From Lysobacteraceae bacterium (GTDB lineage Bacteria > Pseudomonadota > Gammaproteobacteria > Nitrococcales > AK92), in NCBI GenBank assembly GCA_012523465.1, contig JAAYIK010000028.1, positions 1 through 64,000 of the forward strand: a stretch of 64,000 bases of DNA, written 5' to 3'. A model generated the notes under the pieces. That model worked only from the letters and a program-made list of their open reading frames with translations. It did no database searches and was not told where the DNA came from. Below are positions 1-64,000 of this stretch, piece by piece; within the stretch, counting starts at the first letter, position 1, and each line of letters starts with the position of its first letter. A program made the translations under genes and the position numbers.

Positions 1-200
1 AACAGCGCCCGCGCCTGCACCAGCCGCTCCCGCTCCACCCGCAGCGCCGCCGCAGCCGCCGCCAGCTGCGGATCGCTGGCCTGCGCCAGACGGTAACTCT
101 CCAGCAAGTCCTGGACCGCCAGCGCCGATGCTGCCGTCACCATCAGCAACAGTCCGCAGCTCCAGCGCGCCAACGTCTTCGTCAGCCCGTTACGCCTCAT
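1..200 (-). CDS. TolC-family outer membrane channel protein, N-terminal part (runs off the left edge)
   Basis: Only about 66 codons are visible; the frame is open to base 1. The ATG at 200-198 overlaps the end of the thioredoxin gene by 11 nt, so the two are translationally coupled. The protein starts with a basic n-region (MRRNGLTK), a hydrophobic core and an AxA-like cleavage site, then DLLESYRLAQASDPQLAAA. That is the usual opening of the first repeat of TolC-type channels. It would form the outer membrane duct of the tripartite pump whose adaptor and RND permease lie just upstream in the same operon. The family call rests on a short stretch plus context. Confidence 0.7.
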   Translation of the reverse strand, partial: MRRNGLTKTLARWSCGLLLMVTAASALAVQDLLESYRLAQASDPQLAAAAAALRVERERLVQARAL

Positions 201-636
201 GTCGCGCCAATACCTCTTGTGTCCATTGCACGATGGCCTCGGCCGACAGGGCGCCGCTGAGGCGCGCCAGCTCCTGGCCGCGGTCGAACAGAATCATGGT
301 CGGGATGGCCCGCACCCCATAGCGCTGGCCCAGGGTCGGCTCAACCTGGACATTGATCTCGGCCAACCGCACCCGCGGCTCCAGCATGGACGCTGCGCGC
401 ACCAAGTGCGGCGCCATCAGCTGGCAGGGTCCGCACCAAGGCGCCCAGAATTTCGCCAGCAATGGCAGCTCGCTGCGCAGCAGGTGCGCATCGACATTGT
501 CCACCCCTAGCTCGACCGGCTGGCCGGCGAACAATAGTCGGCCACAGCCGCGGCAGCGCGGCCTCTCATGCAGGCGCACCACCGCCTCATTCAGCGCATG
601 GCAGCTTGGGCAAGCGATTCGTCTGCTTTGCATCAT
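190..636 (-). CDS. trxC: Thioredoxin 2-like protein (zinc-ribbon thioredoxin)
   Basis: A 148-residue cytoplasmic thiol-disulfide reductase. The N-terminus carries CPSCHALN and CRGCG, the two CxxC pairs of the zinc ribbon that separates TrxC from TrxA. The catalytic motif WAPWCGPC follows, then the cis-proline region RAIPTM. Length fits TrxC (about 140 residues). It lies 40 nt downstream of the RND permease and overlaps the TolC-like gene, so it belongs to the efflux operon. Thioredoxins are not normal parts of RND pumps; a link to thiol or reactive sulfur stress is inference. Enzyme family is clear; only the physiological role is open. Confidence 0.9.
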   Translation of the reverse strand: MMQSRRIACPSCHALNEAVVRLHERPRCRGCGRLLFAGQPVELGVDNVDAHLLRSELPLLAKFWAPWCGPCQLMAPHLVRAASMLEPRVRLAEINVQVEPTLGQRYGVRAIPTMILFDRGQELARLSGALSAEAIVQWTQEVLARHEA

Positions 637-676
637 CCTTTTCCTCCGTCACCGGTGTTGCCGGCAGGATCGCTGC

Positions 677-3600
677 TCAGGTTGAGACCGCTCCTGCGCG
701 ACGCCGCAGCCAGCCGTAGTAAAGCAGGGGGATCACCAAGAGGGTCAGCAGCGTCGATACCAGCACGCCGAAGATCAGCGAGATGGCCAGGCCGTTGAAG
801 ATCGGGTCATCGAGGATGAAGAACGCCCCAGCCATGGCGGCCAGCGCCGTCAGCGCGATGGGCTGCGCCCGCACGGCGCAGGCATCGATGACAGCTTCCT
901 CCAGCCGGCTGCCCCGCTCCAGGGCATGGTTGATGAAGTCCACCAGCAGGATTGAATTGCGGACGATGATCCCGGCCAAGGCGATCATGCCGATCATGGA
1001 GGTGGCGGTAAAATGCGCTCCCAGCAACGCATGCCCCGGCATGACTCCGATCACGGTGAGCGGGATCGGGGCCATGATCACCAGCGGTGTGACATAGCTG
1101 CGGAACTGGGCGACCACCAGCAGGTAGATCAGCACGATGCCGGCAGCATAGGCGATGCCCATGTCGCGGAAGGTCTCGTAGGTGATCTGCCACTCGCCGT
1201 CCCATTTGACGGCAAAGCCGTCGGTGGTGATCGGCTGGCGTGTGAACCACTGGGTCAGCGCATGGCCGGCAAAGCGCTCCCCGGCCAGCTGCCTGACCAG
1301 GTCGAACATCCCATACAGCGGGCTGTCGAGCCGGCCGGCCTCGTCTGCCGTCACATACACGACCGGCAGCAAATCCTTGTGGTGTATGGCCGGCTGCCAC
1401 TGCGTGCGCTGCACCTCGACCAGCTCCGACAGCGGAATCAGGCGGCCATCCTGGCTCTTGACCCGCAGCGCGAGCAGTTCCTCCAGACTGGCCTGATCCC
1501 CGGCCGGCAGACGCAACCGTACCGGCACCGGATATTTGGAGACGCCGTCACGCAGATAGATGGCGTCGTAGCCGCTCACCGCCACAGCCAGGGTTTGGGC
1601 GATCGCTGCCTGCGTCACCCCCAGGCGGGCCGCCCTGTCGCGGTCGATGACGATCAAATCGCGGGGCGCCGGCGCCTCCACCGAGGTATCGACGTCGACG
1701 ATGCCCTCGGTCGCCCGGAACCGCTGCTCCAGCTCCAGCGCGATAGCGCGGGCCGTCGCCAGATCCGGGCCATACACCTCGGCCACCAGGGGCGCCATCA
1801 CCGGCGGTCCGGGCGGCACTTCCACGACCTTGACGGAAGCCCCATGAGCCGCGCCGATGGCGGCCAGCACCGGGCGGATGCTGCGGGCGATCTCGTGGCT
1901 TTGGCGACGGCGCTGGCGGCGATCGACCAGGTTGACCTGCAGATCGCCCACGTGGGGCCCCTCCCGCAGGTAGTACTGGCGCACCAGGCCGTTGAAGTTG
2001 ATCGGCGCGGCGGTGCCGGCGTAACCCTGGAAATGCAGCACTTCCGGCACCTCGGCCACCGCCGCCGCCAGCTCCAGCAGCACGGCGTTGGTCTGCTCCA
2101 GTGTGCTGCCCTCGGGCATGTCCACCACCACCTGGAATTCCGACTTGTTGTCGAAGGGCAGCATCTTCAGGACCACCCACCGCACCCCGGCCATGCCGAC
2201 TGCCAGCAGCACCAACGCCCCCATGCCGGCATACAGCAGGTGCCGCCGGCGCCGGCCTTTGCGAGCGTCCAGAAACGGCAGCAACAGCCAGCGAAAGAAC
2301 GTCCTCAGCCGCTCGGCGAGGGCCGGTTCGGACTGCGCGCCGCCGCGCCCGGCCAGGCGCCGGAACAGCTGCAGCGCCAGCCAGGGCGTGACCGTCAGGG
2401 CCACCAGCAGCGACAGCAGCATGCCCACCGAGGCGTTGATTGGGATCGGCCGCATGTACGGCCCCATTAGCCCGGACACGAAAGCCATGGGCAGCAACGC
2501 GGCGATGACCGTGAAAGTGGCCAGGATGGTGGGACTGCCGACTTCGTCCACGGCCGGCGGAATGGCCTCCAGCAGCGACTTGCCGCCCAGGCGCACGTGG
2601 CGATGAATGTTCTCCACCACCACGATCGCGTCGTCCACCAGGATGCCAATGGCGAAGATCAGGGCGAACAGCGACACCCGGTTGATGGTGAAGCCCATGG
2701 CCCAGGAGGCGAACAAGGTCAGGGCCAGCGTGACCAGCACCGCCACGCCGACTACCACCGCCTCGCGCCAGCCCAGGGCGAACAGCACCAGCAGCACCAC
2801 GGCCAGGGTGGCGAAGATGAGCTTCTTGATCAGCGTCATCGCCTTGTCGGTCGCAGTGACGCCGTAGTCGCGGGTCACCGTGACCTCGACGCCTTCCGGG
2901 ATGAGCGTGCCACGCAGCTGTTCAAGGTGCTCCAGAACGGCGGAGGTAATGTCGGCGGCATTGGTGCCCGGCTTCTTGGCGATGGCGATGGTAACGGCCG
3001 GGGCGATGCCTTCGGCTGGCCCGAAGCGGCCGGCAGGCGCACCGTGCCAGGCATAGCGGCTGGGCAGATCGGCGCCGCGGCGGATGTCCGCCACGTCGGA
3101 CAAATACAACGGCTTGCCGTCGCGCAGCCCTATCACCAGCTCGGCGACTTCACTGGCATCGGCCAGGTAACGGCCGGCGGTCAGCGGCACCACGCCCGCG
3201 GCATCCACGCGCAGACCGGCCTCGGTCACCATGTTAGCCGCCTGTAGCGCGCCGACCAGCTCCTCCAGGCTCAAGCCATAGGCGGCCAGGCGGGTAGCGT
3301 CCAGTTCCATCACCACGGCCCGCTCCGGCCCGCCCACGGTGTAGACGTCGCGGGTGCCGGGAATGCGCTTGAGCTCGGTTTCCAGGCTGTGCGCCACTGC
3401 CGCCAGTTCGACACCGCCGCGCTGCGGGTCGTCGGTCCATAGGGTGAGCGTCATCACCGGCACGTCGTCGATGCCCATGGGACGCACCAGCGGCTGGCCC
3501 ACGCCGAGTCCGGGCGGCACCCAGTCGGCATGGGAGTAGATCTGGTTGTACAGTCGTACGATGGCCTCCTGCCGCGGGACGCCGACCTCGAACTCCACGG

Positions 3601-3904
3601 TGGCCACAGCCATACCGGGCTGGCTCACCGAGTACACGTGCTTGACCTCCTCGATCTCCGCCAGCACCTGCTCCAGCGGATAGGTCACCAGACTTTCCAC
3701 GTCCTGCGTCGAGGCGCCGGGGAAGGGCACGAACACATTGGCCATGGTGACGTCTATCTGCGGCTCTTCCTCACGCGGCGTGATGAGCACTGCCACCACC
3801 CCCAACAACAGCCCGGTCATGGCCAAGATGGGCGTCAGCGGATTGGCCTGGAACAGTCGCGCCAGCTGGCCGGAAATTCCCATGCGGCGGCGCCTCTCAG
3901 CCAT
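677..3904 (-). CDS. RND-family efflux permease (AcrB-like inner membrane pump)
   Basis: About 1075 residues, normal for an RND permease. There is an N-terminal membrane segment, two large periplasmic loops and two blocks of membrane helices. TM4 carries the paired aspartates in GILVDDAIVVVEN, which in AcrB-type pumps relay protons, so a proton-driven drug or lipophile pump is more likely than a metal pump. The ATG at 3904 is chosen because AGGAGG lies 6 nt upstream; an in-frame GTG at 3910 is too close to that site. The start overlaps the adaptor gene by 8 nt. Substrate cannot be read from sequence; the neighbouring thioredoxin and DUF2892 genes hint at sulfur or thiol stress (inference). Confidence 0.92.
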   Translation of the reverse strand: MAERRRRMGISGQLARLFQANPLTPILAMTGLLLGVVAVLITPREEEPQIDVTMANVFVPFPGASTQDVESLVTYPLEQVLAEIEEVKHVYSVSQPGMAVATVEFEVGVPRQEAIVRLYNQIYSHADWVPPGLGVGQPLVRPMGIDDVPVMTLTLWTDDPQRGGVELAAVAHSLETELKRIPGTRDVYTVGGPERAVVMELDATRLAAYGLSLEELVGALQAANMVTEAGLRVDAAGVVPLTAGRYLADASEVAELVIGLRDGKPLYLSDVADIRRGADLPSRYAWHGAPAGRFGPAEGIAPAVTIAIAKKPGTNAADITSAVLEHLEQLRGTLIPEGVEVTVTRDYGVTATDKAMTLIKKLIFATLAVVLLVLFALGWREAVVVGVAVLVTLALTLFASWAMGFTINRVSLFALIFAIGILVDDAIVVVENIHRHVRLGGKSLLEAIPPAVDEVGSPTILATFTVIAALLPMAFVSGLMGPYMRPIPINASVGMLLSLLVALTVTPWLALQLFRRLAGRGGAQSEPALAERLRTFFRWLLLPFLDARKGRRRRHLLYAGMGALVLLAVGMAGVRWVVLKMLPFDNKSEFQVVVDMPEGSTLEQTNAVLLELAAAVAEVPEVLHFQGYAGTAAPINFNGLVRQYYLREGPHVGDLQVNLVDRRQRRRQSHEIARSIRPVLAAIGAAHGASVKVVEVPPGPPVMAPLVAEVYGPDLATARAIALELEQRFRATEGIVDVDTSVEAPAPRDLIVIDRDRAARLGVTQAAIAQTLAVAVSGYDAIYLRDGVSKYPVPVRLRLPAGDQASLEELLALRVKSQDGRLIPLSELVEVQRTQWQPAIHHKDLLPVVYVTADEAGRLDSPLYGMFDLVRQLAGERFAGHALTQWFTRQPITTDGFAVKWDGEWQITYETFRDMGIAYAAGIVLIYLLVVAQFRSYVTPLVIMAPIPLTVIGVMPGHALLGAHFTATSMIGMIALAGIIVRNSILLVDFINHALERGSRLEEAVIDACAVRAQPIALTALAAMAGAFFILDDPIFNGLAISLIFGVLVSTLLTLLVIPLLYYGWLRRRAGAVST

Positions 3905-4985
3905 GTCCACCCTCCTGCCGCTGCGACGTCAGCCATGCCAGCGCCGCCAAGGGATCGGCTGCCACCCGCTCGCCATCCCGCAGCCCGGCCAGCACCTCCA
4001 CCTGGTCGCCGTGCCGATGACCCAGGCGTAGCTGCCGCAGGCTGACGCGACCGTCTTCGCCGACCACATAGACGGCACTGACCTCGCCGCGCTGGCGCAG
4101 CGCGCTCAGCGGCAGCAGCACCCGCTCGACTCGCTCCAGCTCGAATGCCACCTTGGCGACGGCGCCCGGCTGCAAGCCGCCTGCGCCGCGCGGCAGCATC
4201 ACCCGCACCCGCACGCTGTGGGTCAGCGCGTCCGCCTGCGGGAAGATCACCAGCCGCTCGGCCTGCATCCGCTCGCCGCCCGGCAGCAGAACCGCGGCCC
4301 GGCCCCGGGCCCGCAGCGCCGCCAGCTCGCTCTGGGGAACGTCCACGGCGACGCGCAGCTGTTCCTCGGCCAGCAGAGCCAGCAACGGCTGCCCAATGCC
4401 GACTGCCTCGCCCGGCTCCGCCAGCCTCGCGGTGACGACCCCGGCATATGGCGAGCGCACCAGGGTATAGGCCACCTGCTCGCTGGCCTCGCGCAGCGCC
4501 GCCTGGGCCGCGGCCAGGTTGGCCTGTGCCGTATCCCGGCTGGCCAGCGCCTGGTCATAAGCGGCCTGGGACAGAAAACCGTCGCGCACCAGCGCGGCCA
4601 CCCGCTCGAAGTTACGCTCGGCCTCGGCCAGCACGGCCTGCGCCGAACGCAGGTTGGCCTCCGCCTGGCGCTGGCCAGCGCGCTGCTCGACATCGGTCAG
4701 GCGTGCTACGACCTGCCCGGCCTCTACTCGGTCGCCGATGTCCACCGGCAACTCCTGCAGCCTTCCCGGCGTCTGGGCCGACAGCAGCACCTTGTCGACC
4801 GCCTCGACCACGCCGTCCCAAACCCGCTCGCGCACCACCGGCCGCCGCTCGACCGTGATGGTTTCCAGGGCCGGCACCGCCGACGGTGGCCGCTGCGCCC
4901 TTTGCTCAGCTTCATTGACGCAGCCCGGCAGCACGACCAGGAACAGCGTCGCCGGCAGCAGAAGCCTTAGCCGAACCTGTGTCAT
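3897..4985 (-). CDS. RND efflux periplasmic adaptor (membrane fusion) lipoprotein
   Basis: A 362-residue adaptor linking the inner membrane pump to the outer membrane channel. It begins MTQVRLRLLLPATLF and has a lipobox LVVLPGC, so it should be lipid-anchored. A lipoyl/barrel-sandwich half (PGRLQELPVDIGDRVEAGQ) is followed by an alanine- and glutamate-rich hairpin helix (about residues 90-160), the second lipoyl half (VRSPYAGVVTARLAEPGEAV), then beta-barrel and membrane-proximal domains. The ATG at 4985 is chosen over an upstream in-frame codon because it places the signal peptide at the N-terminus. First pump gene after the DUF2892 gene. Confidence 0.9.
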   Translation of the reverse strand: MTQVRLRLLLPATLFLVVLPGCVNEAEQRAQRPPSAVPALETITVERRPVVRERVWDGVVEAVDKVLLSAQTPGRLQELPVDIGDRVEAGQVVARLTDVEQRAGQRQAEANLRSAQAVLAEAERNFERVAALVRDGFLSQAAYDQALASRDTAQANLAAAQAALREASEQVAYTLVRSPYAGVVTARLAEPGEAVGIGQPLLALLAEEQLRVAVDVPQSELAALRARGRAAVLLPGGERMQAERLVIFPQADALTHSVRVRVMLPRGAGGLQPGAVAKVAFELERVERVLLPLSALRQRGEVSAVYVVGEDGRVSLRQLRLGHRHGDQVEVLAGLRDGERVAADPLAALAWLTSQRQEGGHG

Positions 4986-4993
4986 GGCCGACC

Positions 4994-5197
4994 TCACTTG
5001 AACGCACACCCCGGCCTGACGCCGAGCTTGGCGAAAAGTTTTGCCGCCGGACAAAAGCCGGTGAACGCCGCCTGCAGCATGTTCAGCCCGACGAAAGCGG
5101 TTAGCAGCAGCCACGCCGGCGACACGAAGTGGCCCAGCGCCACGCTGAGCAGCACCATGCAACCGGCAAAGGCGAACATGACGCGATCGAGATTCAT
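4994..5197 (-). CDS. Small DUF2892-type (YgaP-like transmembrane) protein
   Basis: A 67-residue protein with two hydrophobic segments and a C-terminal GFCPAAKLFAKLG...GC motif. This is typical of DUF2892 proteins, the membrane part of YgaP-type rhodaneses. The ATG at 5197 has AAGGAG 8 nt upstream; a longer in-frame version has no such site. It is the first gene of the RND operon and sits 34 nt from the predicted transcription start. Known relatives are often encoded with sulfurtransferases and sulfide oxidation genes; the biochemical role is unclear. A second, related protein is encoded at 7165-7353. Confidence 0.82.
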   Translation of the reverse strand: MNLDRVMFAFAGCMVLLSVALGHFVSPAWLLLTAFVGLNMLQAAFTGFCPAAKLFAKLGVRPGCAFK

Positions 5198-5235
5198 GGC
5201 GATACTCCTTCGAGAGGCAATCAATTTAACTAAAA

Positions 5236-5266
5236 ACAATATATATTTTTATATAATGTATGGCAA
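5236..5266 (-). promoter_or_regulatory. Promoter of the RND operon overlapping an AT-rich inverted repeat
   Basis: Read on the minus strand, TTGCCA (5266-5261) and TATATT (5243-5238) are separated by 17 nt, a good sigma-70 pattern, with the start near 5231 and the first gene at 5197. The same bases hold an inverted repeat: ACAATATAT (5236-5244) and ATATAATGT (5251-5259), 9-nt arms with one mismatch and a 6-nt spacer. A repressor bound there would block the promoter. AT-rich repeats of this kind are used by ArsR-type repressors such as BigR; no such regulator gene is visible in the window. Confidence 0.6.
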
Positions 5267-5295
5267 CACACCCCTCCGCGCACGGTCGGCCGGAC

Positions 5296-5348
5296 AATAA
5301 AAACCCCTCCACCAGCAAGCACTGCGGACGGATGCTTGCGGGGAGGGG
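5296..5348 (-). terminator. Rho-independent terminator after the SQR-membrane protein genes
   Basis: On the minus strand a two-part stem forms from GGAGGGG (5348-5342 side) with CCCCTCC (5304-5310) and GCAAGC (5315-5320) with GCTTGC (5334-5339), separated by a small internal loop. It is followed by TTTTTATT. It lies between the end of the 5414 gene and the promoter of the RND operon, so it separates the two minus-strand units. Confidence 0.65.
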
Positions 5349-5413
5349 ACAGGCGGGAAGACCAGCCTTCCTTGGCCGACAGCCAACGATCCCGCAGGGG
5401 GAGCAACGTCAGA

Positions 5414-5764
5414 TCATGCCTGTCGCAGGACCAGCATCGCCTGGATAGGCAGATAGAGCAGGATCCCGGCTGCCACTCCACATCCCAAACTTGCCAGCAG
5501 CAGGACGCCGTAATCGAGCAGTCCGCGCAAGTCGTCGAAGCCGGCCTTGGTGAAGGCCGGTATGAACGCCAGCGCCAGGAAGAAGACCAGTACGCCACAG
5601 GCGACTGTCACCTTGCGCGCTGCCTGACGGCGCCATAGCTCACGCTTGGTGAGCAGCCAGCCCAGCAGGGCCACCTCGATCAGCAGCACGACCAGCAGCG
5701 CAGGGAAGTACGGCCGCACCGCCTCCAGCAGAACGGCCAATATGCCCCAGATCGAAAATGCCAT
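5414..5764 (-). CDS. Small three-helix membrane protein of unknown function
   Basis: A 116-residue protein starting MAFSIWGILAVLLEAVRPYF. Three hydrophobic segments (about residues 5-35, 52-70 and 85-110) are joined by a basic loop (KRELWRRQAARK). The ATG at 5764 has GGAGGTG 7 nt upstream; the upstream open frame overlapping the SQR gene is not used. It starts 14 nt after the SQR-like gene, so the two are almost certainly co-transcribed. It resembles small membrane proteins such as DUF5368 that accompany sulfide oxidation genes, but that is from memory and weak. A membrane partner for the flavoprotein is inference. Confidence 0.75.
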   Translation of the reverse strand: MAFSIWGILAVLLEAVRPYFPALLVVLLIEVALLGWLLTKRELWRRQAARKVTVACGVLVFFLALAFIPAFTKAGFDDLRGLLDYGVLLLASLGCGVAAGILLYLPIQAMLVLRQA

Positions 5765-5778
5765 GATCACACCTCCCT

Positions 5779-7104
5779 CTAGACCCGCCCGCGCAGCATG
5801 GCGTTGTAAGCCGCCTGCAACATGCGCTCCTTGAGCACCCAAGGCACCCAGTGCTGTTCGGTTGGATCGATGAAGCTGAAGGACGGCACCATCTTCAGGT
5901 CGTAATCGAACTCGACCAGGATGGCGCGCCCGACCTCGGTGATCAGGGGACAAGAGGTATAGCCGTTGTAGCGGCGCGAGGGCTCGCGGTCGGCGAGCAC
6001 GTCCACCAGGTTGGCGGCTGCCACCGGCGCCTGCGCCTTGACGCTGGCCGCGGTCTTGCCGATGGGCGTGCCGACCACGTCGCCGACGCCGAATACGTTG
6101 GGATAACGCCGATGCTGCAAGGTGTGTTGATCCACCTCCAGCCAGCCGCCAAACGACCCATCCTGCCATGCCAGCGGACTGTCCACCACCGCCTGGGGCG
6201 CCGACATGGGCGGCACCACGTGGATGAAGTCGTAGCCCATGGTGCGCAACCCCTCGGGGGTGCGGAAGGTCGCTTCCTTTTTGCCGGGATCGATGGCCAC
6301 CAGGGGATGGTTCCAACCGATGGTGAAGCCGCGCGCCGGCAAATGCTCCTTGAGGAACTGGTTGATGTCGGGCTGCGAGAACAAGCCGGCGCCGGCTGGG
6401 AGATAGTGCAGCTCGGCCCGATCCCGGGTACCGGCCTCCCGCAGCCGGTATTCGGTCAGCATGGCCACTTTGAGCGGCGCGCCGGCGCATTTGATGGCAC
6501 CGGGCGGCCGGGTGAACAGCCCGACCCCACCCTGTTCCATGAAGCGGGACATCATTTGCCAGCTGGCTGCAGCATGGCGGGGATTGTCGTAGACGCAAGC
6601 GATGCCGTGGCGGCCGATCAGGTCGGCCGACATGCCTTCGATGGCCGAGTAGTTGACTTGCAAGCCGCTGGCGACCAGGAGAAAGTCGTATTCGATCCGT
6701 TGCCCACCAGCAGTGATCACCCGATTCGCCTCGGGGTCGTACTCGGCCACCATGTCCCGGACCCATTCGACGCCGCGGGGCAGGTGCGCGGCAGTGCGGC
6801 TTTCCACCTGCCGCGGCTTCCAGACACCGGAGGCGACCAAGGTCAGGCCAGGCTGGTAGAGATGAGTCTCCCGGCGGTCGATGACAGTGATCCTGGCGCC
6901 GTCCAGCGCCCGCCTCAGTCTCGCGCTAAGGGCGATGCCAGCGGCACCCGCGCCGACGATGACGATGCGCGCGGCGGTTTTTTGCGCATAGCCCGGCCGA
7001 CTGAGTAAGCCGAACGGGCCGGTGCCAGCCAGAACCGCCAGCGCGCCTCCCGACAACCGCAGAAACCCCCGCCTCGTCAACCTGCCCGATCGCTTCTTGT
7101 GCAC
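5779..7104 (-). CDS. Tat-signal FAD-dependent sulfide:quinone oxidoreductase-like protein
   Basis: A 441-residue flavoprotein of the SQR/flavocytochrome c sulfide dehydrogenase superfamily. The N-terminus has a twin-arginine signal (RLTRRGFLRLS, hydrophobic stretch, AQK), so it should be exported folded. A dinucleotide fold follows (VIVGAGAAGIALS), with a FAD-binding GVGDVVG near the C-terminus. Three cysteines sit where SQRs use redox cysteines: IACVYD, IKCAGAP and TSCPL. It would oxidise sulfide to sulfane sulfur and pass electrons to quinone or cytochrome. The start is taken as GTG at 7104, 4 nt after AAGGAGG; an ATG at 7125 is in frame but lacks a ribosome site. SQR versus a related sulfide dehydrogenase is not settled. 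Confidence 0.8.
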   Translation of the reverse strand: MHKKRSGRLTRRGFLRLSGGALAVLAGTGPFGLLSRPGYAQKTAARIVIVGAGAAGIALSARLRRALDGARITVIDRRETHLYQPGLTLVASGVWKPRQVESRTAAHLPRGVEWVRDMVAEYDPEANRVITAGGQRIEYDFLLVASGLQVNYSAIEGMSADLIGRHGIACVYDNPRHAAASWQMMSRFMEQGGVGLFTRPPGAIKCAGAPLKVAMLTEYRLREAGTRDRAELHYLPAGAGLFSQPDINQFLKEHLPARGFTIGWNHPLVAIDPGKKEATFRTPEGLRTMGYDFIHVVPPMSAPQAVVDSPLAWQDGSFGGWLEVDQHTLQHRRYPNVFGVGDVVGTPIGKTAASVKAQAPVAAANLVDVLADREPSRRYNGYTSCPLITEVGRAILVEFDYDLKMVPSFSFIDPTEQHWVPWVLKERMLQAAYNAMLRGRV

Positions 7105-7164
7105 GACGCCTCCTTGTTCCCCCATGTTCGTACGCTGTGGACCGAAGCCGCTATACTGGTTGGC

Positions 7165-7353
7165 TCAAGACTTGCAGGTCTTGATGCCGAGCAGGGAGTA
7201 AGCCGGGCAATTGCCGACCACCGCGGTCACCAGCGGGACCAGGCCGATCAAGCCCCACCAGGTCTTGGGACCGACGAAGATTAGGCTAAGCAGCGCCAGC
7301 CCGACGATCACGCGGATGGCGCGGTCCAAGGTTCCGAGATTACGAGCAAACAT
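7165..7353 (-). CDS. Small DUF2892-type (YgaP-like transmembrane) protein
   Basis: A 62-residue protein with two hydrophobic segments and the family ending GNCPAYSLLGIKTC, stronger than in the copy at 4994-5197. The ATG at 7353 has GAGGTG upstream at proper spacing; a GTG two codons earlier overlaps that site and is less likely. It is the first gene of the minus-strand sulfide cluster, 60 nt upstream of the SQR-like gene and divergent from the Crp/Fnr regulator. The role is unknown; members co-occur with rhodanese, SQR and thiosulfate uptake genes. Confidence 0.85.
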   Translation of the reverse strand: MFARNLGTLDRAIRVIVGLALLSLIFVGPKTWWGLIGLVPLVTAVVGNCPAYSLLGIKTCKS

Positions 7354-7386
7354 GGACACCTCTTGTCTTTGATGCTCATGCTATGA

Positions 7387-7410
7387 CTGGCTTGGCCTTA
7401 AGGTAGCCAG
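7387..7410. promoter_or_regulatory. Inverted repeat in the divergent region between DUF2892 and crp/fnr genes
   Basis: CTGGCT (7387-7392) and AGCCAG (7405-7410) form a perfect 6-nt inverted repeat with a 12-nt spacer that itself holds CCTTAAGG. It lies between the divergent starts at 7353 and 7500, so it is a candidate operator for the neighbouring regulator. I found no convincing -35/-10 pair here and no clear TTGAT-N4-ATCAA box. Low confidence. Confidence 0.3.
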
Positions 7411-7499
7411 GAGCGCGCAACGGCTCTGTAACAAAGTCACCGAGGCCGACGGCTCCGATGCCCGTCGGGCCGAATGCGGAAGGTAAGGAGGGAAACCAC

Positions 7500-8162
7500 A
7501 TGCCGGCGGTCGTGGCGTTTGATCACCCCGCCCTGGCGCAGCTGTCCGAGGCGCTGCAGGAAGCGGCCTCGACCAGGCTGCAGCTGCTGGAGCTGCCGCC
7601 CGAGCAAATGCTGATCGGCCTTGGTCAGCCCTGCCCCGGACTGCCGTTGGTGCTGCGGGGTTGCGTGCGGGTGCAAATCCTGGGCGCGGGCGGCAACCAA
7701 ATCGTGCTTTACCGCATCGGTCCCGGCGACGCCTGCACCCTGTCGGTAGGCTGCCTGATGGGCAACCGCCGCTTCATGGCCGAAGCCCTGACCGAGGAGC
7801 CGACCCGGGTGGCGTTGCTTCCGGCCGACCTGTTCGAGCAGCTGATGCGAGACTCGGCCGCTTTCCGGCAGTACATCCTGGCCAGCTACGGCAGCCGGCT
7901 GCAGGACCTGATGCAGCTGGTGGAAAAAATCGCTTTCCAGCGCATGGACCAGCGCCTGGCCGCCTGCCTGCTGCAGCAGGCCAGGGGCGAGGTGGTCGAG
8001 GCCACCCACCAGGAGCTGGCCATCGAGCTGGGCACGGCCAGGGAAGTGATTAGCCGCCTGCTGAAGAGCTTCGAGCGCAGCGGCCTGGTGCAGCTGCAGC
8101 GCGGTCGGGTGACCCTGCTCGCGCCCACCCGGCTGCGGCAGATGGCAGCGGCGTCCGGCTAG
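7500..8162 (+). CDS. Crp/Fnr-family transcriptional regulator
   Basis: A 220-residue regulator with an N-terminal cNMP-binding-type beta barrel, a dimer helix (SRLQDLMQLVEKIAFQRMDQRL) and a C-terminal winged helix-turn-helix (THQELAIELGTAREVISRLLK). The ATG at 7500 follows AAGGAGGG at good spacing; an upstream in-frame start has none. It lacks the N-terminal cysteine cluster of FNR. Four cysteines lie in the sensor barrel, at residues 45, 55, 79 and 85, the last two in DACTLSVGCLM. Divergent from the DUF2892-SQR genes, it probably controls them. Sensing of sulfane sulfur through the cysteines is inference. Confidence 0.88.
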   Translation: MPAVVAFDHPALAQLSEALQEAASTRLQLLELPPEQMLIGLGQPCPGLPLVLRGCVRVQILGAGGNQIVLYRIGPGDACTLSVGCLMGNRRFMAEALTEEPTRVALLPADLFEQLMRDSAAFRQYILASYGSRLQDLMQLVEKIAFQRMDQRLAACLLQQARGEVVEATHQELAIELGTAREVISRLLKSFERSGLVQLQRGRVTLLAPTRLRQMAAASG

Positions 8163-8193
8163 CCGGGCCGGCCGAACGCCGCCGCGCGTTGCG

Positions 8194-11100
8194 TCAACCG
8201 ACCCAGGCCCGAACGTTGCGGAACATCCGCAGCCAGGGGCTCTCCTCGCCCCACTCTTGCGGGCACCAGGAGAACTGAATGCTGCGGAAGGTCCGCTCCG
8301 GATGCGGCATGAAAGCCAGAAAACGGCCGTCGCGGCTGGTCAGCCCAGTAACGCCGCCCGGCGAGCCGCTGGGGTTGTAAGGATAACGCTCGGTTGGCCG
8401 GCCGTAGTGGTCGACGAAGCGGGCGCTGACCAGCCCGGCCTCGGTCAGCCGCCGCAGCCCCTCCGGAGAATCGAACTCGGCCCGTCCTTCCCCGTGCGCC
8501 ACCACCACCGGCAGCCTGGAGCCTGCCATGCCGGCGAAGAAGATAGACGGCGACTCCAGCAGCTCTACCATCACCAGCCGCGCTTCGAACTGCTCCGAGC
8601 GGTTGCGCACGAAGCGCGGCCACAGCTCGGCCCCGGGAATCAGCTCGCGCAGCATGGTGAACAACTGGCAACCGTTGCAGCTGCCAAAGCCGAAAGTGTC
8701 CTCGCGCTGGAAGAAGGCCTCGAACTCGGCGCGCGCCCTAGCGTTGTGCAGCACCGTCATGGCCCAGCCGCGGCCGGCGCCGAGCACGTCACCGTAGGAG
8801 AAGCCACCGCTGACAGCGATGCCCTTGACATCGGCCAGGCTGCGCCGCCCGCTCGTGAGGTCGGTCATGTGGATGTCCACCGCCTCGAAGCCGGCGCGGT
8901 CGAAGGCGGCTGCCATCTCCACATGGCCGTTGACACCCTGGTCGCGCAGGATGGCCACCCGCGGCCGGGCGCCGGTACCAATGTAGGGCACGGCTACGTC
9001 CTCGGCGGGATCGAAGCTCAGGCTGGCATTGAGCCCCGGATCCTCGGCATCGAGCAGATTGTCATACTCCTCCTGGGCGCAGTCGGGGTTGTCGCGCAGG
9101 CGCTGGATGTGGAAGCTGGTTTCGTGCCAGGCACGCTGCAGGGCGACGCGCGGCTGGTCGATCACTGCTTGGCCGCCGTGGCGCAGCACCAGCCGGTCAT
9201 CATCCCGCAGCGTGCCGAGCACGTGGCAGTGGCCCGCCAGCCCCGCTGCCGCCAGCCGGGCCACCACCTCGTCGCGGTCGGCGGCGCGCACCTGCACCAC
9301 CACGCCCAGCTCTTCGCTGAACAGCGCTGCCAGCGGCTCGGCGCCGACCGCATCGAGCTCGACGTCCAGCCCGCAGCGGGCGGCGAAGGCCATCTCCGCC
9401 AGAGTGACGAACAACCCGCCGTCGGAGCGGTCGTGGTAGGCCAGCAGCTTGCCCTCGGCATTGAGCGCCTGCAGGGCGTTGAAGCCGGCCACCAGCAGCT
9501 CGGGATCGTCCAGGTCTGCCGGAGTCCGCCCCAGCTGCTTGTAGACCTGGGCCAGGGCCGAGGCGCCCAGCCGATTGCGGCCCTGGCCGAAATCCACCAG
9601 CAGCAGCACTGTCTCGCCCTGATCGCGCCGCAGCTCGGGCGTGAGGGTGCGCCGGGCGTCCCGCACCGCGGCGAAGGCGGTCACGATCAGCGACAGCGGA
9701 GCCCGCATGCTGCGCTCCTCGTCGCCCTCGCGCCAGACGGTCTGCATGGACAGCGAGTCCTTGCCGACCGGGATGGCGATACCCAGCCGCGGACACAGCT
9801 CCATGCCAACGGCCTTAACGGCATCGAACAACCGGGCGTCCTCCTCCGGCGTGCCGGCCGCCGCCATCCAGTTGGCGGACAGGTTGATCTTGCGGATGTC
9901 GCCGATGAGGGCGGCGCCGATGTTGGTGATGGCCTCCCCCACCGCCAGCCGGCACGAGGCCGGCGCGTCCAGCAGCGCCACCGGCGAGCGCTCGCCCATG
10001 CTCATCGCCTCGCCGCTGTAGCCGACGTAGTCGGAGAGGGTAACGGCGACATCGCTGACTGGTGTCTGCCAGGGCCCGACCAGCTGGTCACGGGCGGTCA
10101 GCCCGGCGACGCTGCGATCGCCGATGGTGATGGCGAACTGCTTGGAAGCCACGGTCGGCAGCCGCAGCAGCCGGTAGGCGGCTTCGGTCGGATCGATGTC
10201 GCCGAGCGCCAGCTCTGGCGCCGTGAACTGCCGGCGGCGCGCCTCGCGCAACATCTTAGGCGGCTTGCCCAGCAGCATGTCCATGGGCAGGTCCACCGGC
10301 GTATTGTCGAAGTGGCCGTCGCCGACGATGAGCTCGCGCTCGGCGGTGGCCTCGCCGATCACCGCGAACGGGCAGCGCTCGCGTTCGCACAGCTGGGCGA
10401 ACAGTTCCATGCGCTCGGGCGCGATGGCCAACACGTAGCGCTCCTGCGCTTCGTTGGACCAGATCTGCATGGGCGACATGCCCGGGTCAGCGTTGGGAAT
10501 GGCGCGCAGCTCGATGCGCCCGCCGCGGCCAGCATCGTTGAGGATCTCCGGTACAGCATTGGACAGCCCGCCAGCGCCAACGTCATGGATGGAGAGGATC
10601 GGATTGTCCTCACCCAGCGCCCAGCAGGCGTCGCTCACCTGCTGGCAGCGCCGTTGCAGCTCGGGATTGGAGCGCTGCACCGAGGCGAAGTCCAGCTCCT
10701 CGTCGCTCTGGCCCGTAGCCATGCTGGAGGCCGCGCCCCCGCCCAGGCCGATCAGCATGGCCGGCCCACCCAGCACCACGATCTGGGTCAGCGGCGGCAC
10801 GTCGCCCTTGCCGATGTGCTGGGCGCGGATGTTGCCGACGCCACCAGCGATCATGATCGGCTTGTGGTAGCCGCGCAGCTCCTCGCCGTCCGGCCCCGGC
10901 ACCCGGGCCTCGAAGGTGCGCAGGTAGCCGAGCAGCCCGGGCCGGCCGAACTCGTTGCCGTAGGAGGCCGCGCCGACCGGTCCCTCCAGCACGATCTGCA
11001 GCGGCGAAGCGATGCGCTGGGGCCGGCCCAGCTCCTCTTCCCACAGCTGCTCCGCGCCTGGAATCCGCAAGTTGGACACCGACAGCCCGACCAGGCCGGC

Positions 11101-12087
11101 CTTGGGCTTGGCGCCGCGGCCGGTCGCTCCCTCGTCGCGGATCTCGCCACCGGCACCGGTAGCGGCTCCCTCGAAGGGCGCGATGGCGGTCGGGTGGTTG
11201 TGGGTTTCCACCTTCATCACCAGATGCACCGGCTCTTCCACCGCGCAGTAGACGCCGGTCCGCGGATCGGGGAAGAAGCGCTGCGCCACCGCCCCCTCGG
11301 CCACCGCAGCATTGTCGGAGTAGGCTGACAGCACGCCCTCCGGGCGGCGGTTGTAGGTGTTGCGAATCATCTGGAACAGCGAATGCGGCTGCGGCTCACC
11401 GTCCACGATCCAGTCGGCATTGAAGATCTTGTGCCGGCAGTGCTCGGAGTTGGCCTGGGCGAACATCATCAGCTCGGCGTCGGTGGGATTGCGCCCGAGC
11501 TTGGCGTAGTTGTCGACCAGATAGTCGATCTCATCGTCGGCCAGCGCCAGCCCCAGCTCCCGATCAGCCGCCTCCAGCGCCGCCCGGCCGCCGCCGCGCA
11601 GGTCGATTTCCACCAGCGGCGCCGGCTGACCCTGCTGAAACAGACCCTCGGCCTCCTCGAAACTGGCCAGCACCGACTCGGTCATGCGGTCATGCAGCAG
11701 CGGCGCGATCAGAAACAGCTCGTGATCAGACAGCTGAGCGGTCGCCTGCAGGTAGTAGGCCACCCCGCGCTCCACCCGTCGCACCGCCTTCAACCCCACG
11801 TTGTGGACGATCTCGGTGGCCTTGGATGACCAGGGCGAGATGGTCCCTAGTCGCGGCACCACCAGCAACAGCTCGCCACTGGCCGGCTGCGCCTCGCGCC
11901 GCGGCCCGTAGTCCAGCAACGTTGCCAGCAGCTGCCGCTCGGCGGGCGTCAGGGCTCGCTCCAGATCGATGAAATGCTCGTAGCGGGTGGCAATGGCCTG
12001 CACCGCCGGGGCGATTTTGCGCACCTCCTGCAGCAGTCTTTGCAGGCGGAACTCGGTTAGGGCCGGATTTCCAGTCAAACGCAGCAT
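8194..12087 (-). CDS. purL: Phosphoribosylformylglycinamidine synthase
   Basis: A 1297-residue single-chain FGAM synthase, the large form found in proteobacteria and eukaryotes. It makes FGAM from FGAR, glutamine and ATP in step four of purine synthesis. An N-terminal PurS-like part is followed by two synthase halves ([32 protein letters not shown]) and a C-terminal glutaminase. The glutaminase has the nucleophile in GSCNGCQL and a histidine in [11 protein letters not shown]. It is convergent with the Crp/Fnr gene. A long open frame on the opposite strand is a GC-bias shadow. Confidence 0.97.
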
Positions 12088-12217
12088 GTTGCCTGTCCAG
12101 TGAATGCCTTGACAATGCCCATTTCGGACGCCGGAAACAAAGACCGGCGCAGCGTGCAGCCGGCCGCGTAGGCCGCCGCTGCATGCTGTGCCGGCAGCGA
12201 TGACACGAGGGAAGATG

Positions 12218-12250
12218 GCGTCAGCGCTCCCCGTAGGGGAGCGCTGACGC
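12218..12250. terminator. Perfect 15-bp hairpin between bamC and purL
   Basis: GCGTCAGCGCTCCCC (12218-12232) pairs perfectly with 12236-12250 around a GTA loop. It lies 31 nt after the bamC stop and 130 nt before purL. Neither strand has a T-tract after the stem, so it is not a textbook intrinsic terminator. It may end or stabilise the dapA-bamC transcript. The other bases between 12088 and 12281 hold nothing I can name. Confidence 0.5.
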
Positions 12251-12281
12251 GATATCGCATTCGGTCTGCCAACGGCGCTCC

Positions 12282-12821
12282 TTAGCGCAGTTGCTCGTGC
12301 AAGAGGGTCAGAATCCGCTCAGCCACTTCCGCCGGGGCGGCAGCGCCGTCCTCGTCGGTCACGGTGACGACTGTCTGGCGACCATCCCGCTGCAGCTGAA
12401 TCACGTAAAGCGCCAACCGATCCGGCTCGCCCCGCCAGAACGCCAGCGATTCCAGAAAGCCCTTTTCCCGCCGGATACCGTCCGCCTGCGGGTCGTAGCG
12501 CACGAAATACTGGCCCGCGGTGCGGTCGCGGTCCTCCAGCGTGAAGCCGAGACGGTCCAGGGTCAGGCCGACCCGACGCCATGCTTCATAGAAGGGATAC
12601 GGCAGCAGCAGCCGCGCCGGCTCGGCAGCCAGCACCAGCTCGCCCTGCGCCGGCGGCAACGCCGGCGGCGCAGAGGCGCTGCCAGTAGGGCTGCCGAGCC
12701 CCAGATCCGGCGGCTGGCGCAAGCGTTCCAGCTCGTCGTCGACGCCGCCGAAAGCCCCGCAGCCGGCCAGCAGCGCGGCGCTCAGCAAACCGACGGACAG
12801 CAGCCGCACCCCTGGCATCAA
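12282..12821 (-). CDS. bamC: BamC-like outer membrane lipoprotein
   Basis: A 179-residue lipoprotein with signal and lipobox [10 protein letters not shown]. The linker [15 protein letters not shown] resembles the unstructured segment of BamC that contacts BamD, and the rest matches one BamC helix-grip domain. E. coli BamC is longer and has two domains, so this is a short form. BamC is an accessory part of the outer membrane protein assembly machine. It sits 10 nt after dapA, the same neighbourhood as in E. coli (dapA-bamC), which supports the call despite low sequence conservation. Confidence 0.8.
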
Positions 12822-12831
12822 CCCGTCCCGC

Positions 12832-13707
12832 TCAGAGCACGCCGGCCAGCTTCATCGCCTGGCGCACGGTCTCGTGGTACTGCTCGCTCAGCGGCGTCAG
12901 CGGCAGCCGGATGCCGCCTTTGATCAGCCCCAGCTGCTGCACCGCCCACTTCACCGGAATCGGGCTGGACTCGCAGAACAGCGCCTTGTGCAGCGCCGCC
13001 AGCTGCATGTCGATGCGGTTGGCCTCCTCGGCGTCGCCGCGCAGGGCAGCCGCGCACAGCTCGTGCATCAGCCGCGGCGCGACGTTGGCGGTCACCGAGA
13101 TCACGCCCTTGCCGCCCGCCAGGATGGTCTCGCGGGCATTGGCGTCGTCACCACTGAGAACGACAATCCTGTCGCCACAACGCTCGATGATCTCACGCGC
13201 CCGCTGCACCGTGCCATGCGCCTCCTTGATGGCGACGATGTTGGGGATCTCCGCTAGGCGCTCCACCGTCTCTGGCAGCAGATCGCAGGCCGTGCGTCCC
13301 GGCACGTTGTAGAGGATCTGCGGGATGGAGCAGGCCTCGGCGATGGCTTTATAGTGGCGATACAGGCCTTCCTGGGTCGGCTTGTTGTAGTACGGGGTCA
13401 CCAGCAGCACGGCATCGCAGCCGCTCTCGGCAGCGCTGACGGTCAGCTCGATGGCCTCCCGCGTGGAATTCGAGCCCGTGCCGCCGATGACCGGGATCCG
13501 ACCGCGGGCGAATTCCACCGCCTTGCGCATGACCAGACGGTGCTCGTCGTAATCCAGAGTCGCCGACTCGCCGGTCGTGCCGACGGCGACGATGGCATCG
13601 GTGCCGTTTTCGATATGGAATTCGATCAGACGCTCCAGCCCCTCCAGATCGAGGGAGCCGTCGTCATGCATAGGGGTTAACAAGGCGACCATGCTGCCGT
13701 GGAACAT
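12832..13707 (-). CDS. dapA: 4-hydroxy-tetrahydrodipicolinate synthase
   Basis: A 291-residue enzyme, normal DapA length, that condenses pyruvate with aspartate semialdehyde to start lysine and diaminopimelate synthesis. Visible motifs are VGTTGESATL near the N-terminus, the tyrosine region YYNKPTQEGLYRHY and the Schiff-base lysine in IVAIKEA. It is the first gene of the dapA-bamC unit and is divergent from gcvR-bcp, as in E. coli. Confidence 0.97.
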   Translation of the reverse strand: MFHGSMVALLTPMHDDGSLDLEGLERLIEFHIENGTDAIVAVGTTGESATLDYDEHRLVMRKAVEFARGRIPVIGGTGSNSTREAIELTVSAAESGCDAVLLVTPYYNKPTQEGLYRHYKAIAEACSIPQILYNVPGRTACDLLPETVERLAEIPNIVAIKEAHGTVQRAREIIERCGDRIVVLSGDDANARETILAGGKGVISVTANVAPRLMHELCAAALRGDAEEANRIDMQLAALHKALFCESSPIPVKWAVQQLGLIKGGIRLPLTPLSEQYHETVRQAMKLAGVL

Positions 13708-13752
13708 CGCTGATCCCCGCTAGAGCCAAGAACTACCACGAGACGAGAGGCC

Positions 13753-13782
13753 ATACTACTTGCCAGGCCTTGCCGCAGGCAA
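13753..13782 (-). promoter_or_regulatory. Possible sigma-70 promoter of dapA-bamC
   Basis: On the minus strand TTGCCT (13782-13777) and TAGTAT (13758-13753) are 18 nt apart, each matching 4 of 6 consensus bases. They lie about 45-75 nt upstream of the dapA start. A small perfect hairpin (CTTGCC-gca-GGCAAG, 13769-13783) overlaps the -35 element. Weak evidence. Confidence 0.35.
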
Positions 13783-13875
13783 GCGGAGCGGCCGTTGCAA
13801 TGGCCGTCATTTTGCTACCTGGCTCCTTTTCTGTCGAACGATTCATGCAGTCGGCCATTCTCGCCGCACGGATGG

Positions 13876-14415
13876 ATGAGACCGGTGAAGAACCTGCTCG
13901 TTATCTCTGTCATCGGACCTGATCAGCCCGGCCTGGTACAGCAGCTGAGCAAGGCCATCGCCGACAGCGGCTGCAACCTGGAGGAGAGCCGCATGGCCAA
14001 GCTGGGTAGCGAGTTTGGCATGATCTTGCTGGCGTCCGGCAAGTGGAACGAGCTGGCCAAGCTGGAAAGCGCCCTGCCGGCCGTCGCGCGGCGCCTGAAC
14101 CTACTCATCCACTGCAAGCGCACCGAGCCAGCGCGCATCGCTGCCGAGCTGCTGCCCTATGCGGTGGAGGTCACCGCTCTTGATCAGCCGGGCATTGTCC
14201 AGCAGCTGGCCGAGTTCTTCGCTTACCGCGAGATCAACATCCGTGAACTGAGCGCGACCAGCTACCAGGCCGCCCGCACCGGCACTCCCATGTGCTCGGT
14301 GCACATGGTGATCGACGCGCCTGCCAGCACCTTCATCGCGCATCTGCGCGACGACTTCATGGACTTTTGCGACGAGCTCAACCTCGACGCCATCATGGAA
14401 CCGATCAAGAGTTGA
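13876..14415 (+). CDS. gcvR: GcvR-like glycine cleavage regulator with two ACT domains
   Basis: A 179-residue protein with two ACT domains, opening VKNLLVISVIGPDQPGLVQQL and VEVTALDQPGIVQQLAEFF. In E. coli GcvR binds GcvA to repress the glycine cleavage operon. The ATG at 13876 puts the first ACT strand at the N-terminus; a GTG at 13885 is also possible, and neither has a strong ribosome site. It precedes bcp and is divergent from dapA, a conserved arrangement. No gcvA or gcv genes lie in the window, so the regulatory target is inferred from the family. Confidence 0.85.
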   Translation: MRPVKNLLVISVIGPDQPGLVQQLSKAIADSGCNLEESRMAKLGSEFGMILLASGKWNELAKLESALPAVARRLNLLIHCKRTEPARIAAELLPYAVEVTALDQPGIVQQLAEFFAYREINIRELSATSYQAARTGTPMCSVHMVIDAPASTFIAHLRDDFMDFCDELNLDAIMEPIKS

Positions 14416-14436
14416 CCGGTCAGTCAGGGCAAGATC

Positions 14437-14904
14437 ATGTACAAAGCAATGCTCGACCAACCCGTACCCGATTTCAGCGCCGCCTCCACTGGCGGCGAGT
14501 TCCGCCTGAGCGACCTGCGCGGGCGCAAGGTCGTGCTGTACTTCTATCCCAAGGCCAACACCCCAGGCTGCACCCGCGAGTCGCAGGACTTCCGCGACCT
14601 GGCCGCCGAGTTCGAGCGGGCCGGTGCCACCATCGTCGGCGTCTCGCGCGACGGCTTGAAGGCCCAGGCCAATTTCAAGGCCAGGCACGCGTTGCCGTTC
14701 GAGCTGCTGGCCGACACCGACGAAGCGGTCTGCCGGCTGTTCGACGTGATCAAGGAAAAGAACATGTACGGCCGCAAGGTGCTCGGCATCGTCCGCAGCA
14801 CCTTTCTGATCGATGCCGACGGCGTGCTGCGGCAGGAGTGGCGCAACGTCCGAGTGCCGGGCCACGCCGCCGCCGTGCTCGAGGCCGTGCAGGCCATGGA
14901 ATGA
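14437..14904 (+). CDS. bcp: Thiol peroxidase of the Bcp/PrxQ family
   Basis: A 155-residue peroxiredoxin that reduces hydrogen peroxide and organic peroxides with thioredoxin. The peroxidatic cysteine is in NTPGCTRE, with FYPKANTPGCT matching the family. The resolving cysteine that many PrxQ have five residues later is absent (GCTRESQDF). A cysteine in DEAVCRLF is at the alternative position used by other Bcp proteins. It starts 21 nt after gcvR and precedes the PIN-PhoH gene by 7 nt. Confidence 0.95.
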   Translation: MYKAMLDQPVPDFSAASTGGEFRLSDLRGRKVVLYFYPKANTPGCTRESQDFRDLAAEFERAGATIVGVSRDGLKAQANFKARHALPFELLADTDEAVCRLFDVIKEKNMYGRKVLGIVRSTFLIDADGVLRQEWRNVRVPGHAAAVLEAVQAME

Positions 14905-14911
14905 GCCAGCC

Positions 14912-16264
14912 ATGAGCAAGAAACCGCAAGCCGGCAAGCGACTCTACATCCTCGACACCAGCGTGCTGGTGCACGACCCGACGGCCTTGTTTCGTTTTCA
15001 GGAGCACGACGTGGTGCTGCCGCTGGCGGTGCTGGAGGAGCTGGACGCGGCCAAGAAGGGCGTCTCCGATGTCGCCCGCAACGCCCGCCAGATCAGCCGC
15101 TTCCTGGATGAGCTGCTGCGCGACGCCGATCCGGCCGCCATCGAGCGCGGCCTGCCGCTGGGCCGGGCCGACGAGGACCAGCCCCTGGGCCGCCTCTGCT
15201 TCCATCTGCAGAGCGGCAGCGGCGACCAAGCCATACTGGCCAGCGCCCAGCAGCTGAACCGCGAGCGGCCGGAAGAAGTGGTGCTGGTCACTAAGGACGT
15301 CAACCTACGCATCCGGGCGCTGGTGCTGGGTCTGCGGGCGGAAGACTACTACAGCGACCAGGTGCTGGAGGATGCCGACCTGCTGCATACCGGCAGCGGC
15401 ACGGTCGATGCCGCCAGCTGGGCCAAGGCGCAGGAAGTGCGGCAGGACCAGCGCCTGCTCTACCGGCTGCCGCTGCCCGCCGGCGACTGGTACATCAACC
15501 AGTGCCTGTTCGTCGAGGACGGCGACTTCGAAGGCATCATTCGTCAGCTCGACGACGGCGTCGCCCTGGTCGAACCGTTGGTCGACTACCGCCGCCCGGA
15601 CGCCTCGGTCTGGGGCATTCAGGCGCGCAACCGTGAGCAGAACTTCGCCCTCAACCTGCTGCTCGACCCCAGCATCGATTTCGTCACGCTGCTGGGCGCT
15701 GCCGGCACCGGCAAGACCCTGCTGGCGCTCGCCGCCGGGCTGGTGCAGACGCTGGACCGGCGACGCTTCAACGAAATCATCATGACCCGCGAGACCGTGC
15801 CGCTGGGCGAGGACATCGGCTACCTGCCGGGCACCGAGGAAGAGAAGATGACGCCCTGGATGGGCGCGCTGATGGACAACCTGGAAGTGCTCACCCAGAG
15901 CGACGGCAACCCCGGTGGCGGCTGGGGTCGGGCAGCGACCCAGGACGTGCTGCACAGCCGTATCAAGGTGCGCTCGCTCAACTTCATGCGCGGCCGCACC
16001 TTCCTTAACAAGTACATCATCCTGGACGAGGCGCAGAACCTCACTGCCAAGCAGATGAAGGCCTTGATCACCCGCGCCGGGCCAGGCACCAAGATCGTCT
16101 GCCTGGGCAACATCGCCCAGATCGACACACCCTACCTGACCGAAACCAGCTCCGGCCTCACCTACGTGGTCGAGCGCTTCAAGCACTGGCCCCACGGCGG
16201 CCACATCACGCTGACCCGCGGCGAGCGCTCCCGCCTAGCCGACTTCGCCACCGACGCGCTCTAA
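14912..16264 (+). CDS. PIN-PhoH fusion ATPase
   Basis: A 450-residue protein with an N-terminal PIN nuclease domain (LYILDTSVLVHDP, LAVLEELDAAKKG; acidic residues of the active site visible) and a C-terminal PhoH P-loop domain. The latter has Walker A GAAGTGKT and Walker B YIILDEAQN. PhoH2-type proteins act as RNA helicase-nucleases in the few studied cases. The ATG at 14912 puts the PIN strand at the N-terminus. It follows bcp closely; a functional tie to peroxide defence is not evident. Confidence 0.92.
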   Translation: MSKKPQAGKRLYILDTSVLVHDPTALFRFQEHDVVLPLAVLEELDAAKKGVSDVARNARQISRFLDELLRDADPAAIERGLPLGRADEDQPLGRLCFHLQSGSGDQAILASAQQLNRERPEEVVLVTKDVNLRIRALVLGLRAEDYYSDQVLEDADLLHTGSGTVDAASWAKAQEVRQDQRLLYRLPLPAGDWYINQCLFVEDGDFEGIIRQLDDGVALVEPLVDYRRPDASVWGIQARNREQNFALNLLLDPSIDFVTLLGAAGTGKTLLALAAGLVQTLDRRRFNEIIMTRETVPLGEDIGYLPGTEEEKMTPWMGALMDNLEVLTQSDGNPGGGWGRAATQDVLHSRIKVRSLNFMRGRTFLNKYIILDEAQNLTAKQMKALITRAGPGTKIVCLGNIAQIDTPYLTETSSGLTYVVERFKHWPHGGHITLTRGERSRLADFATDAL

Positions 16265-16396
16265 CCGGCCGGCGCGCCGCTTCCGGCTAGGCAGCGCCGC
16301 GGCGCATCCCGCACAATGGCGGGAAGAGGGTGGGCGCCAGGGAACGGCTGCCCCGCTTGCCGGTCAGAATGCAAGAAACAGGCTGGGAGACAGAAA

Positions 16397-17809
16397 TTGA
16401 AACGACTGCTCGCGCTGCTAGCCGCGCTGATCCTGGCGGCTTCCTCCGCCCACGCGGCGCTGCCGGTCATGGGCGAGGTGGCCAGCAGCGCGTTGACGCG
16501 CGCGCAGGAGCGCGATCTGGGGCGGCAGCTGATGGCCGAAGTTTGGCGCCGCCTGCCGGTGCTGGAGGACCCCGAGATCAACGCCTACCTGCAGGACCTG
16601 GGCCAGCGACTGGCCACCCACAGCGACGCCCCCGAGCTCGACTACCATTTCTTCGTCCTGGACGTGCCGTCGATCAACGCCTTCGCCATGCCAGGCGGCT
16701 ACATCGGCGTCAATGCCGGCCTCATCCTCAGCGCCCGCAGCGAAAGTGAGCTGGCTGGCGTGCTGGCCCACGAAATCGCCCACGTCACCCAGCGCCACCT
16801 GGCCCGCCGCCTGGAGGCCTCGCAGCGCCTCAGCCTGCAGAACGCCGCGCTGCTGCTGGCCGCCATCCTGATCGGCACCCAGGACCCCCAGGCCGGCACG
16901 GCAGCGGCCGCCGCCGGCATGGCCGGCTCCATCCAGCAACAGCTGAACTACTCCCGCGCCTTCGAGCACGAGGCCGACAATCTGGGCATACGTATGCTGG
17001 CCACCGCCAACCTGGACCCGCAGGGAATGCCCGATTTCTTCGCCCGGCTAGCGCAGGCCACCCGCTTCCAGCCGCGCCCGCCCGAGTACCTCAGCACCCA
17101 CCCCGTCACCGAGGCCCGCATCGCCGAGTCCAGCAGCCGGGCCGCCACCATGCGGCCGAGCCAGGTGTTCGAATCCACCACCTTCCGCTACATGCAGTAT
17201 CGGCTCCAGGTGCTGCAGGCCGGCCCCCCCCGCGTTGAGGACTTCGAGGCCCTGGCCAACCATGCCGGCCCGGACGAGCGCCACGCCGCCCGCTACGGCC
17301 TGGCGCTGGCCCACGCTGCCCACCGCAATCACCAGCAGGCGCGCAGCATTCTGAGCCAGCTGCTGCGCGAAGCTGGCGAGGAAGCCTGCCTGCTGCTGGC
17401 CTTGGCGCGGGTGGAGCAGGACGCCGGGCGGCTGGAGGAGAGCGAGCGACTGTTCCAGCAGGCCATCGCCCTCTACCCCGACCATCTACCAGCCAGGCTG
17501 GGGTTGGCCGAGCTGCAGCTGCAGGCCAACCGTCCTGAGCAGGCCTACTGGACCCTGCAGCGAGCCCTACCCACGCGGGAGCCGGCGGTGTACTGGCAGC
17601 TGGCCAGAGCGGCAGCGGCGGCCGGCCGCGGCAAGGAGCCGCAGCTGGCCATGGCCGAGTATTATGAATTGCGCGGCGACCTCGACGCGGCGCTGCAGCA
17701 GCTGCAGCAAATCCTCAACGACCCCGCCGCCAGCCCGCACGACACGGCTCGCGCCAGCTCGCGCAAGGAGCGGCTGCTGCGGGAGCGGGAGCGGCAGCTG
17801 CGACAGTGA
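16397..17809 (+). CDS. bepA: BepA-like periplasmic M48 metalloprotease with TPR repeats
   Basis: A 470-residue periplasmic protease and chaperone that in E. coli degrades stalled outer membrane proteins such as LptD and BamA. The zinc motif HEIAH is present (LAGVLAHEIAHVTQRH), as is the third ligand in FEHEADNLG. The C-terminal half is alanine- and leucine-rich and carries TPR-like repeats. The start is taken as TTG at 16397, 7 nt after GGGAG. It yields a clean signal peptide (KRLLALLAALILAASSAHA), while the upstream in-frame ATG would bury it. Confidence 0.92.
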   Translation: MKRLLALLAALILAASSAHAALPVMGEVASSALTRAQERDLGRQLMAEVWRRLPVLEDPEINAYLQDLGQRLATHSDAPELDYHFFVLDVPSINAFAMPGGYIGVNAGLILSARSESELAGVLAHEIAHVTQRHLARRLEASQRLSLQNAALLLAAILIGTQDPQAGTAAAAAGMAGSIQQQLNYSRAFEHEADNLGIRMLATANLDPQGMPDFFARLAQATRFQPRPPEYLSTHPVTEARIAESSSRAATMRPSQVFESTTFRYMQYRLQVLQAGPPRVEDFEALANHAGPDERHAARYGLALAHAAHRNHQQARSILSQLLREAGEEACLLLALARVEQDAGRLEESERLFQQAIALYPDHLPARLGLAELQLQANRPEQAYWTLQRALPTREPAVYWQLARAAAAAGRGKEPQLAMAEYYELRGDLDAALQQLQQILNDPAASPHDTARASSRKERLLRERERQLRQ

Positions 17810-17842
17810 GTTTGGACCGGGCCCGAGCCGAGCACAGCGAGC

Positions 17843-18634
17843 ATGAACCAGAACGACATCACCGCCATCTTGGAGCGCCTGTTCCGCGAGGCGCAGCGCG
17901 CCGTCGCCGACCTCGGCGAGTTCGGACGCCTCGTGCAGGAAGGCGATCTAGAGGCGCTGCCGCAACACTTGCGGCAGCGCAGCCAACATTTCTTTCTCAG
18001 CTTGCGGCGCCAACTGCAGGACCAAACCCTGCCCTGGCTCACCATGCTGCGCACCTGGGCCAAGGCGACCGACGGCGCCACTCCGGCCGAGATCCTGCTG
18101 ACCCCGCTAAGCTGGTGGCAGTCGCAGGCAAGCGGCGAAGAGGCCAGCACGGCCGAGACCGGATCCCAGCAGGCACGGGTCGAGGCCCTAGCAGCAGAGC
18201 TGGCGGCGGCCCGCGACGCCTACCTGGAGCTGCTACAGGATGCAGCCGATCAGGCTGCCGAGCGCTTCGGCGAACGGCTGCGCGGACTGGATCCGGAGCA
18301 GCTCGACATCCGCCGGCTCTATCAACACTGGCTGGACACCGCCGAAGAAGCCTATGAAGAGACTATAGCCAGCGAGGCCTTCGCCAGCGCCACCGGCCGG
18401 CTGGCTAATGCCTGGAGTGAGCTTTTGCTGCTGCTGCAGGACGGTCTGGATCGGGTGCTGGCACAGGCCGGCCTGCCGACCCGCCGCGAGCTGAACGAAA
18501 CCCAGGTCCAGATACAGGAGCTGCGCCGCCAGCAGCGGCAGCGCGAGCGTCGGCTGCAGGCCGAGATCGCGGAACTGCGGGCTGCGCTCGACAGGCTACT
18601 GACGGGGACAACCTCAGCCGATCAAGCACCATGA
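17843..18634 (+). CDS. phaE: Class III PHA synthase subunit PhaE
   Basis: A 263-residue, largely helical protein, rich in alanine, glutamate, glutamine and arginine. Its C-terminal coiled coil is preceded by LPTRRELNE, the conserved PhaE segment. PhaE forms a complex with PhaC that polymerises 3-hydroxybutyryl-CoA on storage granules. Its stop overlaps the phaC start as ATGA, so the two subunits are made together. PhaE is poorly conserved, so the call relies on the segment named and on phaC next door. Confidence 0.88.
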   Translation: MNQNDITAILERLFREAQRAVADLGEFGRLVQEGDLEALPQHLRQRSQHFFLSLRRQLQDQTLPWLTMLRTWAKATDGATPAEILLTPLSWWQSQASGEEASTAETGSQQARVEALAAELAAARDAYLELLQDAADQAAERFGERLRGLDPEQLDIRRLYQHWLDTAEEAYEETIASEAFASATGRLANAWSELLLLLQDGLDRVLAQAGLPTRRELNETQVQIQELRRQQRQRERRLQAEIAELRAALDRLLTGTTSADQAP

Positions 18635-19674
18635 AGCTGGACTCTGCCCGCATCGCTCAGGAACTGGACCAGGCCCGGCAGCGCCTGAATCGGCTAAGCC
18701 GCGCCAGCGCCTCGTTGCGGCCCCTGCGCTCGCCCGCCACGCCACGACGCGCCATCTGGCGCTGCGACACTGCCACCCTCTATCACTACGGCGCGGATGG
18801 CGCCGGGGACGCGCCGCCGCTGCTGGTTGTCTATTCGCTGATCAACCGGCCGGATATCCTCGATTTCTCCCCCCAGCGCTCCATGCTGGGCTCGCTGCGC
18901 GCTGCTGGCATCGACGTTTACCTGCTCGACTGGGGCCGTCCCGGGCCTAGCCACCGCTACATGAGCCTGGAAGACTACATCGACGGTCTGCTGTATGACG
19001 CCGTCGCCGAGATCCGCCGACGCAGCGGCGGCCCGATTTCCCTGCTCGGCGTCTGTCAAGGCGGCACCATGGCGCTTTGCTATGCGGCGCTGTATCCCGA
19101 GCAGGTCGCAAAGCTGGTGACCGTCGTCACGCCGGTCGACTTCCACGCCGGCAACGCCAGCATGTACCACCTTGCCAAATACGTCGACTTCGACCGCTTC
19201 GCGGCCGCCTACGGCACCATCCCCGCCGGCGTATTGAATGTCGCCTATGTGGGCCTCAAGCCTTTCCGCATCGTCGCCCAGCGTTACGTCGACATGTTGG
19301 AGTTCGCGACCAGCCCGGATGCGCTGGCCGAATTCATGCGCATGGAGCAATGGATGTACGACAGCCCGGACCAGGCCGGCGCGGCCTTTCGCGAGTTCGC
19401 CCAGCACTTCTACCAGAACAACGACCTGATCCACGGCCGCTTCACCATTGCCGGCCGCCCCGTCCGGTTGGACCGACTGGAGCTACCCATCTTCAACATC
19501 TACGCCAACGACGACCATCTGGTACCCGTGCCGTCGGCGCGGGCATTGGGCAAGCACGTGGCCAGCCGCGACTATCGCGAAGCCGAGGTCGCGGGCGGGC
19601 ACCTGGCGGTCTTTGTCACCCGCCGCGCCCACACCCATCTTTATCCGGCGGTAGCGGAGTGGCTGTGCAGCTGA
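18631..19674 (+). CDS. phaC: Class III poly(3-hydroxyalkanoate) synthase subunit PhaC
   Basis: A 347-residue alpha/beta-hydrolase fold synthase, the short form typical of class III (class I is near 590). The catalytic cysteine is residue 142 in LLGVCQGGTM, the lipase-like box with cysteine in place of serine. The catalytic aspartate is likely in NIYANDDHLVP and the histidine in VAGGHLAVF. It polymerises hydroxyacyl-CoA with PhaE. phaB and phaR lie on the opposite strand downstream. No phaA thiolase is visible, so acetoacetyl-CoA must come from elsewhere. Confidence 0.96.
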   Translation: MKLDSARIAQELDQARQRLNRLSRASASLRPLRSPATPRRAIWRCDTATLYHYGADGAGDAPPLLVVYSLINRPDILDFSPQRSMLGSLRAAGIDVYLLDWGRPGPSHRYMSLEDYIDGLLYDAVAEIRRRSGGPISLLGVCQGGTMALCYAALYPEQVAKLVTVVTPVDFHAGNASMYHLAKYVDFDRFAAAYGTIPAGVLNVAYVGLKPFRIVAQRYVDMLEFATSPDALAEFMRMEQWMYDSPDQAGAAFREFAQHFYQNNDLIHGRFTIAGRPVRLDRLELPIFNIYANDDHLVPVPSARALGKHVASRDYREAEVAGGHLAVFVTRRAHTHLYPAVAEWLCS

Positions 19675-19726
19675 AGCCCCATTCGCAACGGCCAGCCTCC
19701 TTTTTGCGCTGCAGCATCGAAAGTTC

Positions 19727-19994
19727 TTGCAAAACCTCCCACGCTGAATACAGTAAAAGCTAAATTGCGTGCCTCGGGGGATCAAACGGCGGCACGCAGG
19801 CGAATCCCCAAGCGGGGAAGGAGGGGTAGCGCCAAGAGGAGGGCGTTGCCAGGAGGAGTAGAAAAGCCCGTAGTGGCTACAACTTACAAGCGCTTCCGCT
19901 CGCTTACGAGCGCATGACAACGTAAAACGAGAAAACCAACAAGAAAGCGCAAACCTGCCGAGGAGTAGACGTCAAGTCTTACTCCCATTTTTTT
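19727..19994 (+). ncRNA. Intergenic region after phaC: possible GGA-rich small RNA ending in an intrinsic terminator
   Basis: The 399-nt gap between phaC and phaB has no credible ORF. A weak promoter (TTGCAA 19727-19732, 16 nt, TACAGT 19749-19754) precedes about 230 nt ending in a stem GGAGTA-GAC/GTC-T-TACTCC (19962-19985) plus TTTTTTT (19988-19994), a good plus-strand terminator. Seven GGA triplets occur, one in the loop AAGAGGAG of the hairpin 19829-19846, as in RNAs that titrate CsrA/RsmA. It may instead be only the phaC 3' untranslated region. The terminator is the firm part. Confidence 0.25.
19962..19994 (+). terminator. Rho-independent terminator downstream of phaE-phaC
   Basis: A 9-bp stem with one bulged base (19962-19970 against 19976-19985, loop GTCAA) is followed by CA and seven T residues. 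It would end transcripts from phaE-phaC, or a small RNA starting in the gap. Confidence 0.7.
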
Positions 19995-19995
19995 G

Positions 19996-20026
19996 CCGCC
20001 CCCTGCTGCAGCGCAGCAGGGGGCGG
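19996..20026. terminator. Perfect 14-bp GC-rich hairpin between convergent phaC and phaB
   Basis: CCGCCCCCTGCTGC (19996-20009) pairs perfectly with 20013-20026 around loop AGC. It sits between the convergent units, 47 nt after the phaB stop. No T-tract follows the stem on either strand, so termination would not be classical. It directly abuts the plus-strand terminator. Confidence 0.45.
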
Positions 20027-20073
20027 ATTCAATTGCAAATCGATTTCGTTCGCAATTGTCGCGGCAGGTTCTG

Positions 20074-20820
20074 CTAGAAGCTGCAGAACTGCGCGCCGTT
20101 GACAGGGATCAGGGCGCCATTGATGTAATCGGCGTCGTCAGCCACCAAGAACAGCACCACCCGGGCGATGTCGTGCGGCTGCCCTAGGCGGCCGGACGGC
20201 AGGCTCTTGATGATCTCGTTGCGCACGTCCTCCGGGATGGCGGCCGTCATCTCGGTCTCAATATAGCCAGGCGCAATGGAGTTGACGGTGATGTTCTTAC
20301 GCGCGCTCTCCTTCGCCAGCGCCATGGTGAAGCCGTGCAGGCCGGCCTTGGAGGCAGAATAGTTGGTCTGGCCAAACTGGCCGGTCTGGCCGTTGATGGA
20401 GGAGATGTTGACGATGCGCCCGAAGCCCCGCTCGCGCATGCCCTGGATGAACTGGCGGGTGACATTGAAAGCGCTGTTGAGATTGACCCCGATCACGGCA
20501 TCCCAATTGGCCTTGTCCATCTTGTGCAGGAAGCTGTCGCGGGTGATGCCGGCGCAGTTGACCAGAATCTCAACCGGCCCGACCTCGGCCTCGACCTTTT
20601 GCGCCATCTGACGGCAGGACTCAAAGTCGGAGACGTCGCACTGTACCCAGTGGATGTCGTAACCTTCGCTCTTGCGGGCGGCCTGCCACTCGCGGATCTT
20701 CTCCTTATCCGGATCCACGCAGGTCGTCACCACCCGATAGCCGGCGGCAGCCAGCTGTCTGCAGATCTCGGTGCCAATGCCGCCGTTGCCCCCGGTAACC
20801 AACGCAACACGATTCGTCAT
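20074..20820 (-). CDS. phaB: Acetoacetyl-CoA reductase
   Basis: A 248-residue short-chain dehydrogenase that reduces acetoacetyl-CoA to (R)-3-hydroxybutyryl-CoA, the PHA monomer. It has the NADPH-binding fold VTGGNGGIGTEI, the NNAG-equivalent VNCAG, the serine in NISSINGQTGQFGQ and the YSASK tyrosine-lysine pair. This serine-loop sequence is typical of PhaB and separates it from FabG. The ATG at 20820 follows GGGGAAG; an upstream extension is unlikely. It is convergent with phaC. Confidence 0.95.
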   Translation of the reverse strand: MTNRVALVTGGNGGIGTEICRQLAAAGYRVVTTCVDPDKEKIREWQAARKSEGYDIHWVQCDVSDFESCRQMAQKVEAEVGPVEILVNCAGITRDSFLHKMDKANWDAVIGVNLNSAFNVTRQFIQGMRERGFGRIVNISSINGQTGQFGQTNYSASKAGLHGFTMALAKESARKNITVNSIAPGYIETEMTAAIPEDVRNEIIKSLPSGRLGQPHDIARVVLFLVADDADYINGALIPVNGAQFCSF

Positions 20821-20933
20821 TTCCGCTTCCCCATGCCTGTTGTTCATGCTCACGGCAGGATGACCGCAGGCTCTAGGAGGCTCTCACACAACCCGCGCAG
20901 CGGCGCTGCGCCGGCTGGGTCAGAGACTCTTAG

Positions 20934-20987
20934 TGCACTGCACCATGAAAGGGCTGCATCATAGGAACGGACTCGTTCCACTGTCAA
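20934..20987 (-). promoter_or_regulatory. phaB promoter with a palindrome in the spacer and a TGCA-type repeat
   Basis: On the minus strand a consensus -35 TTGACA (20987-20982) and a -10 TATGAT (20963-20958) are 18 nt apart. The spacer is almost filled by the palindrome GGAACG-gact-CGTTCC (20964-20979), a natural operator position. Just downstream of the -10, TGCACTGCA (20934-20942) resembles the TGC-rich sites reported for PhaR repressors. phaR is the next gene upstream. The leader to the phaB start is about 130 nt. Confidence 0.6.
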
Positions 20988-21039
20988 CGAGCGGGGAAGC
21001 GGGATTTTCCGGTCGGAATCTGCGCGGCCGGGCCGGCCG

Positions 21040-21537
21040 TCAACGCGGCGACCGCTGCTTGGGCTCGTTTCCGCCGCGGCCCGGCGAGGGCGATCTGCGG
21101 CCGGGATCCATGTCGCCGCCCAGCCCCGCCATCGCCTGCCAGAAGGCCAGATTGCGCTCGGCGATCTGGGCCAACATGCTCATCGGCGTACCCTCCATGA
21201 GAGTGCGAGCCTGCTCGCGGAACAGCCGCTGCTGCTCCATCCACAGCTGCATGCTCTTCTCCAGGAAGCTGGTGAGCATGTCCTGCTCGTTGCCGCCGTA
21301 GGCGCGGATCACCTTGGCCAGCAGCTCGGTGCTGAAGATCGGCTCGCCTTCCTGCTCCTCTTCAGCGATGATTTGCAGCAGCACGCTGCGGGTGATGTCG
21401 GCCTTGGTCTTGGTGTCGATGACCTCGAAATCGACTCCATCCAACACCAAGTTCTTGACGTCTGCCAGAGTGATGTAGCTGCTGATCGCCGTGTCATACA
21501 GTCGGCGATTGGGGTACTTCTTGATGAGCCTTTTCAT
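21040..21537 (-). CDS. phaR: PHA synthesis repressor PhaR
   Basis: A 165-residue protein opening MKRLIKKYPNRRLYDTAISS, the hallmark of the PhaR/PhbF DNA-binding domain. A PHB-accumulation regulatory domain follows, and a variable basic tail. PhaR represses phasin and PHA genes and is released by binding to nascent polymer granules. The ATG at 21537 has AGGAAG upstream and starts exactly at the conserved motif; an in-frame extension to 21624 is not supported. It lies upstream of phaB on the same strand with a 219-nt gap that holds the phaB promoter. Confidence 0.95.
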   Translation of the reverse strand: MKRLIKKYPNRRLYDTAISSYITLADVKNLVLDGVDFEVIDTKTKADITRSVLLQIIAEEEQEGEPIFSTELLAKVIRAYGGNEQDMLTSFLEKSMQLWMEQQRLFREQARTLMEGTPMSMLAQIAERNLAFWQAMAGLGGDMDPGRRSPSPGRGGNEPKQRSPR

Positions 21538-21738
21538 GCGACTGCTTCCTGTCCGCAGCAATGCGGGCTGACCCAGCGTTAGCAACCACAGCCGCGGGCT
21601 GACAGCCTTTGCGCGGTGCAGCATGGACGTTTTTCAAAGATAGGCAGAGCTTACGGACGGTGTCAAGCAAATTATCCGCGCTGCAACAAAAACCATGCTG
21701 CAACGCGGAATCGCCTGCCCGCGACGCCCTGCCACGGC

Positions 21739-23100
21739 TCACGCCCGCGCCCTTTCGACCAAGCTCAGGAAGGGCCGCGCCTTGTGCAGGGTCTCCTCGA
21801 ATTCCGCCTCGGCTCGGGAGTCGGCCACCAGCCCGCCGCCGGCCCAATAGCTGACCAGGCCGTCGCGGCAGACGGCGGTGCGGATGGCGATGCTGCTGTC
21901 CATGCGACCGTCGTCGCTCAGGTACGCGATGCTGCCGCAATAGATGCCACGGCTGGCCGGCTCCAACCGGTCGATGATCTCCATGGCGCGGCGCTTGGGC
22001 GCGCCGGTGATGGAGCCCCCAGGCAGGCAGGCGGCCAGCAGGTCGACCGCGCCCAGGCCCGGACCCAATCTGCCCTGCACCGTGCTGACCAGATGATGGA
22101 CGTTGGGGTGGCTCTCGACGACGCACAGCTGTGGCACCGTCACGCTGCCGGGGCGACAGACCTTGCCCAGATCGTTGCGCAGCAAGTCGACGATCATGAC
22201 GTTCTCCGCCTGATCCTTGCCGCTGCCGCGCAGCGCCTCGGCCTCGGCGGCGTCCAGCACCGGCTCCTCCCGCCGCGGCCGGGTGCCCTTGATGGGCCGG
22301 CTCTCGGCCAGCTCGCCCTCAAGCAGCAGAAAGCGCTCGGGCGAGACGCTGAGGATACTGACGAAAGGCAGCTCCAGGTAGGCTCCGTAGGGAGCGGGCG
22401 TGATGCTGCGCAGCTGCAGATAGGCGCTCCAGGGGTCGCCCCGGTAACGGGCCTGGAAACGGCGGGCCAGGTTGACCTGGTAGCAGTCGCCGGCGCGCAA
22501 GTGGGCTTGCACCTGCGCGAAGGCGTGGCGGTAGGCGCTCCACCCCGGCTCGGCCGTCACGCTGCCGGCCTCGACGATGAAGGGCCGCGGCGGCTCGGGC
22601 GCCGTCGCCAGCCGCGCCAGCAGGTCGGGCAGCACGGCCCTTGCGTCCTCGCGCCCCACCCACCAGCTGCGCCGCGCCCGATGGTCGCTGATCAGAGCCC
22701 AGTCGTAAAAGCCCAGCGCCAGTTCGGGCAAGCCCGACTGTCTGTGACAGCTGGCGACTTGCTGCAGCCGGGCGCCCAGCTCGTAGCTGAAATAGCCCGC
22801 CGCACCGCCGCAGAAAGGCGGCGCCGACTCGGGCAAACGCCGGCGGGCCAACTCCTGCCGCAGCAGCGCCAGCGGCTCGCTCGACTGCGCCAGCGGCCGC
22901 CCGGCGGCATCGCGCAGCACGGCGCGCCCCTTCACGCTGACCAGGGTACGGCTCGGCGCCGCCACGACGATGTCGTAGCGGCCGGCGGCGCCGGTCGCGG
23001 AAGCTCCGCTGTCGAACCACTGCGGCCAGGGCAGCGAGCGCACTACGGCCAGCAGCCGATCGCCCGGAATCAGTTGCGGAAAGTCATGAAACGCTAGCAA
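21739..23100 (-). CDS. pabB: Aminodeoxychorismate synthase component I
   Basis: A 453-residue chorismate-using enzyme of the TrpE/PabB family. The lysine in SRPIKGTRPR is the PabB signature (TrpE has alanine), so it makes aminodeoxychorismate for folate. Chorismate-binding motifs SPERFL, DLLRNDLG and GGSITGAPK are present. No in-frame ATG exists between the upstream stop (23119) and the conserved N-terminus. The start is TTG at 23100, with AGGT 9 nt upstream, and is therefore a guess. It is divergent from fadD. Confidence 0.93.
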   Translation of the reverse strand: MLAFHDFPQLIPGDRLLAVVRSLPWPQWFDSGASATGAAGRYDIVVAAPSRTLVSVKGRAVLRDAAGRPLAQSSEPLALLRQELARRRLPESAPPFCGGAAGYFSYELGARLQQVASCHRQSGLPELALGFYDWALISDHRARRSWWVGREDARAVLPDLLARLATAPEPPRPFIVEAGSVTAEPGWSAYRHAFAQVQAHLRAGDCYQVNLARRFQARYRGDPWSAYLQLRSITPAPYGAYLELPFVSILSVSPERFLLLEGELAESRPIKGTRPRREEPVLDAAEAEALRGSGKDQAENVMIVDLLRNDLGKVCRPGSVTVPQLCVVESHPNVHHLVSTVQGRLGPGLGAVDLLAACLPGGSITGAPKRRAMEIIDRLEPASRGIYCGSIAYLSDDGRMDSSIAIRTAVCRDGLVSYWAGGGLVADSRAEAEFEETLHKARPFLSLVERARA

Positions 23101-23211
23101 AAATGGTGACCTGCTGAGTCAAAAGGCAAAGAAGGCGTTATACTCGCCGCCAAAAGTCGCGGCAAGGACTGCACTGCCTACAACAAAAACTTAGCTGAGT
23201 TGGAGGAACGA

Positions 23212-24948
23212 ATGGTCGAGCACACGAGCCCTGCAGAATTTTACGATTCCCGGCCCTGGAAGGATGAATACGGCCCAGGCATTTCCCCCGAGCTGGTTCC
23301 CCTACCCTACAAAAACCTGGGTGAGCTGGTGCGGCAAGCCTGCATCGAGTATGCGGCGAAAACCGCCTTCACCATCTGTCTCGACAACGGCATGACGGCC
23401 AGCCTGAAATACCACAAGGTGGACGTCCTCTCCGATCAGTTCGCCGCCTACCTGCGCCACGAGCTCAAACTGCAGCCGGAGGACAGGGTCGCCATCCAGC
23501 TGCCCAACTGCCTCAGCTACCCGGTGGCCGCGTTCGGGATCTTCAAGGCCGGCTGCGTGCTGGTGAACGTCAATCCGCTTTACACCGCGGACGAGATGAA
23601 TCACCAGCTCAAGGACAGCGGCGCCAAGGTGCTGCTAATCATCGACATGTTCGCCAACAAGCTGGGCCAGGCGCTCAGGGGCACCAACGTCGAGAAGGTG
23701 CTGCTAGTCAGCATCGCCGAGTTCTTCCCGAAACTGACCGGCGCCCTGGTCAAGACGGTGCTCAAGCTGAAGAAGCAAATCCCCGCCCCCACCGCCCCGG
23801 CCGAGACCTTCGCCAGCGCGCTGGCCGCCGGCAAGCGCCATCTCAAGGCCGCCGGCCCCGTGCCTAACGACCGCGGCCGCGACGACCTGGCCGTGCTGCA
23901 GTACACCGGCGGCACCACCGGGGTCGCCAAGGGCGCCATGCTGACCCACGGCAACCTCCTCTCCAACCTGGCGCAGTCGCTGACGGTCGCCGGCGACGTC
24001 AACCGGCCCGGCGAGGAGGTCGTGCTGACGGCCCTGCCGCTCTACCACATATTCGCCTTCACCTATAACCTGCTGTCGTTCTTCCAGATCGGCGGCCACA
24101 ACATCCTGATTCCGTCGCCGCGGCCGGTCAGCAACCTCAAGCCGGCGTTCGAGAAGTTCCAAATCACCCGCGCCTCCGGCGTCAACGTGCTGTTCGCCGG
24201 CCTGCTGCGGGAGGAGTGGTTCCGCACCAATCCACCTCGCCACCTGGAGATCACCATCAGCGGCGGCACTGCGCTGCACTCAGCCATCGCCGAGGAGTGG
24301 CAAAAGGTGGTGGGCGGCAAGATCCTGGAGGGCTACGGCCTGTCCGAGACTAGCCCAACGCTGGCGGTCAACCCGATCAAAGGCGAGAACCGGATCGGCA
24401 CCATCGGCATTCCCATGCCGAGCACCGAGATCCGCATCGTCGACGAGCAGGGCAATCCCGTGCCGCCCGGCCAACCGGGCGAGCTGGTCGCGCGCGGCCC
24501 GCAGGTATTCAAGGGCTACTGGAACCGGCCGGAGGAGACTGAGGCGGCCATGCGCGACGGCTGGTTCCACACCGGCGACATCGCCATCATGGACGAGCGC
24601 GGCTATCTGCGTATCGTCGATCGCAAGAAGGACTTGATCGACGTCAGCGGCTTCAACGTCTATCCCAACGAGGTCGAGGACTGCATCGCCCGCATTCCGG
24701 CGGTCGCCGAGGTCGCGGTCATCGGCGTTCCCCTGCCGGAAGGTGGCGAGCGGGTGCGGGCCTACGTGGTCTCCACTGACCCCAACCTCACCGAGGAGGA
24801 CGTCATCAAGCACTGCCGGCAGCATCTCACCGCCTACAAGGTGCCTAAGGAAGTCATCTTTCGCGAGGAACTGCCCAAGACGCCGGTGGGCAAGGTGCTG
24901 CGCAAGGACTTGCGCGCGGAAGTCCTGCGGGAGATCGGCAAGACCTGA
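23212..24948 (+). CDS. fadD: Long-chain acyl-CoA synthetase
   Basis: A 578-residue ANL-family ligase that activates fatty acids to acyl-CoA. The AMP-binding P-loop is YTGGTTGVAKGAM, followed by EGYGLSETSP and the catalytic hinge GWFHTGDIA and IVDRKKDLIDVSGFNVYP. The catalytic lysine is in PKTPVGKVLRK near the C-terminus. The ATG at 23212 has GGAGG 6 nt upstream. A -10 candidate TATACT is at 23139-23144, but its -35 is poor. Acyl-CoA from this enzyme could feed beta-oxidation and PHA precursors, though the link to the PHA genes is only proximity. Confidence 0.95.
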   Translation: MVEHTSPAEFYDSRPWKDEYGPGISPELVPLPYKNLGELVRQACIEYAAKTAFTICLDNGMTASLKYHKVDVLSDQFAAYLRHELKLQPEDRVAIQLPNCLSYPVAAFGIFKAGCVLVNVNPLYTADEMNHQLKDSGAKVLLIIDMFANKLGQALRGTNVEKVLLVSIAEFFPKLTGALVKTVLKLKKQIPAPTAPAETFASALAAGKRHLKAAGPVPNDRGRDDLAVLQYTGGTTGVAKGAMLTHGNLLSNLAQSLTVAGDVNRPGEEVVLTALPLYHIFAFTYNLLSFFQIGGHNILIPSPRPVSNLKPAFEKFQITRASGVNVLFAGLLREEWFRTNPPRHLEITISGGTALHSAIAEEWQKVVGGKILEGYGLSETSPTLAVNPIKGENRIGTIGIPMPSTEIRIVDEQGNPVPPGQPGELVARGPQVFKGYWNRPEETEAAMRDGWFHTGDIAIMDERGYLRIVDRKKDLIDVSGFNVYPNEVEDCIARIPAVAEVAVIGVPLPEGGERVRAYVVSTDPNLTEEDVIKHCRQHLTAYKVPKEVIFREELPKTPVGKVLRKDLRAEVLREIGKT

Positions 24949-24963
24949 GCCGCCGCCCCAGCG

Positions 24964-24988
24964 AAGCCCGGCTCGGCCGGGCTTTTTC
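24964..24988 (+). terminator. Rho-independent terminator of fadD
   Basis: AAGCCCGGC (24964-24972) and GCCGGGCTT (24976-24984) form a 9-bp stem with loop TCG, followed by TTT. It lies 15 nt after the fadD stop and ahead of the convergent cNMP-HDOD gene. Confidence 0.85.
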
Positions 24989-25024
24989 ATGCCTGCTCCT
25001 GAGACCCGCGAGAGGGGCCGGCGC

Positions 25025-26251
25025 CTAGCCCAGCAGCAGCCGCTGCACCTCGGCAATTTCCTCGCGCGCCTCGTCAAGAATGGCGCGGCCGCTGTCGACA
25101 TCGAGCCGGTCCAGACCCAGCGCCGCATAGGCCGGTACCTCCCGCGGCGTGGGCAAGCCGCCCACGCCGGCAGCGGCGTGCAGCTGGGAGACGATGATCA
25201 GATCGCAGTAATCGCCCGCGCCCCCGTGCCGGCGCTGCCATTGGCGAGCGTGCAGCGCCATGGTCACCATGTCGTCAGGGAAATTCCAGCGCCGCAGGAT
25301 CATGGCGCCGATCTCGCCCCGGTAGGCATCGATGGTGGCCTCCAGCAGGCCGGGGTCGCGGACCAACTCGTCATACTCGTAGGCATTGGCCAGCATCGGA
25401 ACCACGCCGATGTCGTGCACCAGTCCGGCCAGCAGCGCCCGATCCGAAGAGAAGCCTGTCAGCCGCCGCCCCAGCCCCGCGGCGACGGCCGCCACCAGGG
25501 TGCTGCGCATCCACAGTTCCACCATGCGCTTGTTGAGCAGCGGGCTGCGGCTGCGGAATACCTGGCGCATGGTCACCGCCAGAACGATCTCGCGCACCCG
25601 CTCCAGGCCGAGGCGGGCAATGGCTGCGGTGAGGCTGTCAGCCGGGCGACTGCCGCCATACAGCGAGCTGTTGGCGACCTTGATCAATTGGGTGGCCACG
25701 GCCGGATCGGCTTGAATGATCTTGGCGACGTCGGCCGCGCTGGTGTCGACCTTGGCGACCGCCTCGCGCACCCGCACCGCGATGTCGGGCATGCTCGGCA
25801 GGCTCAGCCTCTCCTCCACCAGATCCTGGATCAGGCGATAGAACAACCGGCTGCCGGCCTCGCCCTCCTCGGCATCTATCGCTGTCACCTCGATCGCCGG
25901 CGGCCGCACCTGCTCCAAAAGGGACTGCAGCAAGGCGGTAGGGAAGCGCAACAGGCGGCAATCGGTCCCGGCGATGGCGGTCTCGTCATGGGGCTGGGAG
26001 AAGCCGAGCGGACAGTCGGCGATGGCGGCGTTGCCAGTGCCGACCAGGGTCCGGTTGGACAAGCCGCCGTCGGTCAGCAGCAGCGTGCCGGATATCAGGA
26101 AACGCGTCCAGGGATCCTGCTCTCCTTTGCGATAAACCACTGCGCGCGCCGGCACGTCCTCGTACTCGGCTTGCTCCAGCAGGGCTTGCAGCGCGGCCTG
26201 ATCGAGTTCCCGCAGCAGCGTCAGGTGTTCAAGAGCGGATACCGGGATCAT
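25025..26251 (-). CDS. cNMP-binding and HDOD two-domain signalling protein
   Basis: A 408-residue protein. Residues about 1-130 look like a cyclic-nucleotide-binding barrel (LRELDQAALQALL, VVYRKGEQDPW). Residues about 150-350 form an HDOD domain, with LPSMPDIAVRVREAV, ADPAVATQLIKVANSS and GLVHDIGVVPML; the last resembles an HD pair. HDOD proteins are regulatory hubs and usually lack catalytic activity. It is a single gene between fadD and an orphan binding protein. The role is unknown; motility, stress or second-messenger signalling are all possible. Confidence 0.85.
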   Translation of the reverse strand: MIPVSALEHLTLLRELDQAALQALLEQAEYEDVPARAVVYRKGEQDPWTRFLISGTLLLTDGGLSNRTLVGTGNAAIADCPLGFSQPHDETAIAGTDCRLLRFPTALLQSLLEQVRPPAIEVTAIDAEEGEAGSRLFYRLIQDLVEERLSLPSMPDIAVRVREAVAKVDTSAADVAKIIQADPAVATQLIKVANSSLYGGSRPADSLTAAIARLGLERVREIVLAVTMRQVFRSRSPLLNKRMVELWMRSTLVAAVAAGLGRRLTGFSSDRALLAGLVHDIGVVPMLANAYEYDELVRDPGLLEATIDAYRGEIGAMILRRWNFPDDMVTMALHARQWQRRHGGAGDYCDLIIVSQLHAAAGVGGLPTPREVPAYAALGLDRLDVDSGRAILDEAREEIAEVQRLLLG

Positions 26252-26337
26252 TCCGATGACGTCACGCGTTTTTGTTGGTCGTCTTGCAGGCTGAAAGTAT
26301 CACAGAGTCCCAGCAGGCGCAGCCGGCCAGGTCACAT

Positions 26338-27513
26338 CTAGGGCAGGTTCCGGATCGGCAGCTCGATCTCCTGCCACCCGATCTCTCGCACCAGCTCCAG
26401 CTCCGGCGTCCGCTCCGGGCTCGGCCGCAGCCGGACGTGGTACATCGGCTGCAGCGCCTGGTGGTCCTCCGGCCGCATCACCAGCCGCCCCTTGGGTGAA
26501 TCAAAGCTCAGCCCTTCCATGGCCTCGATCAGCGCTTCGGTATCGGTGGAGCCGGCACGCTCGAGAGCGGAGACGATGAATAGCGCCTGCGCCATGCCCT
26601 GCGCCACCAACGCGCTGGGCGGGCTGTTGAAGCGCCGGAAATGCTGGGTCACCAACCAGTCGTTGACGGGATTGGCCGGGCCGCGGTAGTGGTAGTCGAT
26701 CGCGCTTTCCACCGCCGGCAAGCGCCGCAGCAGCTCGGCCGGCAGCGCGATGCTGCCGCCCAGCGTGAGCTTGATGCCGGGATAGGCCTGCGCCGATTCC
26801 GGCAGGCTAGCGAACGGGTGTCCGCCGCCGGCCCAGATGGCGAAAATGTACTTGTCCGCGCAGGCGCCGCGATCGACCAGCGCCTCCAACAGGCGCCGCA
26901 TGGCGCCTTCGGCGCTGTTGTCGCCGGCAGCGCCGTATTCCTCGCGATAGACGACCGCACCGCGCCGGTTGGCGGCCTGCCGGTACACCGCCAGGCCGTC
27001 GCGACCAAAGGCGTAGTCCTGGGCGATGGCGGCAATACAGACGCCGGGGCGGGCGGCGACGACGGCGTTGGCGATCAGCTCCTGCGACCAGCTCCGCCCC
27101 ACGCGGAACACGTAGCGATTCCAGGCCGAGCTGGTAACGGCATCGGCGGCGCTCTCGGCGATCAGAATGCGCCGGAAATCCTCCGCGACCGCCACCGCGC
27201 CCAGCACCGCCGCCGCGGCCAGCGGCCCGACTGCCAGCACCGCTCCGTCTCCCGCATACGCCTCGGCCAGCAGGCTGCGCACCTGGTCCGGACGCGAGCG
27301 GCTATCCTTTCCGATCAGCTCCAGCGGCCGCCCCAGCACCTGCCAGGTCCCTTCGGTGGCGTACTCGAACCCCAGCTGCATCCCCAGTTGCAGCTGCCGG
27401 CCATGCTCTGCCAGCGCGCCCGTGGCATCGTAGACGTGCGCAATCCGTATGGGCTCGGCTGCCGCCGCCACCCCGCTTGCCAACGCCAAAATCAGCAGGA
27501 TCCTGTCAAGCAC
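26338..27513 (-). CDS. Periplasmic branched-chain amino acid-type substrate-binding protein, orphan
   Basis: A 391-residue member of the Leu/Ile/Val-binding family (Peripla_BP_6). A signal peptide (LDRILLILALASGVAAAA) precedes IRIAHVYDATGALAEHGRQL, which resembles the ligand-binding opening of this family. The GTG at 27513 is chosen since GAGG lies 7 nt upstream and the signal peptide starts there; an ATG at 27543 is possible. No permease or ATPase genes are adjacent, so it may deliver ligand to a distant transporter or act as a receptor. Ligand is unknown. Confidence 0.82.
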   Translation of the reverse strand: MLDRILLILALASGVAAAAEPIRIAHVYDATGALAEHGRQLQLGMQLGFEYATEGTWQVLGRPLELIGKDSRSRPDQVRSLLAEAYAGDGAVLAVGPLAAAAVLGAVAVAEDFRRILIAESAADAVTSSAWNRYVFRVGRSWSQELIANAVVAARPGVCIAAIAQDYAFGRDGLAVYRQAANRRGAVVYREEYGAAGDNSAEGAMRRLLEALVDRGACADKYIFAIWAGGGHPFASLPESAQAYPGIKLTLGGSIALPAELLRRLPAVESAIDYHYRGPANPVNDWLVTQHFRRFNSPPSALVAQGMAQALFIVSALERAGSTDTEALIEAMEGLSFDSPKGRLVMRPEDHQALQPMYHVRLRPSPERTPELELVREIGWQEIELPIRNLP

Positions 27514-27630
27514 TCCGCCGCCTCGCCCGTTCGCTTCGCTCATCCCCCGCCAGGGCACCGGATCCGCGCCTCGAAGGCCCCTCCCATGCTAAGCTTGCCA
27601 GCCATACTGGCCAGAGGTTAAGAGGCAGTT

Positions 27631-28374
27631 ATGGCAGGACACAGTAAGTGGGCAAACATCCAGCATCGGAAAAAAGCCCAGGATGCGAAACGCGGTAAGA
27701 TTTTCACCAAGCTCATTCGTGAAGTCACCGTCGCCGCCCGCCTCGGCGGTCCAGACCCGGCCAGCAACCCGCGGTTGCGGCTGGCCATGGACCGCGCGTT
27801 CGCGGCCAACATGCCCAAGGATACGCTGGAACGGGCTATCAAGCGCGGCGCTGGCCTAGACGAAAACGTCAACTACGAGCAGGTGCGCTATGAGGGCTAT
27901 GGTCCCGGCGGCTCGGCCATCATGGTCGACTGCATGACCGACAACCGCAACCGCACGGTGGCCGAAGTGCGCCATGCCTTCAACAAGCACGGCGGCAACC
28001 TGGGCACCGACGGCTGCGTCGCCTATCTGTTTAAGGAAGCCGGTATCCTGACCTACGCCCCCGGCAGCGACGAGGACGCCATCATGGAAGTGGCACTAGA
28101 AGCCGGCGCAGAGGACATCATCAACAACGATGACGGCTCTCTGGAGGTGATCACCACTCCCGAGAGCTACCAGCAGGTCAAGTCCGCGCTGGAATCCGCC
28201 GGCTTGGTGCCGGCCGATGCCGACGTCACCATGCGGCCGGAGACCACGGTGGCGATCGCCGGCGAGGACGCCGTCGCCACCCTCAAGCTGCTGGAGATGC
28301 TGGAAGACCTGGATGACGTCCAGAACGTCTACACCAATGCCGAGATCGATCAGGAAGCCTATGCCGCGAGCTGA
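27631..28374 (+). CDS. yebC: YebC/PmpR-family protein (TACO1-like)
   Basis: A 247-residue protein with the family N-terminus [20 protein letters not shown] and the block [11 protein letters not shown]. These proteins have been linked to transcription regulation and, more recently, to translation of difficult sequences. GAGG lies 9 nt before the ATG. It stands directly upstream of ruvC, the conserved gammaproteobacterial order. Confidence 0.96.
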
Positions 28375-28413
28375 CCGGGGCGTGCTCGCGGCGCTGACCT
28401 GGCGGAGCGGCTG

Positions 28414-28920
28414 ATGGCGCGCATCCTTGGCATAGATCCGGGCTCGCGGATCACCGGCTACGGCGTAATCGACTGCGAGGGCTCGACGCTGCGGCACGTC
28501 GCCCATGGCACCATCCGCACTGCGGATGGGCCATTCCCGCTGCGGCTGCGCAGCATCTTCGAGCAGTTGTCGCAAGTCCTCGACGAGCACCGCCCGGACG
28601 CCGTCGCGGTCGAGCAGGTCTTCGTCAACCGCAATGCTGACTCCGCCCTCAAGCTAGGCCAAGCCCGCGGAGCGGCCATCTGTGCCGTCGTGGTCCGCGA
28701 CTTGACGGTGGCCGAATACGCGCCCACCGAGATCAAGCAGGCCGTGGTCGGAACCGGCAGAGCCAGCAAGGAGCAAGTTCAGTTCATGGTGCGCACGCTG
28801 CTGAAGCTCGGCAGCCTGGTGCAGCCGGATGCCGCCGATGCGCTGGCGGTCGCCCTGTGCCACCACCAGCACCAGCCGCTGCGGCAGCGCCTGGCGCGGC
28901 TGCGGGGGTGCAAGGCATGA
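28414..28920 (+). CDS. ruvC: Holliday junction resolvase RuvC
   Basis: A 168-residue endonuclease that cuts Holliday junctions. The first catalytic aspartate is in [13 protein letters not shown]. Others are the glutamate in [11 protein letters not shown] and the C-terminal aspartates in [14 protein letters not shown]. It overlaps ruvA by ATGA (28917-28920) and follows yebC by 39 nt. Confidence 0.97.
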
Positions 28921-29516
28921 TCGGGCGTCTGTGGGGCATCCTCGTTGAGAAGCGGCCCCCTTGGTTGCTGATCGACGTCAACGGTGTCGGCTACGAGGTG
29001 GAAGCGCCGATGTCGACCTTCTACGACTTGCCGGCGATCGGCGACAAGGTGACACTTTATACCCACCTTGCGGTCAAAGACGATGCCCACAATCTGTACG
29101 GCTTTGCCACCGAGCAGGAACGCGCGCTGTTTCGCAGCCTGATCCGGGTCAGCGGGATAGGCCCGCGCATCGCTCTGGGAATCCTATCAGGGATCAGGCC
29201 GGAAGATTTCGTGCGCTGCATCGAGCAGCAGGACATCGCCACCCTCACCCGGCTGCCCGGCATCGGCAAGAAAACCGCAGAACGGCTGCTGCTGGAGCTG
29301 GGGGATCGGGTCGTGACGCTGACCGGCTTGCCGCCGGCCACGCCCGGGACCGCGCCGGCGGCCGTTGCCGGCGACCCGCTGGCAGAGGCCGTCAGCGCGC
29401 TGATCGCGCTGGGCTACAAGCCTGCCGAATCGGCGCGTCTGATCCAGGGCATCAGCGCAGAAGGCAAGACCACCGAGCAAATCATCCGCCTTGCCCTGCA
29501 GAAGGCGGTCCGGTAG
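28917..29516 (+). CDS. ruvA: Holliday junction branch migration protein RuvA
   Basis: A 199-residue protein that binds four-way junctions and recruits RuvB. It starts [20 protein letters not shown], the usual RuvA opening. Helix-hairpin-helix motifs ([25 protein letters not shown]) and a flexible linker lead to a C-terminal RuvB-binding domain ([16 protein letters not shown]). The start at 28917 gives normal length and overlaps ruvC. Confidence 0.97.
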
Positions 29517-29524
29517 CGGAAACC

Positions 29525-30568
29525 ATGCAAGACAGCGATCGTCTGATCACCGCCCACGCGCTTCCTGACGACGAGGCATTGGACCATGCCATCCGCCCCA
29601 AGACGCTGGCGGAGTACATCGGCCAGCCGGCAGTCCGGGAGCAGATGGAGATCTTCATCCATGCCGCCCGCAAGCGGCGGGAAGCGTTGGATCATGTGCT
29701 GATCTTCGGCCCTCCCGGGCTGGGCAAAACTACCCTGGCTCACATCATCGCCAACGAGCTGGGCGTCAACCTGCGCCAGACCTCGGGCCCGGTGCTCGAC
29801 AAGCCGGGCGACCTGGCCGCCATCCTGACCAACCTCGAGCCCTACGACGTCCTCTTCGTCGACGAGATCCACCGCCTCAGCCCCGTGGTGGAGGAGGTGC
29901 TGTATCCGGCGATGGAAGATTACAGCATCGACATCGTCATCGGCGAAGGCCCCGCGGCCCGCTCCATCAAGCTGGACCTGCCGCCCTTTACCCTGGTAGG
30001 CGCGACCACCCGGGCCGGGCTGCTGACAGCGCCGCTGCGCGATCGCTTCGGCATCGTCCAGCGGCTGGAGTACTACTCCGTCGAGGACCTGACCACCATT
30101 GTCCAGCGTTCGGCCCGGCTGCTGGGCGTCGACACCACGCCGGCAGGCGCGGCCGAGCTGGCGCGACGCGCTCGCGGCACGCCCCGCATCGCCAACCGGC
30201 TGCTGCGGCGCGTGCGCGACTACGCCGAAGTGCGCGCCGACGGCCGCATCACAGAGCAGGTCGCCAAGCAGGCCATGGACCTGTTCAACGTCGACGTGAA
30301 CGGCTTCGACGACCAGGATCGCCGCCTGCTGCTGACCATCATCGAAAAATTCGACGGCGGACCGGTCGGCCTCGACAACCTGGCGGCCGCTATCGGCGAG
30401 GACCGCGGCACTATCGAGGAAGTACTGGAGCCCTATTTGATCCAGCAGGGCTACATCATGCGCACGCCGCGCGGCCGGGTAGCGACCCGCAACACGTATT
30501 TGCATTTCGGCCTCGATTTTCCCGCCGGGGGGGCGGCCCGGGATCTGTTCGACCCGCCGTCGGAGTAA
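29525..30568 (+). CDS. ruvB: Holliday junction ATP-dependent helicase RuvB
   Basis: A 347-residue AAA+ motor that drives branch migration with RuvA. It has Walker [13 protein letters not shown], Walker [10 protein letters not shown], sensor 1 GATTRAG, the arginine finger region LRDRFG and a C-terminal winged helix ([13 protein letters not shown]). It begins 8 nt after ruvA. In many relatives ybgC-tol follows directly; here the glrK system comes next. Confidence 0.97.
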
Positions 30569-30616
30569 TCCGCCCATGTCTCCGCGGCTGCTGCAACGGC
30601 TTCGAAGGTAAGCGCC

Positions 30617-32059
30617 CTGTACCAGCCCAAGACGACATTACGGCTGATTCTCTACGGCTTCGGCTTCGTCACACTGCCGCTGGTGATCGCGCTTGCGCTG
30701 GCGGTGCTCTACATTGATCGCCTGGTCGACCAAAGCCAGAACGCCGTCTACCAGGCGGTCGAGGCCACTCGCGGCAGCCGCCTGTTGATCAGCCAGCTCA
30801 ACGCCATGGAGCGCTATGCGCGACAGTACTTGGTGCTGCGCGATGCCGCCCTGCTGGAGGCCTACCAGACCTCACGCGAGGACTTCCAGGCAACCTCGCG
30901 GCAATTGCTGGCGCTGACCCGCGGCAGCGAGCAGGAGCGGCAGGTAGCGACCCTCATCGCGACCGAGCAGAAACTGTTCGAGCGCTTCAGCAAAAGCGAC
31001 CTGCAAGCGGCAGACGCCGACCAGCTGCTTGCCGACGGCTTCGGCGATCTGGCCGAGCAGGCGCGCGGCATCCTCAACGTCAGCAGTCGCCTCATCGACC
31101 ACCAGGTGGAAATCCTGAGCCGGACCGCCAGTGAAGCCCAGCGCGTGCTATTCGGCCTGGCCTTTGCGCTGGTGCCCTTGACGCTGCTCTCGGTGGCGGG
31201 TTTCACCACCCTGATCGCCCAACCCATCCGCCAGGTGGTCCACGCCATCCGCCGCCTCGGCAGCGGCAACTTCGACGATCCCATCAGCGTCTCCGGCCCC
31301 AAGGACCTGCAGCATCTGGGCCACCAGCTCGACTGGCTGCGGCAGCGGCTGAGCGACCTGGAGCAGCAAAAGGCGAAATTCCTGCAGCACATCTCGCACG
31401 AACTCAAAACGCCGCTAACCGCCATCCGCGAGAGCGTCGATCTGATCGCCGACGGCGTGGTCGGCCCGCTCAACGAGCAGCAGCAAGAAATCGCCGGCAT
31501 CCTCGAGTCCAACGCCCGTCAGCTGCAAGGCCTGATCGAGGATTTGCTCGACTTCGGCACCGCTCAGAGCCACACCCCGCCGCTTTATCTGACCCGGGTG
31601 CCGCTGAAGCCGTTGGTCAACGGCATCGTCAAGAACCACAAGCCCACCCTGCTGAGCAAGCAAATCTCGCTGGAGAGCCGGCTGGCCGACGTTAGCCTGC
31701 TGGGCGACCGGGACAAGCTGGCGACGGTGGTCGACAATCTGCTGTCGAATGCCATCAAGTTCACCCCCGTCGGCGGCCGGATAGAGATAGACTTAAAGAA
31801 GGAAAACGGCCAGGCGATCCTCGAAGTAACCGACTCCGGCCCCGGGATAGAGCGCGACGAATGGGAGCGGGTGTTCGAAGCCTTCTACCAGGGACGGCGC
31901 CGGCCGACGGGTTACGTCAAAGGCTCCGGTCTCGGGCTGTCCATCGCGCGCGAGTACGTGCTCGCCCATCAGGGCACCATCGCCGTGGTCGCGCATGATG
32001 GCCCTGGCGCCCGCCTGCGCGTCAGCCTACCGCTGGAGCTGGGACGGGAAGAACCATGA
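30617..32059 (+). CDS. glrK: GlrK/QseE-like sensor histidine kinase
   Basis: A membrane histidine kinase of about 480 residues. It has an N-terminal TM helix, a helical periplasmic sensor domain, a second TM near residue 175, HAMP, a phospho-accepting histidine in HISHELKTPLTA, and ATPase boxes DNLLSNAIKF, DSGPGI and GSGLGLS. No ATG or TTG lies in frame after the upstream stop at 30566-30568. The first GTG (30683) would cut the first TM helix. CTG at 30617, 8 nt after GAAGG, gives a sensible N-terminus (YQPKTTLRLILYG), so a non-AUG start is proposed. It is followed by the qseG-like and glrR genes, as in E. coli. Confidence 0.88.
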   Translation: MYQPKTTLRLILYGFGFVTLPLVIALALAVLYIDRLVDQSQNAVYQAVEATRGSRLLISQLNAMERYARQYLVLRDAALLEAYQTSREDFQATSRQLLALTRGSEQERQVATLIATEQKLFERFSKSDLQAADADQLLADGFGDLAEQARGILNVSSRLIDHQVEILSRTASEAQRVLFGLAFALVPLTLLSVAGFTTLIAQPIRQVVHAIRRLGSGNFDDPISVSGPKDLQHLGHQLDWLRQRLSDLEQQKAKFLQHISHELKTPLTAIRESVDLIADGVVGPLNEQQQEIAGILESNARQLQGLIEDLLDFGTAQSHTPPLYLTRVPLKPLVNGIVKNHKPTLLSKQISLESRLADVSLLGDRDKLATVVDNLLSNAIKFTPVGGRIEIDLKKENGQAILEVTDSGPGIERDEWERVFEAFYQGRRRPTGYVKGSGLGLSIAREYVLAHQGTIAVVAHDGPGARLRVSLPLELGREEP

Positions 32060-32583
32060 GACAGTTTTTACCGCGTCTGCTCGGGTGCGCCTCCATTCTG
32101 CTGCTGGCCGCCTGTGCGGCCCCCTCGGGCTGGCCGCCGGCGCAACCGGCCCAGCCGCTTCCGGCGCAGGACCGGGCCCTGCTTGAGCTGCTGGGCTATT
32201 ACCAGGCCCTGGGTAACCGCTCCCTGGATGCGCTGGAGTCGGAGCGCCGTTTCCAGCAGGCGGCGCTGATCGCCGACCGCTGCAGCCAGTCGCGCATGCG
32301 GCTGGGATTGGTGCTGCTGAGGCTGCAGGAAGCCGGCGACTTGAACGAGCATGACGAGGAAGTCATGTATCCTTGTCTCCATGACAGCGGCGACGGCAGC
32401 GGCGTCCATCTGTTGGCCCAGCTCGTCCACCAGCAGTTGCAGGCACACGCCCGCAGCCGGATGCTGCAGCGGGATACGTCACGGACTCTGGAAGCCCTGA
32501 TGAAGGACAATCAGGAACTTCGGCGGCAGGTCGATGGCCTCAAAGCCATAGAACGCAGTCTGCAGAACCGCCATCGTGAATAA
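32056..32583 (+). CDS. QseG-like lipoprotein between glrK and glrR
   Basis: A 175-residue lipoprotein: MRQFLPRLLGCASILLLAAC gives the signal and lipobox. The rest is helical, with cysteines in IADRCSQS and MYPCLHD and a C-terminal coiled coil (TLEALMKDNQELRRQVDGL). It overlaps glrK by ATGA. In E. coli the gene at this place, qseG (yfhG), encodes an outer membrane lipoprotein that modulates the kinase. Low sequence conservation makes position the main evidence. Confidence 0.8.
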   Translation: MRQFLPRLLGCASILLLAACAAPSGWPPAQPAQPLPAQDRALLELLGYYQALGNRSLDALESERRFQQAALIADRCSQSRMRLGLVLLRLQEAGDLNEHDEEVMYPCLHDSGDGSGVHLLAQLVHQQLQAHARSRMLQRDTSRTLEALMKDNQELRRQVDGLKAIERSLQNRHRE

Positions 32584-32593
32584 GGACACAGCC

Positions 32594-33952
32594 GTGGAAC
32601 AAACCGCCCGAATCCTCGTCGTCGACGACGATCCGCATCTGCTGCGCCTGCTCTCGATCCGCCTGCAAACCGCCGGCTTCGAGCCGGTGACCGCAGAGAG
32701 CGCCGAAGCGGCGCTGGCCAAGCTGCCGGCCGTGCGGCCGTCGCTGATCATTACTGACTTGCGCATGGACGGCATGAACGGCATGGCGCTGTTCGAGACC
32801 GTGCGCAGCCGCTATCCGCTGCTGCCGGTCATCATCCTCACCGCGCACGGTTCCATCCCGGAAGCGGTGGAGGCAACTAAGCGCGGCGTGTTCGGCTTCC
32901 TGACCAAGCCGTTCGACAGCCAGATCCTGCTGGAGCAGGTACGCAGCGCGCTGGCCGTCTCCGGCGGCGTGGCGATCGACGAAGCGGAACAGAACGACGA
33001 CTGGCGCGCCCATATCCTGACCCGCAGCCCGCTGATGGAGGACGTCCTCAGCCGCGCCCGCATGGTGGCCGCCAGCGAAGCCAGCGTGTTCATCCACGGC
33101 GAATCCGGCACCGGCAAAGAGCTGCTAGCCCAGGCCATCCACAAAGCCAGCCCACGCGCCGACCAGCCTTTCGTGGCGGTCAACTGCGGCGCCATCCCGG
33201 AGGCGTTGCTGGAGTCGGAGCTGTTCGGCCACAAGAAGGGCGCCTTCACCGGCGCCACCAAGGACCATGACGGCCTGTTCCTGTCGGCCGATGGCGGCAC
33301 CCTGTTCCTGGACGAAATCGGCGACATGCCACTGTCGCTGCAAGTCAAGCTGCTGCGCGTGCTGCAGGAACGCATGGTGCGCCCGGTCGGTTCGACGCGG
33401 GCCATCCCGGTGGACGTGCGCATCATCTCCGCCACCCATCGCGACCTGACCGAAGAGATGATGGCCGGGCGCTTCCGGGAAGACCTCTATTACCGTCTCA
33501 ACGTGGTCACGCTGGAGCTGCCGCCTCTGAGCGCGCGGCGGGAGGACATCCCGCTGCTGGCCAATCACTTCCTGTGTCAAATGGCGGAGAAATACGACAA
33601 GCCGCTCAGCGGCTTCGCCAGCGAGGCCATGGAGCGTCTGGTCAGCGCCCCCTGGCCCGGCAACGTGCGCCAGCTCTACAACCTGGTTGAGCAGGTCGCC
33701 ATCCTGTCCACCACGCCGGTGGTACCGGAAGCGCTTGTGCAAAAGGCACTGCGCGACGACAGCACCGATCTACCGCCGTTCGCCGACGCCCGCCGCGACT
33801 TCGAGCGCGACTACCTGGTGAAGCTGCTGCAGATCACCGAGGGCAACGTCAGCAAGGCCGCCCGGCTGGCCAAGCGCAACCGTACCGAGTTCTACAAGCT
33901 GCTCAACCGCCACGACATCAACCCGGCGGTATTCAAACAGATGCAAAGCTAG
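32594..33952 (+). CDS. glrR: GlrR/QseF-like sigma-54-dependent response regulator
   Basis: A 452-residue NtrC-type activator. The receiver domain has ILVVDDD and the phospho-aspartate in IITDLRMDGM. The AAA+ domain has Walker A GESGTGKE and the sigma-54 contact loop GAFTGA. A Fis-type helix-turn-helix is at the C-terminus (GNVSKAARLAKRNRTEFYK). The GTG at 32594 follows AAGGA by 7 nt; a GTG at 32576 is less likely. In E. coli GlrR activates sigma-54 promoters of glmY and rpoE through TGTC-N10-GACA sites. A sigma-54 promoter lies at 40573-40589 in this window. Confidence 0.95.
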   Translation: MEQTARILVVDDDPHLLRLLSIRLQTAGFEPVTAESAEAALAKLPAVRPSLIITDLRMDGMNGMALFETVRSRYPLLPVIILTAHGSIPEAVEATKRGVFGFLTKPFDSQILLEQVRSALAVSGGVAIDEAEQNDDWRAHILTRSPLMEDVLSRARMVAASEASVFIHGESGTGKELLAQAIHKASPRADQPFVAVNCGAIPEALLESELFGHKKGAFTGATKDHDGLFLSADGGTLFLDEIGDMPLSLQVKLLRVLQERMVRPVGSTRAIPVDVRIISATHRDLTEEMMAGRFREDLYYRLNVVTLELPPLSARREDIPLLANHFLCQMAEKYDKPLSGFASEAMERLVSAPWPGNVRQLYNLVEQVAILSTTPVVPEALVQKALRDDSTDLPPFADARRDFERDYLVKLLQITEGNVSKAARLAKRNRTEFYKLLNRHDINPAVFKQMQS

Positions 33953-33955
33953 GGG

Positions 33956-35611
33956 CTAGTCCGCACGCGCCTCCAGGCGCAGCACCGCATCCAGATACTG
34001 CGCACCGACCGGGCGGTGACTGATCAGGATCAGGGTGTGCCCATCCAGCGTCTCGCGCAAGCCGGCCATCACGGCCTCGGCGGTCGGCCCATCCAGCCCT
34101 TCGAACGGCTCATCCAGAATGGTGATCGGGGCGCGCGCCAGCACCGCGCGCGCCAGCACCAAGCGGCGGGCCTGGCCGCCGGACAGCCCGGCCCCGTACT
34201 CCCCGATCAAGGTCTCCAGTCCCTGCGGCAGGGCCCGCACCACAGCATCCAGCTGCACTGCGGCCAGCGCTTCCCAGAACGCGGCCTCGTCGGCCTCGGG
34301 CCGGGCCAGGCGCAGGTTGTCAGCCACACTGGCATTGAACAGGTAAGGCTGCTGCTCGACATAGTGCAGCGTGCGGCGCAGTGTGGGCTCATCGTAGGCT
34401 TCAATGGGCCGGCCGTCGAGCAGGATCGCGCCCTGCTGCGGCTGCAGCAGCCGCGCCAGCAAGCGCGCAAGCGTAGTCTTGCCGCTGCCGGACTCGCCCT
34501 GTAACCCCAGCCATCGGCCATAGGGCAGGCGGAAATCGACTCCCGCCAGACCGTGCGTGCGTCCCGGATAGCGGAAGCTCAAACCCCGCACCTCCAGCTC
34601 CGGCGTCCGCGAGGGCTGAGGCCCCTGCGGCGGGAACGCCGCCACCGGCGGCTCTGCGCCCAGCTCGTTCACCCGCTGCAGCGCGGCCCGTCCCTGGGCG
34701 GCCGCCTGGAAGGCTGCCGGCAGCGGCGCCAGGGCCTCCTGCAGGCCGAGCACAGCCAGCACCGCCATGGTCAGGAAGGGCCCGGCCTTGACCTGGCTAA
34801 CACCGCCAGTGAGCATGCTCCAGACAGCCAGCCCCAGCAGCCCGGCCAGCAGCGCCTGGCCCACGGCCGTCGCCAGGCTCTGTCGGAACTGGGCGTCCAG
34901 CACCCGCTGGTCGGCGGCGTCCAGCAGCTGCCGCCGCCGCTCCCAGACGCCGTGCAAATGTAGGCTGATCATCCCGGCCAGCGACTCGATGAGCAGATCG
35001 CGCCGCTCACCGGCATGGCGCCGCTGCTGCGCTCCCAGATGGCTGGCCAGCAGCGCCAGCAGCAGCGGCAGGGCCACCGCGCCCAGCAACAGCCAGGGCA
35101 AGGCACGCAGCATTAGCGTCGCCGACTGCCAATAAAGCAGTCCCAGCACCGTCAGCAGCACGACCAGTGCCCACAGCACCGGCGCCAGCAGCCGCAGCGG
35201 CAGCTCGTCCAGGGTGTCGACGTCGGCCACCACCCGCTCCAGCAGCTCGCCGCTGCTGAGGCGGGGACTGGGCAGCCGCGGCAACAGGCGCCGGTAGACC
35301 TGGCTGCGGAGGCTGCTCAGCAACCGCAGCACGGCGTCGTGCGAGGCCAGCCGCTCGCCATAGCGCCCGGCAGTGCGGAGGATGGCGCTCAGCCGGATCA
35401 GGGCGCCGGGGCGGAAGATGTCGAACTGGGCGGCCGCCGCGGCGCTCAGGCCGGCCAGCGCCGCGGCGCTGATGAACCAGCCGGACAGCGCCAGCAGCCC
35501 CAGCGCCGCCAGCAGCGTCACCAGCCCCAGCGCCAGGCCCAGACCGAAGCGCAGTCGCCAGCGCCACAACTGCCCCCAGAAACGGATCAGCGGCCCGCCA
35601 CGCTCGCTCAT
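33956..35611 (-). CDS. cydC: CydDC exporter subunit CydC
   Basis: A 551-residue ABC half-transporter with six N-terminal TM helices and an ATPase domain (Walker A GESGSGKTTLA, signature LSGGQARRL, Walker B ITILDEPFEG). With CydD it is needed for cytochrome bd assembly; it has been described as a cysteine/glutathione exporter and, in newer work, as a haem transporter. The ATG at 35611 overlaps the cydD stop as ATGA. It is convergent with glrR, with 3 nt between the genes. Confidence 0.95.
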   Translation of the reverse strand: MSERGGPLIRFWGQLWRWRLRFGLGLALGLVTLLAALGLLALSGWFISAAALAGLSAAAAAQFDIFRPGALIRLSAILRTAGRYGERLASHDAVLRLLSSLRSQVYRRLLPRLPSPRLSSGELLERVVADVDTLDELPLRLLAPVLWALVVLLTVLGLLYWQSATLMLRALPWLLLGAVALPLLLALLASHLGAQQRRHAGERRDLLIESLAGMISLHLHGVWERRRQLLDAADQRVLDAQFRQSLATAVGQALLAGLLGLAVWSMLTGGVSQVKAGPFLTMAVLAVLGLQEALAPLPAAFQAAAQGRAALQRVNELGAEPPVAAFPPQGPQPSRTPELEVRGLSFRYPGRTHGLAGVDFRLPYGRWLGLQGESGSGKTTLARLLARLLQPQQGAILLDGRPIEAYDEPTLRRTLHYVEQQPYLFNASVADNLRLARPEADEAAFWEALAAVQLDAVVRALPQGLETLIGEYGAGLSGGQARRLVLARAVLARAPITILDEPFEGLDGPTAEAVMAGLRETLDGHTLILISHRPVGAQYLDAVLRLEARAD

Positions 35612-37380
35612 GCGCCATCCTCCAGCTCGCGGAACAGCCGGCACAGCCTGCTATCGGCTCGCGCCAGCAGCGACTGCGGCGCGCCCTGCTCCACCAGCCG
35701 CCCCTGCTCCAGCACCAGTACACGGTCGACCCACTCCAGGTGGGCGCGGTCATGGGTCGCCAGCAAGACGCTACGGCCCTGGCTGGCCCGGGCCAGCTCG
35801 GCGCGCAAGGCGGCGCTGGTGTCGGCGTCGAGCTGCGCGGTCGGCTCATCCAGCAGCCACAGCGGCGCATCGCGCAGCAGCGCCCGCGCCAGCGCCAGCC
35901 GCTGCAGCTGGCCGCCGGACAGCCCCCGGCCGCCCTCGCCCAGCACCGTGTCGAGGCCATCCGGCAGGCTCGCCAGCAGTCCGCCCAACCCGGCCTGCCG
36001 CAGCACCGTCGCCAGCGCCGTGTCGTCGTACCCCTCCGCGCCCAGGGTGAGATTCTCACGCAGGCTGCCACGGAACCATTCCGGTCGCTGCCCCATCCAA
36101 GCCAGCACCCGCCACCAGCTCGCGCGTTCCAGCGTCGTCAAGTTAAGGCCGTTGGCCAGAATCCTGCCCTCGTTGGGCGCGGCGAAGCCGAGCACCAGGT
36201 TGAGTAGGCTGGACTTGCCGGCGCCGCTCTCACCCACCAGCGCGACTCGCTCGCCCGGGTTCAGGACGAAGGAAACTGCCTCGATGCCGATCCGCCCGTC
36301 CGGATAGCGCAGGGTGACGGCGTCGAATTCCAGCCGGATGCCGCCGACCGGCTGCGGCCAGCGGACGCTGGCCACTGCCGGCCGCCACTGGCCGGGCACG
36401 GCCTCGACCCGCATGATGGCCTGGGCCGCACCGATGGCCTGGGCGCGCGAATGGTACTCGGCGCCGAGCTGGCGCAGCGGCATGTAGAACTCCGGCGCCA
36501 GCATGAGGATAAACAGCGCGTCCTCCAGCCACATGTCCTCGCCGTAATGCCCCCAATGGAACCAGTCGAGCAGCGACAGCCCCAGGTATAGCGCTACCAT
36601 GGCGATGGCAATCGAGGAGAACAGCTCCAGCACCGCCGAAGAGAGGAAGGCCAGGCGTAGCACCCCCATGGTGCGCTTGCGGTACTCCTCGGAAGCATGG
36701 GTTATCCAGCGCTCGCCCGTCTCGGCCCGCCCCAGCAACCGCAGGGTCGGCGCTCCGCGCAGCAGGTCGAGGAAACGACCGCCGCGCACGCCAAGGGCGA
36801 CCGCCTGGCGCTCGCTGGCGGCGGCAGCGCCGCGCCCCACCAGCACCATGAACAGTGGGATCAGCGGCGCGGTAACCAGGAAGATCACAGCGGCCAGCCA
36901 GCTGCGCGGGGCGACGGCAGCGGCGATCAGCAGCGGCACGATGGCAGCCAGCCGGGTCTGCGGCAGATAACGCGCATAGTAGGCATCCAGCGCATCCACC
37001 TGTTCCAGCACCGTGGTGGACAGCTGGCCGTCGTTGCCGATGCCGGCCCGCAGCGGCCCCAGCTGCGCCAGCCGCTCCAGCAGCCGGCCGCGGACACGCC
37101 GCCGCACGGCCAGCCCAGCCTTGGCGCCGGCCCAGTCCTTGAGCGCCAGGAAGACGCTGCGGATCAGCACCAGGACCGGCACGACATACCAGAGCGTGGC
37201 CACCGGCGGCATGCGGCCGCCGACCCAGTCGGCGATGCAGCGGGCCAGCAGCGCGAACAGGACGATAGTGGCGACCGCCGCCAGCGCTCCGGCCCCGGTG
37301 CTCAACCGGGACCAGAGGCTGGCGGCGGTCGCCTCCTGCTTAAGCCAGGCTTCAGGGCTTGGGTGCGGGGCTGCCGTCAT
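35608..37380 (-). CDS. cydD: CydDC exporter subunit CydD
   Basis: A 590-residue ABC half-transporter with N-terminal TM domain and ATPase (Walker A GESGAGKSSLL, signature LSGGQLQRLALA, Walker B LWLLDEPTAQLD). It pairs with CydC. It starts 11 nt after cydX and is coupled to cydC. All five cyd genes read in one direction with short spacers, so this is a single operon. Confidence 0.95.
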   Translation of the reverse strand: MTAAPHPSPEAWLKQEATAASLWSRLSTGAGALAAVATIVLFALLARCIADWVGGRMPPVATLWYVVPVLVLIRSVFLALKDWAGAKAGLAVRRRVRGRLLERLAQLGPLRAGIGNDGQLSTTVLEQVDALDAYYARYLPQTRLAAIVPLLIAAAVAPRSWLAAVIFLVTAPLIPLFMVLVGRGAAAASERQAVALGVRGGRFLDLLRGAPTLRLLGRAETGERWITHASEEYRKRTMGVLRLAFLSSAVLELFSSIAIAMVALYLGLSLLDWFHWGHYGEDMWLEDALFILMLAPEFYMPLRQLGAEYHSRAQAIGAAQAIMRVEAVPGQWRPAVASVRWPQPVGGIRLEFDAVTLRYPDGRIGIEAVSFVLNPGERVALVGESGAGKSSLLNLVLGFAAPNEGRILANGLNLTTLERASWWRVLAWMGQRPEWFRGSLRENLTLGAEGYDDTALATVLRQAGLGGLLASLPDGLDTVLGEGGRGLSGGQLQRLALARALLRDAPLWLLDEPTAQLDADTSAALRAELARASQGRSVLLATHDRAHLEWVDRVLVLEQGRLVEQGAPQSLLARADSRLCRLFRELEDGA

Positions 37381-37391
37381 CGCGGCAGGCC

Positions 37392-37505
37392 CTACTCAGA
37401 CCTGCCCTCTTCTCCAGGGTAACCCTGAAATTCCAGCCACATGGCATTGAGGATGCCGGCCGCGCAAGCCAGCAACACACCGAGTATCCAAGCGAAGTAC
37501 CACAT
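37392..37505 (-). CDS. cydX: Cytochrome bd oxidase small subunit CydX
   Basis: A 37-residue one-helix protein starting MWYFAWILGVLLACAAGILN and then AMWLE, almost identical in pattern to E. coli CydX. It stabilises haem binding in cytochrome bd. It lies between cydB (14 nt away) and cydD (11 nt), with AGGAAA-type purines upstream. At 114 nt including the stop codon it is easily missed by gene finders. Confidence 0.93.
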   Translation of the reverse strand: MWYFAWILGVLLACAAGILNAMWLEFQGYPGEEGRSE

Positions 37506-37518
37506 CGTCTGTTTCCTC

Positions 37519-38673
37519 TCAGTACATCGACGCCGAGTGCTCGCGCACGTCCTCAGCCGTGACCGGACCACGCATGACGCGGTACACCCAGCTGGTGTAG
37601 GCGATGACGATCGGCAGGAAGATGATCACCATCCAGAACATCCAGCGCAGCGTCAAGAGACTGGAGGTGGAATCCCACATCGTCAGGCTGTGGCCAGGCT
37701 CCAGGCTGGAGGGCATAAGGAACGGGAACATAGCCACGCCCGCTGTGAGCACCACGCAGCCCAGCGCTACCGAGCTGGCGATGAAGGCGAGCCCCGGCCG
37801 GGTGGCGGCCAGCTTCCAGGCCACGAACGCACCGACGAAGACCAGCGCCGGAATCACCCACAGCAGCGGATTGGCGCCGTAGTTTGCCAGCCAGGCACCG
37901 GCTTCGCGCACCACCTGCTTGGTGGTCGGGTTGGACGCTGCTTCGGTGCCGGCGAAGGCGACGATCCGGTAGCCGTCGATGCCAAGGGTCAGCCAAATGC
38001 CGGCCAGGGCGAAGGTGACGCACAGCGCCAGCGCCGAATAGCCGACCCAGCGCCGGGCCCGCTCGCGGATCTCGCCTTCGGTCTTGAGCTGCAGGAACAC
38101 CGACCCCTGCAGCAACATCATCGACAAGCTGACCAGGCCCGCCAGCAAACCGTACGGATTGAGCAGGCCGAAGAAGCTGCCGTAATAGGTCACCCGCAGC
38201 TGCTCATCGAAGGAGAACGGCACGCCCTGCAACAAGTTGCCGAAGGCCACGCCGAACACGATCGAGGGCACGATGGCGCCCACGAACAGTGCCCAGTCCC
38301 AGACGTTGCGCCAGCGCGCATTCGGCAGCTTGCTGCGGTAGGAAAAGCCCACCGGCCGCAGAATCAGCGCAAACAGCGTCAGGATCAAGGCGATGAAGAA
38401 GCCGGAGAAGGCCGCCGAGTAGACCAGGGGGTAGGCGGCGAAGATCGCGCCACCCCCGAGGATCAGCCAGACCTGGTTTCCCTCCCAGGTCGGACCGACG
38501 GTGTTGATCAGCACCCGCCGCTCGTCGTCGGTACGAGCCACGATCGGCAGCAACGTGGCCACGCCGAGGTCGAATCCCTCCATCACGGCGAAGCCGATCA
38601 GCAGCACGCCGAGAAACAGCCACCAGATGACGCGTAGCGTCTCGTAGCTCATCAAGAACTGTATGAATTCCAT
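37519..38673 (-). CDS. cydB: Cytochrome bd ubiquinol oxidase subunit II
   Basis: A 384-residue inner membrane protein with eight to nine helices. The N-terminal LMSYETLRVIWWLFLGVLLIG and GFDLGVATLLPIVAR blocks are typical, as is TVGPTWEGNQVWLI. It forms the oxidase with CydA, giving high-affinity oxygen reduction to water. It starts 11 nt after cydA. Confidence 0.97.
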   Translation of the reverse strand: MEFIQFLMSYETLRVIWWLFLGVLLIGFAVMEGFDLGVATLLPIVARTDDERRVLINTVGPTWEGNQVWLILGGGAIFAAYPLVYSAAFSGFFIALILTLFALILRPVGFSYRSKLPNARWRNVWDWALFVGAIVPSIVFGVAFGNLLQGVPFSFDEQLRVTYYGSFFGLLNPYGLLAGLVSLSMMLLQGSVFLQLKTEGEIRERARRWVGYSALALCVTFALAGIWLTLGIDGYRIVAFAGTEAASNPTTKQVVREAGAWLANYGANPLLWVIPALVFVGAFVAWKLAATRPGLAFIASSVALGCVVLTAGVAMFPFLMPSSLEPGHSLTMWDSTSSLLTLRWMFWMVIIFLPIVIAYTSWVYRVMRGPVTAEDVREHSASMY

Positions 38674-38684
38674 GGTTGCTCTCC

Positions 38685-40289
38685 TTAAGCCTGTTCGGAC
38701 GAGACCGGAGCGGCCGGTGCCGGCATGGGGCTGACGCCGGACGAAGGCTCACGTTCCTGCGTCTCGGTGGAGGCGTCCGCCGGGCCAAGCCGGATAAACT
38801 TGAGCATCAGGTACATCTCCACCACCAGCAGCACCGTGTACAGCAGGACGAAGCCGGTCAGGCTGAAGGCCAGATCGCTTACGGTCAGCGAGGACACCGA
38901 CAGCCAGGTGGGCAGCACATCGCCAACGGTCCATGGCTGTCGGCCGACCTCGGCCACGAACCAGCCAGCCTCGGAGGCAATCCATGGCAGCGGGATGGAG
39001 TACAGCGCGAAGCGGAGCAGCGCCTTGCTCTTGCCGACGGTGCGACGCGCCGAGGCCGCGAACGCCCAAATGAACAGGACCAGCATGATGAAGCCGGCGG
39101 CCACCATCACCCGGAAGGTCCAGAACAGGGGACCGACCGGCGGGATGCTGTCACGCACCGCGGCCTGGATCTGCTCCTCGGTGGCGTCCACCACCTTGTC
39201 GGTATAGCGCTTGAGCAGCAGGCCATAGCCGAGGTCCTCCCGACGCGCCATGAACTCTTCCCGGGCGGCCTCGTCGTAAGGATTGGCGCGCAGCCTGGTG
39301 AGCGCGTCGTAGGCAAGCATGCCGCTGCGGATGCGCTGCTCGCTCTCAGCCATCAAATCCTTAATGCCGATGACGGGCTCATCCACCGAGCGGGTGGCGA
39401 GTAGACCCATCACCCAGGGAATATTCAAAGCGCCCCGCGTCTCCAGCTTCTCGGAGTCGATCCAGCCAGCCACCGTGAACGAGGCCGGCGGCTCCTGAGT
39501 CTCCCACATGGCCTCGATGGCGGCGAGCTTCACCTTCTGCACGGTGCCCAGGCTGTAGCCGTGCTCGTCACCCAGGGTGATCACCGACAGCACGCCGGCC
39601 AAGCCGAAGGCCGCAGCGATGGCGAACGAACGCCGGGCGAAGGCGACGTGGCGGCCTCGCAGCAGGTACCAGGCGCTCACGCCGAGCACGAAGACGGCGG
39701 CGGTGACGTAGCCGGCCGAGACCGTGTGGACGAACTTCACCTGCGCCACCGGGTTGAAGAAGACGTCAGCGAAGCTGGTCATCTCCATGCGCAGGGTCTC
39801 GGGATTGAACGCGGCGCCGGCGGGATACTGCATCCAGCCGTTGGCGATTAGGATCCAGAGAGCCGAGAAGTTCGAGCCTAGCGCCACCAGCCAGGTGACG
39901 ATCAGGTGCTGTACCTTGCTCAACCGCTCCCAGCCGAAGAAGAACAGGCCGACGAAGGTCGCCTCCAGGAAGAAGGCCATCAGCCCCTCGATGGCGAGCG
40001 GCGTGCCGAAGATGTCACCAACGTACTGGGAGTAGTAGGACCAGTTCGTGCCGAACTGGAACTCCATGGTGATGCCGGTGGAGACACCGAGGACGAAGTT
40101 GATGCCGAACAGCTTGCCCCAGAACTTCACCATATCCTTGTAGATCTGCTTGCCGGTCATGACGTAGACCGACTCCATGATGGCAAGCAGGAAGGACAGG
40201 CCCAGGGTCAAGGGCACGAATATGAAGTGATACATGGCAGTCAATGCGAACTGCCAACGCGATAGTTCAACGACTGTATCCGAGATCAT
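38685..40289 (-). CDS. cydA: Cytochrome bd ubiquinol oxidase subunit I
   Basis: A 534-residue haem protein. The haem b595 histidine is in MYHFIFVPLT, and the quinol (Q) loop begins GDEHGYSLGTVQKVKLAAIEA. A long insert follows (to about residue 390), so this is the long-Q-loop type seen in E. coli rather than the short cyanide-insensitive type. AAAGGTGAGG precedes the ATG. The promoter region carries an FNR/Anr-like box, so induction at low oxygen is likely. Confidence 0.97.
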   Translation of the reverse strand: MISDTVVELSRWQFALTAMYHFIFVPLTLGLSFLLAIMESVYVMTGKQIYKDMVKFWGKLFGINFVLGVSTGITMEFQFGTNWSYYSQYVGDIFGTPLAIEGLMAFFLEATFVGLFFFGWERLSKVQHLIVTWLVALGSNFSALWILIANGWMQYPAGAAFNPETLRMEMTSFADVFFNPVAQVKFVHTVSAGYVTAAVFVLGVSAWYLLRGRHVAFARRSFAIAAAFGLAGVLSVITLGDEHGYSLGTVQKVKLAAIEAMWETQEPPASFTVAGWIDSEKLETRGALNIPWVMGLLATRSVDEPVIGIKDLMAESEQRIRSGMLAYDALTRLRANPYDEAAREEFMARREDLGYGLLLKRYTDKVVDATEEQIQAAVRDSIPPVGPLFWTFRVMVAAGFIMLVLFIWAFAASARRTVGKSKALLRFALYSIPLPWIASEAGWFVAEVGRQPWTVGDVLPTWLSVSSLTVSDLAFSLTGFVLLYTVLLVVEMYLMLKFIRLGPADASTETQEREPSSGVSPMPAPAAPVSSEQA

Positions 40290-40319
40290 GTTGCCTCACC
40301 TTTCTAATGCCCCGAAATC

Positions 40320-40360
40320 AGCATATTGCGGCGCGGCAAAAGCATGTTGACGCAAATCAA
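40320..40360 (-). promoter_or_regulatory. FNR/Anr-type box and -10 element of the cydABX-cydDC operon
   Basis: On the minus strand TTGATTTGCGTCAA (40360-40347) matches the FNR consensus TTGAT-N4-ATCAA at 9 of 10 defined bases. A -10 candidate TATGCT lies at 40325-40320. A start near 40313 would put the box centre close to -41, the class II activator position. The cydA ATG is at 40289. Confidence 0.6.
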
Positions 40361-40406
40361 GATGGACCGGGCTTGACGGTCCAGGACGTCCTGCGCGCAG
40401 GCGCGC

Positions 40407-40589
40407 TGTCGCCAAACGACGACCGTGCGCGGGCTTGCCCCGCAAGGCTTGTGCCGTTGGGGCCCGATTTCCGCCGCCTGACGGTGACAGCCAGATCCGC
40501 TGGCACCGGTGCCTGGCCTGGCCATCAATGAAAAAACTCAGAAAATCGAACACTTAGGAAATACGACCGAAATTGGCACGGCAGTTGCC
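40407..40589 (+). promoter_or_regulatory. Sigma-54 promoter with upstream activator and IHF-like sites
   Basis: TTGGCACG-GCAG-TTGCC (40573-40589) matches the -24/-12 consensus, with GG and GC exactly 10 nt apart. Upstream is an AT-rich stretch with AATCGAACACTTA (40544-40556), one mismatch from the IHF consensus. Further up are the perfect palindrome GGCACCGGTGCC (40502-40513) and TGTC-N10-GACC (40407-40424), one base off the GlrR half-site pair TGTC-N10-GACA. This is the layout of an enhancer-dependent promoter. The start should be near 40600. The rest of the gap from 40361 holds nothing else I can name. Confidence 0.65.
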
Positions 40590-40712
40590 TAGTTGATCGT
40601 GCTTCGGTGGGATACGCACGGGATGTGCGGCGGGGTTGCACCAGGGACAGGGCACCTGGAGGAACAGGGACGTTCTGCCTACCGAACCCGAGCACAGGGC
40701 AGAGATGTGGCG

Positions 40713-40931
40713 ATGAAGGAGATGCTGTTCATTACCGTTGCCGTGCTGGTGCCGCCGACACTAACGTTCCTCGGCGTGGTCGGCGAGCGCCCGCAGTCGC
40801 GCTTCGAGCAAGGCTGGCATCTCCCGGCCGGCGCGAACCAGCCGCCGCCGGCCGCTGGCGAACGGAACGGCGCCAGCCCGCCCCGGCCGTGCTGGCCCGA
40901 AACCGCCCAACGGCAGCCAACGTCCTCCTAG
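40713..40931 (+). CDS. Small predicted membrane or exported protein, unrecognised
   Basis: A possible 72-residue protein starting MKEMLFITVAVLVPPTLTFL, one hydrophobic helix or signal, then a proline- and alanine-rich tail ending at 40931. The start has only a weak purine run upstream (GGGCAGAGATG), and the tail could be a GC-bias artefact. Support comes from a strong sigma-54 promoter 125 nt upstream. In E. coli the gene between cydX and ybgC is ybgE, another small membrane protein, but I see no clear similarity. The transcript could instead be non-coding. Confidence 0.35.
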   Translation: MKEMLFITVAVLVPPTLTFLGVVGERPQSRFEQGWHLPAGANQPPPAAGERNGASPPRPCWPETAQRQPTSS

Positions 40932-41079
40932 CGGGCCGTGACGTCGCGGCGGCCGGCGACGCTTGTTCCCTCTTGTGCCCGCGTATACAGTTAGGGCGTT
41001 TGACCAATCCAACCCGTTGACCAAGCATCTCGGATGACCGGCAGCGGCTCCAATCCTGCGGGGTCCGCAAGGAATACAC

Positions 41080-41493
41080 GTGAACGCATTCGTCTGGCCG
41101 ATCCGGGTCTACTACGAAGACACCGACAGCGGCGGCATCGTCTACCATGCCAACTACCTCAAGTACATGGAGCGTGCCCGTACCGAGTGGCTGCGCGCGC
41201 GCGGCTTCGACCAAGGCCGGCTGAAGCAGGAACTCGGCGTCATCTTCGTGGTCCGTTCCCTGCAAATCGAATACGAAAAACCGGCGCAAATCGACGACAA
41301 ATTACAAGTTGTTACCCAGGTCGCGGCACAACGGCGGGCAAGTCTGCTATTCCATCAGCTCATCCAGCGCGAGGACCCCGAGCCCGTGGTGCTGATCCGC
41401 AGCGAAGTCAAGGTAGCTTGCCTCGACAGCCGCACGCTCAAGCCTCGCGCCATACCGGACCAGATTAGAATGGAGTTAACGGATGTCGGTTGA
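41080..41493 (+). CDS. ybgC: YbgC-family acyl-CoA thioesterase
   Basis: A 137-residue hot-dog fold thioesterase with the catalytic aspartate motif YYEDTDSGGIVYHANYL. YbgC hydrolyses acyl-CoA and is associated with the Tol-Pal system and phospholipid synthesis. It starts with GTG at 41080, 6 nt after AAGGA, and overlaps tolQ by 11 nt. A weak promoter (TATACA at 40984-40989) lies about 90 nt upstream. Confidence 0.95.
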   Translation: MNAFVWPIRVYYEDTDSGGIVYHANYLKYMERARTEWLRARGFDQGRLKQELGVIFVVRSLQIEYEKPAQIDDKLQVVTQVAAQRRASLLFHQLIQREDPEPVVLIRSEVKVACLDSRTLKPRAIPDQIRMELTDVG

Positions 41494-42184
41494 CCTTTCC
41501 CTCGCGCACCTGATTTGGCAGGCGAGTCCAGTTGTCAAGCTCGTCATGCTGATTCTGGTCGGCGCCTCGATCGCCTCCTGGGCGGTCATCTTCCACAAGC
41601 GGCGACAGCTGCGGGCGGCCGCCGAGGGCGCTGAGCAGTTCGAGGAGCGGTTCTGGTCCGGCGGCAACGTGGCCGAGCTCTACGCTCAATCCAATCGCAC
41701 CGACGAATTCAGCGGCGGCCTGGAACGCATCTTTCGGGCCGGCTTCCGGGAATTCTCCCGCATGCGCAAGCAGCAGGTCAGTCCGGAAGCGGTGGTCGAG
41801 GCCTCCCAGCGGGCCATGCGGGTGGCGCTGACCCGAGAAGCCGACGAGCTGGAGGCCCAGCTGCCCTTCCTGGCGACGGTTGGCTCCACCAGCCCCTACA
41901 TCGGCCTGTTCGGCACCGTCTGGGGCATCATGAACTCCTTCCAGGCCCTGGGACACATGCAGCAGGCCACACTCGCCACCGTGGCCCCCGGCATCGCCGA
42001 GGCGCTGATCGCCACTGCCATCGGCCTGTTCGCGGCCATTCCCGCGGTCATCGCCTACAACCGCTATGCCAACCGCGCGGAACGGCTGATCAGCCGCTAC
42101 GAAGTCTTCATGGAAGAGTTCACCAGCATTCTGCAGCGCAACACCCAGAGCATCGTCGCCAGCGACGAGCGCTCGGCAGGATGA
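41483..42184 (+). CDS. tolQ: Tol-Pal system motor protein TolQ
   Basis: A 233-residue inner membrane protein of the MotA/TolQ/ExbB family with three helices. Helices two and three are in [20 protein letters not shown] and [20 protein letters not shown]. With TolR it forms the proton-driven motor that energises TolA during cell division and keeps the outer membrane intact. It overlaps ybgC. Confidence 0.97.
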
Positions 42185-42193
42185 GGCAGAGCC

Positions 42194-42637
42194 ATGCCCG
42201 CTCCGGTCACGCCCTCCATCGCCCGTCGCCGCAGCCGCCGCCGGCCGCTGTCGGAAATCAACGTCGTGCCGTACATCGACGTCATGCTGGTGCTGCTGGT
42301 CATCTTCATGGTCACTGCGCCCCTGCTCACCCAAGGGGTGGTGGTCGAGCTGCCCCAGGCTGACGCAGCGCCCTTGGACAACAAGCAGGCCGAACCGCTC
42401 ATCGTCGGCATCATGGCCGATGGCAGCTACCACTTGAGTATCGAGCAGGAGCGCGAGGTCAGCCTACAGGAAATGCTGACCATGGTCGCCGCGGTCATGC
42501 GCCAGCGCCCGGATACCCCGGTCCTGGTGCGGGGCGACAAGAACGTCCCCTATGGCCGTGTGGTGGAGGCCATGGCCCATCTGCAGCGAGCCGGCGTGCC
42601 GCAAGTCGGCCTGATGACGGAGCCGGCCGGACGCTAA
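42194..42637 (+). CDS. tolR: Tol-Pal system protein TolR
   Basis: A 147-residue ExbD/TolR protein with one N-terminal helix. The proton-binding aspartate is in [18 protein letters not shown]. The periplasmic domain ([18 protein letters not shown]) follows. It lies 9 nt after tolQ. Confidence 0.97.
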
Positions 42638-42641
42638 TGCC

Positions 42642-43601
42642 ATGCGCTACGACCCTCACACCCTCAAGGCAATCGGACTGTCGCTGGCGCTGCATGCCGT
42701 CGTCGCCGGTGCCTTCCTTTTCAGCCTGTCGCTGCCTGGCAGGCTGCCGGAGGTGCCGCCGCAGGACACCGACCAGCCAATCCAGGCCGTCGCGGTGGAC
42801 AGCCTCGCCGTCCAGCAAGAGATGGAGCGGCTGCAGACCAAGCAGGCCGCCGAACGCGCAGCCGAGGAGCGGCGCCGCCAGGAGCTTGCCGAGCAGGAGC
42901 GCCGCGCGCGCGAGGCCCGCGAGCGCGAGGAACGGCGGCTGCAGGAACTGGCCCGCCAGCAGGAAGAGCTCAAGAGACAGCAGGCCCAGGAAACCGAGCG
43001 GCTGAAGAAGCTGCAAGCGGAGCGGGCAGCTGCCGAGGAAGCCAAGCGCAAGGCCGAGGAAGAGGCCCGCCTGGAGCGCGAGCGCAAGGCCCGCGAGCAG
43101 GCCGAGCGCAAGCGGCTGGAAGAGGAACGCCGCAAGGCGGAGGAAGCAAAGCGGAAGGCGGAAGAAGAGCATCGCAAGGCCGAGGAAGCCAAGCGCCGGG
43201 CCGAGGAGGAGCGTCGCAAGGCCGAAGAAGCACGGCGCAAGGCGGAAGAGGAAGCCAAGCGCAAGGCTGAGGAAGAGGCCCGGCGGGCCCAGGAGCTGCA
43301 ACGGCGCATCCAGGGAGCCGTCCCGGGCTGGGCCAACGCGGTCAAAGTCCACGTCCAGCGCTTCTGGGCCCTGCCGCCCGGCTCCTACAGCGGCCGGGAG
43401 ACGCTGGTGGAGATCCGGCTAGCACTCAACGGCACCGTGCTCGGGGTGCGGACGGTGCGCTCCAGCGGCGACCCGTCCTTCGACCGCCTGGCCGAGGCCA
43501 CCATCCAGAAAGCCAGCCCGCTGCCGATGCCGAGTGATCCTGAGGTCGCCAAGGCCTTTGCCAGCCAAGGTGTCCAGTTCATCTTCAAGCCGAGTGAGTA
43601 A
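42642..43601 (+). CDS. tolA: Tol-Pal system protein TolA
   Basis: A 319-residue protein with an N-terminal TM helix (LKAIGLSLALHAVVAGAFLF). A long lysine-, glutamate- and alanine-rich helix spans about residues 60-225 with repeats such as KAEEAKRKAEEE, and a C-terminal domain (ALPPGSYSGRETLVEIRLAL) binds TolB and Pal. It links the TolQR motor to the outer membrane. The DNA of the helix is internally repetitive. The stop overlaps the tolB start by one base. Confidence 0.96.
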   Translation: MRYDPHTLKAIGLSLALHAVVAGAFLFSLSLPGRLPEVPPQDTDQPIQAVAVDSLAVQQEMERLQTKQAAERAAEERRRQELAEQERRAREAREREERRLQELARQQEELKRQQAQETERLKKLQAERAAAEEAKRKAEEEARLERERKAREQAERKRLEEERRKAEEAKRKAEEEHRKAEEAKRRAEEERRKAEEARRKAEEEAKRKAEEEARRAQELQRRIQGAVPGWANAVKVHVQRFWALPPGSYSGRETLVEIRLALNGTVLGVRTVRSSGDPSFDRLAEATIQKASPLPMPSDPEVAKAFASQGVQFIFKPSE

Positions 43602-44908
43602 TGCTGAAACAAACGTCTAAACGCTTGTTCATCCTGATGCTGCTCGTCGCCGTCGCCGGCGTGGGACCGGCAGCAGCGCAGCCGATCACCATCGAGATCA
43701 CCGGCGCCGCCGAGGCCGCCATTCCCATCGCTGTGGTGCCTTTCAGGGTCAGCGGCAACGCCCCGCCGCCGGAGGACGTTGCCGCCATCATTGCCGCCAA
43801 CCTGCGCCGGACCGGCCAATTCGAACCGCTCGCCACTGGTGACATGCTGTCGCGGCCGTCCCGCTTCGACGAAGTGCAGTTCCCGCAATGGCGCGCCCTT
43901 GGCGTGGACAACCTTGTCATCGGCAGCATTCAGCCGCTGGCCAGCGGCGATTACCAGCTACGCTTCGAACTGCTCGACGTCTACAAGAGCAGCAAGCTGC
44001 TGGAGAAGGCCTATCGGGTGCCCTCCGCTTCCTTGCGCGATCTGGCCCACAACATCAGCGACCTGATCTATCAGGCCATCACCGGCACGCCTGGTGCCTT
44101 CAACACCAAGATCCTCTACGTCACCGAAACGCGGCAAGGCGATCAGCGCCGCTACCAGCTGATTCATGCCGACGCCGACGGCAAGCGGCCCCAGGTTCTG
44201 CTGACCTCGACCGAGCCCATCATGTCGCCGGCCTGGTCGCCGGACCGCCAGCAGGTCGCCTACGTTTCCTTCGAATCGGGTCGGGCCGAGGTCTGGGTCC
44301 AGCCGGTCTACACCCGACAGCGGCCGGTGCCGCGGCGCAAGGTCGCCGCCTTCCCTGGCCTCAACAGCGCCCCGGCTTGGGCCCCGGACGGGCGGCGCCT
44401 GGCGCTGACCCTGTCCAAGGACGGCAATCCCGACATCTACGTGCTGGACCTGGATACCGGACGCCTGACCCAGATCACCCGGCATTGGTCGATCGACACC
44501 TCGCCGGTCTGGTCGCCGGACGGGCGCTTCATTTACTTCATGTCCGAGCGCGGTGGCGGCGCCCAGATTTACCGGGTGCCGGTCACGGGCGGCGAGGCCG
44601 AGCGGGTGACCTTCGCCGGCCGCTACAATGTCGACCCCGCGATCTCGCCGGACGGCAAATATCTCGCCATGATCCACCGCACCGAGAGTGGCGACCAGGT
44701 CGCGGTGCTGGATCTGGCAACTCAGCAGCTGCGGGTGCTCAGCCAGGGCCCCCTGGACAGCGGTCCCAGCTTTGCCCCCAACGGCTCCATGCTGATCTAC
44801 AGCCGCGGCGACCATCGCCTCGCGACCGTCTCCATCTACGGCCGCGTGGACCTGCCGCTGGAGCTGACCCACGGCAAAGCCCGCTCACCCGCATGGTCGC
44901 CACGTTGA
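43601..44908 (+). CDS. tolB: Tol-Pal system beta-propeller TolB
   Basis: A 435-residue periplasmic protein with a signal peptide (LFILMLLVAVAGVGPAAAQ), an N-terminal mixed domain (IPIAVVPF) and a C-terminal six-bladed propeller. The propeller shows repeats such as SPAWSPDRQQVAYVSFESG, APDGRRLALTLSKDGNPDIY and SPDGRFIYFMSERGG. It binds Pal and TolA. Confidence 0.97.
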   Translation: MLKQTSKRLFILMLLVAVAGVGPAAAQPITIEITGAAEAAIPIAVVPFRVSGNAPPPEDVAAIIAANLRRTGQFEPLATGDMLSRPSRFDEVQFPQWRALGVDNLVIGSIQPLASGDYQLRFELLDVYKSSKLLEKAYRVPSASLRDLAHNISDLIYQAITGTPGAFNTKILYVTETRQGDQRRYQLIHADADGKRPQVLLTSTEPIMSPAWSPDRQQVAYVSFESGRAEVWVQPVYTRQRPVPRRKVAAFPGLNSAPAWAPDGRRLALTLSKDGNPDIYVLDLDTGRLTQITRHWSIDTSPVWSPDGRFIYFMSERGGGAQIYRVPVTGGEAERVTFAGRYNVDPAISPDGKYLAMIHRTESGDQVAVLDLATQQLRVLSQGPLDSGPSFAPNGSMLIYSRGDHRLATVSIYGRVDLPLELTHGKARSPAWSPR

Positions 44909-44944
44909 TTTTTGGTTCGATAACACACTAAGGAGCATGATCTG

Positions 44945-45490
44945 ATGAAGCTGGCTCGTTTTATTCTCGCGACTGCCCTGTTGGCCTTGCTTGCAGGCTG
45001 TGCGACGCACGGAGGCGTAGAAGCGGAACCGGTGGTGGAGGACCGCGCAGCGGCGACCGGTACGGCCTCTGACGACGTGCCCGCCGGCGCCGCGGCTGGC
45101 GGTGCCATGCCGGGCGCAGGCTTCACCGTCGAGGATCTGGACGATCCCGCCAGCCTGCTGTCGCAGCGGGTGGTCTATTTCGCCTTCGACAGCAACGAAA
45201 TCAGCGAAGAGGCGGCCGCCGTGATCGAGGCCCATGCCCGCTTCCTGGCCGCCCACCCGGAGATGCGCGTCATCGTCGAAGGGCACACCGACGAGCGCGG
45301 CTCGCAGGAGTATAATCTGGCCCTGGGCGAGCGCCGCGCCGAAGCCGTCAAGCGCGTGCTACTGCTGCATGGCGTGCTGCCGGAGCAGGTCGAGGTGGTC
45401 AGCTACGGCGAGGAGAAGCCGGCCGTGGAAGGCAGCAACGAGGAAGCCTGGGCGCTCAACCGACGCGCCGAGCTGGTCTACCAGCGCTGA
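44945..45490 (+). CDS. pal: Peptidoglycan-associated lipoprotein Pal
   Basis: A 181-residue outer membrane lipoprotein with lipobox LLALLAGC, a low-complexity linker and an OmpA-like peptidoglycan-binding domain (VYFAFDSNEIS, EGHTDERGSQEYNLALGERR). It anchors the outer membrane to peptidoglycan and is recycled by Tol. It lies 36 nt after tolB. Confidence 0.97.
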   Translation: MKLARFILATALLALLAGCATHGGVEAEPVVEDRAAATGTASDDVPAGAAAGGAMPGAGFTVEDLDDPASLLSQRVVYFAFDSNEISEEAAAVIEAHARFLAAHPEMRVIVEGHTDERGSQEYNLALGERRAEAVKRVLLLHGVLPEQVEVVSYGEEKPAVEGSNEEAWALNRRAELVYQR

Positions 45491-45562
45491 TGCCTTGACC
45501 ACTCCTCGGGCACTGGGACGTGCCTGCGATCGAGCCAAGGCTCGTTGCACGTCTTGGAGCGA

Positions 45563-45591
45563 CCGCGGCCAGGCCGGACGCCTGGCCGCGG
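45563..45591. other. Perfect 12-bp hairpin between pal and cpoB
   Basis: CCGCGGCCAGGC (45563-45574) pairs with 45580-45591 around loop CGGAC, 18 nt before the cpoB start. A smaller hairpin (GAGCC-aa-GGCTC) lies just upstream. No T-tract follows, so partial termination or mRNA processing is more likely than a full terminator. Confidence 0.4.
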
Positions 45592-45609
45592 CGCCGACTG
45601 AGGACAACG

Positions 45610-46374
45610 ATGATCGGATCAACGCGACCGCTTCGACATCACCGGTTTTTCGTCGCTGTCACGCTGGGACTGGCATTGACCACCCTATCCCTCGACGCCA
45701 ACGCTCAAAGGCGGGTAGAGGAGCGGCTGAGCCGCATCGAGCGGCTGCTGGACAGTGGCGTCCTCACCGACATGGCCAATCAGCAGGAACAAATGCGGCA
45801 AGCGCTGCAGGAGCTGCGCGGCGAGGTCGAGCTGATGCGGCGTGAACTGAACGAGTTGCGCCAGCGTCAGCACGATCTGTACGCGGACACCGATCGCCGC
45901 CTGCAGCAGCTGGAAGCCCGCCCCCAGCAACCACAGTCGACGCCAAGCCCCCAAAACCAGTCCGCTGCCCCCGAGGTCCCGGTCGCCCAGCCGCCGGACG
46001 AGCTGACCGCTTACCGCAGCGCCTTCGAGGCCCTGAAGGCCGGTCGCTATGCCGAGTCCACTGCCGCCTTCCAGGCGTTCTTGCAGCAGTTCCCGCAAGG
46101 CCGCTATGCGCCCAACGCGCTCTACTGGCTGGGTGAGTCCTACTACGTGGTGCGCGATTTTCGCAATGCCCTGGTGCAGTTCCAGCGTGTCGTCGACGAG
46201 CATCCAGCCAGCTCCAAGAGCCCGGACGCCTTGCTCAAGATCGGTTTCGTCTACCACGAACTGGGCGACATCGCCAAGGCGCGGCGGGTGCTGGAGCAGG
46301 TCCGGACCGACTATCCCGACACCTCGGCAGCGGCACTGGCGGAGCGACGCCTGGCCCGGCTGCCGGCCCGCTGA
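45610..46374 (+). CDS. cpoB: Cell division coordinator CpoB (YbgF)
   Basis: A 254-residue periplasmic protein with a signal peptide (FFVAVTLGLALTTLSLDANA). An N-terminal trimerising coiled coil (RRVEERLSRIERLLDSG; LRGEVELMRRELNELRQRQ) is followed by C-terminal TPR repeats (YRSAFEALKAGRYAESTAAF, PNALYWLGESYY). CpoB couples Tol action to peptidoglycan synthesis at the septum. The ATG at 45610 follows GAGG; an upstream extension would hide the signal peptide. Confidence 0.95.
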   Translation: MIGSTRPLRHHRFFVAVTLGLALTTLSLDANAQRRVEERLSRIERLLDSGVLTDMANQQEQMRQALQELRGEVELMRRELNELRQRQHDLYADTDRRLQQLEARPQQPQSTPSPQNQSAAPEVPVAQPPDELTAYRSAFEALKAGRYAESTAAFQAFLQQFPQGRYAPNALYWLGESYYVVRDFRNALVQFQRVVDEHPASSKSPDALLKIGFVYHELGDIAKARRVLEQVRTDYPDTSAAALAERRLARLPAR

Positions 46375-46447
46375 GTCGAGCGCGATCCCGGTCACGAACG
46401 AGTTTACCTTGCGCTAGCCATTGGCTATAATCCTGCGCCTCGGGAAC

Positions 46448-46523
46448 GGGCCGTTAGCTCAGTTGGTAGAGCAGAAGACTTTTAATCTTTTGGTCGTAGG
46501 TTCGAGTCCTACACGGCCCACCA
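46448..46523 (+). tRNA. tRNA-Lys (anticodon UUU)
   Basis: A 76-nt cloverleaf with the 3' CCA encoded. Acceptor arms GGGCCGT and ACGGCCC pair, the D-arm is AGCTCAGTTGGTAGAGC, the anticodon loop CTTTTAA has UUU, and the T-arm is GTAGGTTCGAGTCCTAC. Position right after cpoB is the same as in Pseudomonas and relatives. Confidence 0.97.
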
Positions 46524-46605
46524 ACTCCTCCTCAACCACCTTCTCCAGCCCGTGTCCCGCCCGCATTGGAAGTGCATTCCAAGATTCACGAAGGCGGGCA
46601 AGACC

Positions 46606-46983
46606 ATGCACGGACATGCAAGGTGGTTGATGCTTCTGGCAACTCTCGCAGGCTGCGCCTCGCAGCCTGCGCCTCCCACTGATCTCGCGGTCGGGGGCAG
46701 GCTCAATCTCGGCCGTGGCCAAATCCAGGTCACCATCAACGACGAGGTCGTCATCCAAGGCCCGTTGCGGCTGCGCGGTCCGATGGCCCCCTTCGGGTTC
46801 GGCCGCTCGTCGTCAAATCCGTTTCCCCTACGCGGGGAATACAGGGGGCAGCAGGTAGAGGTGGAATGCTGGAAGCAGCCGATCGTCGGCGACCCCCTCT
46901 GCCATGTGGAGCTGGCCGGACGGCGTATCGCTACCCTCATCTTCGATCCCGAGGGGCGGGCCGGAACGGCCAGCGAGGACTAA
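46606..46983 (+). CDS. Orphan lipoprotein of unknown function
   Basis: A 125-residue predicted lipoprotein: MHGHARWLMLLATLAGC gives a signal and lipobox, then a beta-rich domain (GRGQIQVTINDEVVIQG) with a later cysteine pair (VECWKQPIVGDPLCHVEL). The ATG at 46606 gives the shortest n-region; an in-frame ATG upstream (46552) is less likely. It sits between tRNA-Lys and purC and has no recognised partner. I do not recognise the family. Codon use looks native. Confidence 0.7.
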   Translation: MHGHARWLMLLATLAGCASQPAPPTDLAVGGRLNLGRGQIQVTINDEVVIQGPLRLRGPMAPFGFGRSSSNPFPLRGEYRGQQVEVECWKQPIVGDPLCHVELAGRRIATLIFDPEGRAGTASED

Positions 46984-47040
46984 TCCCCGCAGCTTTCAGA
47001 CTGTAGAATACCGGGTTTACGCTGCCGAAGAGGATAGCCG

Positions 47041-47937
47041 ATGACCGCGACTCCCGACGCGCTGCACAGCGCCGATCTGCGTAGCTTGCCGCTGTTGCAC
47101 CAGGGCAAGGTGCGCGATGTTTATGCCATCGACGACGAGCGGCTGCTCATCGTCGCCACCGACCGGCTCAGCGCCTTCGACGTCGTCCTGCCCGACCCCA
47201 TTCCCGGCAAGGGTCTGGTGCTGACGGCGGTCTCCAATTTCTGGTTCCGCCGGCTGCAGCACATCGTGCCCAACCACCTGCTCGACGTACCCCTGGCTGA
47301 AGTCATCCCCGATCCCACGGAACGCGCCCGGGTGGAGGGGCGCGCAGTGGTCGCCAGGCGAGCCCGGCCGCTGCCGGTGGAGGCCATCGCCCGCGGCTAC
47401 CTGATCGGCTCGGGCTGGAAGGATTATCAGCGCACCGGCGCAGTCTGCGGCATTGCGCTGCCGCCCGGTCTGCGCCAGGCGGACCGCCTCCCCGAGCCCA
47501 TTTTCACTCCCTCAACCAAGGCAGCGGTGGGCGATCACGACGAGAACGTCAGCTTCGAGCAGGTCGAGCGACTCATCGGCACCGAGCTGGCGGCGAGAAT
47601 CCGCGACCTGACGCTGCGCCTCTACAGCGAAGCCGCCAATTACGCTCACAACCGCGGCATCATCATCGCTGACACCAAGTTCGAGTTCGGTCTGGACCGG
47701 GACGGCCAGCTGCTGCTGATCGACGAGGCGCTCACCCCCGACTCCTCCCGCTTCTGGCCCGCCGACCAGTACCAGCCGGGCAGCTCCCCGCCCAGCTTCG
47801 ACAAGCAGTTCGTGCGCGATTACCTGGAGAGCCTGAACTGGGACAAGACGCCGCCCGGGCCACGGCTGCCGGCCGAAGTCATCCGCAAAACGGCGGAGAA
47901 ATACCGCGAGGCGCAGCGGCGGCTGATCGGCGAATGA
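47041..47937 (+). CDS. purC: Phosphoribosylaminoimidazole-succinocarboxamide synthase
   Basis: A 298-residue SAICAR synthase for purine synthesis. It opens [20 protein letters not shown] and has [29 protein letters not shown] and [14 protein letters not shown]. It is longer than E. coli PurC (237) and resembles the long ADE1-like form. AGAGGA lies 7 nt before the ATG. It is convergent with pyk, whose stop is 15 nt away. Confidence 0.96.
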
Positions 47938-47952
47938 GGCCAGGCGGCAGGC

Positions 47953-49401
47953 CTAGACGGTCTCACCGACCCGCACGATTTTCATGTTGTTGGTGCCACC
48001 GGGGACGCCGGCGAGGTCGCCCTTGGTGATGATGACGATGTCGCCATCGCGCACGGCGCCGATCTGCCGCAAATGCTGCACCACTTCGCGGTTGACCACC
48101 GCCGGCTCGGGCGTCACCGGATCGTAGGCGATGGGGTAGACGCCCTGATACAGATTGACCTTGCGTTGGGTCGCGGGATTGCGGGTGAAGGCGAAGATCG
48201 GGATGCGGGTGCCGATGCGCGACATCCACATCACGGTGGCGCCGGATTCGGTGAGCGCAGCGATTGCCTTGGCTTGCAGACGGTTGGCCGTATCGATGGA
48301 AGCCTTGGCGATGGCCTCGTCGATGCGGGAATAGCCGCGGCCGTCGTCACGGCTGCGATGAAAGTGCTGGTAGTGCTCGGTGCCGGTGCAGATTTCCGCC
48401 ATGGTGGCGACTACCCGGGCCGGATGGTCGCCGGCGGCGGTCTCCTCCGAGAGCATGACCGCATCGGTACCGTCGAGGATGGCGTTGGCGACGTCGAGCA
48501 CCTCGGCCCGGGTCGGCGTAGGCGCGTGGACCATGGAGGCCATCATCTGGGTCGCAGTGATGACCACGCAGTCGTGCAGCCGGGCCCGCCGTAGGATCTC
48601 CTTTTGCACCCCTGCCAGCTGCGGGTCACCGATTTCCACCGCCAGATCGCCCCGCGCCACCATCACCGCATCGGCCGCCTCCATGATCTCTTCCAGCGCA
48701 TCCAGCGCTTCCCGGCGTTCGATCTTGGCGATGATACCGGCCGAGCTGCCCGCCTCCTGCAGCAGCCGGCGGGCTTCGTGGATGTCCGCGGCCGATTTGG
48801 GGAAGGAGACCGCGACGTAGTCGGCGTCGATCTCAGCGGCGAAGCGGATGTCGGCGCGGTCCTTGTCGGTCAGCGCGCCCACCGACAACCCACCGCCGAG
48901 GCGGTTGATGCCCTTGCTGTTGGTCAACCGCCCGCCGACCATCACCCGGGTGTGGATGGCGGCTCCCGTCACGCTCTCCACTTCCAACCGGATCAGACCA
49001 TCGGCCAGCAGCAGGCAATCGCCGGGCCGGACGTCCTGCGGCAACTGCTTGTAGGTGATGCCGACCCGCGTGTGGTCACCGGCGTCAGGGGCTAGCTCGG
49101 CGTCCAGCGTGAAGCGCTGGCGGTCGCGCAGGAAGACCTCGCCGTCGCGGAATCGCTCGATGCGGATCTTGGGACCCTGTAGGTCCACCATGATGGCCAG
49201 GCAGCGTCCCGTGCGCTCGGCCGCGGCGCGGGCGACAGCCACCTGCGCCCGGTGACTGTCGTGGGTGCCGTGGGAGAGGTTGAGCCGGGCCACGTCAAGC
49301 CCGGCTCGCAGCATGGCCTCCATGACCTCCGCCGCGGCGGTGGCCGGCCCCAGCGTCGCGACGATCTTGGTCCGCCTGTATGTGCCTCCGCCGTTCTCCA
49401 T
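47953..49401 (-). CDS. pyk: Pyruvate kinase
   Basis: A 482-residue glycolytic enzyme converting phosphoenolpyruvate and ADP to pyruvate and ATP. It has RRTKIVATLGPAT, LNLSHGTHDSH, MVARGDLAVEIG and the active-site helix VITATQMMASM. The ATG at 49401 follows AGGGAG. It is last in the tkt-gap-pgk-pyk run and starts 10 nt after pgk. Confidence 0.96.
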   Translation of the reverse strand: MENGGGTYRRTKIVATLGPATAAAEVMEAMLRAGLDVARLNLSHGTHDSHRAQVAVARAAAERTGRCLAIMVDLQGPKIRIERFRDGEVFLRDRQRFTLDAELAPDAGDHTRVGITYKQLPQDVRPGDCLLLADGLIRLEVESVTGAAIHTRVMVGGRLTNSKGINRLGGGLSVGALTDKDRADIRFAAEIDADYVAVSFPKSAADIHEARRLLQEAGSSAGIIAKIERREALDALEEIMEAADAVMVARGDLAVEIGDPQLAGVQKEILRRARLHDCVVITATQMMASMVHAPTPTRAEVLDVANAILDGTDAVMLSEETAAGDHPARVVATMAEICTGTEHYQHFHRSRDDGRGYSRIDEAIAKASIDTANRLQAKAIAALTESGATVMWMSRIGTRIPIFAFTRNPATQRKVNLYQGVYPIAYDPVTPEPAVVNREVVQHLRQIGAVRDGDIVIITKGDLAGVPGGTNNMKIVRVGETV

Positions 49402-49411
49402 TCGCTCCCTC

Positions 49412-50593
49412 TCAGCGCTGCTGCGCTCGCTCCTCCAGCACAGCCACCGCAGGCAGCTTCTTACCTTCCAGGAACTCCAGGAAGGCGCCGCCGCCGGTGG
49501 AGATATAGGAGATACGGTCGCCGATACCATACTTGGCAACGGCGGCCAGGGTATCGCCGCCGCCCGCGATGGAGAAGGCCGGGCTGGCAGCGATGGCCTC
49601 GCCCAGCACGCGGGTGCCTTCGCCGAACTGATCGATCTCGAACACCCCTACCGGACCGTTCCAGACAATGGTGCCGGCCTTCGCCATCATCTCCGCGTAA
49701 CGGCGCGCCGTGTCCGGCCCGATGTCCAGGATCATGTCGTCCTCGGCCACCTGGTCGACCGGCTTGACCTCGGCTTCGGCGTCCTCGGCGAAGCGCTTGG
49801 CGCAGACCACATCGGTCGGAATCGGGATCTCGCTGCCCTTTTCCTGGGCAGCGGCGATCAGCCGCCTGGCCTCGGCCACCAGCTCCGGCTCGTACAGCGA
49901 CTTGCCCACCGGATGGCCGGCGGCGGCAATGAAGGTGTTGGCGATGCCGCCTCCGACGATGAGCTGGTCGACCACCTTGAGCAGCGAATCCAGCACGGTC
50001 AGCTTGGTCGAGACCTTGGCCCCGCCGACGATGGCGGCCATGGGCCGATTCGGGTTCTCCAGCGCCCGGCTCAACGCCTCCAGCTCCGCCGCCAGCAAAG
50101 GGCCGGCGCAGGCGATAGGCGCAAACTTGGCCACGCCATGGGTGGAAGCCTGGGCTCGGTGCGCAGTGCCGAAGGCATCCATCACGAACACGTCGCAGAG
50201 GGCCGCCATGCGCTGGGCCAGCGCGTCGTCGTTCTTCTTCTCGCCGACGTTGAAACGCACGTTCTCCAGCAGCACCAGCTTGCCCGGCTCGACCTCGACG
50301 CCGTCCAGCCAGTCCCGCACCAGCGGCACCTGCCGCCCCAGCAGCTCGGACAGCCGCTCAGCCACCGGCTGCAGCGAGTACTGCTCGGCATATTCCCCTT
50401 CCGTCGGTCGTCCCAGATGGCTCATGACCATCACCCGCGCACCCGCCTCCAGCGCCCGCTCCAGCGTGAGCAGGGCTGCGCGTATGCGGGTGTCATCGCT
50501 CACCTTGCCATCCTTGATCGGCACGTTGAGATCCTCGCGAATAAGCACTCGCTTATTCTTGAGGTCGAGGTCGCTCATTCGAATCACGGCCAT
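49412..50593 (-). CDS. pgk: Phosphoglycerate kinase
   Basis: A 393-residue enzyme interconverting 1,3-bisphosphoglycerate and 3-phosphoglycerate. It has [37 protein letters not shown] and the nucleotide loop [11 protein letters not shown]. The ATG at 50593 follows GAGGGTG; a second ATG at 50578 lacks a good site. It is preceded by a terminator-like hairpin that separates it from gap. Confidence 0.96.
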
Positions 50594-50616
50594 CGCGCAA
50601 TCACCCTCTAAATCAG

Positions 50617-50641
50617 AAAAGCCCGGCCGGGCCGGGCTTTT
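50617..50641 (-). terminator. Intrinsic terminator-like hairpin between gap and pgk
   Basis: AAAAGCCCGGC (50617-50627) and GCCGGGCTTTT (50631-50641) form a perfect 11-bp stem with loop CGG, and both strands end in four T residues. It lies 10 nt after the gap stop and 24 nt before the pgk start. It may partly end transcription, giving more gap than pgk message, or protect the gap mRNA end. Confidence 0.7.
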
Positions 50642-50651
50642 GGATCGACTC

Positions 50652-51662
50652 TTATTTTGCGTTCATCAACGCCACGGTGGTATCGAGCATCCGGTTGGAG
50701 AAGCCCCACTCGTTGTCGTACCAGGCGCAGACCTTGACCAGGCGGCCGATGACCTTAGTCAGGGTAGCGTCGTAGATGGACGAGTGCGGGTTGTGGTTGA
50801 AGTCGATCGACACCAGCGGTTCCTCGTTGTACTCCAGCACGCCCTTGAGCTCGCCTTCGGCAGCCTCGCGCAGGATCTGGTTGATCTCCTCGATGCTGGT
50901 GTCGCGCTTGGCGGTGAAGGTGAGGTCTACCATGGACACGTTGATGGTCGGCACCCGTACCGCGAAGCCATCCAGCTTGCCGTTCAGCTCCGGCAGCACC
51001 AGGCCGACCGCGGCAGCGGCACCGGTCTTGGTCGGAATCTGCGACATGGTGGCCGAGCGGGCACGGCGGATGTCGCTGTGGTAGACGTCGGTCAGCACCT
51101 GATCGTTGGTGTAGGCGTGAATGGTAGTCATCAGCCCCTGCTCGATGCCGATCTTCTCGTGCAGCGGCTTAACCAACGGCGCCAGGCAGTTGGTGGTGCA
51201 GGAGGCGTTGGAGATGATGGTATCCGACGCCTTGAGGATGTGGTGGTTGACACCGTAAACGATGGTGGCGTCGACATCCTTGCCGCCGGGGGCGGAGATG
51301 ATCACCTTCTTGGCGCCGCCCTGTAAGTGGGCAGAAGCCTTCTCCTTGCTGGTGAAGAGGCCGGTGCACTCGAGCACCACATCGACGCCGAGCTCGCCCC
51401 AGGGCAGCTTGGACGGGTCACGCTCGGCCAGCACCCGCACACGATCGCCGTTGACGATCATGTAGTCGCCCTCGACCTCCACCGTGCCCGGGAATTTGCC
51501 ATGGGCGGTGTCGTAGCGGGTCAGGTGGGCGTTGGTCTTGGCATCGCCCAGGTCGTTGATGGCGACGATCCGAATCTCATCGGTACGCCCCGATTCGTAC
51601 AATGCCCGCAGGATGTTGCGGCCGATGCGGCCGTACCCGTTGATCGCAACTTTGATCGCCAT
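50652..51662 (-). CDS. gap: Glyceraldehyde-3-phosphate dehydrogenase
   Basis: A 336-residue NAD-type enzyme with [15 protein letters not shown], the catalytic cysteine in [13 protein letters not shown], and a C-terminal [15 protein letters not shown] lies 6 nt before the ATG. It follows tkt by 33 nt. With tkt and pgk it may serve glycolysis, gluconeogenesis or the Calvin cycle; no RuBisCO or phosphoribulokinase gene is in view. Confidence 0.97.
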
Positions 51663-51695
51663 GTCCGTCTCCGTAGTTGTCTCTTGCCGAAAGCC

Positions 51696-53693
51696 TCAAG
51701 CGAGCAGCTCGCGGACCGTCGCCGCGACCCGCTCGGCCGTGAAGCCGAAGTATTTGAAGAGTTCGCCGGCGGGGGCGGATTCGCCAAAGCGGTCGATCCC
51801 GATGATCCGGCCCCGGAAGCCAACGTACTTGTACCAGATGTCCGGCGAACCGGCTTCGATGACGACCCGCGCCTCCACTTGCGGCGGCAGCACCGCATCC
51901 CGGTAGGCCTGGTCCTGTGCCTCGAAGGTATCGGTCGACGGCATGGACACGACCCGCACGCGACACCCCTGCCCTGCCAGCTCCTCGGCGGCCGCCACTG
52001 CTAGCGCCACCTCCGACCCGGTGGCGATGAGGATGGCTTCCGGCTCGCCGTCGCAATCCCGCAGCACATAGCCGCCGCGCCGGATCGCCTGGAGCTGCTC
52101 CTCAGTCCGAGTCTGGTGGGGCAGGTTCTGCCGCGACAGCAACAGCGCCGTCGGCCCATCCTTGCGCTCGATCGCCGCCTGCCAGGCGACCAGCGTTTCC
52201 ACTGCGTCGCAAGGCCGCCAGACACTCAAGTTGGGGATCAGACGCAGACTCGCAACGTGCTCGATGGGCTGGTGAGTCGGCCCGTCCTCCCCCAGGCCGA
52301 TTGAGTCGTGAGTATAAACGAAGATGCTCCGCTGCTTCATCAGCGCGGCCATGCGCACGGCATTGCGGGCATAGTCGGAGAACACCAGGAAGGTGCCGCC
52401 GTAGGGAATGAAGCCGCCGTGCAGGGCAAGCCCGTTCATGATGGCGGACATGCCAAATTCGCGCACGCCGTAGTGGATGTAGTTGCCGCCGGCATCTTCG
52501 CCGCTGACGGCCTTGCTGCCCTTCCACCAGGTGTTGTTGGAGCCGGTGAGGTCGGCCGAGCCGCCAATCAGCTCTGGCAGGTGCGGCCCAAGGACGTTGA
52601 GCGCGCTCTCGGAAGCCTTGCGGGTCGCGACGTCGGCCGCGGCTCGGTCGGCCTCGCGGACGGCCTGTTGCACCAGCTCCTCCCAAGCAGCCGGCAGCTC
52701 CTTGTTCAAGCGCCGCTCGAATTCCGCTGCCAGCTCAGGATAGGCGGCCTTGTAGGCTTGGTAACGACTCTGCCACTCCTGCTCCAGCTCCCGGCCACGG
52801 GCACGGGCGTCGTAGGCCTGATAGATCTCGGCCGGGATTTCGAACGGCGGGTAGGGCCAGTTCAGAAACTCGCGGGCCGCGGCAATTTCCTCAGCGCCCA
52901 GAGGCGCGCCATGCACACCGTGGGTGCCGGCGGCATTGGGCGCGCCGTAACCGATGACGGTCTTGCAGCAGATAAGGCTGGGCTTGTCGGTGACGGCGCG
53001 CGCCTCCTCGATGGCCCGGCGCACCGCCTCGGGATCGTGCCCGTCGACGTTGCGAACCACGTGCCAGCCGTAGGCTTCGAAGCGGGCCGGGGTATCGTCA
53101 GTGAACCAGCCCTCGACCTTGCCGTCGATGGAAATGCCGTTGTCGTCGTAGATGCAGATCAGCTTGCCCAGCTTGAAGGTACCGGCCAGCGAGCAGGCCT
53201 CATGGGAGATCCCTTCCATCAGGCAGCCGTCGCCCAGGAAGACATAGGTGTAATGGTCGACGATCTCGTGGCCGGGGCGGTTGAACTGGGCCGCCAGCAC
53301 CTTTTCCGCTAGCGCCATGCCCACCGCGTTAGCCAGCCCCTGGCCCAGCGGCCCGGTGGTGGTCTCCACCCCGGGCGTGTAACCGTACTCGGGATGCCCC
53401 GGCGTCTTGGAATGCAGTTGCCGGAATGCCTTGATATCGTCGATGGTCAGATCATAGCCGCTCAGATGCAGCAGGGCGTAAATCAGCATGGAACCGTGCC
53501 CGTTGGAGAGCACGAATCGGTCGCGGTTGAACCAGGCGGGATTGGCCGGATTGTGGCGCAGAAAGTCGTTCCACAGCACTTCAGCGATGTCTGCCATCCC
53601 CATCGGCGCGCCGGGATGTCCGGAATTGGCTTGTTGCACGGCGTCCATGCTGAGCGCGCGGATGGCGTTGGCGAGTTCGCGTCGGGTGGGCAT
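51696..53693 (-). CDS. tkt: Transketolase
   Basis: A 665-residue thiamine diphosphate enzyme of the pentose phosphate and Calvin cycles. It has [20 protein letters not shown], the diphosphate-binding [13 protein letters not shown] and [11 protein letters not shown], and the C-terminal catalytic region [19 protein letters not shown]. First gene of the tkt-gap-pgk-pyk run and divergent from metK. Confidence 0.97.
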
Positions 53694-53777
53694 CGGTTAG
53701 ATTCTCCAAAGAACAGCGAGCGGCGAAGAGGAGGTCGACGGTGCCGGCAAGCACCGCCCCGCGAAAGTAAGACGCGA

Positions 53778-53806
53778 ATTTTCCCCGACTTTCCCCTCTC
53801 CGGCAA
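53778..53806 (-). promoter_or_regulatory. Possible promoter of the tkt-gap-pgk-pyk operon
   Basis: On the minus strand TTGCCG (53806-53801) and GAAAAT (53783-53778) are 17 nt apart; each matches four of six consensus bases. It lies 85-115 nt upstream of tkt within the 327-nt divergent gap to metK. The gap holds this, the metK promoter and no ORF. Confidence 0.4.
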
Positions 53807-53889
53807 GGGCGCACAGCCCGTTTTCGTGACCCCGAACCAGCGGGCAGATGTTTATGCCGATTTTTTCCCTTTCGAGTGTGAAGCCGTGG

Positions 53890-53918
53890 TCGAAAAGCCG
53901 CCAACCTGCGGCTACAAT
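53890..53918 (+). promoter_or_regulatory. Possible promoter of metK
   Basis: TCGAAA (53890-53895) and TACAAT (53913-53918) are 17 nt apart; the -10 is good and the -35 moderate. A start near 53925 would leave a leader of about 95 nt. A hairpin AGCCGC-caacct-GCGGCT lies in the spacer. No SAM riboswitch was recognised in the leader. Confidence 0.45.
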
Positions 53919-54020
53919 GTGCGGCTTGGGACAAGGCCGCCGCGGCCTGCAACCACATCCTTTGACGTCAACATCAGCCCGCGCTCGTGCGCACGTGTTC
54001 CAGAGCAGGAGAACACTTAG

Positions 54021-56607
<2,587 letters not shown>

Positions 56608-56738
56608 TACCGCGGCCTGCCCTCACTGCACCCGCACTAGGACGGCGCCGGCGCTGCGGGAAGCGCGGACCCTGTTCCGCAGGCTTCGCCGCGGCACCGT
56701 GGCGCTCGCGTGCCCATCTCGACCCGCTGGATGAAGCC

Positions 56739-57617
56739 ATGCAGTCCCAAAAACGCTACCAACCCGTCTTCAGCTGCGAATTCTTCCCGCCCAAGACCGA
56801 AGAAGGCATCGCCACCTTGCGGGCCACGCGCCAGCGCCTGGCCGCCCTCAAGCCGCGCTTCTTCTCGGTCACATACGGCGCCGGCGGCTCCACCCGCGAC
56901 CGCACCTTCGAGACTGTGCTCGAGATCCAGCGCGAGTGCGCCATCGAGACAGCGCCCCATCTCTCCTGCATCGGCACGACGCGGGAGAGCATCCGCGAGC
57001 TGCTCGAGCGCTACCGCGCTGAAGGCATACGCCGCATCGTCGCCCTGCGCGGAGACCTACCCTCCGGCAGCCCGTCAGCAGGCGAGTTCCGCTACGCCAG
57101 CGAGCTGGTGGAGTTCATCCGTGCCGAGACCGGTGACCATTTCCGCATCGAGGTCGCCTGCTATCCAGAATTTCATCCACAGGCCGAGGACGCCGAACGG
57201 GATTTGCGCAATTTCAAGACCAAGGTGGATGCCGGCGCCGACGGTGCCATCACGCAGTTTTTCTACAATGTCGACGCCTATTTCTACTTCGTTGACAGCT
57301 GCGAGAAGCTCGGCATCGACATCCCCATCGTGCCCGGCATCATGCCCATCCTGAACTTCAAGCAGCTGGCCCGCTTCGCCGACAGCACCGGCGCCGAGAT
57401 CCCGCGCTGGCTGCGCAAGCGCATGGAAGCCTATGGCGACGACCGCGAGTCCATCCGCGCCTTCGGCCTGGACGTGGTCACCGAGCTCTGTCGGCGACTG
57501 CTGGAGGCCGGCGCCCCGGGGCTGCACTTTTACACCATGAACCAGGCCGCTCTCACCGAGGAGATCTGGCAACGGCTCGGGCTCGGCCGGCTGGCCGAAG
57601 GAGGACGGGCATCATGA
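56739..57617 (+). CDS. metF: Methylenetetrahydrofolate reductase
   Basis: A 292-residue FAD enzyme that makes 5-methyltetrahydrofolate for methionine synthesis. It has FSCEFFPPKTEEG, FFSVTYGAGGSTRD, a flavin region GDLPSG and PGIMPILNFKQL. The ATG at 56739 gives normal length. A 131-nt gap with minor GC-rich hairpins separates it from ahcY. The stop overlaps bioA as ATGA. Confidence 0.96.
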   Translation: MQSQKRYQPVFSCEFFPPKTEEGIATLRATRQRLAALKPRFFSVTYGAGGSTRDRTFETVLEIQRECAIETAPHLSCIGTTRESIRELLERYRAEGIRRIVALRGDLPSGSPSAGEFRYASELVEFIRAETGDHFRIEVACYPEFHPQAEDAERDLRNFKTKVDAGADGAITQFFYNVDAYFYFVDSCEKLGIDIPIVPGIMPILNFKQLARFADSTGAEIPRWLRKRMEAYGDDRESIRAFGLDVVTELCRRLLEAGAPGLHFYTMNQAALTEEIWQRLGLGRLAEGGRAS

Positions 57618-58960
57618 GCAACGCCAACCTGATCCGGCGTGACCTCAGCGTGCTCTGGCATCCCTGCAGCCAGATGAAGGACCACGAGTGGCTGCCGCTC
57701 ATTCCCATCCGCAGCGGCCAAGGCGTCTGGCTGGAGGACTTCGAAGGCAAACGCTACCTGGATGCGGTCAGCTCCTGGTGGGTGAACCTGTTCGGCCACG
57801 CCAACCCCCGCATCAACGCGGCGCTGCGCGACCAGCTCGAGCAGCTGGAGCACGTGATACTCGCCGGCTTCACCCACGAACCGGCGGTGGAGCTGGCCGA
57901 GCGGCTGGTCGCAATTGCGCCGCCAGGCCTCGCCCGCTGCTTCTACACCGACAACGGCTCGGCCGCGGTCGAGGTGGCGCTGAAGATGAGCTACCACTAC
58001 TGGCGCAACAGCGGCCAGGGCAGCAAGCACAAGTTCATCACCCTCGGCAACAGCTACCATGGCGAGACCCTGGGCGCCCTGGCCGTGGGCGACGTGGCGC
58101 TCTACAAGCGGACCTACGAGCCGCTGCTGATGGAGACCATCACCGTGCCTTCTCCCGACTGCTGGCAGCGGGAGCCAGGCGTGAGCTGGGAGGAGCATTC
58201 CCGGCAGATGTTCGTCCACATGGAGCAGGCCCTGGCCCGGCACGCCCATGAAGTCGCCGCCGTCATCGTCGAGCCGCTGGTGCAGTGCGCCGGTGGCATG
58301 CGTATGTACCACCCGGCCTACCTCGCGCTGCTGCGGGAAGCCTGCGACCGCTACCAGGTACACCTTATCGCCGACGAGATCGCCGTCGGCTTCGGCCGCA
58401 CCGGCACCATGTTCGCTTGCGAGCAAGCCGGCATCACGCCCGATTTCATGTGCTTGTCCAAGGGCCTGACCGGCGGCTACCTGCCGCTGGCGGCGGTGCT
58501 AACCACCGACGAGATCTACCAGGCCTTCTACGATGACTATCAGCGCCTGACCGCCTTCCTCCATTCCCACAGCTATACCGGCAACGCGCTGGCCTGCCGG
58601 GCAGCGCTGGCCACGCTGGACATCTTCCGCGACCAGCCGGTGCTGGAGCGCAATCGGGAGCTGGCCCGGCTGATGTACCAGGCGGTGCAGGAGCTGGAGG
58701 ACCACCCCAACGTCGGCGAGATCCGTCAGACTGGCATGATCCTCGCCATCGAGATGGTGCAGGCGCGCCCCAGGACCGAATTCGACTGGCGCGAGCGGCG
58801 CGGCCTGCGGGTTTACCAGCATGCCCTAGCGCGCGGCGTGCTGCTGCGGCCGCTGGGCAACGTGATCTACTTCATGCCGCCCTACGTGATCTCGGAAGAG
58901 GAAATCGCGCTGCTCGGCCAAGTCGCCCGCGAGGGCATCGCGCAAGCCGTGCGCGACTAA
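57614..58960 (+). CDS. bioA: Adenosylmethionine-8-amino-7-oxononanoate aminotransferase
   Basis: A 448-residue PLP enzyme of biotin synthesis that uses SAM as amino donor. Its opening HPCSQMKDHEWLPLIPI and SSWWVNLFGHANPRIN are BioA-specific. The PLP lysine is in FMCLSKGLTGGYLPLA, and the phosphate loop is DNGSAAVEVALKM. No other bio genes are adjacent; it shares an operon with SAM-cycle genes. Confidence 0.95.
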   Translation: MSNANLIRRDLSVLWHPCSQMKDHEWLPLIPIRSGQGVWLEDFEGKRYLDAVSSWWVNLFGHANPRINAALRDQLEQLEHVILAGFTHEPAVELAERLVAIAPPGLARCFYTDNGSAAVEVALKMSYHYWRNSGQGSKHKFITLGNSYHGETLGALAVGDVALYKRTYEPLLMETITVPSPDCWQREPGVSWEEHSRQMFVHMEQALARHAHEVAAVIVEPLVQCAGGMRMYHPAYLALLREACDRYQVHLIADEIAVGFGRTGTMFACEQAGITPDFMCLSKGLTGGYLPLAAVLTTDEIYQAFYDDYQRLTAFLHSHSYTGNALACRAALATLDIFRDQPVLERNRELARLMYQAVQELEDHPNVGEIRQTGMILAIEMVQARPRTEFDWRERRGLRVYQHALARGVLLRPLGNVIYFMPPYVISEEEIALLGQVAREGIAQAVRD

Positions 58961-58964
58961 AGCC

Positions 58965-59687
58965 ATGTCGGATCCGCATCTCTACGTCGATCTGCCCCTG
59001 CAGCCCGGCACGGAGTTGGAACTGCCGACCGAGGTGATCAACCATCTGCGGGTGCTGCGCCTCGGCCCGGGCCAGCGGCTGCGCCTTTTCAACGGCCAAG
59101 GCGGTGAGTACCTCGCCACGCTGCTGGCGCTGGAACGTCGCAGCGCCCGGGTCGCCGTCGAGCGCCACCTGCCGCACGAAGCCGAATCGCCGCTGGCCAT
59201 CACCTTGATCCAGGGCGTATCCAAGGGCGAGCGGATGGATTTCACCATCCAGAAGGCGGTGGAACTGGGCGTGACGGGGATTCAGCCGGTCTTCACCGAG
59301 CGCTCGGTGGTTCAGCTCGACGGCGATCGGCTGGAGAAGCGCAGCCGCCACTGGCGCGGCGTGGCCATTGCCGCCTGCGAGCAGTGCGGCCGCAATCGGA
59401 TTCCCGAACTCTTGCCGCCGCTGCCGCTGGCCGCGGCCTGGGATTGCGTCCAGGCCGAACTCAGGCTGGTGCTGAACCCGCTGGAGGGACGGCGCTTACG
59501 GGAGCTGCCTGCAGCCGCATCCCTGGCCCTGCTGGTCGGCCCTGAAGGCGGCTTGAGCGAGGCCGAGGTCGCCGCCGCCATCGCTCACGGTTTCGTCAGC
59601 CTGCAGCTGGGGCCACGCATCCTGCGCACGGAAACCGCCGGGCTGGCCGCGCTGGCCGCCCTGCAAGCTTTGCATGGCGATCTTTGA
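58965..59687 (+). CDS. rsmE: 16S rRNA m3U1498 methyltransferase
   Basis: A 240-residue SPOUT-fold methyltransferase. The N-terminal PUA-like part has LRVLRLGPGQRLRLFNGQG; the SAM knot has LLVGPEGGLSEAEVAAA and LGPRILRTETAGLAALAAL. It methylates U1498 of 16S rRNA using SAM. It starts 4 nt after bioA and is convergent with chpC. Confidence 0.96.
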   Translation: MSDPHLYVDLPLQPGTELELPTEVINHLRVLRLGPGQRLRLFNGQGGEYLATLLALERRSARVAVERHLPHEAESPLAITLIQGVSKGERMDFTIQKAVELGVTGIQPVFTERSVVQLDGDRLEKRSRHWRGVAIAACEQCGRNRIPELLPPLPLAAAWDCVQAELRLVLNPLEGRRLRELPAAASLALLVGPEGGLSEAEVAAAIAHGFVSLQLGPRILRTETAGLAALAALQALHGDL

Positions 59688-59707
59688 GCCGAAGGAGCGC
59701 TGCGCGG

Positions 59708-60187
59708 TCAGGTCGGCAACACTGCCCACAGGCCCTTTTCCAGAGCCTCGATGTCGGGAATCAGGACCCGCTCGTCACGGAGCAGCGCTTCGGCGGCGAT
59801 GCGTGGATGCGACGACTCGGCCGCAACGGCCTGGATTTCCTCCGGCTCCACCGAGGTCAGCCGCGGCATCCGGCTGCTCAGCAAGCCATAGAAATCGAAG
59901 CCGAGCGTCGGATCCAGCGTCTTGATCACCACAATGCGGTTGCCGCTTGAGGCCACCGGGCTGTAGTCGGCATTGAGGAAGGCATCGTAGGACATCACGG
60001 GCAGGCGCATTCCGCGCCACGGCAGGAATCCCATCAACCAGGCCGGGGCGTTGACCAGCCTGGGCTCGAGCGGGCTGAACAGCACGACTTCGGCCACCAT
60101 GCTGCTCGGCAGCAGCAAGGTCTTTCCATCCAGCGCTATCGCCATGGCTCTGATGGCGGTATCGAGTTGTGCGGCCATAGTGCTCAT
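59708..60187 (-). CDS. chpC: CheW-like adaptor of the pilus chemosensory cluster (ChpC-like)
   Basis: A 159-residue CheW-type domain protein (GFLPWRGMRLPVMSYDAFLN is the CheW core). It follows the CheB-like gene by 7 nt, the order chpA-chpB-chpC seen in Pseudomonas. CheW-type proteins join receptors to the CheA kinase. The ATG at 60187 is chosen because the long upstream extension overlaps chpB. Confidence 0.8.
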   Translation of the reverse strand: MSTMAAQLDTAIRAMAIALDGKTLLLPSSMVAEVVLFSPLEPRLVNAPAWLMGFLPWRGMRLPVMSYDAFLNADYSPVASSGNRIVVIKTLDPTLGFDFYGLLSSRMPRLTSVEPEEIQAVAAESSHPRIAAEALLRDERVLIPDIEALEKGLWAVLPT

Positions 60188-60194
60188 TCTCCGC

Positions 60195-61187
60195 TCAGGC
60201 AGTCCCAGTATGCGCGGCTGCAGGGCTGGCGACCAAATGCTCCGCCAGCCTGGCGGCCAGCTCCTCGGGGGTTCCTTCATAGCTGACGGCGCCGGTCGCC
60301 TTGGCGCAGACCGGCATGCTGTCGCAGGCGCAGCTGTCAGCCGCCTGCGCCCAGACCACCCCGCCGGCCCGGTAAATGGCCACGCAGCCGCGGGCGCCAT
60401 CGTCGCCCATGCCGCTGAAGACGATGGCGCCGCTGCGCGGGCCGAAACGACGCGCGACCTCGCACATCAGCTGATCGATGGAAGGCATGTAGAGCTGGGT
60501 CGCAGCGGCCGGCTCCAGCCGCAGGCGGCCGTCGGCCTCGATGCGCAGTCGCTCCTGCACCGGCGCGACGTAGATCCTGCCACTCTCCAGCGAGTCACCG
60601 TCACGGGCGGCGCTGACCGTGAAGGCGCCGGCGCGGCTTAGCTGCGAAGCCAGCACGTCGACGAAGCCGGCAGCGATGTGCTGGCCGATGATCAATGCCG
60701 TGTCCGCCGGCAGGGCCGGGAGTGCGCCGAAAAAGCGCTTGAGAGCTTCCGGCCCGCCGAAGGAGGCCCCCAGCACCCAACAGCGCAGCCCGGCATGCTC
60801 CGCCGGCGCGGGCCGCGTCGGCCAGACCTCACCGGCATCGGCGCGGTCGCCGACCGCCGCCTCGATCTTGGCGATCAAGCGCTGCAGCCAGATCTCGTCG
60901 CCGACCGGGGCCTGGCCATCCTGGAACACCAGGGGCAGCGCCACCCGTTCCAACATCCGATCCAACAGGTCGAGCTCCGTCTCGTCGGCCAGTTCCATGT
61001 TGAGCAGCAACGCGTCCACCGGACAGCGCTGCCAGCGCAAGCCGTGAGCGAATTGGCTGAGCTGCTCCTCCAGCGCCACCCGCAGCCCCTGCCGCTGCAG
61101 CGCCTCGCGCAGGCCGTCGTCCGCGCTCGCCCGGCGGGTCCGCAGCAAGCCGACGACCAGCGTCCTGGCCTCAGACCTGCACACCAC
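60195..61187 (-). CDS. chpB: CheB-type protein-glutamate methylesterase (ChpB-like)
   Basis: A 330-residue protein. The N-terminal 120 residues resemble a degenerate receiver domain (LVVGLLRTRRASADDGL, lacking an obvious phospho-aspartate motif). The C-terminal methylesterase has the serine in GASFGGPEALK, histidine in GQHIAAGF and aspartate in FSGMGDDGARG. It would remove methyl groups from the pilus chemoreceptor. It starts with GTG at 61187 after GGAGGAG and overlaps chpA by 17 nt. Confidence 0.88.
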   Translation of the reverse strand: MVCRSEARTLVVGLLRTRRASADDGLREALQRQGLRVALEEQLSQFAHGLRWQRCPVDALLLNMELADETELDLLDRMLERVALPLVFQDGQAPVGDEIWLQRLIAKIEAAVGDRADAGEVWPTRPAPAEHAGLRCWVLGASFGGPEALKRFFGALPALPADTALIIGQHIAAGFVDVLASQLSRAGAFTVSAARDGDSLESGRIYVAPVQERLRIEADGRLRLEPAAATQLYMPSIDQLMCEVARRFGPRSGAIVFSGMGDDGARGCVAIYRAGGVVWAQAADSCACDSMPVCAKATGAVSYEGTPEELAARLAEHLVASPAAAHTGTA

Positions 61188-64000
61188 TCTCCTCCAGGAC
61201 CTCGCGCAAGTTCTCCAGAAGTTCCGACTCCTGATACGGCTTGCCCAGATAGCGGTTGACGCCGATCTGGAAGGCCCGCTCCCGGTGCTTCTCGCTGGTT
61301 CGCGACGTGATCATGATGATGGGGATATGCCGCAACCGCTCGTCGTTGCGGACATGGGTAGCGAGCTCGTAGCCGTCCATGCGCGGCATCTCGATGTCCA
61401 GCAGCATGGCGTCGGGCACGATCTCCTGGAGCTTGCCGACCGCGTCGACACCATCCTTCGCCGTCACCACCGCCATGCCGTTGCGTTCCAGCAGGCGGGT
61501 CGCCACCTTGCGCATGGTGATGGAGTCGTCGACCACCATCACGGTGACCTTTTCCTTGTCCTCGGCCGCTGCGGCCACCGGTGCGGCATGGGCTTGGCCG
61601 GTGGTCAAATGCAGCCGCACCAGGCTGCCGATGTCCAGGATCAGCGCCACCCGGCCGTCGGCCAGGATGGTGGCGCCGAAGATGCCCGGCACGGTGCTGA
61701 TCTGCGGTCCCACCGATTTCACCACGATCTCGCGGCTGCCGAGCAGGGCTTCCACCTGGATGGCCAAGCGATGGTCGCCGGTCTGCACCAGGATGATGGG
61801 CGAGCGGCCGCCAGGCCCCGGCAGCTGCGGCTCGCCCAGGCCCAGCAGGGTGCTCAAGCCCCGCAGCTCATAACGCTCGCCGGCATAGTCGTAGTAGGAG
61901 GTGCGGCCGGAAGCGAGACGCTGCTCCAGCTCCTCGTGGGTCATCCGCACCACCCCTTCGACGCTGGTGATGGGGATGGCGTAGACATCCTCGCCGACCT
62001 GGCAAAGCAGCGCCTGGTTGACGGCCAGGGTAAAGGGCAGGCGAATGGTGAAAGTGGTCCCCTGTCCGGCCGTGGAATCGATCTCAAGCGTGCCGCCCAG
62101 CTGCTTGATCTCGGAGGCAACCACATCCAGGCCGACACCGCGGCCAGCGATCTGGGTCACCTGCTCGGAAGTGGTGAAGCCGGGCTCCAGGATGAACTGC
62201 ATCACCTCGCGGTCGGCCAGCGGCGCATCGGCCGGCATCAGCCCGCGCGCGATGGCGCGGCGCCGGATCTCCTCCAGTCGCAGGCCGCGGCCGTCGTCGC
62301 TGACACGGATCACCACGTCGGCGCCTTCGCGCGACAAGGCCACCGTGATCTGCCCCTCTTCCGGCTTGCCGGCGGCGCGGCGCTCGGCCGGGGTCTCGAT
62401 GCCGTGGGCAACGGCGTTGCGCAGCATGTGCTCCAGTGGCGCGGTGACGCGCTCCAGCACCGTGCGGTCCATTTCGCCGCGGGCCCCCTGCACCACCAGC
62501 TGCGCCTTCCTGCCCAGCTCCAGGCAAGTCTGGCGCACGATGCGCCGCATGCGCGGCACCAGGTTGGCGAAGGGCACCATGCGGGTGCGCATCAGGCCGT
62601 CCTGCAGCTCGGTATTGACCCGCGACTGCTGCAGCAGCAGGGTCTCGGACTCCCGCGTCAGGTTATCCAGCAGGTTCTGGATGCTGACCAGGTCGTTGGT
62701 TGACTCTGCCAGTGCCCGCGACAGTTCCTGCAGGCGGGAGAAGCGGTCCAGCTCCAGCGGGTCAAACTCCTCCGCTGCCTCATCCGGCTTCTCGTAGCCG
62801 CGATCGAAACGGTAGAGGATCTGGGCCTCGGTCTCGATCTCCATTTCCCGCAGCTGCTCGCGAAGCCGCGCCACCGTCTGCTCCAGCTCGCCGAGGTTGA
62901 AGCGCATGGCACCGATCTGCTGCTCCAGCCGCGCCCGGTAGATGCTGATCTCACCGGCCAGGTTGACCATGTTGTCCAGCAAATCGGCCCGCACCCGCAC
63001 CATGTCGGAGCTGCCGCCGGAACGCGCCGGTACCGCCGGCTCCGGCTCCGGCGCCGCTTCCGCAGCCTCCGCCGGAGCGGCCGCCTGCCGTTCCGGCTCC
63101 GGGGCGACCGGGGGCTCGGTCGGCGCCGCGACCGGCACGATGAGCTCGGCATCGTCGACCGCAGCCGCCATCGGCTGCTCGCGGTAGGTCTCGATGGCCG
63201 CCAGCAAGTCTTTGGCCGGGCTTGGCTGCTGGCCGGCAGCCGCCTGCTCCAGCTGGCTGCTCAGGCGGTCGTGAATCCGCTCCAGCAGATCGAACAGGCT
63301 GACGGTGACGGCAGCCTGGCCCTGCTGCACGCTCGCCAGCAAGGTCTCCAGGGCATGGCTCAGGTCCGCAATGGCGGCAAATCCCGCCATCCGCGCGCCG
63401 CCCTTGAGGGTATGCAGCGCGCGCTGCAAATCGGTGATGCGCTCCTCGTTGTCGGGCTCGTTTTGCCAGCGCTCCAGCGCGGCTTCGGTCGCCTCCAGGA
63501 TCTCCGCCGCCTCTTCCAGGAAGACCTGCACCAGCTCGGTGTCGGCCGGTTCCGCCGGTGGCGCGGCCGCGGCCGGCTGCTCCGATCCGCCACGCAGCCT
63601 GACAATGGCCTCCATCAGCTCTTCCGGCAACGTCGGCAGGCTGCCGTCTCTGGCCGTCGCCAGCATCTCCTGGAGGCCGTCGACGCAGCCGTGCAACAGG
63701 TTGAAGAAGGCGTCGTCGGCAGCGACGTTCCGGCTGGCCACGTCTGCCGCCAGGCTCTCCAGGGCATGGCAGAAACTGGCGATGGCCTCGAAGCCGGCCA
63801 GGCGGGCGCCCCCCTTAAGGGTATGTAGCGAGCGGTGCAGCTCGCTAAGGCAGGCCTCGTGCTCGGTTTCCGGCTGCTGCTCCCAGCGGTCCACGGTCAT
63901 CTCGAGGAAGCGCAGAATGTCTTCCGCTTCCTCAAGGAACAGCGCTGCCAGATCCAGATCAATGTCGACGGCCGCCGAGCCCTGCTCGGCGCTGGGCTCG
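61171..64000 (-). CDS. chpA: ChpA/PilL-like hybrid chemotaxis histidine kinase, C-terminal part (runs off the right edge)
   Basis: At least 942 residues, open past base 64000. In order: two Hpt domains with SLHTLKGGARLAGF and ALHTLKGGARMAGF (phospho-histidines), a dimerisation helix region, a CheA-type ATPase (LEHMLRNAVAHGIE, DDGRGL, GRGVGLD), a CheW domain, and a C-terminal receiver (VMVVDDSITMRK; aspartate in LLDIEMPRMDG). Pseudomonas ChpA has several Hpt domains and controls type IV pilus twitching and cAMP. More Hpt domains should lie beyond the edge. Followed by chpB and chpC. Confidence 0.93.
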   Translation of the reverse strand, partial: EPSAEQGSAAVDIDLDLAALFLEEAEDILRFLEMTVDRWEQQPETEHEACLSELHRSLHTLKGGARLAGFEAIASFCHALESLAADVASRNVAADDAFFNLLHGCVDGLQEMLATARDGSLPTLPEELMEAIVRLRGGSEQPAAAAPPAEPADTELVQVFLEEAAEILEATEAALERWQNEPDNEERITDLQRALHTLKGGARMAGFAAIADLSHALETLLASVQQGQAAVTVSLFDLLERIHDRLSSQLEQAAAGQQPSPAKDLLAAIETYREQPMAAAVDDAELIVPVAAPTEPPVAPEPERQAAAPAEAAEAAPEPEPAVPARSGGSSDMVRVRADLLDNMVNLAGEISIYRARLEQQIGAMRFNLGELEQTVARLREQLREMEIETEAQILYRFDRGYEKPDEAAEEFDPLELDRFSRLQELSRALAESTNDLVSIQNLLDNLTRESETLLLQQSRVNTELQDGLMRTRMVPFANLVPRMRRIVRQTCLELGRKAQLVVQGARGEMDRTVLERVTAPLEHMLRNAVAHGIETPAERRAAGKPEEGQITVALSREGADVVIRVSDDGRGLRLEEIRRRAIARGLMPADAPLADREVMQFILEPGFTTSEQVTQIAGRGVGLDVVASEIKQLGGTLEIDSTAGQGTTFTIRLPFTLAVNQALLCQVGEDVYAIPITSVEGVVRMTHEELEQRLASGRTSYYDYAGERYELRGLSTLLGLGEPQLPGPGGRSPIILVQTGDHRLAIQVEALLGSREIVVKSVGPQISTVPGIFGATILADGRVALILDIGSLVRLHLTTGQAHAAPVAAAAEDKEKVTVMVVDDSITMRKVATRLLERNGMAVVTAKDGVDAVGKLQEIVPDAMLLDIEMPRMDGYELATHVRNDERLRHIPIIMITSRTSEKHRERAFQIGVNRYLGKPYQESELLENLREVLEESGVQV

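Follow-up and report, generated by a model that had tools for sequence, protein, structure and literature searches.

The window, a 64-kb stretch of DNA from genome G000, carries upstream of ybgC a small transcription unit that, as judged from sequence features, is very probably controlled by the response regulator GlrR together with sigma-54. We hold this view because of the synteny with glrR in relatives, the paired GlrR sites, the recovery of the known sites at glmY, and the conservation of the promoter, leader and open reading frame (ORF) in a second genome of the genus. The same evidence strongly supports the proposal of the initial annotation that an undescribed small transcript is produced here under GlrR control. 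As the best single account, we regard the locus as probably being a GlrR-activated sigma-54 unit that specifies a CsrA-type leader followed by a small membrane peptide. The same-genus comparison involves one genome, G001 (an Ectothiorhodospiraceae MAG), in which the gene order cydA-unit-ybgC is kept.

The -24/-12 element of the sigma-54 promoter, TTGGCACG-GCAG-TTGCC, is located at positions 40573-40589 on the plus strand and is the single exact occurrence of TGGCACGN4TTGC in the 64 kb. It also has the joint best sigma-54 score in the window, as given by a matrix with approximate frequencies; the site tied with it, at 53051 on the minus strand, appears to match by chance within coding sequence. 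Conservation of the element in relatives had been proposed as a check, and G001 does retain a copy (L002 687-703). The two genomes align at the sigma-54 element, the leader and the ORF, while the adjoining DNA has diverged. The transcription start would lie near 40600. Upstream of the promoter there is an IHF-like site, AATCGAACACTTA (40544-40556, plus strand), with one mismatch to the IHF consensus, and a perfect 12-bp palindrome, GGCACCGGTGCC (40502-40513, no strand), which is located between the second GlrR site and the promoter and has no aligned counterpart in G001. The initial annotation had listed the promoter element, the IHF-like site, the palindrome, one GlrR-like site and a 72-amino-acid ORF, all of which are present in the sequence; its inventory missed a second GlrR site (40472-40489) and the structured leader.

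The rules for GlrR sites were taken from previous studies (PMC6075780, PMC8745638). When one mismatch was allowed, the pattern TGTCN10GACA was found 19 times in the window against 17.7 occurrences expected, which is chance level, and the window by itself therefore could not decide the GlrR question. A site matrix was derived from 30 sites of relatives, none from the window's genus, with the caveat that these sites were selected by the TGTCN10GACA pattern itself. With this matrix, UAS1 (TGTCGCC-AAAC-GACGACC; 40407-40424, plus strand), the GlrR-like site originally noted, ranks 1 of 63,983 even though it is at chance level when taken alone, and UAS2 (CGCCGCC-TGAC-GGTGACA; 40472-40489, plus strand), 65 bp from UAS1, ranks 10 of 63,983. 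UAS2 is a weak site, and each UAS has one good half, giving an imperfect match. The two sites nevertheless form the window's only pair with a spacing of 64-69 bp under the matrix from relatives, and a pair of equal quality and spacing occurred anywhere in 64 kb in just 3 of 200 Markov-shuffled windows. UAS pairs spaced by 65-69 bp recur in relatives across the order and the class, and UAS1 is perfect in G001. As a positive control, the top three matches of the matrix in 6 kb are the three known UAS of E. coli glmY, where GlrR sites and the use of IHF have been described (PMC6075780). The distance from the UAS to the -24 element is 106 bp at glmY, versus 101 bp between the UAS pair and the -24/-12 element in the window.

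Both glrR and rpoN are present in G000. The glrR gene (32576..33952, plus strand) is located 6.6 kb from the sigma-54 unit and is preceded by a sensor histidine kinase gene in the position of glrK (30683..32059, plus strand; Pfam HisKA, HATPase_c and HAMP). Its product carries the Pfam response regulator and Sigma54_activat domains, a GAFTGA motif, and a recognition helix nearly identical to that of E. coli GlrR; the best NCBIfam model by far is GlrR (NF011695) at 645.5 bits, which is below the curated cut-off of 763. A cydDC-cydBA block (33956..40289, minus strand) separates glrR from the unit in the window's genus only, cydC likewise following glrR in G001. In relatives within the order, ybgC-tol usually comes next after glrR. 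GlrR-like sites are found in the intervening gap, in many cases together with a strong sigma-54 site about 100 bp past the UAS pair. As these relatives have glrR directly followed by the unit or by ybgC, the unit appears to have ancestrally adjoined glrR, in a position that we refer to as the slot.

At 18 of 53 glrR loci, sampled across the order and the class, a sigma-54 site scoring 14 bits or more lies within 600 nt past glrR on the coding strand; the other strand gave none (0/53), and the control stretches gave 1/53 each (the next 600 nt, and the inside of glrR). Similarly, TGTCN10GACA is present in the 450-nt gap after glrR at 24 of 55 loci versus 2/55 and 0/55 in control stretches. In the f2 genomes (L063-L066, L068-L071, L074), the UAS pair is kept between glrR and ybgC with no recognisable sigma-54 site; at L066, the only one measured, a sigma-70-like TACATT element is found about 67 bp past UAS2.

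A transcript starting at about 40600 would begin with a 5' leader (40600..40712, plus strand) for which G000 and G001 share a multibranch fold, consisting of the same closing stem (40603..40611 paired with 40678-40686) and three hairpins with GGA in or at the loop. Hairpin 1 (40615..40629) has a GGGAU loop in the predicted fold, and hairpin 2 (40632..40658) has an AGGGACA loop within a region that is nearly invariant in G001. Hairpin 3 (40661..40676; GGAAC-AGGGAC-GUUCU), on the plus strand as are the others, has a canonical ANGGAN hexaloop, the sole one with a stem of at least 5 bp on this strand of the window, and its loop is closed by AC/GU, which is the arrangement of high-affinity CsrA/RsmE sites (PMC7652899). 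In the outer helix, two base pairs are altered on both sides in G001, and the total folding energy of the leader, which was compared in two genomes, is ordinary (z about 0).

The GGA-loop score beats those of 396-397 of 400 shuffled sequences for the G000 leader, 390-396 of 400 for the G001 leader, and all 400 for both the 3'UTR of the G002 unit and an sRNA in G005. The GGA-loop hairpins of the leader exceed local controls too, and the strict ANGGAN rule yielded 4 hits in 9.5 kb of units as compared to 5 in 318 kb of controls. We tested whether CsrA hairpins are a general property of units in the slot and rejected this, since only these four genomes stand out; GGA-hairpin clusters occur in the slot in two genera besides the window's own. 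Most other units there lack such hairpins, including a unit located further upstream in G001, and the hairpins therefore represent a trait of families f1 and f3 rather than of the whole slot. G000 has a csrA gene, as do 50 of 54 genomes from the order. No copies of the leader were found elsewhere in the genome, and a leader model (R1) searched across the order gave strong matches in the two genus members only, with others at about 24 bits or less. A comparison with Rfam gave nothing credible, with no match to GlmY/GlmZ or to any Csr/Rsm family. We consider the chances that CsrA functionally binds the leader to be evenly balanced.

The ORF that follows (40713..40931, plus strand) would encode a peptide of 72 amino acids with an N-terminal hydrophobic segment, which we think is probably translated. 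As for codon conservation, another proposed check, the outcome gave moderate support for coding: the ORF is kept in G001 with 45% identity, but dN/dS between the two genomes is only moderately low, being 0.37 over 24 codons and about 0.7 over 30. The peptide matched no family in Pfam or NCBIfam. A small-ORF profile searched across the order recovered the two genus members only, the remainder looking like noise, and an ORF scan of the named genomes returned G001 alone. G003 has a possible weak homolog (VKDLLFILATLLVPAGVT) just upstream of ybgC.

The following mechanism appears the most likely. Phosphorylated GlrR would bind both UAS (40407 and 40472), and DNA bending at the IHF-like site would bring it to the sigma-54 RNA polymerase at 40573-40589. 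The RNA initiated from about 40600 would comprise the folded leader, with its three GGA-loop hairpins probably bound by CsrA, and then the peptide ORF. CsrA on the leader might repress synthesis of the peptide, or an abundant RNA might titrate CsrA, thereby coupling the Csr regulon to the sensing of envelope stress. The unit itself would derive from the GlrR output slot found directly past glrR in many gammaproteobacteria.

Among the other explanations, the one that gives the leader no role in CsrA binding deserves the most attention, although we consider it unlikely. The product of the GlrR-sigma-54 promoter would then be the small membrane peptide, with the leader hairpins serving stability or another regulator. 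This fits the conservation of the ORF in G001 and possibly in G003, and many relatives have a gene for a small secreted EF-hand protein in the slot, showing that protein cargo is common. However, G000 and G001 hardly differ in the part of the leader around hairpins 2 and 3, which is better conserved than the ORF in its C-terminal half, and the loop sequences agree with published rules for CsrA sites. A decidedly less probable explanation is that the promoter mainly provides GlrR-dependent stress expression of ybgC-tol-pal via read-through. No intrinsic terminator was found between the ORF and ybgC (41080..41493, plus strand; TIGR02799 above cut-off), the first gene of the tol-pal cluster, either in the window or in G001, and read-through from the unit into tol-pal is possible for that reason. 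In relatives, however, terminators part the unit from ybgC, and ybgC has a probable sigma-70-like promoter of its own (TTGTTC-N17-TACAGT; 40963..40991, plus strand), which was missed by a strict promoter scan but is conserved in G001, with TTGnnn-N17-TACATT-like elements before ybgC in relatives.

Two further explanations were considered. That some other activator drives the sigma-54 promoter, the GlrR sites being coincidental, would agree with the chance-level frequency of TGTCN10GACA in the window and with the distance to glrR; we consider it very improbable, as no pair other than the sites ranked 1 and 10 is correctly spaced, the relatives show synteny with glrR, and UAS1 is perfect in G001. 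It is barely credible that the unit is a chance assembly or a decayed remnant that is not transcribed. Its patchy distribution between genera and a -12 element ending in TTGCC rather than TTGCW would be in line with this, but the sigma-54 element, leader and ORF were kept in G001 while their flanks diverged.

The GlrR-activated unit proposed here resembles the glmY promoter of Enterobacteriaceae, which is activated by GlrR (QseF) with sigma-54 and IHF, in that both have two to three GlrR sites, an IHF-like site and a -24/-12 element at near-equal distances, and both are, ancestrally in the case of the window, placed beside the glrKR genes. They differ in that the window's unit was ancestrally located past glrR rather than before glrK, and its RNA, with no Rfam similarity to GlmY or GlmZ, has an ORF and GGA hairpins. 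Like CsrB, CsrC and RsmX/Y/Z, the leader presents GGA in hairpin loops (three hairpins, one with a canonical ANGGAN hexaloop), but its motifs are few, its promoter depends on sigma-54 and GlrR rather than GacA/UvrY in our account, and, unlike stand-alone Csr/Rsm sponges, it has an ORF attached and no terminator that we could find. The CsrA-regulated glgC leader is also comparable, in that a hairpin site lies upstream and a GGA may be present close to the start codon, although the putative target here is a small peptide of no known family. CrcZ and CrcY of Pseudomonas are RNA decoys driven by CbrB and sigma-54; the proposed logic of a sigma-54-driven decoy is shared, while the protein target and the motif differ. 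In E. coli, a sigma-54 promoter of rpoE under QseF control ties GlrR output to the cell envelope (PMC6075780), with a cargo and a locus that differ from those of the window.

In a limited literature search, we found no description of a comparable GlrR unit from outside the enterics, and the GlrR (QseF) outputs known so far in that literature, glmY and rpoE, are enteric. Our results suggest that the architecture of GlrR sites plus a sigma-54 promoter is far wider, occurring beside glrR and tol-pal and carrying an RNA or protein cargo that depends on the lineage, and the site model may be used to predict GlrR regulons outside enterics. The Csr system is usually fed by GacA/UvrY, and the CsrA link, if true, would add a sigma-54 route into it. 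More tentatively still, the post-glrR position might be an old, class-wide GlrR/sigma-54 slot whose cargo has been swapped between lineages (an EF-hand protein, an sRNA with a C-rich loop, or a CsrA-binding RNA), the window's family producing the CsrA-binding RNA, so that GlrKR, as an envelope-stress system, would control the Csr regulon directly by way of a sigma-54-dependent RNA.

The slot carries different cargo in different lineages. In G002 and G003, the sigma-54 site is followed by a gene for a small secreted EF-hand protein, as confirmed by Pfam, and such proteins were recognised by reading of the sequence in G178, G310, G132, G199, G074 and G256. EF-hand loci directly past glrR are spread over several families (L053, L054, L086, L089, L091, L092, L095, L096), and GlrKR might conceivably be linked to calcium. 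Nine f4 genomes (loci L055, L056, L058-L062, L072 and L075) have a common hairpin sRNA with terminators, a perfectly paired 12-bp stem, and a C-rich loop, GCCCCGUCACCCCCUCA, that is invariant save for one extra C in G043. This sRNA is located past GlrR-like sites, in several cases with a sigma-54 site too, and it matched no Rfam family where tested. When a model of it was searched against a sample of the class, with few candidates scored per genome, the matches were essentially restricted to f4. The hairpin RNA may represent a new family of sRNAs that have a seed loop. By reading, the slot of G159 contains an apparent opgG, and that of G180 a small ORF and then an acyltransferase-like gene.

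In the slot of G005, a GGA-hairpin RNA (L006 1980-2327, minus strand) resembles a Csr sponge and, as judged by inspection, has a terminator. G001 has a second sigma-54 site (L002 424-440) upstream of the shared unit, with a predicted transcript of roughly 210 nt extending to about 658 and an intrinsic terminator; this transcript, which is missing from the window, may encode an Arg-rich peptide (MEQRTPIRVFARSRRR...). Elsewhere in the window, an SAH riboswitch is present at 55194-55283 (Rfam RF01057, 63.9 bits).
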